This document shows, piece by piece, positions 1-64,000 of a stretch of 64,000 nucleotides of DNA. Under the pieces are notes generated by a model. The model saw nothing but the letters and a program-made list of their open reading frames with translations. It made no database searches and had not been told where the DNA came from. The stretch is from Cladochytrium replicatum (Eukaryota > Chytridiomycota > Chytridiomycetes > Cladochytriales > Cladochytriaceae), in NCBI GenBank assembly GCA_025526935.1, contig JAHLKD010000027.1:372001-436000 (forward strand), written 5' to 3'. Within the stretch, counting starts at the first letter, position 1. The number at the start of each line of letters is the position of its first letter. The position numbers and the translations under genes are program-made.

Positions 1-1191
1 AATTTCTGTTCAGTCTGTGTCAGTTTTAAGCGACATACTTTGGAACTCTGCATAGTGTCCTCTAGCAGCACACTTTCTTATATGTTCTCAATAAGATGTG
101 GCATAAATAATTGTGTTTGTTTTGGACTGCACCAACTTCAATCATTGAATCTGCTGCAAGCTCAAGCACACAGTTTACAGAGATTGGTCATCTGGATCCA
201 AGTTTTACAGATCCAACAATTTTCATTCATTGTGGAGACTGTAATCCTGCCACTTATTACAAATTTCCTCAATGCCTTTGTGCCAACAATCTTTGAATGT
301 GAGTTTGTTTGGCTGTCTTAACTAATTGAACACTATAAGAATGGTTGCAATTCAGGAGCTCTTTGGAATGTCATACATGGATCGAGATGCAAATCATGCA
401 CCACTACCTGCTGTTTCTTTGGTTGAATACCTTCTTTGTGTTTTAAGCACAAGTACCATATTCTTGATATTCAACATGTTTATTGAGGTGGGGAACTGTG
501 AATAGTAACTGGAGAAACTGAAGCAAGCTTATAGTCAACCATTCCTTAGAGTCCCAAATTCATTCTTCAGACTATTGCTGGAACAATGGCAAACAGATCC
601 ACCTACTTTAATATTGTCTCCACTTTTACCACACAACATTTTTCTCTCAAGTATATAATCTTGAATATCTTGCTTTTCTTAGTAGAAATACTGACCCATT
701 CATGATAATGAAACCTGTCAAAGCACACACCTAAAAAAAATTCAGCGTAACAATATTACACCAGCGTGCTGAACTATGGCATCCTTTACCCAACTGTTGT
801 ATTTTTGTCATATGCATATTCTACTCAATTATTTCCCCGCTGATATTGATCACAATGGTGCTTTTCTTTGGGATTGCTTGGTGAATTTAAATTTGGTATA
901 TTGTTGGCAGATGGTGATTGAAATCTTGTAGTCAGGATGGTGTATTGAATCAACATCAACCTATATGAGTCATATGGGCAACTTGGATACCATTCTTGTA
1001 TTATTGTGTTCTTGTCTCAAATAGTTATTATTGGGTAAGAACAACAGAGTGTTATATTGTCTCTTATCAGAAAAACGTTTTCAGATATCTATTTGGCAAG
1101 AAAGGTAAGGACTTGCAGTTATAAATTGCACACTTAAATAGGGTTAGTTTTGCTTTATTTGCAAGTTTCTGGAACCTATTTGCTCTATTTA
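1..1191. other. AT-rich stretch, no recognised gene
   Basis: No coding region I can name. Short open stretches exist on the plus strand (roughly 111-296 and 353-500), but they are AT-rich, match no family I know and show no clear splice-linked continuation. Composition resembles the decayed transposon tracts further along. It may be relic repeat DNA, or the edge of a gene lying outside the window. Confidence 0.4.
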
Positions 1192-4100
1192 CTACTTCCT
1201 GGAACCATTTGCACTTCTCCCACTTCCTCGTTTCCTAGTTGCTCCTTTCCGCTCCTTTCCGTAAGAATGCTGACTATTACTAACTTCGTCAAACATTCCC
1301 ATCATGGGAATACCCATCAAGCCTGTCCCAAAATCTAATGAACCCCCACCGTCACTTTCCTCGTCATCAGCTGTTGTAGATTTTTTGGCTTTTGGAATGC
1401 TGACACCATGCTCCACAACTTCTTCTTCACTCCCCGAAGTGTAGTCTGAATTAGCTTCTGCTTGAACTGGATTTGATTCAGGTTGATCTTTTGAATCCGG
1501 ATTGGTAACTGTTCCATTTTCATAAGGTTTTGGTTTCACCCACAAGAGTTTTGTGATGTTGACAGTGAACAAGCTCCGAGTGTTATCATCTGAATTTTCG
1601 GGCGTACTCTTCTTAACTTCCAGCCCTGACTCTGTCCAATGAATCTGAGACCATCTTATATCTTCAAGAATGATCTCCTTAGAGGGTTCAGAATACTGTA
1701 TGCTTTGAGAAATCTTCAGCTCTGCAATAGAATATCGGTCTTTGGTTGTTGCAGGGTCACTTGTCAGAACCAACTCAAACCTTACCAGCAAGCAATAATA
1801 TATTTTAGAACAAGAATAACTCACAATATGTAAACCCTACCTCTGTGGTCTATTTCCGTTTTCAAACCAGAGCTTATCCTGTCGAATTCTGACACGCCAA
1901 AAACTCCAAAACTGCATTTTCAGCAAATCTGACCTTGAGAATCCTGCTGCGGCTTCCCCTCTTTGAATGGCCTTCTCAACAGCATCAACTGCAAGCTTAT
2001 CAATCTCATTGCTCTTCTCCTTCACTTCTTTTTCGCCTTCAATTGATGCAGATGGTGCTGCAGGGAGTGGTGGTATTGAATATGTTGCAAGTGCATCAAC
2101 GAAAAGGTATGACAGATGCGGAGGCCATTCAGTCATCAGCGATGGTCGGTATTTGAGGCTGCATCGACAAGAAATGTTGAGACGCCTAAAACCATTTTGC
2201 TTTGGAAATGTTACTCACCAAAGAGTACCATCAAGATCTGAGAAGGTAACTGTGACACTCTCCCGAACAGTTTTGAGTGGCAAAACTTCACGTTTCTCAA
2301 TGACAACTATCTCCTCGTCAACCTCCTCCATGCTGCTGCTTGAATCATCCTGCAACGCCTCCATGCGTGTGACCATCTCCAGTTTCTTCTGGAATGTTGT
2401 GTGCGGCAGACTCTCATTACTCTCAGCATATTCGCTATCCAAATTTGATTCCTGGACCTTGGTCACGGCTGTCTCAAGTTTGATCTCTTCGCTGGACTCT
2501 CCTTCCTCCAAAATTTCTGATTCATCCGAGTCATCGCCATCAATGTCCACATGTACATCTTCATCGTCCTCATCGTCGACATTGTCCATGTCTGGATTGT
2601 CCCTCACAATCGGCACTCTCCTCCGCTTCCGCACTCGCCTTATCCCCTCCACCCAAAGTATGCTCTCATCTCTCCCGATTCCCCAACGTTCGGTCTGTCT
2701 CTTCCTTCCCTGCATATCCACTTTTCTCGACACCTCAGCAATGGTTTCGATCCGAATGCTTTCGCCATCGTGGGATGTTCCCCATCCCCGAGACGTGATG
2801 CCATAGCGATAGCAACCAGTGTAGCGGAACAGGCGTGGAAGAATGCGCAGCGTCACGACGAGATCCTGGGGAGGATACTTTGAAACCACCTCTGGTTTAT
2901 TGCGGCCGGGTGGCGTAGAGCTCTCTTGCGTTGGATAATCGTACGGCTGGTAACGACCTGCGTGTATGATTGCTGCACAAACATTCAGCGACAATGTTCT
3001 TTGAAATTGGATCTGTAAACTCACTTGCAACAATGTCCGAATCATCGGTGTAAATGTCCGTCCCCCACACAGCGCACGCTTCCACCGCGAGGTTCCCTCG
3101 CCACGTCAAGAACCTTCCCGGGACACGAACTTCGATTGTACCAAACAGATCATCGGAGCTGAACCTTGGGAGAACCCAAAGGTTCAGATCTTCAACCTCA
3201 AGCCTACCTGTCCGGCGAGTATTGAGCTTCGGCCCGCCGTAAACTAAAGACCCCAGAAATCGCTTGGTTTCAGGGATGGAAGTCAGCCGGTCATCTGTGG
3301 TCACAGGACATTCTCCCTTTTTCGCGTTCTTCCTTGCCTCCGCCGCGCATTCACGCAGCTTAGGGTTCAACGCGTGGACGGGTCGCCTCCAGAACTGAAT
3401 GTCGTGGCTCCTCGCCGACGTAGCATTTTGGATTGTCGAGGGTGCAGATGGGAGACCCGAAGTTTGGTTTGCCCGTTTCCGCTTGTTGGATTTCATGTCA
3501 GATCGATTTTTGATGCGCTGGATAATGTCTAGGACTTCCTGATCCGGCGGTGCTGGTGACGGTGCCGGTTTCGTCTCGTACGGTTTCGGAGCTTCGGCTG
3601 GGTGATGGTGGGGTGATCGCTGATTTGGAAGCACGGATCGGAAGTTGCGAGATGAAGGCTCAAACCCATCGTCCGATCCTTCTTCATGGTCCGCTTTCAA
3701 GCCGTGCATAGCACCGAAATTTGGTGGTGGGCCGCGCTGTGGATAGTTGTAACTCTCAGCGTACAGTCGCTTCTGTTGGAGATAATAAGCGCCATCGATA
3801 GGACCATCGTGGCTAGAAGGCTGAGGACGGTGGAATCTACGAGGGCCAGGAACATCTCTCAAGTGATCTGACAATGGCGGGAGCTGTGTAGTAGTCGATC
3901 GACCCATTGGAGACGGTGATGGGGCAACTTGGTGGAGCGGAGGAGGGAATGCACTTCGACTGGAAGGATAATTCAAATGGCTCCTAAAATAATCGTATCT
4001 GGGATCCTCGCGGACGCCAAGCGGAGGTGTAGTTGAAGCCGAGTGTGGAAAGTTTGGCGACCCGACATCGTGTGGCATTACTACACGGTCTGGACGATAT

Positions 4101-4804
4101 CCCGTATTCCAGCCAAGTTCATCGTACGTCCCGGGTGAATTGGAATAGGCGATTCGGGGGTCGACATTTGATCTTTTCTCGTCAATGGCTCCCGCCATTT
4201 CAGAACTATGCATACGTGGCCTCATAAAAAGAGATTCGTCGATAGAGGGAAGCTGAGGTCGAGATAAGTACCCTTCCGCACTCGATCCTGGTAGCGGCCG
4301 TTGTGCGCCAGACGCGGCACGCTGCATTTCGGAAGAGAGGGGATTGGTGTGCTGTCCTGATTGCGTCATACCAGATTCTTCGTACTCAGGACGGCGCGCA
4401 TACATGGGATGGCTGGGCGAAGTACCCTCTGATGGATACCAATCACCGCGAGATCTAAGCTGCGCAAGCGACGGTAAGTTGGCTTGGATCCCTGAGTTCA
4501 ATGATTCTCGCGACGAAGAATGATGGTCGCTAAGTGGTGGCATGCTGCGACGAGCCTGAGCTCCATCGTTTGTTGCTCTTGGCTGCAGAGGGGGCGACCC
4601 CACACTCCGTGGCTGAACTTGATTAGTCGTGGTGTTCTCAACGGACGCTGCAGTGTTCTGATCTGATTGAGGAGTAGATGTGCCACCTGAATTGGCGTAC
4701 TGGCGTATGTACGGCGCACCAGGGAATGCCATCGCGTCCATCATCTTTGAGAATGGTGAGTGAGCTCTAGTACGGTTTTGTTCACCCTCTGGGTTGTGCG
4801 ACAT
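1192..4804 (-). CDS. Rxt3-like histone deacetylase complex subunit
   Basis: Four exons read on the minus strand: 4804-3025, 2972-2219, 2158-1841 and 1780-1192, giving about 1146 residues. The first ~430 residues are low-complexity, rich in Ser, Pro and Gln. The conserved core spans exons 1-2 and holds an LGSLVYGGP segment, a VRVPGRFL strand and the family hallmark WGTDIYTDDSD followed, after the first intron, by an IIHAG motif. In Rxt3 proteins this core serves the Rpd3L histone deacetylase complex, so a nuclear co-repressor role is inferred. A long acidic Asp/Glu tract follows, and the C-terminus is basic. The reading across intron 1 restores the family motif exactly, which supports that splice choice. 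Much longer than yeast Rxt3; the extra length is mostly disordered sequence. The family call rests on the core motif only. Confidence 0.75.
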
Positions 4805-5296
4805 GACACTAACAGGACCGAGCGCTGAACTATCCGGTAGTAAATTTCGATGGCTCTAAGGCCCCAAGGTTAGAACGTTGGGTTGACTCTCTCCCTACAC
4901 ACCGCGATCCGATCCGTGTGTTTGCGATGGTGCGTGGCTCAGTGGGGCTGGTTCTGGATTCGATTATTCGCGAGTATGGGTGGGAATAATCTCGAGCTGG
5001 CCGAGAACGGAGGTGCTCAAAGGCCAATGTCGTCGGCAAAGAGACCGGAAAACTCTCAGAGCACAGCAAACTTTCGCGTCACAGTAGAAACCACCGCAGC
5101 TGGGCCCGCTCCTGAAACTTTCATTACCCAAAGGGCTGGGAAATTGTGCGTTGGATCATGATCTCATCCACACTCAATCGTAATAAAACTACCTTAGAAT
5201 TCAAGTTCCTGTTGCCAAAAATGAGGTACATCAGCTCCCGTGCAGATCGATATAACACTGGCAGGCTGAACGCTTTCGGCACACCAGTCTTCGTCC
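4805..5296. promoter_or_regulatory. Shared upstream region of two divergent genes
   Basis: 492 bp between the Rxt3-like start codon (minus strand) and the CCDC42-like start codon (plus strand). No long coding frame with family similarity is present, so it presumably contains both promoters and 5' leaders. No individual element could be assigned. Confidence 0.4.
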
Positions 5297-6781
5297 ATGT
5301 TTGAGAACAAGCGGACGCTTCAGTCAACACTGCTCCTCCAGAAAAAGAATGAAATGCAGGAAGTTCAAGCCCTTCTGGAGAAGAAGAGACTGGAGTTTTC
5401 TAAGCGGATGGAGGAATGTAGAGAGAAGCAAGAAGAGCTCCGTGCGAAGGTGATCTCACTTGTTTGAACTTCTTTCATGTTCTGATTTTTGAGGTATTTG
5501 AATCTACAGCAACGCCAGCTGAGAGATCGTGTCATCAAGTTTGAAAAATTCCTGAAGGAAAACGATGCTAAACGGCAGCGTGCCAACCTAAAGGCACAGT
5601 CGGAGAGAAGATTGCGGGAGCAGAAGGTATCTATTGGCATTTCTTGAGTTTCTGGAGGGCACCAACAGCTTTGCGATGGTAGGAGCAAGAACATCTCCAA
5701 CTGCAGAAGCAACTGCAAGCTGAACAACTCAAGTCTGAAAACATTCAAAAAATGATCAGTTAGTAGCCACTGCAGTTCAAACAGCTCTTCTCACTTATTT
5801 TTGGCAGAAAGATATCAAGTCTACGAGAAGTACCTTCAGCTTGTTGTGGATTTATTGCCTGCTGAATACCTGGACGTGAATGAACCTCACATCAACGACA
5901 TACTAATGCGCCATAAAACGCTCGTCGAGACAAATGAAGATCTGATCGTGATGCTGCAAACATACCAGGATGAAATAGAGAGCCAACAGGGAAAGCTGGC
6001 TGAACTAGTCAAGGTTTGTTGATTTACGATATCACTAATGATAGTTGTTCGACCATGGTCATGTATTGATACTAACGTTCCCCAAAAGGAAAAGAATGAC
6101 TTGATTCTGGTGTACAACTCGACACTTGGGATACAGCAAAAGAAGCTCGACAAGTTGAAACAGGACACAGCATACATGGAGCAAAGACTGGAAGAGCGGG
6201 ACAATTCTGGGAAAGAACGAGTATGTTTCACAACTCGTTTTATTTTGCCCAAGTGATTAAGAATCCTCAACAGATGCGCATTCTTGGAGAGACCAAATTA
6301 GCAATCAACAACATTTACGATCGACTGGGAGTTGGAAAATCCGTGACAGCAGGAGGAACAAACATGCCTCTACTGCCCCCGGTCATCGGTCCAAATCTAA
6401 GCCAAGGCAATGATGTGCTTGCCGGATGGAGAAACGCACTCTCCGTGCCTCAAGGTGGAAACGACGCTTCAGCAGCGGACAAAGACAACTCAAAGGGGTT
6501 GACTGAAAAGCTGTATGCTATTCAAGAACGAGTCCTGGATCTTCAGCGTATGATTGAAGATATGATTTTCCTTCCAAAGACTGAACACCCCGTGTTAAGA
6601 TGTTACGGCAAAAGTGGAGCAGCTTTCCACCCAGGACAAGGAAAAACAGAAGAAGCTTGCTGCAACAAATGCGGGAGTAATGAACTTGATCGGGGGCACT
6701 CCCCTCGGTGCTCCACTCCATCATGGAAAACCGGATGGCATGGAAAAGGGGCGAATGAGTAGAGTGGGAACAACCTACTGA
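5297..6781 (+). CDS. CCDC42/CFAP73-family axonemal coiled-coil protein
   Basis: Seven exons: 5297-5449, 5510-5626, 5683-5758, 5808-6013, 6089-6220, 6274-6547 and 6600-6781, totalling 379 residues. Almost the whole protein is heptad-like coiled coil. The family signature FLKENDAKRQRA lies near residue 70, and a YLQLVVDLLP motif with a downstream ETNEDL segment follows; both are typical of the DUF4200/CCDC42-CFAP73 family, part of the MIA complex that tethers inner-arm dyneins in motile cilia. The final intron (6548-6599) was placed because it converts a divergent tail into a well-behaved coiled-coil end. The frame upstream of 5297 closes at TGA 5267, so the first ATG was used, but an extra 5' exon cannot be excluded. 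Implies that the organism builds a motile flagellum. Confidence 0.85.
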
Positions 6782-6960
6782 CAAACTGTCAAAGCGAATG
6801 GAAAAATGGATACGCTTCATCCTTTTACATCTCATTGGTAAAATGACAAACTATCATCTTTTGATCACACCATTTCACACGGATTTAGCGTCATTTTACC
6901 GCCGCAATGCTCTTATCTAAGTCCTGTCAGCTAACAGACCAATTGTACACAAAATTGTTA

Positions 6961-7401
6961 TTACAACAGCTTCAGGCTGCTGTCTCCGCCGCTCAGTAAC
7001 GTCTTCTCAACAAACACCCTCTTGCTCCGAAGCAGCTCCTCTCTCCTCCTATCCCTCTCTTCCTCAGTGACGAATCCCGAGACGCACCGATCCATCTTCT
7101 TCTTTGCATCTTGACCTTCAAATTGTGACAGAAGAGATTGAAAAATGGATCAGATACAATGAATAAACACTAATATGAGTTGTACATGCAAATAAGACTT
7201 TAAACGTGCCGTGCTTGGAACACTCGACGAACGCTAGAATTGCATTGTAAAAGTCAGGTTTAGATTGGGCACATGGTGCTTCATATTCGATTGTGTGATA
7301 CCTTTTACGACGTCCTCGCAATGTACGCTTGCATCGTTTAGCAGCCGTTTGTTGATTGCCTCTTCGTCATTCGAGTTGAGAACAACCAGCGTGTGTCCCA
7401 T
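6961..7401 (-). CDS. CMC1: CMC1-like twin CX9C mitochondrial protein
   Basis: Three exons: 7401-7302, 7233-7186 and 7115-6961, 100 residues. Splicing restores a perfect twin CX9C layout, C-X9-C-X11-C-X9-C, the same spacing as human CMC1. Such proteins are imported into the mitochondrial intermembrane space by the Mia40 disulfide relay. CMC1 proteins assist cytochrome c oxidase assembly by stabilising COX1 intermediates. The third cysteine codon is split by intron 2, so no single exon shows the whole motif. The C-terminal half is a basic, charged helix. Convergent with the CCDC42-like gene (179 bp between stop codons). CMC1 fits better than CMC2 or COX17-type proteins because of the X11 spacer, but the subfamily is inferred. 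Confidence 0.8.
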
Positions 7402-7534
7402 AGCTGAGCAGTGTCACGTGTAATCTATATTCAAAAAATGAAACTCGATGCACTTTTCCGTAACATCAGACCAAAGCATCAATAGAATAACAATGCCTCG
7501 TGAAAAGGAAACGTAAACTCTCGCGCAATAACAA

Positions 7535-8688
7535 TCACATTTGGGGACAGTTGTCGCCGGCCCCCGGAAGGCCTCCCCCAATCCCTGGGAACTTTGGAAG
7601 TCCATCTGGTCCCGTCTCCAAGCCAGGTGCGAGCTCTTGCATCATGTCTTCTGGCGGGTCCCCGAACTCTTGCATCTATAAACCCAAAAAATCAAACCTA
7701 GTCCCCGTATTCCGCTGATTAAGTTCTCTACCTTTGTCATAAGATCTGAAACCTTTTTGCTTTCGTCCGGTGTGCTCTCCTCGCCCTCCGACGAATCAAA
7801 CAACGCCACGATCTCTTTCACTATTTCGTACTGCTTCTCGTACCCTTCAAGCTTATCAGCCGGAACCGTCCCCCTGTTCTTCTCCAGCCATTCTGGGTAC
7901 TGAATTAAAATTTAGTTACAAAAGAATTCCCGTGGGCGCAATCGTACATACCTTTGAAGCGAGATCCTTCATTGGCTCGTGGAGCATGCTCTTGGTCATC
8001 AGACCGTCCATCATGTTCCCAAACATGGAATCAAAGTCTCCCGACTGCATCAGCGCCTCAAGCTGCTCCATCATTTCCTTCATCGCGCCATCGTCGCCCA
8101 TCGCATCTTCCTGTGCCATTTCCGCCTGATCAGAATGCAACATAAAGCAATTCACGGATCAATTTCGGAACGAACGTGCAAGCTTCCACAACGTACCTCG
8201 ACTTTACTGGAACTGTCCCTAAGCTTATTCAGCGTCTCTGTAATCTTGCCCTGGAACCCGCCTCCAGAGCTGCTCGGGCTCTCCGACACAGTTGCTGCCG
8301 CTGCAGCAGCTCCAGCAGGTTCACCCTGCACTTGCATCGCACGCACTGAGCTCATGAGCTGCTCCATCGTCTGCTTGAGTTCCGGGTCGTCGCCCATATC
8401 CTTCATGAGCCCCTCCATCCCCGACGCAAGATTCTTTGCAAAGTCCACAGCAGCTACATCGTCGCTGAGGTCGTTGGGGTCAGCGGAGGCGGCTGCTGCT
8501 GCTGCAGCTAACGCATTCGTTGTTTTTAGATCCGGCTTTGCACTGAAGTCATCCAAAATGTCTGTAGAAACGACGTGAGGAATGGTTGCACGATTGAAGA
8601 CAAGTCACACGCATCCGCAGTACAGCATACCATCCAGATAGTTGTCGAGGTCGTCGTCCGTAACGGTGTCGGGCACATTAGAAGGCAT
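7535..8688 (-). CDS. PEX19: Peroxisomal membrane protein chaperone Pex19
   Basis: Five exons: 8688-8631, 8561-8197, 8125-7952, 7899-7732 and 7675-7535, 301 residues. Pex19 binds newly made peroxisomal membrane proteins in the cytosol and delivers them to Pex3 on the peroxisome. The N-terminus has the acidic Asp/Leu-rich Pex3-binding region (DDDLDNYLD, then DILDDF). The central helices include EAMMQ-type membrane-protein-binding segments (MEQLEALMQSGDF) and a YPEWLEKN segment typical of the family. The protein ends in Cys-Pro-Gln-Met, a CaaX box; Met in the last position predicts farnesylation, as in animal and yeast Pex19. An alanine-rich stretch near residues 30-45 is a local peculiarity. 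All splice phases fit. Confidence 0.95.
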
Positions 8689-8923
8689 CAAAGGTGCTTT
8701 GGTGCAGCTCAGCCACGCACAAGTCCGCGAAATTTAGCACGAAAAGTTTAACACACACAACTTTTAGATCAGCAAATACGTGACGTCACATATTTGATAT
8801 CTTTGGAAATCTGCACCGACACCAACCAGACATCATGCTGCCAGAGCCAGAGGTCAAAAAATAAAATGTCCGCACTTTCCACATCTTGGAACACCAGAAA
8901 CACCAATTCTCTTTTCTCTTTCT

Positions 8924-11079
8924 TTATTCATCATCCTCTGCTGCAGCGGCAGCCTTCTTCTTGTTGCGCTTCTTCGCGCCACTCTCAGATTTCTCACTCT
9001 TCTTTGGAGCCTCCTCCTCCTCCTTTTCATCATCATCCTCCTTCTTCACCTTCTTAGCTTTCTTTGGCTTCTCGGGCTAAAATTGGAATGCAGAGCAATG
9101 AGTAAGCCGAGTGGGTAGTACACTTTCACAAATGTTCACCTTAGGAGAGCCTCCGAACAAGAACGAAAGGGCGATGAAAAGCGGAACTGAGAAAACGGCA
9201 CCCAAGGCACCGGAGACAACGTAATCAGACTTGATCGCTTCAAGAGGATCCTTCTTGGCAAGACCGACAAACTTGTCCAAGCGCTTCAACGCCTCATCAA
9301 GAGTCTTCGGGAAAGAGGTCTTTGGACCTTGTTGGCTGGCCTCTTTTCTCTTGTCTTCCTGCACCTGCTCGTTTGCGGCTTCCTCCAGCTTGAATTTCGC
9401 AGCCCAAATGTCGGCGGCTTTCTTCGCGTCCTCGACGCTGTTGCCGACATAGATATTGTCAAAGAGAATTTCGTCTTGCATTGTCCACAGCTCGAAACCC
9501 AGAGCTCCCTAAAAAGCGGCCAATGATTGAGCAAACTCGAACCATTAAACACGCTCTGTATACTCACGATCTTGTTAAAGTTGGAGGGGGTCAGGTCCTC
9601 GTAGTATTTGGGATTGGGAATGAGGCGCGGCTTCCACACACCCTTATAGGCGGGGTTGTCAATCATCGGTGCCTTCCATTTGCCCTTGTAATCAGGGTTC
9701 TTCTTCATCGGTGCCTTCCATTCACCACATCCAGCCTTCTCGCACTTTGGGTTCGAAATCTGGGGAGGAGTCCAGTCTCCATCCTCTTCGTCATCCCTGG
9801 AAAAACAAAAAACTGTCAATGGGTTGCACATATCTTGCTTTCGCACACAATTTACCAGTCTTCCGGCTTAACGGCATCCGGGTCGGCAACGAAAGCGGGT
9901 TCGTCATCGTACCAGCCTGCAGGCTTCTACAAGAAAAATTCAGCACATGGGGAAAAATTTGATGAAATACTAAAAATCCTTACCTTGGCGTCCACATCGA
10001 CAATTTCGAAAGGTGCGTCTTCATCCCAATCCTCCGGCTTCTTAGCCTCAGGGTCGGGAATCTTGGCATCCTCAACCCAGTCCTCCGGCTTTTTGTCCTC
10101 GGGGTCTTCAATCTCTTTGGGAGGGTTCACGGGAGGTTCGAACTCGGTCAAGAGTGAGCCCTTCGAGGCGTTCTCGTTGTCAATCAAAACTTCGAAAGAG
10201 TTGTCTGGGCGAACAATCAGGGTGTAAAGGTGCGAGCTGGGGTCAACCTTAGCAGGCGGGGGGTTCTTCAGGTGCTTCTCCTCGAATTCGCCAGAAAGAG
10301 GGTTTTTGTGACGGAAAATCAAGTGGACTTTGTTCGTGTAGCCGCACTTGTCGGGTCCGAACACTGTGGAACAAATCGATTATTGGAGAATAAATATTAT
10401 CAATGACGAGAATTAACTCACTGATGGTGTAAGGAGTCTTATCCTCGAACTTCTCGGGGATAAAACTGTCGCTGGCAGTAAGGAGCTTCATGTAAGCACC
10501 ACCGCACTCGAGTCCGTTCTGGAATTTCACTTCATATTGAACAACGAGGGTCTTTCCTGTGTTGTCAAGAGGCTCAGCGAACTTATGCGAAATAGCCTAA
10601 AAAACGTAACGTAAGAATTAGCCAAAAAAATAAAATCAAAAGGTAACGTACGTGATGGGCTGCGGCGGTCTTCACGACGAGGCCAGCGTCGCCCTCAAAG
10701 CCTGGACGCTTTGTGGGGACTTCGACGTTCCACTGACCACGGTACCGAAGCAACTCATCATCCTCGACACCATCGACTGTTTTCTTTGTCTCCGAAGAAA
10801 TCCACCTCGACTTCCAGTCACCAGTGAACTGTTCCCACAGAGGCGCTTTGATTGATACCGGCTAGAATTGACCCATCAGACTAGACCCAAGGCAAACATC
10901 ACAGGCGTTCAACCTACCGAGAATCGGGGGTTTTTTGGCACAGCGACGGGTTGGGAGGCAGCCTGCTGATCAACGACCACCGGGGGATCGTGATCATGAG
11001 AGTGGTCATGACCTTCGTGGGCGACGACAGCACTGGAGGCTAGGGCCAGCACGAGGGGGACGAGAGCGAGGCTCTTCAT
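8924..11079 (-). CDS. Calnexin, ER lectin chaperone
   Basis: Eight exons: 11079-10918, 10861-10652, 10596-10422, 10363-9984, 9926-9856, 9796-9568, 9508-9140 and 9076-8924, 582 residues. Residues 1-20 form a cleavable signal peptide, followed by a His/Asp-rich linker. The luminal lectin domain has the GGAYMKLL and MFGPDKCG motifs with its disulfide cysteines. The P-domain arm shows the repeats KPEDWxE and GxWKxPxIxNPxYKG. One transmembrane helix ([20 protein letters not shown]) lies near residue 515, then a short cytosolic tail alternating Lys and Glu. Binds monoglucosylated N-glycoproteins during folding in the ER with Ca2+. The membrane anchor and tail exclude calreticulin. Intron positions break the P-domain twice. 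Confidence 0.96.
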
Positions 11080-11241
11080 GTGAAAGTCTTGAGAATTGAT
11101 CGGGGGCACACCGGAACACACGCGGCTTAAAGCCTGGGAAAGCTATGCTGGTTCTGTGGAGTTCGACGTTGCAATTAAGCCTGTTTGGGAAGTATGTGTG
11201 GCTAGGTGTGTTGGCTGATGGCTATTGGAGGAAGAGTGTGT

Positions 11242-13762
11242 TTATTGGAAGATGCGGAACGTGGCATCTGGGGGGTGTCTCAGAACAAGTTGCAGCCGGA
11301 GTTACTCGGGAATTACCTGATCCCGCGGTTATCAAGTAGTCCGACGCTCGATCAAAGCTCACAGCTTGCACTGCATCTTCGTGGGAACATAGGGGTGGAT
11401 ACTTTGTTTTGTCTTTCACATTGTATCTGAATCTCATGTTAGAGCTGTGGTCGATGCAGATATTATTTCACTCACAGCTTGCACTGGGCATCGTTGGATG
11501 CAACCGCAAGCACGTTGCCGCTGGCGTCGAATCCTAACCTGTTTGCTGGATGGGGTCCAAAGTCGACGCTCTCCAGCTCCGATACATTCTTCAGATCCCA
11601 AAACTTTACCACTCCACCAGAATCGCAAGACGCCACTCGTGTTCCCTTAAATCAATGTCTCAGTGAACTTACACTTTGTACCCGCTTTTGCTTGCCTGTA
11701 AAGAGAAAGTAACATCGTTGATTGAGTTCATGTGCCCAAACAATGTTTGCGAGCACAATCCCGTCCGAGTGTCCCACAACGAGATCGTCTTGTCTCCCGA
11801 GCACGTTACAACGACATTCGAGAAAGGCTGAAACCCGACACGGTTGACTGAGTCTGCATGTCCTCTGAACGTCTGTCTGCACTTCCCCCTGAGAGCAAGG
11901 GATTTCAGATATAAGCAAATTCAGTTGCTCAACAAACCACACGTGTGAACATCCCAAAGCTTGGCAGTATGGTCCATGGAGCAGGTCGCCAAGTAGTCTC
12001 CCAGATCATGGAATGCACAGCTCCAAACTGCTTGCGTGTGATCACTCAAAGTAAGCGATGCGATTCCGCGTCCAAAATCCCAGATCTTTACAGTCCCATC
12101 TCCAGACGCCGTTGCCAAGTGGGCTCCTCTGAGAACAACTTTGAGTGCACCGTTCCCCAAAACTACACATGATAGATAAACTGGTACCTCGGGTGGAAAT
12201 CACAGTCCGCGATCCAATCTTTATGTCCCTCACCACTCATGATGAGCTCTCCAGACGGGAACGCCCACATCTTCCAGCACTTGTCGTCCGAGACCGTGGC
12301 AAGGATCATCTTCTTTGGATGGAATTTCACACTGTCCATATGAAACCCGATTCTTTTTTCAGAATTTCTCTCAAGGCAAGGGAACAACTTACGAACTGAT
12401 AGCAAGCGCATGTCCGTGAACGACATGAATCTGCTTCATGAGTTCCGGCTTTGCCATTGGAAGGTTCATGCTCAAGTATGGATTCGTCCGACTCTCATCT
12501 GAAGGCAAGCTGGGCGCTCCATCCTTCACCCCCCTGTCTCCACTTTTCTTCAACTTTGGTAGCGCAGGTGGATTGGGAACTGGCACGCCGTGACCGTTTC
12601 GCGCACTTTCATCTGACCCTGTGCTCTCGCCTTCTTTCCCATTCCGTCTCCTATTCTCTTTCTCTTTCCCCTTTTCGCTGTGCAAAAGAGCTGTTTCGAG
12701 CGACGCGACTTTGGCGACCAAACGATCTCTCTCGAGCTTCGCGAGCATCTTTTCTTTCATGGCTGCTTCGTACTTTGACTGCAACTGCTTTAGCGTAGGC
12801 TCGTATCCTTCGTAATGCTTCTTTAGCCTCTTGATGTCGTCGATCAGGCGGTTCTTTTCCTGGACCACGCGTTTGTGGTGCATACGATGGAAATTGCGCT
12901 CTTTCCGTAGCTTATCGTAAGTCGCCCTTGCTTTGCTGGTGATTGTTCAGTTTTTTAATTTTGAACCAGATATCTGATTATTGCGCACCTTGCAATGTCT
13001 TTGTACAGCTCTACATCCACACGCAGCTTCTGGAGCGCATCAGAAAGCTCTTGGTTACGTTGGTAAACATCCGGCACAACCAAAATGTCTTCCGGGGCCA
13101 ATTTAGCTTTCTGCTGAAGCTCATACCACTCGTTCTAGAACAAGTAGCCAAAAGTGTCATCACCCAAATAAATTCATCCCCACTTCTTCAATTCGTTTGA
13201 TCACTCACCTGGAACGCATCCAGCGAACGACTCAGCCCCTTGCTCGAAAGATAGTTCCTGATGAAATCGTCCACAAGCTCCGCCCTCTTTGTCAACGCAG
13301 GCGTGATCGGCGGCGCGGATTGCTGATTCTCTCCGTTCTGCGTCGCACCACGCTCGTGACGTCCGAAAAAGTGGACCTCGTTCATATTTTTCATTGCCCT
13401 ATCCAGTGATTCGTCCAACGACGATGCGGCTGGAAGTATCCCACGCCTTTCCCCTACTTCCTCCTCGTCGTCCTCGAATTCCTCGACGGGTACTTCCTCG
13501 TACTCGAGATCGTCCTCATCTTCCTCTGAGAAGAGTGCACCTAATTTGTTTTATGATGATATTGGGTTGGATCATGTTGCTTTTGTTCATTTATTTGATG
13601 ATCCTCACGTTCAAGGTAATATGGGCGAGGCAGCTCCACGTCCTCAAGCGCTACCAAAGAATGCTCTCTCCCATCCTTCTTCCCGTTGCTCTTGATCTTG
13701 TGTGACAGACTCGGATCCGATCCCTTTTGCAGTTGCGGCAGTTGGGGGAGAACATCAACCAT
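11242..13762 (-). CDS. SPAG16/PF20-like central-pair WD40 protein
   Basis: Ten exons: 13762-13609, 13540-13209, 13134-12989, 12935-12393, 12331-12188, 12128-11943, 11888-11696, 11645-11476, 11426-11317 and 11267-11242, 667 residues. After an acidic N-terminus come a LisH-like helix (DDFIRNYLSSKGLSRSLDAF), a coiled coil with the signature FHRMHHKRVVQEKN, and about seven WD40 repeats (examples SGDGTVKIWD, SMDHTAKLWD, SGDKTISLWD). This order is diagnostic of SPAG16/PF20, a component of the bridge of the axonemal central pair that is needed for flagellar beating. Intron 7 (11695-11646) reads GC-AG rather than GT-AG; using it gives the conserved ASCDSGGVVKFWD repeat. Stands 60 bp downstream of the Lon stop codon, same strand. 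Confidence 0.93.
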
Positions 13763-13822
13763 CGCTTCGTCACGTGTACTCCACCGTGGGAATGTTTTGA
13801 TTTATTATTCGGTGTCGTAAAA

Positions 13823-16800
13823 TCATCTTCCCTTTACAACCTCCTCGGGAAAAGCCGACTCAAAAATTTCCTCATAATAACCAACAAACAAGGGCTCGAT
13901 CCCTTCGCGGATGTACTCGGGCAACTCGTCCCAGTCTGCCTTGTTCGCGCTCGGGAAAATGATCCGCTTTACACCACTCCGCTTCGCTGCAATTGTCTTC
14001 TCCTTCACACCGCCAATCTTGAGAATCTTGCCCGTAAGCGTTAGCTCGCCCGTCATGGCGACATCCGGAAGGATGGGGGTGTTGAGCGCAAGGGATAGGA
14101 GGGAAGTGGCCATTGTGCAGCCAGCAGATGGACCTTGAGGTAAGATAAAACGATAAAACTGCAGTCAGCGAGAGTTCGGTTGCGACATATTGATTTGATT
14201 TTCTTACCATCTTTTGGTGTTGCACCTTCTGGCACGTGGAGGTGAACACTAGCCTTGTCGAAAAACTTATTGTCTGGGAACCGTTTCGTCATAAGCGACC
14301 GGGCATACGTGTACGCGATCGTGGTGGATTCTTTCATGACATCGCCCATCTGCCCCGTTCGGTTGAGGGACGGTCTGCTATTTTCCGTTACACTCGACTC
14401 GAGAACAGATTCGATGTAAAGTGCCGAACCACCTATTTCAACATACGATCTTAAATCGAGCCAAGAAATTTGCACACAAATGACTTACCCATAGATGTCC
14501 ACGCAAGTCCCATCACCACGCCCGCAGGCGTTGTGTCGTACATCCGATCGCTGTTGTACACAGGTGACCCGACAAAATCCTTCAGATTACTTTGATCGAC
14601 GACGATCCGGGGCTTCACGGCCGTTTCAGACCTGTCAACCACCGCCGCAGCTGCTACTTCGGCATCTTTTTCCTTTGAAATCTCTCCTTGTTCAACAACC
14701 ACTGCGTTCTCCTTCTCCTTTGATTCCTCCTTGTCGGCATCCAGCTGCACAATCTTCAACGCCGCCTTCCTAAAGATCTTCTCAATGTGCTTCTTCAGGT
14801 TCCTCACACCGCTTTCTCGGCAGTAATACCGAATGAGACCCTCGATGGCGTCTGTGGTCACCTCAACCTGGCTCTCCGTAAGACCAGCCGCTGAGCGCGC
14901 TTGAGGTGAGAGGTACTTTGATGCGATTGCCACCTTCTCTTCGGAAACGTAGCCTGAGAGCGGAATGATCTCCATTCGGTCAAGAAGGGGTGCAGGGATT
15001 GTGTCGAGCATGTTGGCCGTACAAACGAAGAGCACTTTCGAGAGATCGATCGGAACGTCCATGTAGTGGTCCAAGAATGAGTTGTTTTGCTCAGGGTCAA
15101 GGAGCTCGAGCAATGCCGAAGCTGGGTCGCCCTGATGTCCCCGTCCGAGCTTGTCAACTGAATAGAAAAGAAAACCGATTTTCAGCCAGCTGAGAATGGA
15201 GAGTGCTTAATGAGCCTTACTTTCGTCAATCATGATCAATGGGTTCTCAGTTTGGACTTTCTTCAGAGCCTGGACGACCTTTCCGGGCATCGCTCCCACG
15301 TATGTCCGGCGGTGACCTTTGATCTCAGCGACATCGGTCAACCCACCGACACTGAAACGGAAGAATTCACGTCCAAGTGCGTGCGCAATCGACTTCCCAA
15401 CAGATGTCTTTCCCACACCTTATAACACCTTCCGCATTAGAAATTTCAAAAATCTTACGCAATGCGCAATTTCTTACCCGGAGGTCCAGAAAGACAAATA
15501 ATCTTTCCTTCGACTGTACCCCTCAGCTTTCCAACAGCAATGAACTCCAGAATCCGATCCTTAACGTCTTTCAAACCGTAGTGATCCTGATCCAGCACAT
15601 TTCTCGCATGTCGGATGTCAAAGTTCTCCTTCGAGTGCTTTCCCCATGGAATCTGTGTCAGCCAATCCAGGTAGTTTCGTGTGACATTGAACTCCGCCGC
15701 CGCGCTTTCAAGGTCCTGCAACTTCTTCAGCTCTTCCTCAAACACTTTCCGTACAGGCTCAGGCATCGTCAAGTTCGCCGCGCGCTCAAGAAACTTCTCC
15801 ACAAGCTTATCCTTCCCGTCCGTGTCAATCCCAAGCTCCTTCTTGATCCCCTTCAGCTGCTCCATCAGGAAATACTCTTGCTGCTTCCTCGTGATCTTTT
15901 TGTCAACTTCCTTTGCGATTTCCTGCTGCAGCTTTGCGTTCGCGAGCTCCTTTTTCAAAACGACGAGGGCTTTATGGAGACGGTCTTCGATCGACAGGGA
16001 TTCGAGAACGCCTTGGAGTTCACCCGGCTCGCCGGCTGAAACCGCTGCGGCAAAGTCCGCTAGTTTGGCGGGGTCCCCGAAGGCGTTGCCGCCAGTCTGG
16101 ATCGAGAAGGTGATGATCTGGTCCCGGAGAAGAGGGTTGATCTGGGAGATTTCTTTGAGCACGTTCAGCATCTCAGAGGAGATGGCTTTGATCACTGGAG
16201 TATCGTGGACGTAAGGCTGGTCGTACAGGTTCTCAACGTTCACAACAGAAACTTCATGGTTGGCGAGATGTTTGTTAATCGGGAGGTATGACGAGTCATC
16301 GACTTCTTCACCCGACTTCTGGGCTTCTTCTTTGTCGTTTGCGGCAGAGTTTCGGGTTCTCCTTCCCTTTGACTTTGGTGCGGTCGTCGCAGTCGGTTCA
16401 ATCGTGGGGAAATCTGACATCTTCTCAACAACAACTTTATCACCTTTCTTCTGTGTCCCGGGAGGAGGAATGAGGTCCTTCAGCTCAATTCTCCTGTGTG
16501 GGTAGAGAACGACAGTGAGCGATGAGTTGTCCATGCCCGCCTGATAGATGTTTGTGATCTGCGCAAAAATGCCGACGGGATGCACCTGGTTCACATCCGT
16601 GATTACGTCTACCTCGGAGTTGTCGTCCCGTGTGAGGAAAATGCCAATGTAAGGTTGTCTACGCTCAAGCAAGCTTTGGATCGCCGTGATGACGTTCTTA
16701 TCCTTAATGTAGAGTGATTTGTAAAAGCCTGGGAATAATGGCCGCCGTGTAAGTGGGAGCGCGAGGAGCTGCGGATACTCCTTTGGCACGGCCATTCTGT

Positions 16801-17431
16801 CAACAATGGCATTTGTGGTCGATCCCAACGTCTCACTCAAGGACGATGACGCGGCACCATCAGTGCCAGAGGTCCCCTCCTTTCCTTCGGACTCAGGGCC
16901 TTTCTCAGCACTTTCTTCGGCTTCAACAGCTTCAGTCTCTGTCTTCTTCACTTCATCCGATTCATCCGCAACCTCGACCGGAGGCTTGCGCTTCGCATCA
17001 TTGGAGTCGTCCCCATTCTCACCTGAAGAAGGCGGCGCACCGCTATTCAGGCCCGAAGAAGCTGGAGTTGAGCCATCACCGGAATCGGAACTAAAGAGTG
17101 CTCTTTGCGGTTCTCGCAGGAGCGGTAGGGAGAGCGCAAAATTTCTCCGAGTGAGGTCGTGCGACATGCTCATCGATCTCCTGAATGTTCGCTGACAATC
17201 GATTAAACTACTCAAGGAAGTCTCAATTGAGCCCGCGGTGCCATGAAGTTCAGGTACGGGGTAATCTCTGACAATATGCGGAGCAGCGGTGGTGCTAAGT
17301 TGCCGAGAGCCGTTTCTAGTTCTCCGCAGGGGTGATGCCGCTGACCTCCATGGCAAAGAGGCATTCGAAAGATTGCAGTACGAATGCAGGTCACAGCGAG
17401 TCGCCAGGGTAGTATGTGCTCTCCTCCACAT
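13823..17431 (-). CDS. Mitochondrial Lon protease
   Basis: Five exons: 17431-15478, 15418-15221, 15157-14489, 14432-14208 and 14133-13823, 1118 residues. ATP-dependent AAA+ serine protease of the matrix that degrades damaged proteins. The N-terminus is rich in Arg, Ser and Thr, as expected of a presequence. The LON substrate domain starts near [13 protein letters not shown]; the Walker A motif [13 protein letters not shown] is created across intron 1; Walker B is LIMIDEIDK. The C-terminal protease domain has the catalytic serine in KDGPSAGCT (split by intron 4) and the catalytic lysine in [12 protein letters not shown]. An in-frame ATG at 17638 would extend the protein to 1187 residues but would leave only 25 bp to the divergent kinase, so 17431 is preferred. 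A charged 40-50-residue insert (KEESKEKEN) precedes the protease domain. Confidence 0.95.
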
Positions 17432-17663
17432 TGCAGACGTGTTCGTTCGGGTGTGGGTTGCGATGGTTACGCGTCGGTTGTAGTTGGGCAAGAAACTCCG
17501 AGATTGTGGCTTGATGACGGGAGGGACGTTTTGATGACCGTTAACATCAATAATAGTAATGCCACTATGCATTCGGGACAGCCGCGTAAGGCATGCACGG
17601 AGGGGTACTATGCCAATCGGTAATGCTAAAAATTGCATTTTTTAACTTCCAGAGGGCACTTAC

Positions 17664-19992
17664 ATGCCGGGCACGCTGTTGACTATTGGAAACCATCGGG
17701 TGGTTGTGGGTCGGTTTCTTGCAGAAGGTTTTCCTCTTTCTGAAGACACTGCTCAATTTATTCCCTGATTTTTTTTCTGTCATCCGTTAGGCGGATTCGC
17801 ACATGTTTACCTTGTGCAGTTGGGCGGAAATCCTGAAAATGTTCTGCGAGAACAAACGGGCCCACTATTTGAAATGGGTCCTGATTTTGTGGTCATGAAG
17901 CGGCTCGCATGTGCAGATCAGGAGTCGTTGCTACCGTTTCAGAACGAGATCCGCTTCATGAAGGTTTTGTCGGGTCACAGGAACGTGGTTCGATTCATAG
18001 ACTCGTCAGTCGGGCCATTACACAATGGAGGATTTGAGGTATTGATATTAATGGAGTACTGCCGAGGTAACTGTGGAAAGTGCTCCTATCATGCTGAATA
18101 TTGATAAGACTCTGCCAGGGGGACACCTTGTGGACTTTTTGAACAGTCGTTTATCAAATCGGCCAAAAGAGGAGGAGGTCTTGAGGATCTTTGATCATGT
18201 CACTTCAGCTGTTGCGCACATGCACTTGAGCTCACCCTCTGGACCTATCATCCACCGCGATATAAAAATTGAAAACGTGCTGATCGATGAAGTGTCCCCC
18301 GATGGATCTGCAAACAATGTCACATTTAAGCTGTGTGACTTTGGGTCCGCTACTGATCGACAAGAGTTGCCAGGGACAACCCGAACAGTCAGAGACATGC
18401 AGCGCATGGAGGAAGAAGTAAATCGGGTCACCACGTTCCAATACCGTGCGCCGGAGATGTTGGACCTGTTCTCCAGAAAGGGAATGACAGAGAAAGTGGA
18501 CATATGGGTACTTGTACTTGTACTGTTCAATGCGGTTTATTTACAATCTCTGTTCGAACACAGGCACTCGGCGTTTTCCTGTACAAATTATGCTACTATG
18601 TAAGTTGGTACCTGTTAAATATCGCTTGGGATCTAACATTCAAGTTTCTACCGCAGACTACACCATTTGAGGATTCAGGCAGGCTCGCCATTCTTAGCGG
18701 ACGCTACAATATACCCGACCATCCGCCATATAGTGTCAATGTAAAGCAGCTCATTTGTACGTAAATTCACCATCGTGATGACCCCCAAGAACTGAAAAAA
18801 TTCAGCTCTTCTTCTTTCTCCCGAGCCACAAAACCGCCCCGCTATCACCGACGTCAAGGCAATCGTTTCAAAACTGCGATCTGTGCAACAATACGGCCCA
18901 GCTTTCCCGGCTATCTCTGCTCCCATCATCCCCAACCCATTTCAAAATGTCTCAACCCCAAAGCCGGCTAGTAGCATCTGGCGACCCGCAACTTTGGGAA
19001 GATCGACGACCAACGAGCCAGTCCTCGGTGATGCATACAACACCGCTTTACCGGCAACGCTCACAAGACCAACAACGGGAGACCTAGCTCCAACCACTTT
19101 TGCGGAATCTCCAAGCCCGATGCGGCGGGGACGACCACCGAGGACGGTCGGTGGGTCACCTGGACCCAAACAACAATCCCTTACAGGCGGGGCCCTCGAA
19201 CATTTAGTCCCTCTTCTGATGCCCCAGCTGACGACCCCAAACCCACAGCTGACGACTTCAAACCCTATAGCCAGCGCTCCTCCAGGATGGGTTTCACTCA
19301 ACAATGGATCTACAATGACTCAGCAAGGCATAGATCCGTTCGAGGCATTGGTCGCAAGTAGCGCTCAATCGACCGGAAGTTTACCATTCAATAGTGGTGG
19401 CGCATCTTGGGCCAACAATGATCCATTCCAAGTAAACGACCATCGTTCGAGTCGCATTCACGGGACAAAGTCCATTCCCATGATGAAAGGATTCGAAGCT
19501 GCCGTGGGCGGGAAGGACTCTCCAAGCCGCTCAAACGACCCATTGACATTTAATGGACAGAACAACATAATGCAATCCATCTCGACGCATTCGACACCGA
19601 ACGGGTTCTCGCAAGGCGAAACGTGGTCGAAGGTGCCTCTGCAGTCACAAACCACCCCGATGTCGTTCATGGGAGCTAGTAGCTCAGCGAATATGGTGAA
19701 CATAAGTCCAACTCCGTCGCCATCTGGCATGCCTCTGATCACAGCAGAATCCAATTTCTCCTCGTCGCTGGGAACGACTCCGGATTCTTCGAGGGTGATG
19801 GGCTCACTCCAGGTGGGTGGTAGGTTGGCGACCCCGCTTCAACAGATTTCTCCCCTTGGTGGACCGCTCCCTTTCATATCACCCCTGAATCCGACCCCGA
19901 TACAGCCACTTGGCACCATGTTGCCGCCACCACCACCATCAAGGGTGACAAAGGGGGAAGAGTTCATCAACAGCTTGATTAACTCATCATGA
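17664..19992 (+). CDS. NAK/Ark-family Ser/Thr kinase (AAK1/Prk1-like)
   Basis: Six exons: 17664-17727, 17791-18066, 18119-18507, 18564-18599, 18657-18756 and 18806-19992, 683 residues. The kinase domain fills the first ~300 residues: glycine loop EGGFAHVYLV, catalytic lysine in FVVMKRL, HRDIKIENVL loop, CDFGSA, and TTFQYRAPEMLDLFS, a NAK-family activation segment. The long C-terminal tail is Pro/Ser/Thr-rich with adaptor-binding-type motifs NPF and DPF (GIDPFEAL, NNDPFQV). Members phosphorylate clathrin adaptors or actin regulators in endocytosis; that role is inferred. Intron 1 has a weak donor (gttttc) but is needed to complete the glycine loop. Divergent from Lon. Confidence 0.87.
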
Positions 19993-20332
19993 ATTGTTGA
20001 TAATGTTGCTTCTTGTTATCTGAATAAGATCAAAACTACAGGAAGAGGCTGTCCCCATGAGGTACCACATCCAGTATGCCGACGGTCGTCTTGCGACCTG
20101 CGAATGTCGTTTGATGAAACAACTAACAGGATTTGCCGGACAATCATTATTTCTCTCAGTGCATTCGATCTAGTTCACAGCAAGTCCGCTTGGTCTTTGT
20201 TCTCCGACTCCATGAAACTTGGTGCTCCACCCGTAAATCCATATGCAGAAGCGGATGCATAGTCTCTAGACAAAGGATTTGAACTGTATAATTCTTGACC
20301 AAAGATTGCGGTTCCACACATGCACCTTTAAG
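19993..20332. other. Intergenic, kinase 3' region
   Basis: About 340 bp between the kinase stop codon and the target-site duplication of the first LTR. I see no gene; it should hold the kinase 3' UTR and polyadenylation region. Confidence 0.4.
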
Positions 20333-20337
20333 GTTGG

Positions 20338-20677
20338 TGTGAGGGATTTTCGTCACGTGGACAAATTGGTGCAAGAAGTAAAGTTGAAAAGAAATATTGC
20401 AGTAAATATTGAGATAACAGAAACTAAACAGAACAAGTGAAAACATTCAACCTTATAGAAGAAGATGTGGAAAATTGCAGAAGAAAACAAACAGTAAGTA
20501 TTCATGTAAAACATAAAACATTTCTCAAAGCAAATATTTCCAGATAAGAAAACATTGCAGAACGGTAAGAAAACAAAAGACAACGAAGTAACACAAGATG
20601 TTTCGAATGCTGAAACATTATCCAAAAAGGTAATAATCATTTCTGTCAGGTGACACGTGTTGACCAAAACTCTTGCA
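20338..20677 (-). mobile_element. Solo LTR with 5-bp target duplication
   Basis: A 340-bp LTR beginning TG and ending CA, related along its length to the LTR at 24928-25282 (shared block CACGTGGACA near one end and GGTAATAAT...CAGGTGACAC near the other). It is flanked directly by GTTGG at 20333-20337 and GTTGG at 20678-20682, a perfect 5-bp target-site duplication. No internal element remains, so it is most simply a solo LTR left by LTR-LTR recombination. Orientation assigned by comparison with the coding element nearby. Confidence 0.8.
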
Positions 20678-20681
20678 GTTG

Positions 20682-20863
20682 GCTTCGAGAAATGTTTTAA
20701 GAATGTTATATTTGATTATATACTGTTTGTGTTCTTACGCAATTTTTCCACTTGTTCTTTATAAGTTTGAATGTTTCCTCTTGGTCTGTTAAAGTGGAAA
20801 AATTGCGTAAGAACACAAACAGTATATAATCAAATATAACATTCTTAAAACATTTCTCGAAGC
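20682..20863. repeat. 72-bp-arm perfect inverted repeat
   Basis: Arm 20682-20753 is the exact reverse complement of 20792-20863, with a 38-bp spacer at 20754-20791. The spacer and inner arms are LTR sequence (they match the region at about 25040-25100 in inverted orientation), so the left half of this LTR has been replaced by an inverted copy. The DNA could extrude a long cruciform. Confidence 0.85.
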
Positions 20864-20999
20864 AAGTATTTCCAAATAAGAAATCATGGCAGAACAGTAA
20901 GACAATGAAGTAAAACAAGATGTTTCGAATGCTGAAACATTATCCAAAAAAGGTAATAATCATTTCTGTCAGGTGACACGTGTTGACCAAACTCTTACA
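20792..20999 (-). mobile_element. Partial LTR adjoining the inverted repeat
   Basis: Matches the distal part of the 24928-25282 LTR and ends in the same CTCTTACA terminus. Its other half is missing and replaced by the inverted arm at 20682-20753. The pentamer GGTGG (21000-21004) separates it from the next LTR. Confidence 0.7.
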
Positions 21000-21004
21000 G
21001 GTGG

Positions 21005-21160
21005 TGAAAGGGATACTTCGCCACGTGGACAGATCCGTGCACTCGCTTTTGGGTCGCGATTGTTCAAGAAGGTAAGTTGTGAAGAAATATCACATAAATT
21101 ATTGAGATAACAGAAACTAAACAGAATAAGAGGAAACATTCAAACTTATAAAGAACAAGT
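21005..21160 (-). repeat. Truncated 3' LTR of the Ty3 element
   Basis: 156 bp that align to the first part of the 24928-25282 LTR with only a handful of differences, then break into internal element sequence after AAGAACAAGT. About 200 bp of the LTR is missing together with the end of integrase. Confidence 0.8.
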
Positions 21161-21179
21161 AAGCAGAGAATTCGGCATC

Positions 21180-23730
21180 AATCTTCGAGCTACAGGGGGC
21201 AATAACTAGGAACTTAGTAGCCTTTTCTACAAATACCATGGCATCGTAAGTGCCAATAGGAGGAAGAGCGGTAACTACATCCATAGTCCAAGTTCCAAAT
21301 GGTGGATCGGACGGAATAGGCTGGAGAAGACCGGCAGGAGCTTGTCGAGCAAGTTTTTGTCGTTGGCATACTTCGCAGGTACGTGTATAGCGTCGAACCC
21401 ATTTTGTAATACCAGGCCAATAGAAGTCACGTAGAATTAGTTCGAGAGTCTCACTGATCCGAAATGGCCAGCCAAGGGAGAATCGTGTCGGTATTCGAGA
21501 ATACGGAATCGAAGAGTATCGGTAGGGACAACAATGAGTCCATCCTTGGTAAGTACAAGATTGTTCTTCTGTGTGAAGTTTGTTTTCTTAAGGAGAGTTT
21601 CCTTCAGTTCGGCATTGTCGGGGGAGCTCCAAGCTTCGACTATGTCATCAATAAGTTTTGGTTTCGGGGGTTGAGGATCAACGGAATCAGAATCGTCAGA
21701 AATTTCGAGTTCGGCGAAATCGACTGGAACAGAAGGTAAGAGCTGTTTGGTTAGTTCAGTTGTGAAACTATCCCCTCCTAACGAGAAGTCGCTCCGGCGA
21801 CTTAAAGCGTCAGCGTTGCCGTTAGAAGTGCCTGGACGATACTGAATTTCGAAACGAAAGTCGGCAAGAAGAGAAGCCCAACGAGCTTGTCGGCGATTGA
21901 GGACACGCTTCGTGGCCAAAATATCGAAGATTGTTATGGTCCGAGCGAACAGTGAATGAGGTGAGTGGAAGTAAAAGAGCGCGGAAATGATCCAAAGAAT
22001 CAACAATCGCTAATAATTCCTTATCGTGCGTATCGTAGTTGGCTTCGGCAGGAGTGAACTGACGAGAATGAAAGCCAGCCAACCGGATGATGAAGACCAT
22101 CGTCATGAAGTTGCGAAACGACACCAGCAAGAGCGAAGTCACTAGTATCGGTATCGACAATGGTCAGCAGAGCGGGATCAAAATGACGGAGAAAGGGAGC
22201 AGAGGTAAAGAGGGCCTTCAGTAGATTAAAAGCATTCTGACAAGGATCGGTCCATTCAAAGGAAACTGATTTGCGAAGGAGCGTAGTGAGCGGGCGAGCA
22301 ACATGAGCGAAGTTTCGAATGAAACGGCGATAATAATTGCAGAATCCAAGGAACGATTGAAGTTGCTTAACTGAGGTAGGTGTAGGCCAGTCGCGAACTG
22401 CGGCAAGTTTGCGATTATCCATTTTAACACCTTGGGCAGAGAACCAGTGGCCAAGGAAGTCAATCTCTTCAACAAAGAAAGAGCATTTCTTCGGATTGAG
22501 AGGGACGGCATGCTTATGCAGAGAAGTAAGAACGGCTCTGACGTGATCAACGTGAGTAAAGAAATCTTCGGAGTAGATCAGGATGTTGTCTAAATAAACA
22601 ACAACGTAGCGGTCGAGGTGATCTTTCAAGATATCGTTCATGAAGTGCTGGAATGCAGCGGGAGCGTTGGTAAGTCCATAGGGAACAACAAGGTACTCGA
22701 ATAACCCAAAACGACAGCGGAAGGCAGTTTTCCACTCATCGCCTTGACGGATGCGAAGAAGATGGTAGGCATTAGGGAGATCAAGCTGTGTGAACCAACG
22801 GGCATAACGCAAACAGATAACCATGTCAGAAAACAACAAAGGTATGGGATACCGATTCTTGATCGTTATTGTATTTAAACGGCGATAGTCAACAGCGGGC
22901 CAAATTCCACCATTCTCTTTCGGAACGAAGAAAATAGGGGCAGCCATCGGAGAAGTCGAGGGTCGAATCCAACCACGGCGGAGAGCATCATCAATATACT
23001 TTCGTAGCTCTTCGTGTTCGTGATCGTTCAAAGTGTAGATGGGAGACAATGGAGGAAGAGGTTTCCCCGGTTCAAGGTCGACAGGGCAATCGTAGGTACG
23101 ATGTAACGGAATTGTAGGATTTGCTGAAAGTTCGTCTTTCGTAGCAAAAACATCAGAGAAGTTGTCGAGAATCAGAGGGACACCACGATCGTCAACAGGA
23201 ACGGTCGTTGAAGCATGGTCCTTCGTAAGAACAATGGTAGCAAAAGAGAGCGGAGACGAATTTAACGGAATTGCATCTCGAACATAAACATCAAGAAGGG
23301 GGTCGTTGAAGAAGTGTTCAAAGAAGAGGGAGTCGAGATCGGAGTCAACAGAAGAAGGAAGAGGTGTGGAAGAAACACAATGCAATTTGCAGAAATCGCC
23401 ATAGAAGAAAATTTGCTTTGTAACCCAGTTGATTTGCGGGTTATGTTCTTCGAGCCAGGCGAGAGGCAGAACGAGATCGTGTTTTGATTCGAAAATGCGG
23501 AAAGTCTTTTTCTCAATGTGAGTACCAAAAGCAAGCATAAGGGGTTCAGTTTCGAACTCAACAGGATAAGCAACATAGGTGCCATCACCAAGTCGAACTT
23601 TGAGAGGAGATTCGGTGGGTTGAGGATTCAAAAGAAGTTTTTCAACGATTCGAGGATGAAGAAGATAATCGGTGCAGCCAGTATCAAGGAAAGCAACAAA
23701 GATTGGTTCGAGAGTTCTCTGAAAACAAGG
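21180..23730 (-). pseudogene. Frameshifted Pol (PR-RT-RNaseH-IN)
   Basis: Protease has the DTG active site (FVAFLDTGCTDYLLHP, about 23690). Reverse transcriptase is mostly intact in 23631-22021, with an FFVPKENGG segment and a YLDNILIYS box in place of YLDD. RNase H (TPAEANYDTHDKELLAIVD) and the HHCC-bearing integrase (LRDFYWPGITKWVRRYTRTC, then TMDVV) lie in other frames, so at least three frameshifts are present (near 22075, 21930 and 21465). Integrase stops after its first catalytic aspartate region because of the deletion into the LTR. Confidence 0.85.
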
Positions 23731-23826
23731 TAACAGTGAAAGTAAAATGTTTCTGGGGATGCAGGGAAAGAATACTGATCTGAATATCTTTGTCCGATTT
23801 GATTTGCACCAGAGAGCCGGACTCGT

Positions 23827-24819
23827 TCAGTGGTGCTTCGCGTTTCCCGACGACAAAGAAGATGCAGCGGTCGTAGTCGTTTGTGAACTACCAGAGGAAT
23901 CACCGTCGCGACGTTTCGGGCGCTTAGGGCATTCGTGGACGAGGTGACCAGATTCGCGGCAGTAGAAGCACTTGCCGGCTTTGCGGAGCTCTTCGCGTTC
24001 GGTAGCGGTAAGTTTTCGGGATTGAGTTTGCATGTTGTCTAAATCCATCGGAGTAGGGCCGGAAGAATAAGAAGATTGAGGATTCTGTCGAGATCTGGAG
24101 TTGGAATTCGTATCGCGAGTTGGTTGTCTGCCCTTGCTATGGTCAAACAAATCTTGATCGATTTCAACAGAACGAGCTTGGTAGTCAGCAAGATTTTTAA
24201 AGTGAGAGCGAGGGAAGGGCATCAGTAATTCGCGAACTTTGTCTTTTAACCCATCTTTGAATAGGCGGTACAGAGCGTCCTCGTTGTATCCAGATTCGGC
24301 GGCGAGTTTCGAGAATTCGGAGAGATATGCAGAAGTCGAGCCAGTCTGGCGGAGAGTTTCAAGCTTTCGCTGGGCATTAAGCTTTCGATTGTCTTCACCA
24401 AAGACTTGCAAGATTTCGTATCGAAGCATGGCCCATGAGAGTCCAAAGCCTGCGTTGCGTCGTTGTTCACAGTAAGAGTAAATCCAACCGCAGGCATTTC
24501 CAATAGTCCAAGCTTTAACCGCAATGATCTTGATTTCGTCCGTAGGGTACCGTAACGGTTCCGCGGCGAACTTGTCGTCGATCTGCGTCAAGAAGAGTCG
24601 AGTCTTGTTTCGATGACCCGAGAAACATTCGGGATCCTTGATCTTGACCTTGGAAGAGGTCACAATCTTGGTGTTTTCAAGTTCAGAGATGCGTTTTTCG
24701 AGTGAGAGAATGTACGCTTCCATAGTTGGCTGAGGTTCTTGGGTAGCATCCGTGACAATTTGTTGCTGAGCGTCCAACGGTGCTCTGGAAGTGTTGCCCA
24801 TGTCCATCGGGGTTGCCAT
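23827..24819 (-). CDS. Retrotransposon Gag with CCHC knuckle
   Basis: An open frame of 330 residues reading from the first ATG after the LTR. Residues ~75-235 form a capsid-like retrotrans_gag region (WTIGNACGWIYS, KLETLRQTGS, LFKDGLKDKVRELL). A CX2CX4HX4C zinc knuckle (CFYCRESGHLVHEC) lies near residue 285, followed by a Ser/Thr-rich tail. It packages element RNA. The downstream protease frame is reached only after a stop codon and a frame change. Confidence 0.85.
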   Translation of the reverse strand: MATPMDMGNTSRAPLDAQQQIVTDATQEPQPTMEAYILSLEKRISELENTKIVTSSKVKIKDPECFSGHRNKTRLFLTQIDDKFAAEPLRYPTDEIKIIAVKAWTIGNACGWIYSYCEQRRNAGFGLSWAMLRYEILQVFGEDNRKLNAQRKLETLRQTGSTSAYLSEFSKLAAESGYNEDALYRLFKDGLKDKVRELLMPFPRSHFKNLADYQARSVEIDQDLFDHSKGRQPTRDTNSNSRSRQNPQSSYSSGPTPMDLDNMQTQSRKLTATEREELRKAGKCFYCRESGHLVHECPKRPKRRDGDSSGSSQTTTTAASSLSSGNAKHH

Positions 24820-24913
24820 GGCAAATCAGGTAAGTTCAGAAGAGTTCGAGAGTAACAAGAGTTCACAGAGGGTCACAAAACCAAACGTTTAGCGGAGGAG
24901 TGCAGAGATCAGG

Positions 24914-24925
24914 AGTTTCTGTTAT
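24914..24925 (-). other. Self-priming-type primer binding site
   Basis: Two bases inside the 5' LTR, the element-sense sequence ATAACAGAAACT is exactly complementary to AGTTTCTGTTAT in the LTR (25038-25027), the predicted first bases of the transcript. It shows no obvious match to a tRNA 3' end. The layout parallels Tf1/sushi elements, which prime reverse transcription from their own 5' RNA end. Confidence 0.6.
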
Positions 24926-24927
24926 GC

Positions 24928-25282
24928 TGAAAGGGATACTCCGCCACGTGGACAGATCGATGCACTCGCGTTTGGGTCGAGATTGTTCAAGGTAAGTTGT
25001 GAAGAAATATCACATAAATTATTGAGATAACAGAAACTTAACAGAATAAGAGGAAACATTCAAACTTATAAAGAACAAGTGGAAAAATTCGGAAGAAAAG
25101 AAGTGGTAACTAATCAAGTAAAACATTCTTAAAATGTTTCTCAAAACAAATATTTCCAAATAAGAAATCATGGCAAAAAGGTAGACAAAGAAGTAAAACA
25201 AGATGTTTCGAATGCTGAAACATTATCCAAAAAAGGTAATAATCAATTTTGTCAGGTGACCCATGTGGACCAAACTCTTACA
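24928..25282 (-). repeat. 5' LTR of the Ty3 element, complete
   Basis: 355 bp, TG...CA ends on the plus strand. In the element's sense it contains a TATAAG box about 32 nt before AGTTTCTGTTAT (complement of 25038-25027), a plausible transcription start. Followed on the outside by GGTGG. Confidence 0.8.
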
Positions 25283-25347
25283 GGTGGTTTACTGAGGTGG
25301 CTTACTGAGGTGGCTTACTGAGTTGGATTACTGAGTTGGCTTACTGA
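25283..25347 (+). repeat. 13-bp minisatellite, five copies
   Basis: Five tandem units of the type GGTGGCTTACTGA with single-base variants (GGTGG or GTTGG heads). The first unit begins with the target duplication of the Ty3 element, so the retrotransposon sits exactly at the repeat edge. Confidence 0.8.
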
Positions 25348-25569
25348 TTGATCTCATGGATGACCACGCAAGTAGGAACAAAGATTCATTGTCTGATTGA
25401 AGTACTGTTTAGTAATCATGGTAATACTTTTTCCTAAAACAATGTGCTCGTGCCATATAACCCTTTATGGGAATTTCTAAATGCAGTAATGAATTTGCTG
25501 TGCATTTGACTGCGCATGGATCTTGGCTGATCCGATTGCACTCCACCAAGCAACAGAACTTATTTACCA

Positions 25570-27700
25570 CCATCTCCTTCCCCTTCTTTGGCTGCACTCT
25601 TCTACTTGTCCCCAACATACACAATTTTTTCAGAAGAGTTTCCCAATTTTTTCCCATATGGTACTGGCAGACCTTCATCTGGAAGAATCACTCAGCAGTG
25701 GAAATCTCAAATAATGGATTCTGACAACACAGCTCTTCGTCGCTCCCACTTACTGCCTTTTGACATGTTTGGAAATTATCAGTCACAGTGCATTAACCAC
25801 CAATTTTTTGTTGTATCACGAGCACCTCAATATTGACCTCTTCTAACTGAAGTAGGAAACATCTGTGATGATCATATTTCTCATGTGTGGATCTCATCTT
25901 TAGAAGAAAGCATCATCATGGAGACCCAACTTACCAGCAGGTTACAGAGGCAATCAAATTTGAAGCACGTGCTGTACCTGGAAGTCCCCACGAAAGAGAC
26001 TAAAACAGACAATTAGCTAGAGCCACAGTTCTAGCAAGAGGCATGCCGTCATTGTTCATGACTGTCAATTTGATGATTTAAAGCACCCTATCTTCACAGC
26101 TATGAGCGGGATACAAGTAAAAATAGATGCAGAAGGGAAGTGTTATGTACCAATCGATGAAAGAAAATCTACCAGTGTTAGGGTTAGTTGCTGTTCAGAT
26201 GGAGTATTTCAATCAATTGGAGCTTTATTCATTGGTGTTCTTGGATAAGATCTCAGACACAATCACCCAGTTCAAGGAGGAGGAATATTTGGATATATAG
26301 AAGATGTTATGTGGCAGACACATTCTCAAGCACGTGGTGGAATCCATATTCATGCACTGCTATAGATTGCTGCTTTCCCTGACCCAAAGACGCTACTGAA
26401 CAAATGTTTAACAGATTCAAATTACAAATCTCGAGTTGAAAAATAGACTGACGTTGCATACAATCTCATCCAAAAACCTGGAACTCTGTTGAACATTTCC
26501 ACAGTCGTCAACCACATACTGTGGATTTCATACAATCTCCTCAGATACTCACAGATCCAGATTACAATGCGAACATTCAAAAGTTCTTGGATAACAAAAG
26601 ATTGCATGGTAAGTTTGTAACGTTCTCACACCTTAAAACAGTAGAATCTCATGATCAATAGACACATTCCCATACAAGAACATGTTTAAAGAAATTATCT
26701 GCAAGTTAGAGCAAAGTTACCGACCGATCTCAAATTACGATGTTACAGAATCGGAGCACTGGCCAATACAAGCACAAACAACAGTAGAATTCTATCCAAA
26801 CGAGAACTCGCCAACGGAAGCTCAAATTCTCATTCAGAGAAACAATCCATGGACAGTTGAATCAAACTATATTATTACAAAATGAATTTAATTGCAACAT
26901 GGCAGCACGACTCACCAACGGAGGAGCAAGTGGATTGGTATATACACAGCTGCTCAAATCCACTCATATATGTTGATCATCATCATTTAGGTTATGACTT
27001 TGCATACTGTAAATTACTTGTGTCTTCATGAGGATGCCGATCCATTATTGTCGACCTCACTGCAGCAAAGAATCAACAACCTACAAATGAGAGATCCAAG
27101 CACAACAACACGACCACATGAACGAGGAGCAAAATTGCAAAAACAGGACTTTATGGAATAACAACTCACCAACAGCTTGTGTTGACACATCCACAGTCGC
27201 ATAACTCTTCACAAATACCCAACCTTTCAAACAACGATTGAGACGTCAATAATACATCACAGATCATATTCTAAATACATCAACACATTCTGGCCAGAAC
27301 ACAAACAAGCACAATTTCAATGACGATGCTCACTGGCTTCGACATAATACTCAAACAAATGATCTTCTGGACGACATTGATCGAGGCGAGGACCCTCAGT
27401 ATATCATTTATCCAAAATTGAACATACAGCATCAGTAGTTCTTCTGCACCGTAGCAAATCAAAAGGAATCCCATATCCACTTAAACATCCAAAAGCCATT
27501 GAATTCCAGAAAAAACTCCTTGATATACACCTTACACCGCTTTTCATGGATCCATGTATCCCTGAGCCTGAGTGTGACATGCAATAGCCCTTTATCCAAA
27601 TGTCCAGTACTGCCCACTGTTTTTTTCGAAATTCATAGTAACGCTCTTCACATCATGGACAACACCAAGCAAATTGAAACCTCCACAGCAATCCTGGAGT
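25570..27700 (+). mobile_element. Degenerate Helitron Rep/helicase relic
   Basis: Fragments in several frames, broken by stops, resemble the Helitron helicase-like (Rep) region: EEFPNFFPYGTGRPSSG near 25640, an ARGMPSLFMTVN segment near 26030, and GGIFGYIEDVMWQ then QARGGIHIHALL near 26290-26360, where the HIH corresponds to the two-histidine motif of the rolling-circle initiator. The remainder to about 27700 is AT-rich and closed in all frames. No intact termini (5' TC, 3' CTRR hairpin) were found by eye. Orientation plus; clearly inactive. Confidence 0.6.
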
Positions 27701-27823
27701 AAGAATTGCAATGCGCTCACCAAAATGAAACGTCCGTTGTTGTTGAAAAACGATAAGAATAAAAACAGTTCAGTATGAAAAACAAAAACAAGTCTAACAG
27801 AAGTGAAAAGGTACATGAATGAA

Positions 27824-28441
27824 TCAATGTGGCGGCATTGGAGGCATCGCCGTTTTCGGGACAAGTCTTGTGTGTGGGTTAACATGCGATGTTGGCGGAG
27901 GTGTAAGGAGTGTGGAGGCTCTCTTGATGGGAGACGGTGCTAGTGAAAGCATGGCAGTGAATTTGGGTGGGAGTGTTGCTCGTCGTTGTGGAACAGCAGT
28001 CTTGGCGAGCGAAAGTATGGCTGCCGGTTCCGGATCCGGCGTTGATACAGGCGATATCTGAACCACAGGCGCACCAAAGAGTCCGTTCTCCACGAGCTCA
28101 AAGTGCTCGACGACAACAACGGGAAGGTCGCGATCGACTTTCGGCGCCACAAACTTGATAATCTTCCTCCGCTTGCCGTTCTCTTCGACCTCCATCTCGC
28201 TCGCTCTGGCTTCAAGAGGCCTCTGCTCCTCCTGCAGCCGTAATGCGTCCTCATCATCGTTGTTGCCGTCTAGAAGCAATCGATCGTTTTCTAGCTGTTT
28301 GGTCAGAGCATCCCAAAGGGCCTCGCTGTGACCTCCGGGGACGGGGCCGGCTTCCTTGGTCTGCACCCAGCCGATGGGCGGCGAGCCAGGCGGTGACAGC
28401 AAAAAGTTCTTTTCGAAGGGTGGAACTTGCAGGTAATCCAT
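27824..28441 (-). CDS. Calcipressin-like, lacks N-terminal domain
   Basis: 205 residues from the first ATG; the open frame runs slightly further upstream (to about 28468) without another ATG. The start carries the calcipressin (RCAN) signature: YLQVPP, then NFLLSPPGSPPIGW, the FxISPPxSPPxGW calcineurin-contact motif, and later LPVVVVEHFE, matching the C-terminal PSVVVHVCE-type strand. Calcipressins bind and tune the phosphatase calcineurin. The N-terminal RRM-like domain is absent: only ~230 bp separate this frame from the divergent phosphodiesterase start, and none of it codes for one. A Ser/Pro-rich tail completes the protein. Either a genuinely short form or a 5'-truncated gene; no internal stop argues for recent or continuing use. 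Confidence 0.65.
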   Translation of the reverse strand: MDYLQVPPFEKNFLLSPPGSPPIGWVQTKEAGPVPGGHSEALWDALTKQLENDRLLLDGNNDDEDALRLQEEQRPLEARASEMEVEENGKRRKIIKFVAPKVDRDLPVVVVEHFELVENGLFGAPVVQISPVSTPDPEPAAILSLAKTAVPQRRATLPPKFTAMLSLAPSPIKRASTLLTPPPTSHVNPHTRLVPKTAMPPMPPH

Positions 28442-28673
28442 GTGCAAGGACGATCGGACACGTGACACAAACTTTGGCTGGACAAAGGTAACAGGGGAGC
28501 CAGGGGAGAGATCAGAGCATACTGCACGGACGGATCACAGAGAGTCGTACCTACACACTGGCTCACGCCTCAACAGTCATTTTCAAAAGTGATATGATTT
28601 TTAACGCTCATCACAATCCCCAAACAATAAAACGATTGTTATTGCTTCCCATCCGTCGGTTAGCAGCTGAGAT

Positions 28674-31517
28674 ATGAGCACTGGAGTGTCAATTTCGGAA
28701 CATCGTGGAAGACCAGGGCAGCGAGAGACACAGGCTTCACACACTTTAAACCAATTGCCAAACATCCCACTGTATAATAACCACTCCAATCAACCATCGT
28801 CGACACCATCCTGGAGATCAAAGAAAGCTCCTTCATCTTGGTTCAAAGTATCCACGACAAATTTGGACGATTCTGAAATGGCCTCCCGTGGGAAGCAGAG
28901 GAATAGAAGCAAATCGAATGAGTCCAAAAACAGCGCTTTCGCACTTCATCAGGCTCAACGGAGCTCAACTGCAGCACTTTCAGCCGTAAGTATATCGCAG
29001 ATATACCGCACAAGGGACATTGGGAGTGCAAACACTGGTGAGGGCAGAGTTATGAGATCGGCAATGGAGCTTAGCACGAGTTCAAACCTGGGATTTGGGG
29101 GTCCTCATACGTTTTCAGGAAGACCATCGAGGCCACAATCTGAGAACGGGTCGCTTCTTTCCAGGACAATTCGAGAGAGGATGCGGGAAATGGGAAATCC
29201 TCTGCGTGGGCCAGTTTTGACGCAAATGGCTGTACACTACATCTACTTTGCAGTGCTGATGGCATTGGCATATGCGCTTGGGTGGGCTCCAAATATTCGT
29301 GTCTACTCCTCTATTCTGTGGGCGAACATGTCGTTCTTCTCGATTCAGATATCCCGACTGTACCTTGAAGCGAATCCAATGAGCCTGGCACCATTTTACA
29401 TATCATTTTTTCCCTTTGGATTCCTCATTATTATATCGAGAGAAGCCCATATTATCGTGATGGTGATGTGGTACGTTTCCATCCTGGTGATCTTCTTGCA
29501 ACTGGGCCACCATGAGCTCCAAAGACACATCTTCATCTATTCCATTCTGTTCCTGGGACTATACTGCGCTTGTGTAGTCTTCATGCTGTACTTCTATGGA
29601 TCGACAAACAATTTCTTCTCTGGAGTTGAACTCTCCCCTCCGATAAGGTTCGACCAGGAAATAGTCTTTGTCGTTGGTTGCGCGGCGGTCATGGGGGCCA
29701 TTTTCCAGCTCGAGCACTTTGTTAAACTCAACGCCATCACACTTCTTGATCGGGAAAGCTACATGAATCAACTATACGTCGCCAACATCGATCTGAGACG
29801 TCAACTTCGTAAAGCCAAAAGCGACAAGGAGGTAGACCTTGAAGCCCCACTATCGCGCGCACAGGAGATCCTTAAGGACGTCAAATCTAGTCCTGAAATA
29901 GATGAGTTGTCAGCTAAAGAGCTTGAGATGATCGTTGAAATTCTCGCATCGGATCAGCTCTACAGCGTCAACCTGCGGGAACAACCTGCGGACGCGGATG
30001 TTCAAGATTGGCTGAGCAACATGTTGATGAATCAGGAACACAAGTTCCCTACTCTACCTGGGTCGATCAAAACGTCCGGCTCGCTCAGTTCTATGGATTC
30101 AACTGCCGTCGTAACAGCTTCGAACACAGCAGCAAACTCGGGAATCAGCACCCCATGGATCAAAAAGAATGGCTTTCTCACATCGGACGAGACTGCCATA
30201 TTCACACTTCTCGACAACGTTGAGGATATACAGTTTGACATTTTCGAGTTGGACAGAATGTCAAATCACAGACCACTCCACTACATATCCTGGTATCTCT
30301 TCCGTAAACACGACCTTTTCGAAAAGTTCAAGATCCCTGAGGCTAAGTTTCGGCATTGGATCACAAAGGTGGAGCAAGGGTACAAACCAACCAACCCATA
30401 TCACAACAGCGTCCACGCAGCAGACGTGACCCATTCAATGCACTTCTACGTCACTCGCCCGCGGCTCTGGGACCGCCTAAGCAGTGAGGAACGCCTCGCG
30501 ACTCTCATCGCGCCAATCATCCACGATTACATGCACCCAGGCGTCAACAACGCCTTCCTTATCTCAACAATGAACCCCCTCTCTCTCCGCTACAACGACC
30601 AGTCCGTCCTCGAGCACTTCCATTGCGCCTCGGTGTTCGAGCTCATGTCCCGCGAAGAGTACAACATCCTCGCATCGATGACCCCAGATTGTCGAAAGCA
30701 GGTGCGCGATCTGGTCATATCCATGGTGCTAGCCACGGACATGGCGATGCATTTCGAGTGGATCGGAAAGTTTAAGAACAAGTTGAACGGGCCGGGTTTC
30801 AATTTCGATATCCGAGCGGATCGGAAGCTGGTCTTGAACATGGCGATCAAGTGCTCGGACGTGAACAACCCTGCGAAACGGCTGGATCAGTGCAAGAAGT
30901 GGACAGAGCTGATCATGGAAGAGTTTTTTGCCCAGGGCGATGAGGAGAGGAGGAGGGGCGTGCCGGTGTCGATGTTTATGAACCGAGAGACAACGGATAT
31001 TCCAAAGTGCCAAATCGTGAGTTTTTTTCCCCACCAGAATGTATTGTCTGGTTTGAGTTACCTGACCGTCGCGAACATTCAGGGATTCATCGAGTTCATC
31101 GTTCAGCCACTCTTCGAGGCATGGTCTGGCTTCATGCAGGAAGATGCAGCGATCGTCATGGCAAACATCCAAAATAACAAACAGTACTGGAAGACTAAGG
31201 CAGAACGACAAGTGTCTGTAGTCGTGCCACCAACGATATCAAGAGCAATGAAAAACACGACGAGCGAATCAGCAGCAGAGGAAGTCGCCACAGTCAATAC
31301 CAAACTGAGTTCACAACAAAACCGTGCCGCCCCAAGTTCCGGCTCGAGAGCTATATCACTAGCATCAGAACTGGACCAGAGTAAACCTGAGCTTCCGCCG
31401 TCTCAATTCGATCGACCACCAGGACAAAAGCCAGTCGTGGATGTTCCTTCTGGGCCATCCCTGCTGGCAACGTCACTGTCCGTGGCGACCACACCAGGGA
31501 TAAGGAATCAAAGATGA
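28674..31517 (+). CDS. Membrane 3',5'-cyclic nucleotide phosphodiesterase
   Basis: Two exons, 28674-31016 and 31083-31517, about 925 residues. The 66-nt intron (31017-31082) is in frame and easy to miss: removing it joins PKCQI to GFIEFIVQPLFEAW, the normal family sequence. Residues ~180-365 hold roughly six hydrophobic segments, so the enzyme is polytopic. The class I catalytic domain (about 515-800) has the metal-binding signature HNSVHAADVTHS, then HDYMHPGVNN and KCSDVNNPAKR, with the glutamine and phenylalanine of the nucleotide pocket in CQI...GFIEF. Hydrolyses cAMP and/or cGMP; specificity cannot be read here. The Ser/Pro-rich ends are probably disordered. GC-rich coding sequence stands out from the surrounding relic DNA. 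Confidence 0.93.
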   Translation: MSTGVSISEHRGRPGQRETQASHTLNQLPNIPLYNNHSNQPSSTPSWRSKKAPSSWFKVSTTNLDDSEMASRGKQRNRSKSNESKNSAFALHQAQRSSTAALSAVSISQIYRTRDIGSANTGEGRVMRSAMELSTSSNLGFGGPHTFSGRPSRPQSENGSLLSRTIRERMREMGNPLRGPVLTQMAVHYIYFAVLMALAYALGWAPNIRVYSSILWANMSFFSIQISRLYLEANPMSLAPFYISFFPFGFLIIISREAHIIVMVMWYVSILVIFLQLGHHELQRHIFIYSILFLGLYCACVVFMLYFYGSTNNFFSGVELSPPIRFDQEIVFVVGCAAVMGAIFQLEHFVKLNAITLLDRESYMNQLYVANIDLRRQLRKAKSDKEVDLEAPLSRAQEILKDVKSSPEIDELSAKELEMIVEILASDQLYSVNLREQPADADVQDWLSNMLMNQEHKFPTLPGSIKTSGSLSSMDSTAVVTASNTAANSGISTPWIKKNGFLTSDETAIFTLLDNVEDIQFDIFELDRMSNHRPLHYISWYLFRKHDLFEKFKIPEAKFRHWITKVEQGYKPTNPYHNSVHAADVTHSMHFYVTRPRLWDRLSSEERLATLIAPIIHDYMHPGVNNAFLISTMNPLSLRYNDQSVLEHFHCASVFELMSREEYNILASMTPDCRKQVRDLVISMVLATDMAMHFEWIGKFKNKLNGPGFNFDIRADRKLVLNMAIKCSDVNNPAKRLDQCKKWTELIMEEFFAQGDEERRRGVPVSMFMNRETTDIPKCQIVSFFPHQNVLSGLSYLTVANIQGFIEFIVQPLFEAWSGFMQEDAAIVMANIQNNKQYWKTKAERQVSVVVPPTISRAMKNTTSESAAEEVATVNTKLSSQQNRAAPSSGSRAISLASELDQSKPELPPSQFDRPPGQKPVVDVPSGPSLLATSLSVATTPGIRNQR

Positions 31518-31751
31518 AACTTCACTGGTTTTGTTTTCGTGATTAATTTGTTTCTGGATACGTTCTTTTGCGGGTTTCCCTTGCTACATTTCATAGACAT
31601 CACAATTGCTGGAGACCGCAATTTGTTCTCTGAACTAGTTTTTGTATGAATGACGGTCAAGGTGATGTAACTGTATTATGGCACCCGCTGGTGTGGATCG
31701 ACTGCGAGGTAATCGTGCTTCGCTGAACATAATCTACAGTAACAAGCATAA

Positions 31752-32030
31752 ATGCCCCTCGTGAGACTCGCTGCCCAAACAATGCCTTGCCAGTCTTCTT
31801 CGTTGTCGGCTCTGCATCTCGACCTGATCGTGCGCGTCTTCGAAGAGAGCCGCCGTATCCTGGAGGAGGAGCGACTCGCGAGAGAAGAGGAGGCCCGTTC
31901 CCGTGCCGAGGTGCACAAGACAAACGAGCTGCAGCTCGAACTCATGCGTACCATACCGTCCCTCGGCAACAACTCGAAGAGGGATGCCGGTCTGATCATG
32001 CTACAGCGTTTCATAGAGGAAGGTTCCTGA
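31752..32030 (+). CDS. Short hypothetical ORF
   Basis: 92 codons open from ATG, with a charged helix rich in Glu and Arg in the middle (ESRRILEEERLAREEEA). I do not recognise a family. It lies between the phosphodiesterase and the broken Cys-rich locus, in the same orientation, and could be a remnant exon of that locus. Confidence 0.25.
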   Translation: MPLVRLAAQTMPCQSSSLSALHLDLIVRVFEESRRILEEERLAREEEARSRAEVHKTNELQLELMRTIPSLGNNSKRDAGLIMLQRFIEEGS

Positions 32031-32031
32031 A

Positions 32032-32902
32032 TTGCTGAATTGGAGCATATCCGGTCCCGCAAACATTTCCTTCTCAAACCCGGCTTCGATTCTCAGACAC
32101 TTTCTCCAGTACAGGGTCTATGCGACGCATTATTTTCACAACGAAAACGAAGCCTCCGTCACCTACTCCTATCCAATTCTCGCCAAACAGCCTCCGATCG
32201 GCCCAACCTCCACCGAGCACGCTTGCAGTGGCCCAACCGTCGGCACAAAGGGCCGCAAAGTAGTCGAAGACGCCTGCTAATCCCACCACTGCAACAAGTT
32301 CCTCGCACAAATGATCCTCCGAGGCAAAGAAGAGTCTCTTGCACATGGCCACAGCTTTGACGTTCACTGCCGTTTGCCCTGCGGCGACGCCAAACTCGAT
32401 GACAAGACCTGCCGCCAACATCCGCAAGCGCAAGCGGAAGCGAGAGGGTGACGCGATCAAATGCGAGGTGTGCAGACGCAAAGTCGCCAAACGGGGAAGT
32501 CACGTCTCTGTCGCCTAGAAACGCAAGATGGGCGAGGTCGAATTCCCAGAGCTTGTTTCGGTACCTTACGCGCAAGCTGGTGTCACCCTCGAAGTCATCT
32601 GCGCGTCCTGCCACGCCAAAAACGCCTTCCGCATCGAATGCGGTTGCGGTGGTAAACACCGAACGGGCAAGTTCCGACTGAGTGAGATATTCCTCGCCGG
32701 CCGAAGGACATGCACGCTCTCCCACATCCGCATCAGCGACACCGCACTTGAGCACCGGGTCTGGGACGTCGATCCCTGCGGCACGGCGGCTGACACCCAC
32801 ATTGACGAGAGCATGATCACAGAAATCAAATCTGTTTACGAGGACGGCGTCCTAAGTCTTTATGCAATCCCCAAGGGCATGGAAGAATACGAGCGATTCT
32901 AG
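32032..32902 (+). pseudogene. Broken cysteine-rich protein gene
   Basis: Two frames carry related cysteine clusters. One (32281-32450) has CNKF, HCRLPCG and a spaced Cys before a stop. The other contains KCEVCRRK, a TAG at about 32516 and then a 124-codon stretch with ICASCHAKNAFRIECGCGG followed by a GRRTCTLSHIRI segment. Paired Cys-X2-Cys motifs suggest zinc binding. The frame change near 32410 and the in-frame stop are not removed by any plausible intron. Function unknown; the pattern reminds me of an uncharacterised Cys-rich fungal family. Confidence 0.45.
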
Positions 32903-33058
32903 ACGTACGGTTGCCTCCGTCTCGCTGTCTCGACAGCCTGGCAGCACTGCCCCGCGGAACTCATTCCCTGTCACTGACCCTGCTCTCGTCAGCCACATCA
33001 TAATGGCCTGGAAGCTTAAAGTCCCCCGCAAGAAAAACGAGCGGGCCAACCCCGTATC

Positions 33059-34493
33059 TGTCAGTCTGCTAGCTCTCCCTAGAGGGAACGTGGTCACCTG
33101 TCTATTGATTGGCAGGATGTCACATTTGTAGAGTGCACGTTGGACAGGACAGTAGCTCGAGCACAGTTGTCGATAAGGCAGGGAGCTGTTGATTCGCTGT
33201 CGGTGAAGTCGACGTTTGGGGTTGTTATCATGGTTGTCTTTTCCTACCGTAATGTTAGCAAAGTTGAGCATATACATCCCTGCAGCCGGTGGTTCCTCAT
33301 CATAGTCGTCGTGGTCTTAGTTGTCATCATAGTAATATTCATAGTAATATTCATAGTCCTGGTCATTACATTCTTCTGCTTCGTAGTTCTTGTTGTCGAC
33401 AACTTCTTCAGTCTGCCGGGACATTTGAGCAGATGGGTAGGGAATATCGGAGTTTGAGGAAAATAAAGTATGGTTGTGAAGGTATGTATGGGTTTGTAAT
33501 TGCTAGTTACTGCACGACGAGGAGGGCCATAAGAGTCTTGTTCGTTCTAGTAGTTAGGTTGTGTGTTCTGCCCTGAAGGCTTGGGCTTCCGCATTCGAGG
33601 TCGTGCATACTATAGAGTCGTGTCCATACTGGGCACAACGACGACAGATCAGTGGTGCAGGTTTCATATTCCTACCGCGTGTGGAACCATTTCCACGTCC
33701 ACGAGGAGGGCCGTATCCAAAATTGCGAGAGGGACCTCCACCACGGCACATGCTGCGTCCGCGTCCACAAACGCGTCCATGGCCACGTCCACGGTAGATG
33801 AACATGTTCACTGGTGTTGTTGTAGTTGAAGGAAGTGCAGGGCCAGTTGGGACAGGTAAAGTCAGAGTTGATGTTGTCACAGTCGGAGCCTGGGGGACAA
33901 GGATTCCATCAAAGTCAATGTTGAGTGAAGGTCCGCCAAGTTTGGCTTGTTGTTGTATTTCCAGTCCGTGAGTCCTGTCGTCAAGCATCTGTGTGTAAAG
34001 ATCATGATATTTAGTAAAGCTTTTGGCTGTCAATTGGTTGTTTATCGCGATGCCTTGTTCTTTGAAGGTTTCCACTGATGAATTTGACTTTTGCTGAGTC
34101 CATTCTGCCATCATCATTGATGCCAGGGATGACTTTGTTTTTGTCCAAAAATGAGTGGAGACTGTGGGCGATGGCGATTCTCTGGATGTTGGCATGCCAG
34201 GCAATCCAGTTGGATCCATCAGTCTGCAGGATAATCTTCTTGCCCTTCAAGTTGGACATGGTGAATAGTGGTGGTGATGATCTGCGGTGGTAGCTTTGTT
34301 GTGCTGGGGGGCCGTTTCGAGTAGAGCAGGGGCAACGTTTTCCTCCAAGTTTGAAGCTTGATCACCGATGATTTGGAGCAATGAGTGCTGATAACATGTG
34401 AGTCTCTACTAGCTCTTGTGTAGAGAGGAACGTGGTCACGTGTCTATTGATTTACGGCAGGACAGCACACTAATATAGTGTGCACGTTTGACA
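33059..34493 (-). mobile_element. Mini-LTR retroelement carrying only gag
   Basis: Two related terminal repeats, 33059-33146 (88 bp) and 34397-34493 (97 bp), both TG...CA and sharing GAACGTGGTCAC and TGTCTATTGAT blocks. They are flanked by GTATC and GTTTC, a four-of-five match to a target duplication. Beside the right repeat, in minus sense, TGTTATCAGCAC resembles the usual initiator-Met primer site. The interior encodes only a Copia-type Gag on the minus strand and no polymerase. Looks like a non-autonomous, TRIM-like element. Confidence 0.6.
33554..34259 (-). pseudogene. Copia-type Gag, frameshifted
   Basis: The frame starting at 34259 shows a Copia-Gag N-terminus (DGSNWIAWHANIQRIA). It shifts to a second frame near 34080, which runs to 33554 with a Gly/Arg-rich region and a CX2CX4HX4C knuckle (CRRCAQYGHDSIVC). 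One frameshift separates the two parts. Confidence 0.65.
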
Positions 34494-34498
34494 GTTTC

Positions 34499-35156
34499 TC
34501 ACCCTGCAGACTGTGGGAGTCCACTCAGCTGCACCTGCAGATCACATCCTGTACGGATTCCTGTTGACACAATGGGACGTGCCGACTGGTGCAACAAAGT
34601 GGTGCAGTTTGCGGCGCAGATGATGGAAACCCAGAGTGTCAGCGTGATCCGGGACACCCTACACCCTCTGCCGACTCCTCCAGAGCAACATCAAGGGCTC
34701 GGATTGGGAACGCAAGCTGCCGCTGTCGTGCTGTGCCGCCGCAAACATAGAGAGAGATTTAGGGAAAGAGTTGGGTGAATGGGACTTCCTTTCTTTTGTT
34801 TAAGATTGGTTCTTTATAGGAAGTTCAATTATTTGGATTTATTCAGGATTTTTTAATAGGATCACGTGACTAAAATCTAAGAACTCGCTCATCCTGTGAC
34901 CTGAACTATTTCAGAAGCAGTGGATTGGTTTGCTTGCTCCTAGTCAGACTGAGCCTTGCGGATTGCTGAAGAAGCAAGGACCGTTACTTGACAGTTATTT
35001 TACTCTCAGGAAACAAGTTGACACCGCCGCGACTTGTGCACCTCGTTTTGTTTTAGTACATTTGTACAACCTGGCAGCATAGGAAGAGAGTATGGGTCGT
35101 GGGAGATCTATCTTAATTGCAGACGTAACCATTTTGTCCAACTGGAGAACATTCTA
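34499..35156. other. No gene recognised
   Basis: Intergenic stretch after the mini-LTR element. A 96-codon plus-strand frame (34488-34778) overlaps it but matches nothing and begins within the element edge. AT-rich toward 34800-34900. Confidence 0.35.
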
Positions 35157-36260
35157 TTAATCAAGGCCCCAGTTTCTCCTATTCTTGATTTTCTTGTACA
35201 TATCCTCACCTTTTGCACTTCGCTTATCCAACCCAGAGACATTGACACCCCCGTCATCACCACCTTTCTCCAATTCTGCATTGCTGATCTCCAGAATATT
35301 CCACAACAGTGACTCACCTTCCCAACTATGTGACCAATACGTGATTGTCCATGGCTTCTCTCGCGCCACAGTTGTAGAGTTGTAGAGCACTTTGCACCGT
35401 ACATGGTCAAATGTGTCCAGGGCTGCACAGCAGATCTCATAGAGGTGCTTTGGTACATCCTGCCAATCGAGTGGGAAAATTAGGCCTGAATCAAGCCTAT
35501 TGACCCAATGCTCAAACCACGAACCACCCAGTACCAGCACTATTTACCTGGTTCTAGGAAAAAGTTTGGCTCCGGAGTTCCTGTGGCATGCGGACCATGT
35601 AATCTCTATACGCATCAATCAGCAACAGCAGCCCCGTCATCTTCTCCACATTAAAGCTCACCTCAACTTCCGCACCCTGCTTCCCGCTGAGCGTCTTTCA
35701 CATCCTGTATTGCACTTCTGCAACCATCACGCAATGAATCCAAAACAGATGCCCAGGTCTCCATGCCCCACACATTCGGTACTTTATGCTCACTCCTGAA
35801 ATCGAAACCCCATAAACGGCAACAGGAGCTCCAATGTTGTTGAGGCGTTTGTGCTCTCCACTCCACTCTGCTTGTCAACACCATATTCCAAACAAACAGT
35901 GTTTGAAAGGGCCCAATTGAGCAGGCTGACCAATCTCGGCCAGGCTGACCAATCTCGGCAAGGTGACACGCTTTGCAGAGGTGAGCTTGGACCGGGAGGC
36001 CCAGGAGATGAGGTTATCCATTGGTTTGAGTGCTTCAACGTCGAAGTCTACGTAGACACCACCGAAAGCGTACATGTTCATGTAGCGTGATACGTCTGCC
36101 TGGCAGATATTTGGTGGGAGGCTGTTGTATATGGGAAGGAACCATGGGAAGTGTCGCGCTACCATCTCCAGGTTGGTCTCATCTGTCCAGAGTTGATATT
36201 TCCAAACCGGATTCCTTGCTTTCCAGCGTATGACCAGGCTTTGAATCTCTGGGATACGAA
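35157..36260 (-). pseudogene. GT32 glycosyltransferase (OCH1-like) pseudogene
   Basis: Minus-strand fragments align in order with a GT32 mannosyltransferase: KYQLWTD and ARHFPWFLPIYNSLP, then ADVSRYMNMYAFGGVYVDFD with the DXD metal site, a VPNV...RPGHLFW segment, and a C-terminal PWTITYWSHSW. They lie in different frames. A 19-bp tandem duplication at 35922-35959 breaks the frame after the DXD region, and further shifts occur near 35745 and 35690. The usual N-terminal HQTW motif is not visible. Intact relatives add hexoses to glycans or sphingolipids in the Golgi. Confidence 0.7.
35922..35959 (+). repeat. 19-bp tandem duplication
   Basis: The unit CAGGCTGACCAATCTCGGC occurs twice back to back (35922-35940 and 35941-35959). 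Not a multiple of three, so it inactivates the GT32 frame. Confidence 0.9.
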
Positions 36261-37044
36261 ATCAGGATCAGGTTATTCACTTGTTTGTCAAAGATCCTTT
36301 GCTGGGTGAGGATATGGAGGTTGATCAGCCTGTATATGATCACGTCACGCAGATCAAGGGTCTTCTTGGCAGGGTGATTTGGAGGTGGAATGTAGAGAGG
36401 TTGGGCAGTCTGCAGACGCATGAGCGATCTCAAATGAATATGCATATTTGATCTGAGAAACCAGCAGTTGAACTTTTGAATGGTGACAGTGTTGGACGGA
36501 GGATTGGTTTGGCTCTCTGGAAATGTGAACTTCCCAGGCAAGAGCACCTGGACGCGTCGATGAGCCACCAAGAAGAATAAATGGCTGTGGAAATCTTCTT
36601 GGACAGCTCTTGGCAGCAGAGATGCTTTTGCCAAAACCAAGCTGTGATCCAGATTCCAGATGACGTTCCAGCAGATTCATCAGCGTTCTCAGAAATCAGT
36701 CCAAAAAGTTAGTCATCGCAATTGATACTGCCGAGAATGGGGCAAAGAAGTGAATATGTTCAATTCACCCATTGATTGGTACTTCCATTAGAAATGAATT
36801 GTGGAATTTGTGAACCTCCAGTAGTTCAGCGCATGGTTGACGATGGTTGTCAAAAACAGACGATTCTGACAGTTCACAGATGCGCTCTATTCTGTGAAGT
36901 GTGGAGAACTAACCCAGTGGTGCTTCTTTCAGCTTTGCTGCTTGCATTGGAGCAGGACGTGTTGCTGGAACAACCAACGCCAAGCATCTCTGGTAAAGTA
37001 ACAAGGAATGTTAATAATTTTGAGTTGAGAAAGCATATTTAACG
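36261..37044. other. No gene recognised
   Basis: Contains open stretches (36354-36680 minus, 36776-37042 plus) without family similarity. The later part is AT-rich and could be the decayed 5' portion of the integrase element that follows. Confidence 0.35.
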
Positions 37045-38052
37045 TTGTCGTGGTGTGCACCGCAAATGTGGCATAGAAAGAGATTTGGGAAACGAGTTGG
37101 GGGAATTGGAAATGAACAAAGATATCCTACACTTCTTGAAACAGTCAATGCTATAGTCTATTGTGCATCTCATTATCACAGTTCAACTAAAGCAGTTATT
37201 GGTGGGGTTTGTGGTATGTGTGGTTATCTTGATGCAGACCCTGTCAAGAAAATTACTCATCAGGCAGTTCTTACATTCTTACAACGATGGATAACTACTT
37301 ATGGGCCACCTGGTCATAAATTTTTTTTTGACCTAGGTCCAGAATTCAATAATCACCCTGTTAAAGATTACTTAGATTCTATTGGTATCTTATATGCTTT
37401 TACTTCAGTTGCAAATCCTCGTGCTAATTTAATTGAACATTGTTGGTCTCCAATTTGTAAAACAATTTCCAAATGGTGTACTGAAGCTGAAGGCAATTTT
37501 TGGCATCGATATCTCCGAATGGGTTTATTGTCTTTCAATGTTACAGTTAACTCTGCTACTGGTTATACTCCGTTTGAACTATGGTATGGGCGTGCTTGTA
37601 TCATGCCTATTGAATTTTATATCACTAGCTGGCGTCAATATGAATGGTCATTTCCTATGAATCGAGATGAATTGTTACAGCTACGACTTAATAAATTTCT
37701 GACTCGAGATGAATTGTTACAGCTACGACTTAATAAATTTCTGACTACGAAGGATATACTACTGAAGCAGCAGATAATGTTAATTCCAGTTGTGAGAAAT
37801 CTGCTTTATCCGATAATGAAACGAGACGTCTTCGTAAATTTATCAGTAGGAGATCTTGTTCTTTTATGGGATTCTGCATTAGAAAAACAATGGTCATGCA
37901 AATTAGCAGATACTTTTAGAGGACCGTATGTCATCTTGAGACTTGGAGACAAAGGAGTTGCGTGGCTTGAGGAATTAGATGGTTCTCCTTTGGCAAATCC
38001 AATCTCTTTGACTCATTTAGTGTTTTTTCAAACAGCGTGCAGATTCTCTTGA
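37045..38052 (+). pseudogene. Orphan Ty3-type integrase fragment
   Basis: 335 open codons covering the rve catalytic core and C-terminus. The core shows WITTYGPPGHK, then an Asp in FDLGPEF and a Glu in ANLIEHCW with 34 residues between (35 in typical Ty3 integrases). The expected first catalytic aspartate is replaced (VYCASHYHSS). The tail has GDLVLLW and RGPYVILRL, the GPY/F module. No LTRs, RT or Gag adjoin it, and its codon use is strongly AT-biased. An in-frame 42-bp duplication adds 14 residues. Called a relic because the active site is incomplete; an immobilised or co-opted integrase is not excluded, since the frame is open. Confidence 0.7.
37663..37746 (+). repeat. 42-bp perfect tandem duplication
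   Basis: Two identical 42-nt units (37663-37704, 37705-37746) inside the integrase frame, duplicating 14 residues (RDELLQLRLNKFLT). Perfect identity implies a recent event. Confidence 0.9.
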
Positions 38053-39104
38053 TAATTTCAATGACATTGTTCGTGATATCACTCATAAGATTGAAGTGGC
38101 TCTTGCTCTTGAAGATACCGAAACCAGACATCATAGCGCGCACACACGCTTTGAAATCCAGCTTTCCATTCGTCAAACCGATTCTTCCCAAATTTAAACT
38201 CCCCTTCCAATTGCGCACGTAATGGCAACTGCACAGCACGTGCACCGCTGTTACTCCAAACGTTCGATCAAAAAAGTGTAAATCATAGAAAATTTGACCA
38301 TAGAGATAACAGCAGTAGCTCTTAAGTGGGCAATCACGAATCTTCTTAGTGCTGCTCCAATATTCTGCCACTCATAGTGACTCACTGAATAGCATTCCCC
38401 AATGTTCAGTGGTCGAAAGTGGTCTCGAACTTCCTCGATCAGTGGCAGTGTTGAGAATCCCACCCAGATATCCAACCCCCGAAATGATCCGTAAAAAACG
38501 CCAGAATCCCAGATTTATGAATGGGGAGGATGTGAGTGTCACATTACAGAGCACTACTGCGAACGAGTGCATTCCTGTCAGTGGAGTACACTCCACACCC
38601 GGGAAGATGTCCAAATGAAGGTGCGGACTTGGTGGCGCATCAGTTTGGTGATTCTCCTCCGTACAACCTCTTTTTTGTGCTGGAATCCATCCCAATATGT
38701 TGACCTTCTGTTGTTTTGGTTGATACATCTCCAATAAGCACCAGCTTTTGTGTGTGGGAATCCCTCACCTTCGATGTGTCACACACCGCCAACCTCTTTT
38801 CGGGCATATTCATAAACCAAGATGTCTAAAACTCATCCCACTGACAATCTCTTGCACATTTAGCTGACCTCCCTCGGGACGTATGCTCCAGCAAGCGCTC
38901 TGGCCAGTTTCCCACGGTTTAAGTTCAGCCATAGTTTGCAATTCAGCAGCTGGATCTGTTTCCTGCAAGATGACGAGCCATCAACAGCCCAAAAAGAGCG
39001 GTTTAATCCACTCATACCCACCTGCACACCAAATAGTAGCATTCATCCACTTATCTCCGTCATCTATGAGACCCCCAATCAGATCTCACACCTGGTTTCC
39101 TCAG
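38053..39104. other. No gene recognised
   Basis: Minus-strand frames at 37931-38371 and 38372-38734 are open over 120-146 codons and hydrophobic in places, but I cannot place them in any family. The tract immediately precedes the end of the NAD kinase relic. Confidence 0.3.
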
Positions 39105-40290
39105 TTGCAAGTTTCAGCGCCATCTGCCTCTCCCGCTTGTTTCACCCAAGGCATCTCTCCAAGCTCTCAAACCCGCCCGCGCTCTGGTCTTCGCCCGAGC
39201 ACGCCGTCGGAACCGCTTATCGACACGCAAGCACTTGAATCGAGTCTCCCTGAAGCTGCACCATGTGATGACCTTCAAAGACGCCAATTCTGTTGCGCGG
39301 GAATGTGGCGGCAACAAGATGCGCAAATCCATGTGTCGGGAAGGATTATGTGTCGGAATGAGAGCGTGTGCGGGCAGATCGGGGTGACCAGGATCGCAGA
39401 CGCGTCGGGATGGACGATCGTGAGGTCCTTTTCATTTCTGTACAGCTCGAGCTGCGAGACGTACGGCGACGTTCCACTGTCGACAACGAGGTCGTTGAGG
39501 ATGTGGTACGTTCGGCCGTGGTTGCTGTATTCGAGCTTTCGTTTCCCGCGATAAGACCGAGGGCGCGGGAGTTACGACCGTCATTGCGACGGTGGACAGT
39601 TCACGCGAATCGAAGGGCGGAAGTTGCCGTTATGGTTGCCCTGCAAGATTCTGGTAATACTGCTTCGGAACTTGGTGAACTCAAACACGGTGAGGAAATC
39701 GAGCGACCCAAGATGGAAGGAATGATCGGAGGAACCTATTGTCATATTGTTGTCCTGCAAGATTCTGGTAATGCTGCTTCGGAACTTGGTGAACTCAAAA
39801 ACGGTGAGGAAACCGAGCGACCCAAGATGGAAGGAGTGATCGGAGGAACCTATTGTTGGAATAACTATGCAGCGAAAAGTACGGTTCTATCACCACCCAA
39901 TGTGATCTGGAGTCGAACAATACTCAGTGTCCCAGAAACGGAGCTGGCTTCCGCTGCTGCTTGCATCACTCGACACGTTACTGTTAAGTCGGTGTGAGTT
40001 GAAAGTTGCCGAGGTTGCCGTCGAGGTAGACTCGGGCTCAAGGCAACTCGATAACTGGTGTTGGAAGTGATCGGCGTGGATAAAGATTGCCGTTGTGGGA
40101 GTCTCAGGGTATGCGCTGAAGCCATATCTGAGCCAGCGGGAGAGGCTGCACGTTCGAGGTCAGCGAAGGTAATTGTGTTTTTAGCAGTCAGAGAATCCGG
40201 GAATCCGTTGATACCAGAGATGTGTAATCGAACGCTGGATGGTCCTCCACAAGACTGGTCAAAATCAATGTGCAATTCGGGACTGATCAA
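39105..40290 (-). pseudogene. NAD kinase pseudogene
   Basis: Minus-strand pieces follow the order of a fungal NAD kinase: ITLGGDRTVLFA (the GGDGT ATP-binding motif with Gly changed to Arg), VPPI(I/T)PSILG, then LNDLVVDSGTSPYVSQLELY, ILVTPICPHTLSFR and a tail VPTACSGEDQ...FESLERCLG. Stops interrupt it (for example just after VLFAA and in the tail), and the GSTAYSLSAGG-type block between the LELY and ILVTP segments is deleted. A 114-bp tandem duplication repeats the VPPI region. Function (NADP synthesis) is certainly lost at this copy. Confidence 0.75.
39636..39863 (+). repeat. 114-bp tandem duplication
   Basis: Two units (39636-39749 and 39750-39863) differing at only a few positions, inside the NAD kinase relic. 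The length is a multiple of three. Confidence 0.85.
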
Positions 40291-40339
40291 TCGAGTTTTC
40301 CAATCTATTTACACAGTCATTTCACAATCAATGTGACAA

Positions 40340-41265
40340 AGTGTGTTTTTCGGATCAAATCTACGTCCCAGAACACAGTGACAATCAATACCGTCCAAGG
40401 CGGTGCTTCCCAAACAAGGTGTGCTCGTCCTGAAAGTCAAATCGACGATGAAAATTCACAGACACTCGCATGGCAGCTGCTGACTGTACTCGTGGTTGAT
40501 GTTGGCTACTCCCCGAGCGAGCTGGTCCACCGGAATTTCGTAGCCAAACGTGTATCGCCATTTTGCAGCTTCCATACGTTGCACGCAAGACCTGTTATGC
40601 GCTTCGGCTTTGATGATCATGTACGCAGTCAGAATTTTTGATGTGCCCAAATCAATTCACCCTACCTATCACGCCCGTCATCAAACACCCTCTTCTTCAA
40701 TGAGAGCATCACTGGATTCCTTCTTGAAGATATGGTTTGCGTAAGAATGTTTTTGAGAAGCCTTGCCTTATCTCTTTGCAGTTTTCAAATTCCCTTCGAT
40801 TTCCAGCAAACAACAAAATAGAAATTTAACGTCATTTACACAAAATCAGGCATGAATGGAAGCTATTCGCGACTCCCTGATGCAGAAGAACCGATGTCCT
40901 TGACATCCCTTCCATGAATAATTGGATGTTGTCCACCAACTGTTTATCGTGAGAATACAATACAAGTTTGTTTTGCCAAAATAGCTCTTCCATTCTCCGG
41001 ACTAATGGTCGCGTGCAGACAAGATTTCGAGCGTGTCTTTCTCAATGCATTCTAAGGGGATATCTCGGTCTGCATGCGATGGCAGCTCGGGTCCCGAGTG
41101 GTGTCACCAATCCACATCCACCAACCACGTGTTTTCAACCTGTCGGTGAATTGTTAACCGGAAGGTGAAATTTTGCTGTCGGCCCAGCTCTCCTCCAAAG
41201 TTTGATTCGAAATACCTGCGGCCCTCAACTACAAGAGAGCCGCTGCTCTTCGACCCTAAGACAAA
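40340..41265. other. No gene recognised
   Basis: Lies between the NAD kinase relic and EFR3. Only short closed frames are present. The last few hundred bases should contain the EFR3 promoter and leader. Confidence 0.35.
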
Positions 41266-44200
41266 ATGTGTGACGCAACTGTGTGGTGTGGAACTTTCTT
41301 CAACCATGTTACGCTCATCAACAATGTGTATCCAACCGAACCTGGAGCAGAAGGCCCACAGAGCAGCAATCTCTCCTTACTCATTTTCTATGCGAAGACA
41401 AAAAGCAACAAGCTGCCCAAAATAGGGATATACCTGGAGAAGCGAGCACGAACCGACTTGCGGAAAGACAAGTTTGTGTAAGAAGTTTTGTTAGTGCATG
41501 ACGTGATGGCATGCATAAATGTTCCGCAATATGTGTTGATCCAACGTTTTCAATATTTGAAACTAGGTTCGTGAGGGTTACTTTGAATATTCTGGATGCT
41601 CTGATGAACGAATGTCACGAAAATCTCAACCTGGTGTCCATGCCCATTCTGAGAATTTTGCTCAGCGTGATTAACCTTGGACAATCGAATCCAGACTTGG
41701 TCCTCCATGCAACATCGACGGTATGTTCAATTCGTCGTGGTTGCCGATATGTTGGCTGATCGTCTATGAAGTTCGTCATTTTTTCTCAGTATTATGTCCA
41801 TGATCGGGTCATTGACCCGGAGCTGCAACAGATCTACACTTCTGCTGTCCAGGAGTTTTGTTCTTGCGCTGTTTATGATTCGAAAGACGTTTTGGTAACG
41901 CACCGGTAAGACAGTGGAGTGCTTGAAAACTTTCATTAACTTTTATCGAAGATTGAACCTTTCTGGACTCCGGGCGTTGCAGGCAGTAGTATCATCAGAT
42001 ACATTCTTGCAAGACCCTGCAATTGAGGAGTACAGCCAGCGAATCATCCAGGCTTTGTTGAAAACGCTCCGCAAGCACATAGGAGAAGATATTTCTCCAC
42101 AGCAGTAAGTTGATTTTATCTGCCCATTCGAATACCTCTGATCTCCATCAGCTTTGCAGATGAAGATTCAAATTCCGATCACTTGACAAATAAGCGTGCC
42201 TCGGTTACAGACGAGCTGATCACTGACTCCGAGCTTGCGCATATTGCAATGGCAGCATTGAACCAGCTTTTCTGTCGGGCAAATCCGACTACACTCAGGA
42301 TTCTGCTCTCGCCATTATTCGCGTAAGTCCAGCTATCACCAAAATAGTTGTAGGTTTGTTTACCATCATGCTCAAAGGTTTGTTTATGAGCACGATGAGT
42401 GGTCATCCGGGAAGTATGTAATGCCAGTCATGAGGACCATAGCGAACGCTATTCCCGTATGGTGAAATGTCAATTTCTATCGAAACTCATATTAACATTG
42501 TATGTGGCTAGACCCAGTATCGATATGTTTTGACTGCGACAGTACTGGAAAGTTTGACGGACAAAGAATCGTACAAAACGAAGAGCGATGAGACGAAAAA
42601 CAGAATGATCAGTATCATCAAATATTTAATCGACAGCGGGAGTGCAGTTGCAGGCTTGACCATACTTGAGCTTTTGGACGCTCTTGTTAGGGTCGCCATT
42701 CGGGCATCTGAAGACGGAGTTCACCAAAATAGCAAAGCTTCTTCCAAGAGTACAGTTGAGGAAGCCACTATTTCTGCCATTGGTACGTCTCTTTTTTTGC
42801 GTGGATACGTGCTAAGGGAACTTTAGGTGCACTGGCTGCCCATCTGCAGTATCCCGACCAAATTAACGATATATTATCTTTCGTCCTCAATAGAATGAGG
42901 CCCGGAGATGTCCTGGTAGCACAGGCGCTTCCAGGCTCAGATGGTTCATCACCAACCCCTGCCCCATCGGATGAAACCAATGGTACTCCGGAGCCTGCAA
43001 GTGCTCAATCTGGCTCCTCTTCGCCAATAAAATCCTCCGCCACTGATGCAGTGACTCATCGACTTCGAATCAACTTACTACGTGCCTTGTCAGAGCTGGT
43101 GGACGTGAGATCCCGTCGAATTAAATCGCCTGGCTTTAAAAGGGGCTCAGTAGTTCGTACACCCGTCAATTACGAGCTTTTGGATCCGCTGCTTCCTTAT
43201 ATCATCAACGATGACCTTACTTCCCGACTGGTTACGCATTCTTTCCTCTACCGACTCATGCTATTGGAAATGTCTGAGACTGGGTATGTCATTGCCGGGG
43301 AATTTTAAGTTTGCATTGACTGAGCTTCACCCAGTACTGGAGTCAATGCACAGCAAAGTGCTCGATTTTGCCGAACTCTACATCGATACCTCAATACTTA
43401 TGCGCAACGCACCAGCAACGAGCCGATCGATTTCATGATTATCGGCAGCTTAATGTGTGTTTTCGTCAGACGATTCTTCCACCGACAGTTGGTGCAGTCT
43501 GTTCCTTTTGCTTTGCGCTTACAGGTGACATAAACGTGCAGTCAGATGAGTCTGCTTTACTTACTGTCCGAACTAGAGTATCGCAATGACTGGATCGCTA
43601 TCTCCATCTCAGTCACGAGCACTCGTGGAGATCGCAACCGAATACTTTGTGTACACTGCGAAGTACCTACAACTGAGTGATCTTCAAAAGTATATCACCC
43701 AAGTTCGCAGCAAATGGGCTGCGTGGACGCAAGATGTAGAGACGTCTGAAGAAGGGGAAAATTGCAAACCGTCTGTTAAAGCGGCAGTCTGGGGAATGTT
43801 TGGCGCTCTTGGAGGGGACGGTTCAGAGCTCAACTTCGGAATATTGCAGAGTATGGAAGTGTTGAAGTTCCAAGAGGTTGAACGCCTGGGCAATGGCCAG
43901 AGCACTCCCTCGTCAGATTTTTTGCTGGGCAAAGATGAGCTCATTTCATCGATATCGAAAGACCCGACTGTGCAACTCCTGGATTCTTCCCAGTTGTCTG
44001 CCATGTGTAAAGTTTACTCCGCTGAGGCAGAGATTGGTAGGGGATCAGTGTGACGGTGGTTCAATTTCTAACTTTTCTTCCAGATGATGGGGCAGTTTCT
44101 CCTCCAGTGACACAGCATTATCGAAGAAAATCGGCAAATAAAGCTGTTGCCGTGTCGTCTAATTCGGGACCTATGGCTACATCGGTTACAGTACAGAATA

Positions 44201-44899
44201 TCAAGAAACTTGCCCCTTCCATAAAAACAAGCTCTCAGGTATTTTCGCACCATGAAACACTCTTTTCAAAGGTATGTTCATCATTCGTATAACTGCAAGA
44301 AATCGGATGCTCCTGCCGCTCTCTCTGTGCGCGTAGATGAACTTAAAGAAGCGCTTGCAAGTAAGCTTAGTTTACTCGCCCCAAAGTAGCTTCTTAAAAT
44401 TGATTTTCAGCAACAGCAGAAACTTCATCTGACCCGTCATCGCCCGTACTAAATCACTGGGCATCCCATGAAGCGCTCGGACAGCCAGCCAGTACTGAAG
44501 TCACGTCGTTGTTGAACTCGATAACAACTACAGTGGAAAGGTAACTAGCAACTTTACCGTCATTTCTTGTACTTACCTTTCATATTTCTCAGTCGCAAGT
44601 TTCAGTCCATGACTTTTCCACAAGCTGGCAGCTCGCAAAATCAACCTGGCCGGGAGCCAGGGATGAGTACACCTATGAGTATACCTCGGCTTTCAATTGG
44701 AGTACCAAATGAACGCCGGCTGTCTTACAGCGGAGGGGGTATGCCATCCTCTTCCCCTTCGAACAACGGTGTGGGCGGAGTGTCTCTCCTCAATCAATCG
44801 AAGCAATTGAAGCCAGGACTGAAACCGAGTGTTTCGCAGAGCAGTCTTCGCAGCAACACTGGTAGTGTGCGGCTGAAGGAGCCGTCCTTGAGAACTTAG
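41266..44899 (+). CDS. Efr3-like plasma-membrane PI4-kinase scaffold
   Basis: Fourteen exons: 41266-41477, 41567-41720, 41790-41905, 41952-42104, 42152-42322, 42378-42456, 42512-42782, 42827-43283, 43335-43524, 43577-44036, 44084-44238, 44300-44360, 44411-44540 and 44593-44899, 971 residues; every phase fits. The N-terminus has the EFR3 pattern HVTLINNVYP, then SNLSLLIFYAKTKSNKLPKIGIYL, followed by armadillo/HEAT-like helices. In yeast and animals Efr3 anchors the PI4-kinase (Stt4/PI4KA) complex at the plasma membrane through palmitoylated N-terminal cysteines; Cys2 and Cys8 (MCDATVWC) could serve here. The C-terminal ~250 residues are Ser-rich and variable. Exon 9 was placed by shifting frame to recover a helical segment (IDFMIIGSLMCVFVRRFFH), so its acceptor is the least certain. 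Confidence 0.8.
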
Positions 44900-45309
44900 G
44901 TTGTTGGATCTTCTTGAAACTCGTAAGTTCTTTTGTTTCATTTTTTCTGATTTCTGAAGGTGGTCTTCACATTGTGTTTTATAGAAGCAATTTTGCGGTT
45001 CTTTGTTGTCTGATTCACGTTTTGCTCTCAATTATGTCTTGGAGCATGTTTTTTGTTGACCTTTTGTCTGTTCTTCTCGATCTTTGAATAACTTCTTTTC
45101 TTTTGCTGTGCTTTAATGGAAAGAAACGCTTATTTGAGTCTTGGCGCAACTTCATGGAACGAGAACTTCCACAATGTTCATCGGCAGGTTTCCACATACG
45201 CTGAAGTTCTCCCGAAACCAACCGACAACAGGCTCATTTGTCAAACAGCAATGTATGTGATGTAGTTTTGCAAACTATATTTGTATTCGCCGAACAGAAT
45301 GTAAAACGT
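44900..45309. other. Convergent intergenic region
   Basis: 410 bp between the EFR3 stop codon and the NDUFB7 stop codon on the opposite strand. Presumably both 3' UTRs; no gene seen. Confidence 0.4.
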
Positions 45310-45794
45310 TTAAGAGTCAAGCTCGGTAGAAAGTTTCTGTGAAGCCGCAAGTTCCTCCACCCTTTTCTGCTTCGCCAGGATCTTCATACGTCTTTGGTAG
45401 CTATCCGAGACAGCAAGATAGAACACAAGATCAACGATAACATCGGGCATGCATTTGGGTAACTCACTCGTCATATTGGCACTTTTCCCAAGCGATGCGC
45501 TCCTTGTCACACGCCCAGGGGACGTAGTAGGTACCAACGCGGCACTTGTTGAGCTCGGGGACGAGGTGAGCACAGTAATCTCTCCAGGCGAGGGGAATCA
45601 ATGCTTTGGCCATCTCCTCCTGTGAGATGTGCATCTCTGATTGCAGTACACAAAACGGAGAAATTTCGAAAGTAAGTAGCTGATATTGTTCCTTCGCTTT
45701 CTCTGCAACGTACTTGGTGGTGCTGTGTCGTCGTGGTCTTTGGCCCCCATTGTTGCTGTCCACAACTACCAGTAAAGTCCAAGCCACCACCCAT
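45310..45794 (-). CDS. Complex I subunit NDUFB7 (B18)
   Basis: Three exons: 45794-45714, 45634-45468 and 45400-45310, 112 residues. Exon 2 carries the twin CX9C core: an RDYCAHLVPELNKCR segment, then PWACDKERIAWEKCQYD. This layout and the PW(A)C motif are characteristic of the accessory complex I subunit NDUFB7, oxidised by Mia40 in the intermembrane space. The first intron uses the acceptor AGAG before ATG 45634, which keeps phase. The C-terminus is a Lys/Glu-rich helix. Its start codon lies only 6 bp from the beginning of the divergent WBP11-like reading frame. Confidence 0.85.
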
Positions 45795-45800
45795 CGTCCC

Positions 45801-46921
45801 ACGGCCAGGAAAGAACGCTTGGTGAATCCGGCAGATGTATGTATTTCGGAGAAATCACGAATGAAAACTAATCAATCTATATTAGGCCCATCGCAGGCAG
45901 CTTCGCAAATAGGAAGTGAAGAAGGTGCCTTAAAAAAAATAACAACTACAATTGGAGAATGCTTGGTGTGGTGTTTAGAATAAAGAGGATCGAAAACGTG
46001 TGAGATTGATTTCGACAAGCCAGAAGGACACTTTGAAACTCCAGGCCGAGCTCCGAACATTAGATACGTTGGGTGAGAGCTGCGATGAAACACAGTCGAG
46101 AGTCTGGGAACCTTGACAAAAAACTCGAGCCAAGAAACAGGCACTTGAAGAAAAGCTTACCAAGATTAAAGGTGCCTGGGAGGTTGTGTTGTTTTGAAGT
46201 ACTGAATGTTTTTGTGGTTAACTTTATACTTCCTTGAACGTTCTGACAGAAATTAGGCCCTACTTCACGACAATCAGCGAAAAGCAATCATCCGAACAAC
46301 AAAAACCCATTATCCCTCTCGATACAAAGCAATCCTTCTGCGATCCTAACTATAATCCATCTGGTGCTCCACCACCTGGATATACCGGAATCTGGGAACT
46401 TCCAGGAGACGAAGGTACGTCTAAGTGCGTACGGTGAACAAAGTGTAACATATCATACATTGGATGTGGTAGTTGAAAGCGATGAATCGGATTCCGACCG
46501 CGATCCCGACATTTCGACAGATGAATCTTCCTCAGGATCCGAATCTCCGAGCCCCAGTGAGTTAGGTTTATCCTCAGGCGGGAGCGTTTAATTTAATCAT
46601 ACCTTGAAAGAAAAAAGAGCACAAGCAACTGAAGACCTTCCACTGCAGTACAAAGATCTCTCATTCATCTCTCTCCCAGATGGTCCTATACCATCTGACG
46701 AAGCACAGATCTACGCTGCCCTCGACCTCCCTGAGATCCGCAACATTGTGGACTTCCAACAAAAACAACAACCTCCAGCTCAACCGATCCCAATCCAAAC
46801 CCCTCAGGTTCGAGGGATGATGCATCAACCTTCGCTCCCACATCACCCGCCACCTTTTGCTCCATTCGCACTCTTGCACATGCAGGGTCGACCGTTCTCT
46901 CCCTACGGTGGGTTGTCATAG
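45801..46921 (+). pseudogene. WBP11-like splicing factor, damaged 5' end
   Basis: Seven inferred exons (45801-45836, 45886-45924, 45979-46072, 46130-46171, 46250-46414, 46473-46556 and 46611-46921) keep phase and give a Wbp11-domain protein: ARKERLVNPAD, then AHRRQLRK, NKEDRKRVR, KDTLKLQAEL, DPNYNPSGAPPPGY, an acidic Ser/Asp tract and a Pro-rich tail. Two faults: the position where Met is expected is ACG, with no in-frame ATG upstream, and a TAG at 45910-45912 replaces a lysine codon of the conserved helix. An alternative acceptor just after that TAG would skip the stop but drop eight conserved residues. Pro-rich coding-like sequence continues in another frame to ~47250. Either a young pseudogene or an unusual start plus assembly error. 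Confidence 0.6.
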
Positions 46922-48186
46922 GAACCCCTCTGGTTTCAGATGTGCTGATCTGTCCTCGTGGTGGGAACTCCACCCGGCCCCCCTGTACACCCACATCAGC
47001 CTTACATTCCACTACCCTCTTGGTCCGCCCGACCCGTTCTTAACAATCCCCCACCACAACGAGTACCGCAACGTCCACCTCCGCCCGTTGTACCGCAACA
47101 GCCACTACCGCAGGCACTGCACAATACCCCACGGTCCCCGTTGCGAAACCAGCTTTACTCCAGCCCACCCAGTGTACGGTTCCGGTACCTGTCGACCACA
47201 GCAATCTGCCACTGGCGGGATCATCTCCCACCACCCACTGAGTGCTGAGTACCTATTACTCAATTCCTAAGGATAGATCATGATATCATCCCTCCATCCG
47301 CCTCTACCGTGGCTCTTGTTCCGTATGCTCAGGAGCTAAAGCGTCCGCTCAAAAAATTCCTCTCGGGTCCCCGTTCCATTTGTTGGTATTCCGCATTCTC
47401 TCCATGTCCCCAGAAGCTCACAGTCGCTCATGTGTTGTTGGTCAATCCATGCCTGAGCGACCTCCACTAATCGTAGTCCGGATTCATTACAGGGGCAGCG
47501 GAAGCATGCGGGCAAAGCAGTGAGAACTCCACTGCCGGCGAATCATACCCTCTTCGCATGTGGGCAGATCTCGGCCCCGGATGGAGCACATGTACACCAA
47601 TGACCGTTTACGTTAGAATCGCCTAGAGGAGTTCCAAAGGATCACACAGAAGACGTTCTGTGGCTCTCTCCTTAACTAGTCGCCTCACCACTCTAGCTTC
47701 TCTCGATCTGGACTGCAATTAGAAGATTTTCCTTCAGTTGCGGTTGTGAAGATTTGGGCCAGGGAAACGTAACTACCTAGCTTTCAATGTGTAGAATCAT
47801 TGACTCATTGAGACCATCAGGTATCTTTCCTTCTTTAATGATTTACGAAAGGTTCTCGGGGCCTTCTCATTCGTGTGGAAGCTTGGAACGAGCGGACATT
47901 GGCTGCATTCCGGGAAACATGCAGGATTCGCGCAAATTGCAACGGTGATTGGAGTAGAGGTTGAACGGGCGGACCGATCGGTTATCATTGAAGCATACCG
48001 ACATGTCTGAATATCGATCGTGGGCTGGCGTAACGCACTGCATGTCACAACTCCAGATGCGGACCGGCTCAACACACCAGAATATGGTTATTTTTGCAAA
48101 TATATAAAAAAAAGTAGCAAACAAGAACGAAGAAATGTAAAAACCACAACGCATTTCGACTCCATTCAAGTCGCTCCGTCCCCAAT
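46922..48186. other. Pro-rich remnant, then no recognised gene
   Basis: 46958-47250 reads as Pro-rich sequence (RVPQRPPPPVVPQQ) in a frame different from the preceding exon and probably belongs to the WBP11-like locus. From 47250 to 48186 I see only short frames of no known family. Confidence 0.4.
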
Positions 48187-50993
48187 CTACTTCTTCTCCT
48201 CTGCTTTCTTCTCAACTTCAAACTCAATGAGGATCTACAAAACCAAACAGCGCAATTCAGCACTCCATACACCAACAAACACACTTTCACTCTCACTCAT
48301 TTCTTACCTCGTCCGCTTGTACGTTCGCCCCCTGGGCAACCAGCACCTTCGCGACCTTTCCGACCCTGGGAGCCCTGAGCACGTTCTGCATTTTCATCGC
48401 CTCGACGACCGCGACCTCCGAACCTTCAGCGACCACATCTCCGGCCTTAACGCTGACACTGACGACGGTGCCGGGCATAGGCGACACGATCGAGTTCGAG
48501 AGGTCCAAAGTCGCCTTGGGCTTCATGTACTTGGACAGCACGGCTTGCGAGGGAGTCTGCACGGTCACGTCGTACTGCGTACCGTGGAACTGGAGCTTAT
48601 AGCCCAAAGGCTGGGCGGCGAGGTACTGGATCGTGGTCGGGGTGGAGAGGCTCGAGAGCTGGGCGTGGAGCAGCGGGGTTTCGAGAGCCCAGTCGGATGT
48701 GACAGTCGAGGTTTCACCGTCAATCGTCACCTGGATATACAATTGTCAGCAACAGATATTAGAGAGGGTTGTAGCTAAAAGTACCTGGTAAGTGCACTCG
48801 TTGACCAAGGACACGCCAACCTTCACGCTCTCGTCGTAGCCCTTAACGCCGACAGCGAACTCCCAGCACTTGGTCGAGGATGCCTTCTCAGCAAACGCTC
48901 CACCGCCAGCCTTCCACTCGCGGTTGCGGAGTTCCCTGCGTGCGTGGATGTACGCGGCGAGCGATGCGAGCTCGCGGAGCTCGGGTTCCGTGAGCGCGTG
49001 GCCCTTGAATCCGTTGGGGTACTCCTCCTTGAGGAAACCAGTCGAGAGTTTTCCGGCGCGGAAGCGGGGGTGGTTGATGACGTCGTGAAGGAGGGGGATG
49101 TTGTGCGTAACGCCCTTTATGACGTAGCTGTCCAAGGCCTTGCTCATGTTGTTCATCGCCTCGACACGATCGGAGCCGTTCGTGCAAAGCTTGCAGATGA
49201 GCGGGTCGTAGTACACAGAAATGTCGGAGCCTTCGCGCACACCAGAGTCGCAACGGACCTCGTGGGCGACACCATGTGGCTCGATGTACTTGGACAGACG
49301 ACCGATGGAGGGGAGGTACTTCTCGGGGTCCTCTGCGTACACACGCGACTCGAAGGCCCAGCCGTGGGGAACGGCAACAGAGTCCTGGCTGAGTTTCAAC
49401 TTCTCGCCAGCAGCAACGCGAATCATGCACTCGACGAGGTCCAGACCGGTGATGTACTCAGTGATAGGGTGCTCGCTTTGGGAAACAGAAATCAGCATTA
49501 GACAGATGAACATGATTCAGAAACTCACACTTGAAGACGGGTGTTCATTTCCAAGAAGTAGAAGTTTCGCTGAGGGTCGACAAGGAACTCGCAGGTACCG
49601 GCAGAGTAGTAGCCGACACGACGGGCAAGGGCAACAGCTTGTTCACCCATGGCTTTGCGGGTAGCCGGGTCGATGTGTGGGGAAGGAGCCTCCTCAATGA
49701 CCTTTTGGTTTCGGCGCTGGATCGAGCACTCACGTTCGGGGAGGTAGTACTGTGCGAGGATATCAAGGTTTGGGAATAGATGAACTACTATACGCTTGTC
49801 CTTCTTAAGACACTTACGACGTTGCCGTGCTGGTCACCAATGAGCTGAATTTCAATGTGCCTGGGGTGCTCGATGAACTTTTCGACAAGAAGACGGTCGT
49901 CGCCAAAGGATGATTTGGCTTCAGCTGCGGAGAGACGGAACGCGTCCTTAACTTCGGCGTCGGTGTATGCGATACGCATTCCCTTTCCACCACCACCAGC
50001 AGAGGCTTTGACCATCACTGGGTATCCAATATCCCGTGCTGAAAGGAAATCATTGATTAGCCAAGAGCACGCGAATAGATGCTTCGTTACACTCCGTTGT
50101 CCCACTAGGCAATGTAGCATCCCATCTAATCACCCGCAATTCGCATATTGCCTTTTCAATTCATTGCCATGGCACTACCCTGCACAACTTTCCAGCTTTG
50201 CGCTGATTTACTTCCCACACCTTCTCTCAATGCCATGGCGCTCGCAGCAGATCTTTCAAGCCCTGCGCTGATTTCCTTCCCATATTCTCTCTCACCAAAC
50301 ACATACCAATCTTGACGGCGTGGTCCGCATCAGCGCAAACACCGTTGAATCCGGGAATCGTCGAGACTCCAGCCTCTTTGGCAATAATCTTGGATTCAAT
50401 CTTGTCGCCCATGGCATGCATCGCGTATTCGTTAGGTCCTATAAAGGAAATGCCGAGTTCGTCCAGTGCTTTGACAAAGTGAAAGTTTTCGGAGAGGAAA
50501 CCGTAACCGGGGTGAACAGCCTGAGCACCGGTCTTTTTGATCGCATTGAGAATGTTTGGCATGACGAGGTACGACTGGTTTGTCGGCGGAGGACCCTTTT
50601 TTGAAGAAAGCAACAATCAATGTTACGAATTATGTTGAGGTATCCCTTTGAACATACGACGTTGACAGCCTCGTCCGCCATTTGGACGTGCATAGAGTTT
50701 GCATCTGCATCAGAGTAGATTGCGACGGTCTTGATGCCCATTTTCTTTGCTATTAGCGGAAGCAATGAGTGATACGAAATAGACAGATCTGAGCTATGAC
50801 ATTACATACCAGTTTTCATGACTCTGACAGCGATCTCGCCACGGTTAGCGACAAGGATCTTGTCGAACATCTTTGAGGAAGAGGGAGCAGGGTATGAGAC
50901 ATGGGAGGAGAGCTGACGAGCGGTAACGGTAATTGAGAGAGCAGGCGACCTCGCGTAGCGCACTGCGGTAGTAGATCTGAGCGACCTCAGCAT
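48187..50993 (-). CDS. Propionyl-CoA carboxylase alpha, mitochondrial
   Basis: Eight exons: 50993-50810, 50749-50658, 50595-50307, 50038-49818, 49749-49529, 49475-48785, 48730-48308 and 48234-48187, 722 residues. The ATP-dependent biotin-carboxylase half: N-terminal presequence, [14 protein letters not shown], the ATP-grasp loop [24 protein letters not shown], and [14 protein letters not shown] with the catalytic Glu/Arg. The C-terminal biotinyl domain has the lysine in EAMKMQN. The BT-type middle region, beta partner next door and overall layout favour PCC over methylcrotonyl-CoA carboxylase. Intron 3 (50306-50039, 268 nt) is about five times the usual size and contains an imperfect internal duplication. 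PCC feeds propionate from odd-chain fatty acids and Val/Ile into methylmalonyl-CoA. Confidence 0.94.
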
Positions 50994-51245
50994 TGTGTCG
51001 TAGTGAATGACTGTTTGGGGGGGTTGAGGTTCTAAAATAGCCGTGAGCTTTGTGCTTGTGCTGGGGGTCGCCGTGTTCCTTTCTGGGTATAAGTGCTGCC
51101 GTGACTCTTCGTGTGGCTGGCTGTGGTGTGACGTGACTCACGGCTCAAATAATAACCAACTGCTGCAACCCCACTGGGTCTAAATACAGACTGGCCCTCG
51201 CTGCTCTCAACGACAATTACCCCTAAATCCTTGTATAACCTCACA
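50994..51245. promoter_or_regulatory. Bidirectional promoter of the PCC subunit genes
   Basis: 252 bp between the two ATGs of the alpha (minus) and beta (plus) subunit genes. Such a head-to-head arrangement would let one control region drive stoichiometric expression. No specific factor site could be assigned. Confidence 0.55.
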
Positions 51246-53517
51246 ATGGCATCCCTGTCAACGGCCTCGCTCGCCCGTATCGCCGCTTCCTCAAGATCTG
51301 CGGCTGTCGCCCGCTCGGCGGCGACCCGCCTTGCATCCCTCGCTCTCATCAACAACAGAATCACCTCACTCCAGCGATCATCGTCATCGCTCGCTACCTC
51401 AAAGGAACAGGTTCGTCTGTTGCAGTATTGTTTCTTCACGTAATAATGTAATTCTCTTACGTCACCAGCAAGCCATCCAGAGAATCGCTGAAAAGCGTCA
51501 GGATGCCTTTCTCGGTGGGGGTGAAAAAAGAATCGCTGCCCAGCATGCAAAGGTATTCATATTGTGATAGATCTCTTGTTTTGAACGGCATTTGCTAACT
51601 AGAAATGCTAAAGGGAAAACTGACTGCTCGCGAGCGTATCGAGTTGCTGCTCGACATCGGCTCTTTCAGAGAATACGACGCCTTTGTTGAGCACCAATGC
51701 GTTGACTTTGGCATGGATGAATCTCACGTACGTGGTTTGAGTTGTGGGAATTTGTAGTGGCGAGTTGCACTCTGTTGACCATGGAGAGATATAATCTCGA
51801 CCATATTATCAATCTAACACTCTCATTATTAGATCACGGGCGATGGTGTTGTCACTGGTTACGGCACCATCAACGGTCGCCTTGTCTATGTTTTCTCTCA
51901 GGACTTTACCGTCTATGGCGGCTCGCTCTCCAAAATGCACGCCCAGAAGATTTGCAAGGTAATCACAAGGAAAGGAAGGTGTTTCTTGTGTGGTTATGTC
52001 TAGGCACATCACAGTTATTGATCTGTATTGTGAGACATGCTCAGTCAAACTCTGTGCATCCATGACTTAAGTCTCTGACTCGCTGATTATTTAATGGCTT
52101 CCAGATCATGGACCAGGCTGTCCTCGTCGGTGCACCCGTCATTGGTCTCAACGACTCTGGTGGAGCTCGTATCCAGGAAGGTGTTGACTCACTTGCCGGC
52201 TACGCCGACATTTTCCAACGCAATGTCGACGCGTCGGGTGTCGTCCCCCAGATCTCGGTCATCATGGGTCCCTGCGCTGGTTTGTACTTAACTATTCGAC
52301 TTTTCATTGTTTGAGTAACCCTCGTGTACTTCAGGTGGTGCCGTGTACTCACCCGCTCTCACTGACTTTACCTTGATGGTTCGCGACACCTCATACCTCT
52401 TTGTCACCGGTCCCGACGTTATCAAGGCCGTCACCCACGAGGAAGTCACTCAGGAAGACCTTGGTGGCGCAAAGCCCCACACTACCAAGTCCGGTGTTGC
52501 CCACCTCGCTTTCGACAATGATGTCGAGGCTCTCGCCAAGTATGTCGAGTCTGCTGCTGGTTCAAAAAGGTTTCCCTAAATTCGTTTATCAGAGTCCGCC
52601 AATTCGTCGACTTTTTGCCCCTTTCCAACCGCCACGAGGTTCCCGTCCGGCCCACTGCCGACCCCATGTACGTGTGAGATGAGTACTGCTGTGACATCCA
52701 TCTAACGACAAGTCTTTCAAAAGTGACCGTGTTGACCCCGTTCTCAACACCATCGTCCCCGCCGACTCCACCAAGGCCTACGACATGAAGGAAGTCATCT
52801 CCCGCGTATGCAACAATAGTGCCGAATCAATGACCGTGAGGCTTACTTTCAGATATTGTTAAGATCTGCGACGACGGCGAGTTCTTCGAGGTCATGCCTG
52901 ACTACGCCAAGAACATGGTGATCGGTTTCTCCCGTCTCGACGGCCAAACCGTCGGCATCATTGCCAACCAGCCCCTCATCTCCTCTGGTGTCCTCGACAT
53001 CAACTCCTCCGTCAAAGCCGCGCGCTTCGTTCGATTCCTTGACGCCTTCAACATCCCCATCTTGACTTTCGTCGACGTGCCCGGCTTCCTTCCCGGTGTG
53101 CAGCAGGAGCACGGCGGTATCATCAAGCACGGCGCCAAGCTCTTGTACGCGTACGCCGAGGCAACGACGCCCAAAATCACGGTCATCACGCGCAAGGCCT
53201 ATGGGGGCGCGTACGACGTCATGAGTTCGAAGCACTTGAAGGGCGACATGAACTACTCGTGGCCCACGGGAGAGATTGCCGTCATGGGCGCTAAGGGAGC
53301 CGTTGAGATTATCTTCCGTCACGCCAAGGACAAGTCGCAAGCCGAGGCGGAGTACATTGCCAAGTTTGCAAACCCGCTCCCGGCCGCGCAGCGCGGCTTC
53401 GTTGACGACATTCTGTTGCCGTCGACTACGCGCGAGACGATCATCAGAGACCTCAAGATGCTCAAGAGCAAGGACCGAAAGCCGCCAACGAAGAAGCACG
53501 GGAACATCCCGTTGTAA
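51246..53517 (+). CDS. Propionyl-CoA carboxylase beta, mitochondrial
   Basis: Nine exons: 51246-51410, 51469-51552, 51614-51727, 51833-51958, 52105-52279, 52335-52559, 52595-52667, 52724-52805 and 52864-53517, 565 residues. Carboxyltransferase subunit with a Ser/Ala/Arg-rich presequence. It shows [14 protein letters not shown], the biotin-site loop [23 protein letters not shown] (oxyanion hole split by intron 5) and, in the last exon, VDVPGFLPG and [12 protein letters not shown], all typical of PCCB. Intron 6 (52560-52594) would be only 35 nt, the shortest in the window; its ends were chosen to recover [12 protein letters not shown]. Intron 8 uses the acceptor TTAAG at 52863. Pairs with the divergent alpha gene in an alpha6-beta6 enzyme. 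Confidence 0.95.
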
Positions 53518-55232
53518 AAGCAGATTGAAGGTTTAGGTATACATGGTTTATATTTGTTTTGTTGAACATGAAGAAAAATACTTGTGCTCTGATTTTTTGT
53601 CGATACAAACCATTTCAAGATTGCACTTTTTTTTTGGGTCTGACCTTCGCCAGCCGGACATGGATATTTATTATTCATATGGCACTGCCCACACTGGATA
53701 ACCAAGAACATATCAAGCCACCTTTGACGGGCAATATGCTCAATTGTGATTCTTATGAAGTTTGAGAGGAACGAACACAGCCCATGATGACTTGACTTGC
53801 TGGCTGGCGTTGGCAAACTAAATAACAGTAAATATTATCTGTCATGGATAGATCAGCACAAATCACAGTGCAACACATACATGTAAAAGAACCCCGAAAA
53901 AACCTCTCTCAACACCCCCGAAGACACTGACGAGAAATCCCGACACCTGGTAGCCAGGATCCCAAGACATAAGAAAGTGTGGTGAGGAAATAACAATGAT
54001 CCAACTAAGAACAAGAAAACTCACCATGTGCCGTACTGTTCACAATAGCAAGAGGAGCAACTTCCAGAAGTTCGAGAAACAATGGGTGAATATTGGCGTG
54101 TTGAAAAAGGTGTGTGATCTGGGATTGAGAGAGGGGAGATGGTGGCTATTGTTGATTGTTTTGTTTCTTTCATAAAAGACTTCTTTGTTTTGTTTTGTTC
54201 CGAAAAAAAATGAGAAATGTTTGTTCATTGTTACAAAAAGTTTATTGTGGCTTCTAGAGGTTTCGAACCTCGACCTCCTTATTGTTCATTTGATAATGTA
54301 TCCTGTTAACTTTTGACAGTTAATTGAGATTGGATTGGTTCTATGTCTTTGTTATTTTGTTGAACTCGGAGTGAAACTTTTTGGGCCGGCGCTCCAGAAG
54401 TTTCCAGACCACCGGCAACTGTGGAGGACTTGCCAAAGGAGGAAAGCTGGCGCCGCTGCTGACGTGGAGGATTACGCAAGCAGTGGCGGAGACCAAAATC
54501 AGGGAAGTCTTGGGAAGAGCTGGGGAATAGATAGATCTCATTTGAGTTTCCAGCTCGAACGGCGTGATGAGGCAATGGTTGGCACGAAGCTCTTGGGAAC
54601 TTGCTCTACAGTAGGTCGGTTTGTGTCCGATGATGCTTTCTTGCTGAAAGTGCGGTGTGGGGTGGGTTGGTAGAGCCAGTCGGGTGGTGGTGGTTGGTGC
54701 GCAAATTGGGATGTTGGTCTTAGATCAACGACTCCAGCTCAGATTTTGAAAAGATTTGGCGCATTTCTGTGACAGCTCTGTTGCTATTACTTTTGAAGAA
54801 GTACTAGTAGGTGAAGGCATCGTGATCTAATGAAATGGTTATGAAGTTTCTAATGCTGAGAGAAGGTGGAGAGATCTTGAATTTGGAAGTTGAGCATGAC
54901 ATTGGTATGCGATTCAAAAAGAAAGTTGGTGGCAGTGGGAGCCCTTAATCACTCTCAGGTGGCAAGCGGTCCGTACCTTCATCTGGGCCAGGAGCGTGCG
55001 GCGGAGGTGGTGGTCGCTCACAGTTCGTCGCCTCTTGAAGAAAACTTTGCAACTCTTTGAATCAAATGTTGCAACGTAGCAGGCACGTCTGTAATATGTA
55101 ATGATCCCAATGTTTAAAGTGTATAATAATGCTACCGAGAATCCACCATTTCTCTGCAGGTTCTTCGGCTAACTATCGATGTGTGATTACAGTTCACTTC
55201 AATTCCAAATTTGGGAAATAGGTTCTGACCCC
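53518..55232. other. Long intergenic tract
   Basis: 1.7 kb between the PCCB stop codon and the receptor stop codon. Many short frames, none with family similarity. A tRNA-like B box occurs near 54260 on the minus strand but no full cloverleaf. AT-rich around 53560-54240. Confidence 0.4.
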
Positions 55233-58200
55233 TTATGCACCCTGCTCTTTATCCGGCGCCTTTTCGGCCGCCACCTTCCGCCCCAGCGGACCTTTGTCAG
55301 GCCTGAGCAGTTCCACCCACTTCGCATACTCATCCTCCTTCCTAAAGTCAATCAACAACGAGCACCCTTGCTCTCCGACCATATCCGCGGTATTGCTCAT
55401 TTGGTTGCTCGACATGGTCACCGCATTAGGTGTGGACGATAGCATGCTGTTCGCGCCTGCTGAGTTTGTGATCGAGTTCCCGCCGTTGGCGTTGGGCTGG
55501 TAGAGTCCAATCGTGAAGAGCTTCCTACTAGTGTCCGCACGGGTGTAGCCCAGTTTCCAGTATCGAAGGTTAATCACAGTTCCTGTGTTGAGAGTCGACG
55601 AGTTTGCATCGAAAAGGAGAATGAGATGGTCATCGTAGAATACGCCGACTTTGGACTGCCACGCTGCGAGGAGTCCCTTCTTGAAAAGCACCGAGATCAC
55701 ATTGTTCGTTTTTCCAAAGCCTTTGTTCTGTTATGAAAGTTCAACATCTTCGCGAATATATGCAGCATTTCTTTGTCCTACCATTTCGGCCTTCGCTTTC
55801 GCGGCTCGGTTACCCATGGTAGTCATACCACCAAAGTTTGTCCTGACCGCCATCCCGATCCCAGTTGAATGCGAATGTGATCCTGAATCCGAGGTCGAAT
55901 TCGTTTCCACAGGGTCCCTCCACGCATCGAAAAATAGACGTTTCCCGAACAACATTCCAAAGCCGAATGCGTTGGGATACACCAACAGCACCACTTTAAA
56001 CCAGAACTTGACATTGTAGTCCGCGATGACGGACGCCATGAGAAGTGGCACGAGGACCGCAATCGTGACGACGGCATTATAAACCGAGTACCCAATCTGA
56101 GTTGTTTCTGAGAAGAGGTCGCGGACGTTCCGGGTCAGGAAGGCAACAGCGGCAGCGATGAGCAGGAGAACGGCATTGAAAGCATAGAATAGGCCGAGAA
56201 TAATGGAGTCAACTTGGGGGCGGTCAGAGGCGCAAACGTAGAACTGGTCGATTGAGTTGGTGATGAAGGCGAGTTGGGGTCGCTTTGGCGCCGCGGCGGT
56301 CCATGCAATCGCGAGAATCTGAAGCAGTGTGCGTTAAACAGTGATCTACTTAAAAATTTGTGCTTCGTGAGCTACCAAGTTCGGAAGGACGAGTGCACCA
56401 ACACCAATTAGAAGTTCAGTATTTGGAATGGCCATTTTGACACGAGTCGAGTTGGCAAAGATCCTTCGGAGCAAGAGTGAGGGTAAGATTTCAGTTCAAC
56501 TCCAATCTCGTAGAGTGTAATCATAAATACCTGTAGACTCTGTAGTTTTTCACCAAGATGCATCCAACCACAATGCCATAGGAACAAGGCACAATAAACG
56601 TCTCCACCGCGCACTTCCACTCCGTTGGCTCTCCGATGTCAATCAGTGCCACCAGATCGAGTCCGAGCATACCCGCAAGGATAAAGTACACAAACACTGG
56701 GCTCATCGCCTTCACAACCGGATGCGCACCTTTCACCGCGATGATCACCATGCCTGCCACGATCGCAAGACCAACAAACAACACGATTCCAAGTACCGCA
56801 CCTCCGCTGCCTGATGACCACGGCGTGGTGAAGATAACGCCTGTCGTGGGTGGGACGACTTTGAGGTCGCAGACGGGCCAGACGATGTCGCCGAACGGGA
56901 AATTGCGGAGATCGGTGGGGCCGGTGACGACTGTCGCAGATACGGATGACGTAGTGCAGTTGACGTAGCGGAAGTCCAAGGCGTCGGGGGTCATGAGTGT
57001 GCCGGTCATGACGAAAGGGAAGGGATACTTTGAGGCGTTTCGGTTGGGAATGACGAGGCGGTTCCCGAAGGGATATTGGCCTGTCTGAAGGTAGATTGTT
57101 TGGAGTGCGATTGGCAGGTAGCCTTGAGCGTACTCTTGTTGGAGGACGGTGTATTGTTGCTGGTGGTTGATCATCGCTATGCGTGCCGTAAGCAAAAGCT
57201 GTTTTGTTAGGAGATGCTTTTAAGTAGGACTCACCTTCAACAACGCACGTTGAGCTGTCAAAAGATCCCATGGCAACGTTGGTACCTTGTCCCGTTGGGA
57301 TACCCAATGACTGGAAGACACCGAGAATCCTGTCAGTAGGTGCGTTAGATACATTGCAAGTGACTTGTTCCACGCAAAGTTCAATCATACCAACACGTAG
57401 AACCGGACTCTTGAACTATCCACCGTGTCGATTTCGGGAAGAACGAAACAACACTGCTTATCTTCTGTGCTGCAGCGATCGAATTACTCGACAAAACTCC
57501 GAGGTAGGTTGCATTGACCCCAGTCCCTGACAAAACACCAAGGAATCCTGAACAACGAACGCTTTCTCCTAACGTTGGCGCATCCGTATCCGTACACAGC
57601 GCCTGTGTCGCGAGCGGGTTCTCCTTCAAAAGCTGCTGCGCAAGGTTGGCGCCTGCCACGCCCTCATCGTTTCCAATGAATGCTAGCATGTCGCTAAAGT
57701 TTCCTTGCACATTGGCGAAACCAGAGCCCGAGTTGACTCCCACGATCGGGATCTTTTTGTCCCTTGCAGGGATCAACACGGGGACAAACAAAGCTTGTCG
57801 TGAAAGCGAGACAATCCAGCCCGCACTTTTGACAGGGTCGTTGTTGTTTGTGACGTTGGCAATGAAGCTCGCTGCGCCGACACCGTCGGTGACTTCTGTG
57901 ACCATCTCGATGGTGGACACTCCAGAGTCGACTTCGCCTCTGTAGATACCGGAGCGCCAGTTGGTCCAGAAGCCAGAAGCACGACGGGCGTGGGAGGCGA
58001 CAGTGAAGAAGGCAGATGTGCGGTTGACAGGGAAAGCGCCGTCGGGGAATCCGGCATCGCGGGCGTTGACGTAGGCGTTGAATCCGGACATGAGGTTTTG
58101 GGCTTTCAGTGAGGCGGATTGGTAAACTACCGGCCCTGTCCACAGGTGTGTGTTGTCGACCTTTGTGTAGCGGTATTTGAAACTAAAACCATGTTTCTCA

Positions 58201-59323
58201 TCGAGACTCACCTTGATGCTGCCCATTTGGAACAGATGTGACAGCGTCACAGCGAGGTATCCCTGCATGTACTCTTGGTGGTCAATGATAGTATGAATGA
58301 TGTTGGCTCCCATTCCCGCCAGTGCAGTCATGGATGGACCCACGGCGACCACCGGAATAGATTTAGTGCGAAGCAAGTTGTACAACTCATCCCCTGCTTG
58401 TCCGACAAGAAGAGTGACAAGTTTCTCACTTGGAGCAATGATAGCGTTGACTGTTGTGCCTGAATTCAAGCGTGTTACGAGCGCTGATTTGGCATCCGTG
58501 AGTCGGCTTGGGTCCAAATCGATGAATTCTTCGAGCGTTCCTTGAATCTCATCTGTGCCCGCTCGAGCACCGGCGCAAACGGCATCCGTTCCGGCATCAA
58601 GACCTTTGGAAGGGTTCACACAGAGAACCAGAGCTCGGGTTGTGATAGCAGACGTGTTCCGTAGTGACCTAGTGTTCAATAGGTTAGATCATACTGCCAT
58701 CTTTGGTTTCAATTCAACCAACTGGATCGCCTGATACCCGCTCATGGTATTGTTTGGACCAATGTATGAGAGAAGCCGTCTCCCCATTGACACGACTTGA
58801 TCTTCGCCGCTAATTACGCTGACGACGCTGATGTTGGGGAAACTGTTGAGCGCTAGCTGGAATGCCGAGTTTGACGGGGTCCCCTTGATGGGGATATTGC
58901 TGATGATTGAGCCATGGTACCCTTCATTGATCAGTCCAAGGAAAACATTGCTCAGTCCATCCGGTTGGTTTGATCTCTACATAGCCGCATGAGCGTGATC
59001 GTTGCTTTCAATTGTTTCTTTATACATACATCAAAGCTGTCGAGTGAGACCCCAGCGTCCGCCGCAGCACGTTTTGCGCCAGCAGAAAACGCAAGCATCT
59101 CGCCGTTACCAAAGGTGTACTGTGTACTCAGGATGATCCGCACGTTTTGACGGTTGAAGCAGGGGCAGTTGAGGTTCTTTCGGAGAGGATCATCTTGTGC
59201 GACTATAGTTGAGCTGTTGCTCGAAGTGGATGAAGTTGGCTGCGCTTGGACCAGATGAATCCATTGAGCTACCAAAGAGATCCCAAACAACGCCGAGAAT
59301 GTTTTCAGCTTGAAACCGATCAT
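55233..59323 (-). CDS. GABA-B-like class III 7TM receptor, two binding modules
   Basis: Nine exons: 59323-59030, 58976-58738, 58668-58212, 58160-57391, 57329-57235, 57176-56531, 56463-56376, 56318-55782 and 55727-55233, 1206 residues. After a signal peptide (residues 1-28) come two periplasmic-binding-protein-like modules in tandem (about 45-365 and 365-690); both close with an (D/N)HQxYxQGYL motif typical of sugar-binding type I folds. A class III (7tm_3) heptahelical region spans ~735-1000, beginning AVLGIVLFVGLAIVAGMVI. The C-terminus (~1045-1206) looks like a PH-type fold (WQSKVGVFYDDHLILLF, then EYAKWVELL). Presumed G-protein-coupled sensor of an extracellular small molecule; the ligand is unknown. 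Intron 3 is in frame (51 nt) and intron 2 was fitted by phase. Confidence 0.85.
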
Positions 59324-59628
59324 AATTATTTCGCTTGAGAAGGAGGACCCAGCTCCTTTTTAAAGGTTATGAAAGAAGTGTTTATGCACAACAAAGCGAA
59401 TGGACTCCAATCACATGTAGTTCGGTAGTTTGTGGACGTCGCCAGCAATGTGATCAGAATCTACTTTGCTTTTCTAGTGGTCTATTTTTCTAATAAATAA
59501 ACAATCGTTGCATGTGGTCAGCATGAGAATTCTGTTACATTTCTACTATTTTGTCACATAAAGTCCAAACAAATACTTTAACGCCAGTGTTACTCGTGGC
59601 TGAGTCAGCAAACAAAACCGCCGAAAAA
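59324..59628. promoter_or_regulatory. Divergent upstream region, receptor and SR protein
   Basis: 305 bp between the receptor ATG (minus) and the SR-protein ATG (plus). No gene; presumably holds both promoters. Confidence 0.4.
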
Positions 59629-61228
59629 ATGTCTGGTAGCCGTGTGTACTTTGGTAAGTCCACGTTGCGGCGGGAGATATGGATCTCCATTTCTTACCTT
59701 TTCACAGGTCGCCTCCCGCGCGACTGCACTGAGCGCGAACTCGAGCGTCTCGCCCGTGACTTTGGCCGGGTCAAGGACATCCGTCTCCTATCCGGTTTCG
59801 GCTTTGTCGAGTTCGACGACAAGCGCGATGCTCGCGACTGTATCGAAAAGCTGGACGGCTCAAAGTTGATGGGTGAAAGGTGTGCTATCGCTCGGATTTT
59901 GAAGACGTGTTAGTAACCTGGTATTGTGGTTTAGGATTCAAGTCGAGCAGGCTCGTGGGGAGAGGGGTGGTGGACGTCGCGGCGATCGAGACGGAAGTCC
60001 TCCCCGACGATCCTTCCGAGGAAACTTCAGGTTTGATACTATGATAATCGATTGGACCTTTTTATCAGATTTGCTGACGGTTTGGTGCAGGTTGATTGTT
60101 GAGCACTTGCCGAGTCGTACTTCGTGGCAGGTAAGGCTAACGTGGCCATTTAAGCTCCCTTTGTGCTCTATTTTCTGTTATCAAATATTGGCGGCGAATG
60201 GGGTTAGGCTAGTCTTGTGGTTTCAATTCGAGAGAAATTTCTGTTATGATCCAATTGCTGAAGCCCAAATCGAAACACACAGCTGGCTTCGTTCAATTTC
60301 ATTGATGGGTCGACGAAGTGTTTTACGCCGACTACTTTGGTGAATGCTGGTTCTTTGGATCTGTTTCTACCGTCTTCTGTTTATCTACGATGTGCATGTT
60401 GTGTGTCGTGGAAACCTGCGCTCCGATTTGGCTTCCCGGTGTTACCGTGCTTCTAGTGTTCCAAATGGCAAACTGCATTTTGGTGGTCTGTTTGAGTACC
60501 GTCGAACATCCGTTCTGGTCTCTGGAAGCTGGCTGTGGATTCGAGGAAGGGAGATTAGTTAGATGCTCTGTGGGACTTTCAAAAGAGGCAGACTAGTCGT
60601 TTAGGCTCTTTCTATCTACTGTTAACTCTGGAACCTGGTTTCTTCTTGGTGGACTCTTTGTTCTCTGGGAGATATCACCTAAAATCTCGAGGCGTTAACT
60701 GTGGGACCTTGACACACTTTGGACCAACTAGGATCTCAAAGATTTGATGCGCCGTGCTGGCGAAGTAGTATTTGCGGACGTTGACAGGAATGGCGACGGG
60801 TTGGTGCAAGCTACCTTGGAATTTGGATGTTGTGTTAATGTGACCAAATCTCAGGATCGTGGAGTTTTCGACTGCTAGGGACATGGAAGAGGCGATAAAA
60901 TTGTTTGATGACACTGACTATCATGGCAAGCGGATCTACGTGAAGGAGGTAAAGTGGCGAAGACGCACACTTCTGCATGTTTGGAGTAACATCTGAGTTT
61001 TGTGCGTCCCAGGCCCCACGCTCAGGATCACCGAGTGGCGACCGGAAGGATCGCGATCGGTCTGATCGCGGGGACAAGGATCGCGACCGCAATGGCGACC
61101 GGGACCGCGACCGCGGCGACCGTGACCGTGGCGACCGTGACCGTGGAGACCGTGGAGACCGTGACCGTGCCAGGTCAAAGGAGCGCAATCGCTCCGCTTC
61201 ACCACCTTCCCGTCGCCGATCACCTTAA
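59629..61228 (+). CDS. SR splicing factor with two RRMs (Srp2-like)
   Basis: Seven exons: 59629-59653, 59708-59879, 59935-60030, 60091-60130, 60732-60799, 60855-60948 and 61013-61228, 236 residues. RRM1 has RVYFGRLP (RNP2, split by intron 1) and LSGFGFVEF (RNP1). A Gly/Arg linker leads to the pseudo-RRM, recognised by LIVEHLPSRTSWQ joined across intron 4 to DLKDLMRRAGEVVFADV, the SWQDLKD signature of SRSF1/Srp2-type proteins. The tail is an Arg/Asp-rich repeat region (RDRGDRDRGDRD) ending in RSASPPSRRRSP. Such proteins select splice sites and help mRNA export. Intron 4 is 601 nt, roughly ten times the typical intron here. Confidence 0.88.
60131..60731 (+). other. Exceptionally long SR-gene intron
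   Basis: A 601-nt intron dividing RRM2 exactly after the SWQ codons. It contains several short open stretches but no recognisable domain. In many eukaryotes SR genes hold regulatory 'poison' exons in such introns; whether one exists here is inference. Confidence 0.6.
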
Positions 61229-61609
61229 ATTCCTCCAGATTTTTGAAGATTTACGTGAGGGAAACGCACGTTTTCTTACTTATGTTTTATATTTTTGATT
61301 AATCAAGTGATTGACAGTAGATTTTGTCTTTGTTGGGCACTGGCTAAAAGCGATCGCTGTTGACGTTCGCACACGCAGATCGGCCGTGTGGCGGTGTAAC
61401 ACGTGGCCTATTCTGCGATCGTCATCCGCCGATCTGAGTTTGGGTGGCAGTGCAGAGTGATCCGGTCCGCTGGGTTGGATCGGGTTGTTGCTGGTTTGGA
61501 TCGGGAGCTTGACCTGAATTGGACCGCTGCATCGAGATCCGTCGACGGCCATACTTATCAACGCCGAGCCGAATACGCACCCACCAGGAATCCAAACAAC
61601 TAGCAAACC

Positions 61610-63218
61610 ATGGAAGAACAGCACTGTGCTACTCCGACATCCTATCCCAGTTCCACCTACCACGACCGTTCATTCTTGTATCCCCACCAGAGAGAATATT
61701 CCCGCCGCACTCTCCACGAACCTCCGTATCCGTCTCAATGGAGCCGTCGTCTGGACTCAGAGTCCAGACAGCACCACGGCGAAGCTGACAGTTGGCACTC
61801 ACGATACGCCCAGCCAATCTCACGGCCTGATCCCACAGACTCGAACACTTACCGGTCTCGCTCACCTCCCAATCCGTCCCTGCCGATCCGCCAGCCCTCT
61901 GAGCATCCTCTCGCTCGTCACTCTGATGCGTTTGAATATCCCCCAAACCATATCTTCTATTCCCGCCCCGCGCCACCGGTTCCCGCGTACCATGATGCAC
62001 CCCCGCCATATGAACATCCCTATCCCCCACATCATCATTATCCACAGCATCCACAGCGCTATCCACGCTACCCATACCCAGCTCCAGATCATCGCTACAG
62101 ATCTCCAGAGTATCCTGCTCCATACCCACCGTCGCTTCCGCCCGCTCCGCCGCAATGCAACTGCGGTGACGTTGCTTGCTTGGAGTTTAGTCGCAGCTCT
62201 CGGTACACGCATGACTCTCGCTACGTCTACCGCCCACATCCACCACCTCGTCAACCGCCTCCTATGCCTGCATATTCCGCCAAAGAGCCGGTTGCGCACC
62301 CTGAGAGCACCTCTCTGAATCTTGACACGAAAAGCTCCCAGAAATCAGGGACTTCAACAATCATTGCTTTACCGAAGGTATCCCCAACTGGTGGGATCAA
62401 TGTCCTCGCTGTTGAAGTTTCCGAGACTGTACGTGGAAGTATGAAAACATCCATCCCGCCAGAACTTGTCGCAAAATCAGACCTCCCTCCCGCAAATATC
62501 ACAGAGCAAAAGCGCTACGTCGTAAGCATTACTGAACTCATTTCATTTACGTGAATGTCGTTTAACGCTTTTATTCATGTTATAGTGCCAACATTGCAAC
62601 AAGGCGTTTTCGCGCCCTAGCTCGCTCACAACCCACTCTTACACCCACACAGGCGAGCGCCCCTTTGGCTGCACGATCCCGGGCTGCGGCCGCTCCTTCT
62701 CCGTCCTAAGTAACCTCCGCAGACACCTCCGGATCTGCCAGCGACGTCGCGGGGGACCCAGTTCCTCGGACAAAGGGAGCATCAGTCTTGACGACAACGC
62801 GTCAACAAACGGCAGCGAGTCTGGGTCAACGAATTCCGGAGGTCCCATACGGACGCACTCGCATACCACAACGATGACAAAGAGGTCAAGAACGACGCAG
62901 GTGTCGATCGAACGAACAACTGATGACGGGGGCAGCAAAAAGGTTGTTTCTGTGACGAGGACAGAGAAAATGGTTGAGCAACGGGAGGGTGAACGGTCTG
63001 ATAATGATGAGATGGAGGAGGACGAGGTGGACGAGGTGGAACGTAAAGAGAGTGAAACTGGTGATTATGGTGTGGAAAGGCAGTTGAAAAAGGCGGGATC
63101 GTTGGCAGAGTTGGCGGAAGTTGCGGCCGCGGTTGCGGCCGCGTCGATATCAACTATTCCGACGTCTGAGGAGGGATCCGGACTTTTTGAGGCTTCGAAA
63201 AACCGTGAAAGATTATGA
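61610..63218 (+). CDS. C2H2 zinc-finger transcription factor
   Basis: Two exons, 61610-62521 and 62586-63218, 514 residues. The first ~270 residues are rich in Pro, Tyr, His and Ser (PPPYEHPYPPHHHYPQHPQ-type runs), a disordered activation-type region. The intron falls directly before two C2H2 fingers: CQHCNKAFSRPSSLTTHSYTH, with the linker TGERPF, then CTIPGCGRSFSVLSNLRRH; the C-X4-C spacing of the second finger and the linker are standard. Ser/Thr- and Glu-rich sequence and an Ala-rich helix complete the C-terminus. A sequence-specific DNA-binding regulator; target genes unknown. Confidence 0.88.
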
Positions 63219-63462
63219 TGATATTTATAGATAACCCATTTTTGTTGTATTCTGAACACACATTTGATAGGTTGATTGTGTGGTTGTTTTAATTACTACT
63301 GTGTGCGGTATATTTGTTCTCCACTTTCAACACGATGAACATCACTTTCAAATTACTCGGTTTGAGCAGTCGATTCTTCCCTCCTGATTCGAATATAATC
63401 TTTGGGTGGCACCAACCGCCTATTCAGGGTCCAATACAATACCGCCCCATCATCATATCATC

Positions 63463-64000
63463 ATGATGGGCAAACTGGGCGGCAAGGCGACCGACACATG
63501 GGCATGTTCGAACGACAACATCATGCACGATGTGTTCATCAGCTACCGCCAAGAACAACAACAGCAGCAGATCGTCCTAACCCTCTCGCGGGCGTTAGAG
63601 CAACATTACGGTGTTGTCAGCCCGATTCACACATTCGTGGATGTGAAGTGCCTCCGAGTGGGTGAAGACTGGTCTGCAGGGTTCATGAAGGGCCTTGCGA
63701 ATTCGCGCATGGTGCTGCTGATGTGCTCTGAAGTTGCTCTGGAAAAGGTGCTGGAGTCAGACAAGAAGCCTGACAATATGTTCTTGGGTGAGAATCGTTA
63801 GAAACGGCCACGATGAAGTTCGAATATTGACTGATCCGATCGGGACACCGGTAGAATGGGAAATGGCACTCAGCCGTGCGACAGCAAAGTCACCGGTTGT
63901 AGTCCCGGTGTTCCTTGGAAAGCTTGGTGAAGATAAGACGATCACGCCGTTCCGTAACTTTTCGGTGGAGAGGTTCCCAGATACTGTGCCGTGCCATTCA
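63463..64000 (+). CDS. TIR-domain protein, truncated by window end
   Basis: First exon 63463-63787 and second exon from 63855 to the window edge, 157 residues visible. Residues ~20-150 form a TIR fold: HDVFISYRQ (box 1), a TFVDVKCLRVGEDW strand-helix with the VGEDW pattern of TIR_2 proteins, MVLLMCSEVAL, and EWEMALSRA, whose Glu is at the position of the NADase catalytic glutamate of active TIRs. TIR domains act as NAD+-cleaving enzymes or as adaptors; what follows (often repeats or an effector) lies outside the window. No ATG is found upstream in frame before the stop. Confidence 0.8.

Follow-up and report, generated by a model that had tools for sequence, protein, structure and literature searches.

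How does the LTR retrotransposon at this locus begin its reverse transcription? Most Ty3/gypsy elements use a tRNA as the primer, and self-priming of the Tf1 type is known from yeast and fish elements. An earlier note on this DNA had proposed the second mode. We analysed the window, a stretch of 64,000 nucleotides of the Cladochytrium replicatum genome, together with the related copies in the rest of the assembly. In our reading, the element in the window is a chromodomain Ty3/gypsy element (chromovirus), present as a defective copy, and its family very probably primes reverse transcription with its own RNA, as Tf1 does.

A complementary pair at the 5' LTR

The primer-binding site (PBS), ATAACAGAAACT, and its exact complement, AGTTTCTGTTAT, are both read on the minus strand, and the complement lies inside the 5' LTR (Table 1). 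It had been claimed that the 12 bases just inside the LTR match a site within it exactly. This is indeed so, with the detail that the PBS does not start directly at the LTR end but 2 nt inside, the two bases GC separating them. The LTR site had also been placed about 32 nt after a TATAAG box, and we counted 32 nt from the first T of the box to the A of AGTTTCTGTTAT. The 12-mer occurs four times in the window, both strands included, against 0.01 expected; two of these occurrences are the primer and the PBS themselves and the other two lie in neighbouring LTR fragments. Searched genome-wide with at most one mismatch, AGTTTCTGTTATCTC was found 65 times, versus 9 times for the reversed pattern.

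Table 1. Features of the element copy in the window, positions counted from the first letter of the window
Feature	Position	Strand	Basis or remark
TATA box, TATAAG	25065-25070	-	sequence; -31 to -26 relative to the predicted start; 91-100% identity per base in the LTR alignments
5' LTR, 355 nt, TGTAAGAG...CCCTTTCA	24928-25282	-	edges from other copies and target duplications
Predicted RNA 5' end and self-primer, AGTTTCTGTTAT, RNA nt 1-12	25027-25038	-	exact complement of the PBS
Possible U5-IR-like left arm, GATATTTCTTCAC, RNA nt 28-40	24999-25011	-	shuffles as good: narrow test 8/1000, broad test 227/500
Possible third ('pretzel') duplex, U5 arm, CCAAACG/GAGTGCA/GATC, RNA nt 64-84	24955-24975	-	shuffles as good: narrow test 2/1000, broad test 77/500
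Possible U5-IR-like right arm, GTGGCGGAGTATC, RNA nt 92-104	24935-24947	-	conservation below the mean of the LTR
Primer-binding site, ATAACAGAAACT, RNA nt 114-125	24914-24925	-	2 nt inside the LTR end
Possible third-duplex arm just downstream of the PBS, GATC/TGCACTC/CGTTTGG	24881-24911	-	duplex tests
gag ORF with Retrotrans_gag and CCHC zinc knuckle	23827-24825	-	ATG at 24819
GGGAAAC heptamer, phased for putative -1 slippage from gag to pol	23842-23848	-	
Remains of pol with RT, RNase H, a weak match to protease and the first part of the integrase	21160-23826	-	frameshifted; continues as an LTR fragment
LTR-fragment mosaic with one inverted piece, 3' end of element	20381-21160	-	

LTR copies in the genome and conservation of the primer

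At least 46 matches to the window LTR were found in the genome (50.5 Mb, 198 contigs), a number that includes pieces of single copies. Complete copies span TGTAAG...TTTCA, and several are flanked by 5-bp target duplications (ACCGT, GTGGG, GGTTC, GCACC, GATTC, ATTTG and TTTAG); a duplication was also looked for at L011, L016 and L017 and none was seen there. For five elements the two LTRs were compared, with differences of 1.7 to 3.6%. Where the 3' end of a copy is intact, a purine-rich AAGGGGAGAATGA precedes the 3' LTR.

The conservation of the primer block was measured in alignments to the window LTR, the fragments in the window included. The block is covered by 41 of them and is exact in 24, carries one mismatch in 15, four mismatches in one and an indel in another. 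Among the 28 alignments of less than 90% identity, the block is 95.8% identical, versus a mean of 85.3% for the LTR, which ranks it 17th of 346 windows along the LTR; across all 48 alignments the values are 96.0% and 90.5%, and the rank is 48th of 346. Conservation is highest at the LTR ends, in the stretch past the TATA box and around the left U5-IR arm. In the older set, two other arms are below the 85.3% mean, namely the right U5-IR arm with 77% and the third-duplex arm in U5 with 80%. Nine 5' ends of the main family include the inside flank, and the PBS is exact in seven of these, altered by one change in L009 and lost in L038. When each copy's own primer was compared with its own PBS in ten copies, including the diverged L077 and L086, the pairing was perfect in five and had one change in the other five; L038, which has lost most of its PBS, was left out of this count.

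Two observations concern the surroundings of the LTRs. Copies L012, L019/L020, L026, L027 and L028, whose identity to the LTR of the window is 83 to 96%, share a short target of the form ...TGGCATTTAG-LTR-TTTAGTGG...; the right flank is TTTGGTGG in L028, and that of L027 was not seen. Either one position of a dispersed repeat was hit repeatedly, or repeats bearing the LTR were copied along with it. In the window, short imperfect tandem repeats resembling CAGTAAGCCACCT (minus strand) occupy positions 25283-25350, directly upstream of the 5' LTR.

Diverged sister families and a tRNA-type family

A genome-wide search with the PBS alone, allowing up to three mismatches, gave 13 places, among them L077, L086 and three uninformative ones. 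L077 (C52) had been found by a pattern requiring both exact 12-mers and was recovered again by the PBS alone; L086 (C35) was found by the PBS search. Their LTRs are far from that of the window: L077 is 75.8% identical over 99 nt and L086 77.9% over 68 nt, in both cases mainly in the TATA/R region, and the RT-RNase H of L077 is 52% identical to that of L010, a main-family copy. In both families GC and ATAACAGAAACT follow directly after the LTR, and the distance from TATAA to AGTTTCTGTTAT is 31 nt in L077 and 33 nt in L086. Because both families were found by way of the PBS, only the primer at the right distance from the TATA box counts as independent evidence in them. We found no compensatory change in primer and PBS, in searches that were seeded with this 12-mer and therefore blind to families with another pair, which makes the search for such change a weak one.

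Several other loci were set aside. At L088 (C53:296093) a PBS with three mismatches has no recognisable LTR, primer or TATA box alongside and was taken as a chance match. L085 and L087 each have a PBS with one mismatch beside LTRs that lack the primer region, and were uninformative. Among the loci with an SH3_Tf2-1 domain, L074 and L075 gave no LTR pair at an E-value of 1e-8, and L076 is cut by the end of its contig.

As a control we used the chromodomain family L073/L078 of the same genome, which has a chromodomain, SH3_Tf2-1 and two overlapping ORFs, as in the window family. Its LTR of 470 nt is followed by GGTGGTGGTTTCATCCAGGACC, a TGG-type (tRNA-type) PBS, and its longest self-complement is 6 nt. 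With a PBS of this type and no self-complement above 6 nt in this family, the signal seen in the window is not universal among the chromodomain elements of the genome. The control family is very abundant, with about 40 places in the genome at 99-100% identity, and the pol ORF of L073 encodes 1643 aa; its primer-site pattern was found at 131 places with at most one mismatch, the family's own copies included.

Predicted folding of the leader RNA

The leader of Tf1 is described, in the accessible part of PMC10085805, as three duplexes, one between primer and PBS and two between U5 and the sequence flanking the PBS. The earlier note had suggested folding the leader with its PBS. In the 149-nt leader of the window copy, primer and PBS do form a helix in the minimum free energy structure, but the stability of the entire leader was no better than chance (z -1.34, with 21 of 200 shuffles as good).

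Two helper duplexes beside the PBS are predicted and may form (Table 1). They were tested twice, at first with all of U5 and mononucleotide shuffles (500 each), and then with narrower segments, chosen after the first look, and dinucleotide shuffles (1000 each). In the broad test, the number of shuffles as good as the third duplex was 156 for L010, 30 for L012, 69 for L023 and 343 for L034, and for the U5-IR-like duplex 55 to 283 of the 500 shuffles were as good; the helper duplexes were without support in the main family in this test. For the third duplex of the sister families the corresponding numbers were 0 of 500 (L077) and 2 of 500 (L086). In the narrow test the third duplex was equalled by 2 of 1000 shuffles in L012, as in the window, by 432 in L034, none in L077 and 32 in L086. 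The U5-IR-like duplex was equalled by 4 of 1000 in L012, and was without support in L034 (389), L077 (294) and L086 (882). Unlike the broad test, the narrow one thus favoured both helper duplexes in the main family, L034 excepted.

The third duplex of L077 is built from different letters, AACAAACGUC with GACGUUUGUU. When the arms were exchanged between families, the family's own third duplex was the best in the window, L012, L023 and L077, and not in L086 and L034, of which U5 pairs better with the downstream arm of L077 than with the own arm. Similarly, the right U5-IR arm of L077 pairs better with the left arm of the main family. In these predictions the third duplex appears strong in L077 and plausible elsewhere, and the U5-IR duplex is only a possibility.

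A broader idea may be formulated from the three families, although we regard it as rather doubtful. At least three long-diverged families would have kept one 12-nt primer/PBS pair, and next to the PBS the helper duplex would have changed its sequence and still pair, so that RT/RNase H may read the primer by its sequence and the helper by its shape only; a self-priming lineage would then coexist with a tRNA-primed chromodomain lineage. The idea is weakened by the facts that the families were found via the same PBS and that, for the main family, the outcome of the duplex test varies with the choice of segments.

Coding region and state of the window copy

The window copy is dead: its pol is frameshifted and the integrase is truncated, running into an LTR fragment at position 21160. 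The protease match of pol is below the Pfam cut-off. Integrase, a Tf2-1-like SH3 domain and a chromodomain are present in L010 and other copies; in L010 the chromodomain (PF00385, E-value 1.6e-9) lies in an ORF separate from the pol ORF, and it is absent from the truncated copy of the window. The family has the hallmarks of Ty3/gypsy elements, namely LTRs of the form TG...CA, a short target duplication, a polypurine tract and the order gag-PR-RT-RH-IN.

In L010, gag and pol overlap in the -1 frame, as read from the ORF coordinates. A -1 overlap around GGGAAAC was seen in the window, L009, L011 and L077. The heptamer is also present at the junction in L012, where the frames beyond it are disturbed, and L010 is without it; GGGAAAC was found elsewhere in pol as well. 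We regard a -1 gag-pol frameshift at this junction as putative.

Elsewhere in the window there is a gene for a cyclic nucleotide phosphodiesterase (PDEase_I, 28671-31517), closest in the PDB to PDE4-type enzymes, a fragment of a class C GPCR (55731-56333), a match to Rxt3 just below the Pfam cut-off (2897-4855) and two near-tandem direct repeats of 112 nt that are 95% identical (39631-39856). The phosphodiesterase gene, the GPCR fragment and the Rxt3 match tentatively point to a fungus of an early-diverging lineage, perhaps a chytrid, as the host.

How is reverse transcription primed?

The Tf1/sushi-type geometry that had been suggested for this locus is supported by the complementary pair, by its position (the primer at the predicted 5' end of the RNA, the PBS 2 nt inward of the LTR), by its conservation, and by its presence in two diverged families. 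We infer the transcript start, the RNase H cleavage and the extension by analogy with Tf1. Transcription would start at A25038, and nucleotides 1-12 of the RNA (AGUUUCUGUUAU) would anneal to the PBS, which begins 2 nt inward of the 5' LTR; additional pairing of U5 with the sequence flanking the PBS would probably help. The element's RNase H would cut after nucleotide 12, and the freed 3' OH would prime minus-strand synthesis.

If a tRNA were the primer instead, the PBS would be complementary to the 3' end of a tRNA or to an internally cut tRNA, and its match to the LTR would be a coincidence. The abundant control family of the same genome does have a TGG-type PBS. However, no tRNA-like primer site is visible by eye in the window element, as had been noticed before, and TGG is absent from the first 44 nt inside its LTR. 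The earlier note had also raised the matter of a tRNA that matches the PBS better. Among the tRNAs found by ARAGORN that were compared (23 distinct, 30 of the 62 listed loci, and six amino acids only, Thr, Cys, Met, Val, Lys and Gln) there was none, the best match of the 12-mer being 7 of 12 positions over the whole tRNA sequences and 5 of 12 at their CCA ends. The LTR complement is, moreover, also present in L077 and L086, and we consider priming by a tRNA improbable.

It is also conceivable that the two 12-mers pair for another purpose, for example as a switch within the leader that serves packaging or translation, priming being left to something else; what the evidence demonstrates is a potential for pairing, not priming. 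Yet the pairing stops precisely 2 nt inward of the LTR, at the place from which minus-strand synthesis has to start, it begins where the TATA-directed transcript should start, and no other primer site was recognised, which makes such a role very unlikely. As for chance, 2 of 5000 dinucleotide-shuffled LTRs contained a complementary stretch 12 nt or longer (offsets 0-6), so that a chance origin is unlikely. The recurrence in L077 and L086 reflects descent, and partly also the way in which both were found. Even so, L086, a family to which the PBS by itself had led, retains primer and TATA spacing, as do most of the old solo LTRs, and we hold a purely accidental complement to be extremely unlikely. 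Self-priming as in Tf1 remains our preferred explanation.

Comparison with known systems

The family described here is very probably a new example of a mechanism already known from yeast and fish elements, and leaves that mechanism unchanged. It would add a self-priming family (46 LTR matches, some of them pieces) and, from the same genome, at least two diverged sister families, a set in which the Tf1 leader structure could be tested by comparison. The coexistence with a tRNA-type chromodomain family is relevant to the timing and the number of origins of self-priming in chromoviruses. No description of self-priming in a chytrid element was found in the open-licence literature searched, as far as its accessible parts go.

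According to the accessible sections of PMC2864245, chromodomain Gypsy elements of the Tcn1 clade are reported from basidiomycetes and the chytrid Batrachochytrium, and SM-Tcn1, a copy from a spikemoss, showed no sign of priming by a tRNA or by itself. Most plant Tcn1 elements are predicted to be self-priming (PMC6317226, accessible part). The window family resembles Tcn1-clade elements in being of the chromodomain Gypsy type, a likeness drawn from descriptions. The Tf1/sushi group, as outlined in the available portions of PMC6317226 and PMC10085805, includes marY1, MAGGY, Cgret, skippy, Tcn1 and sushi-ichi, with self-priming as a common trait; -1 frameshifting predominates in Tf1/sushi elements outside fission yeasts (PMC10085805, same portions). 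The window family has a chromodomain like these elements, again by description and not by sequence. Its chromodomain, CCHC gag and apparent -1 gag-pol overlap agree with the Tf1/sushi group as characterised in the accessible text of PMC10085805.

The closest relative with a solved structure is Ty3, in a comparison set that holds no Tf1/sushi sequences. With Tf1 and Tf2 of Schizosaccharomyces pombe, the window family shares a PBS just inside the 5' LTR that complements the predicted RNA 5' end, a chromodomain together with a Tf2-1-like SH3 domain (Pfam PF24626), and a leader that may form more duplexes beside the PBS. Unlike in Tf1 and Tf2, its Gag has a CCHC zinc knuckle and its gag and pol overlap in the -1 frame. 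The self-primer complement is 12 nt long in the window family, compared with 11 nt in Tf1.
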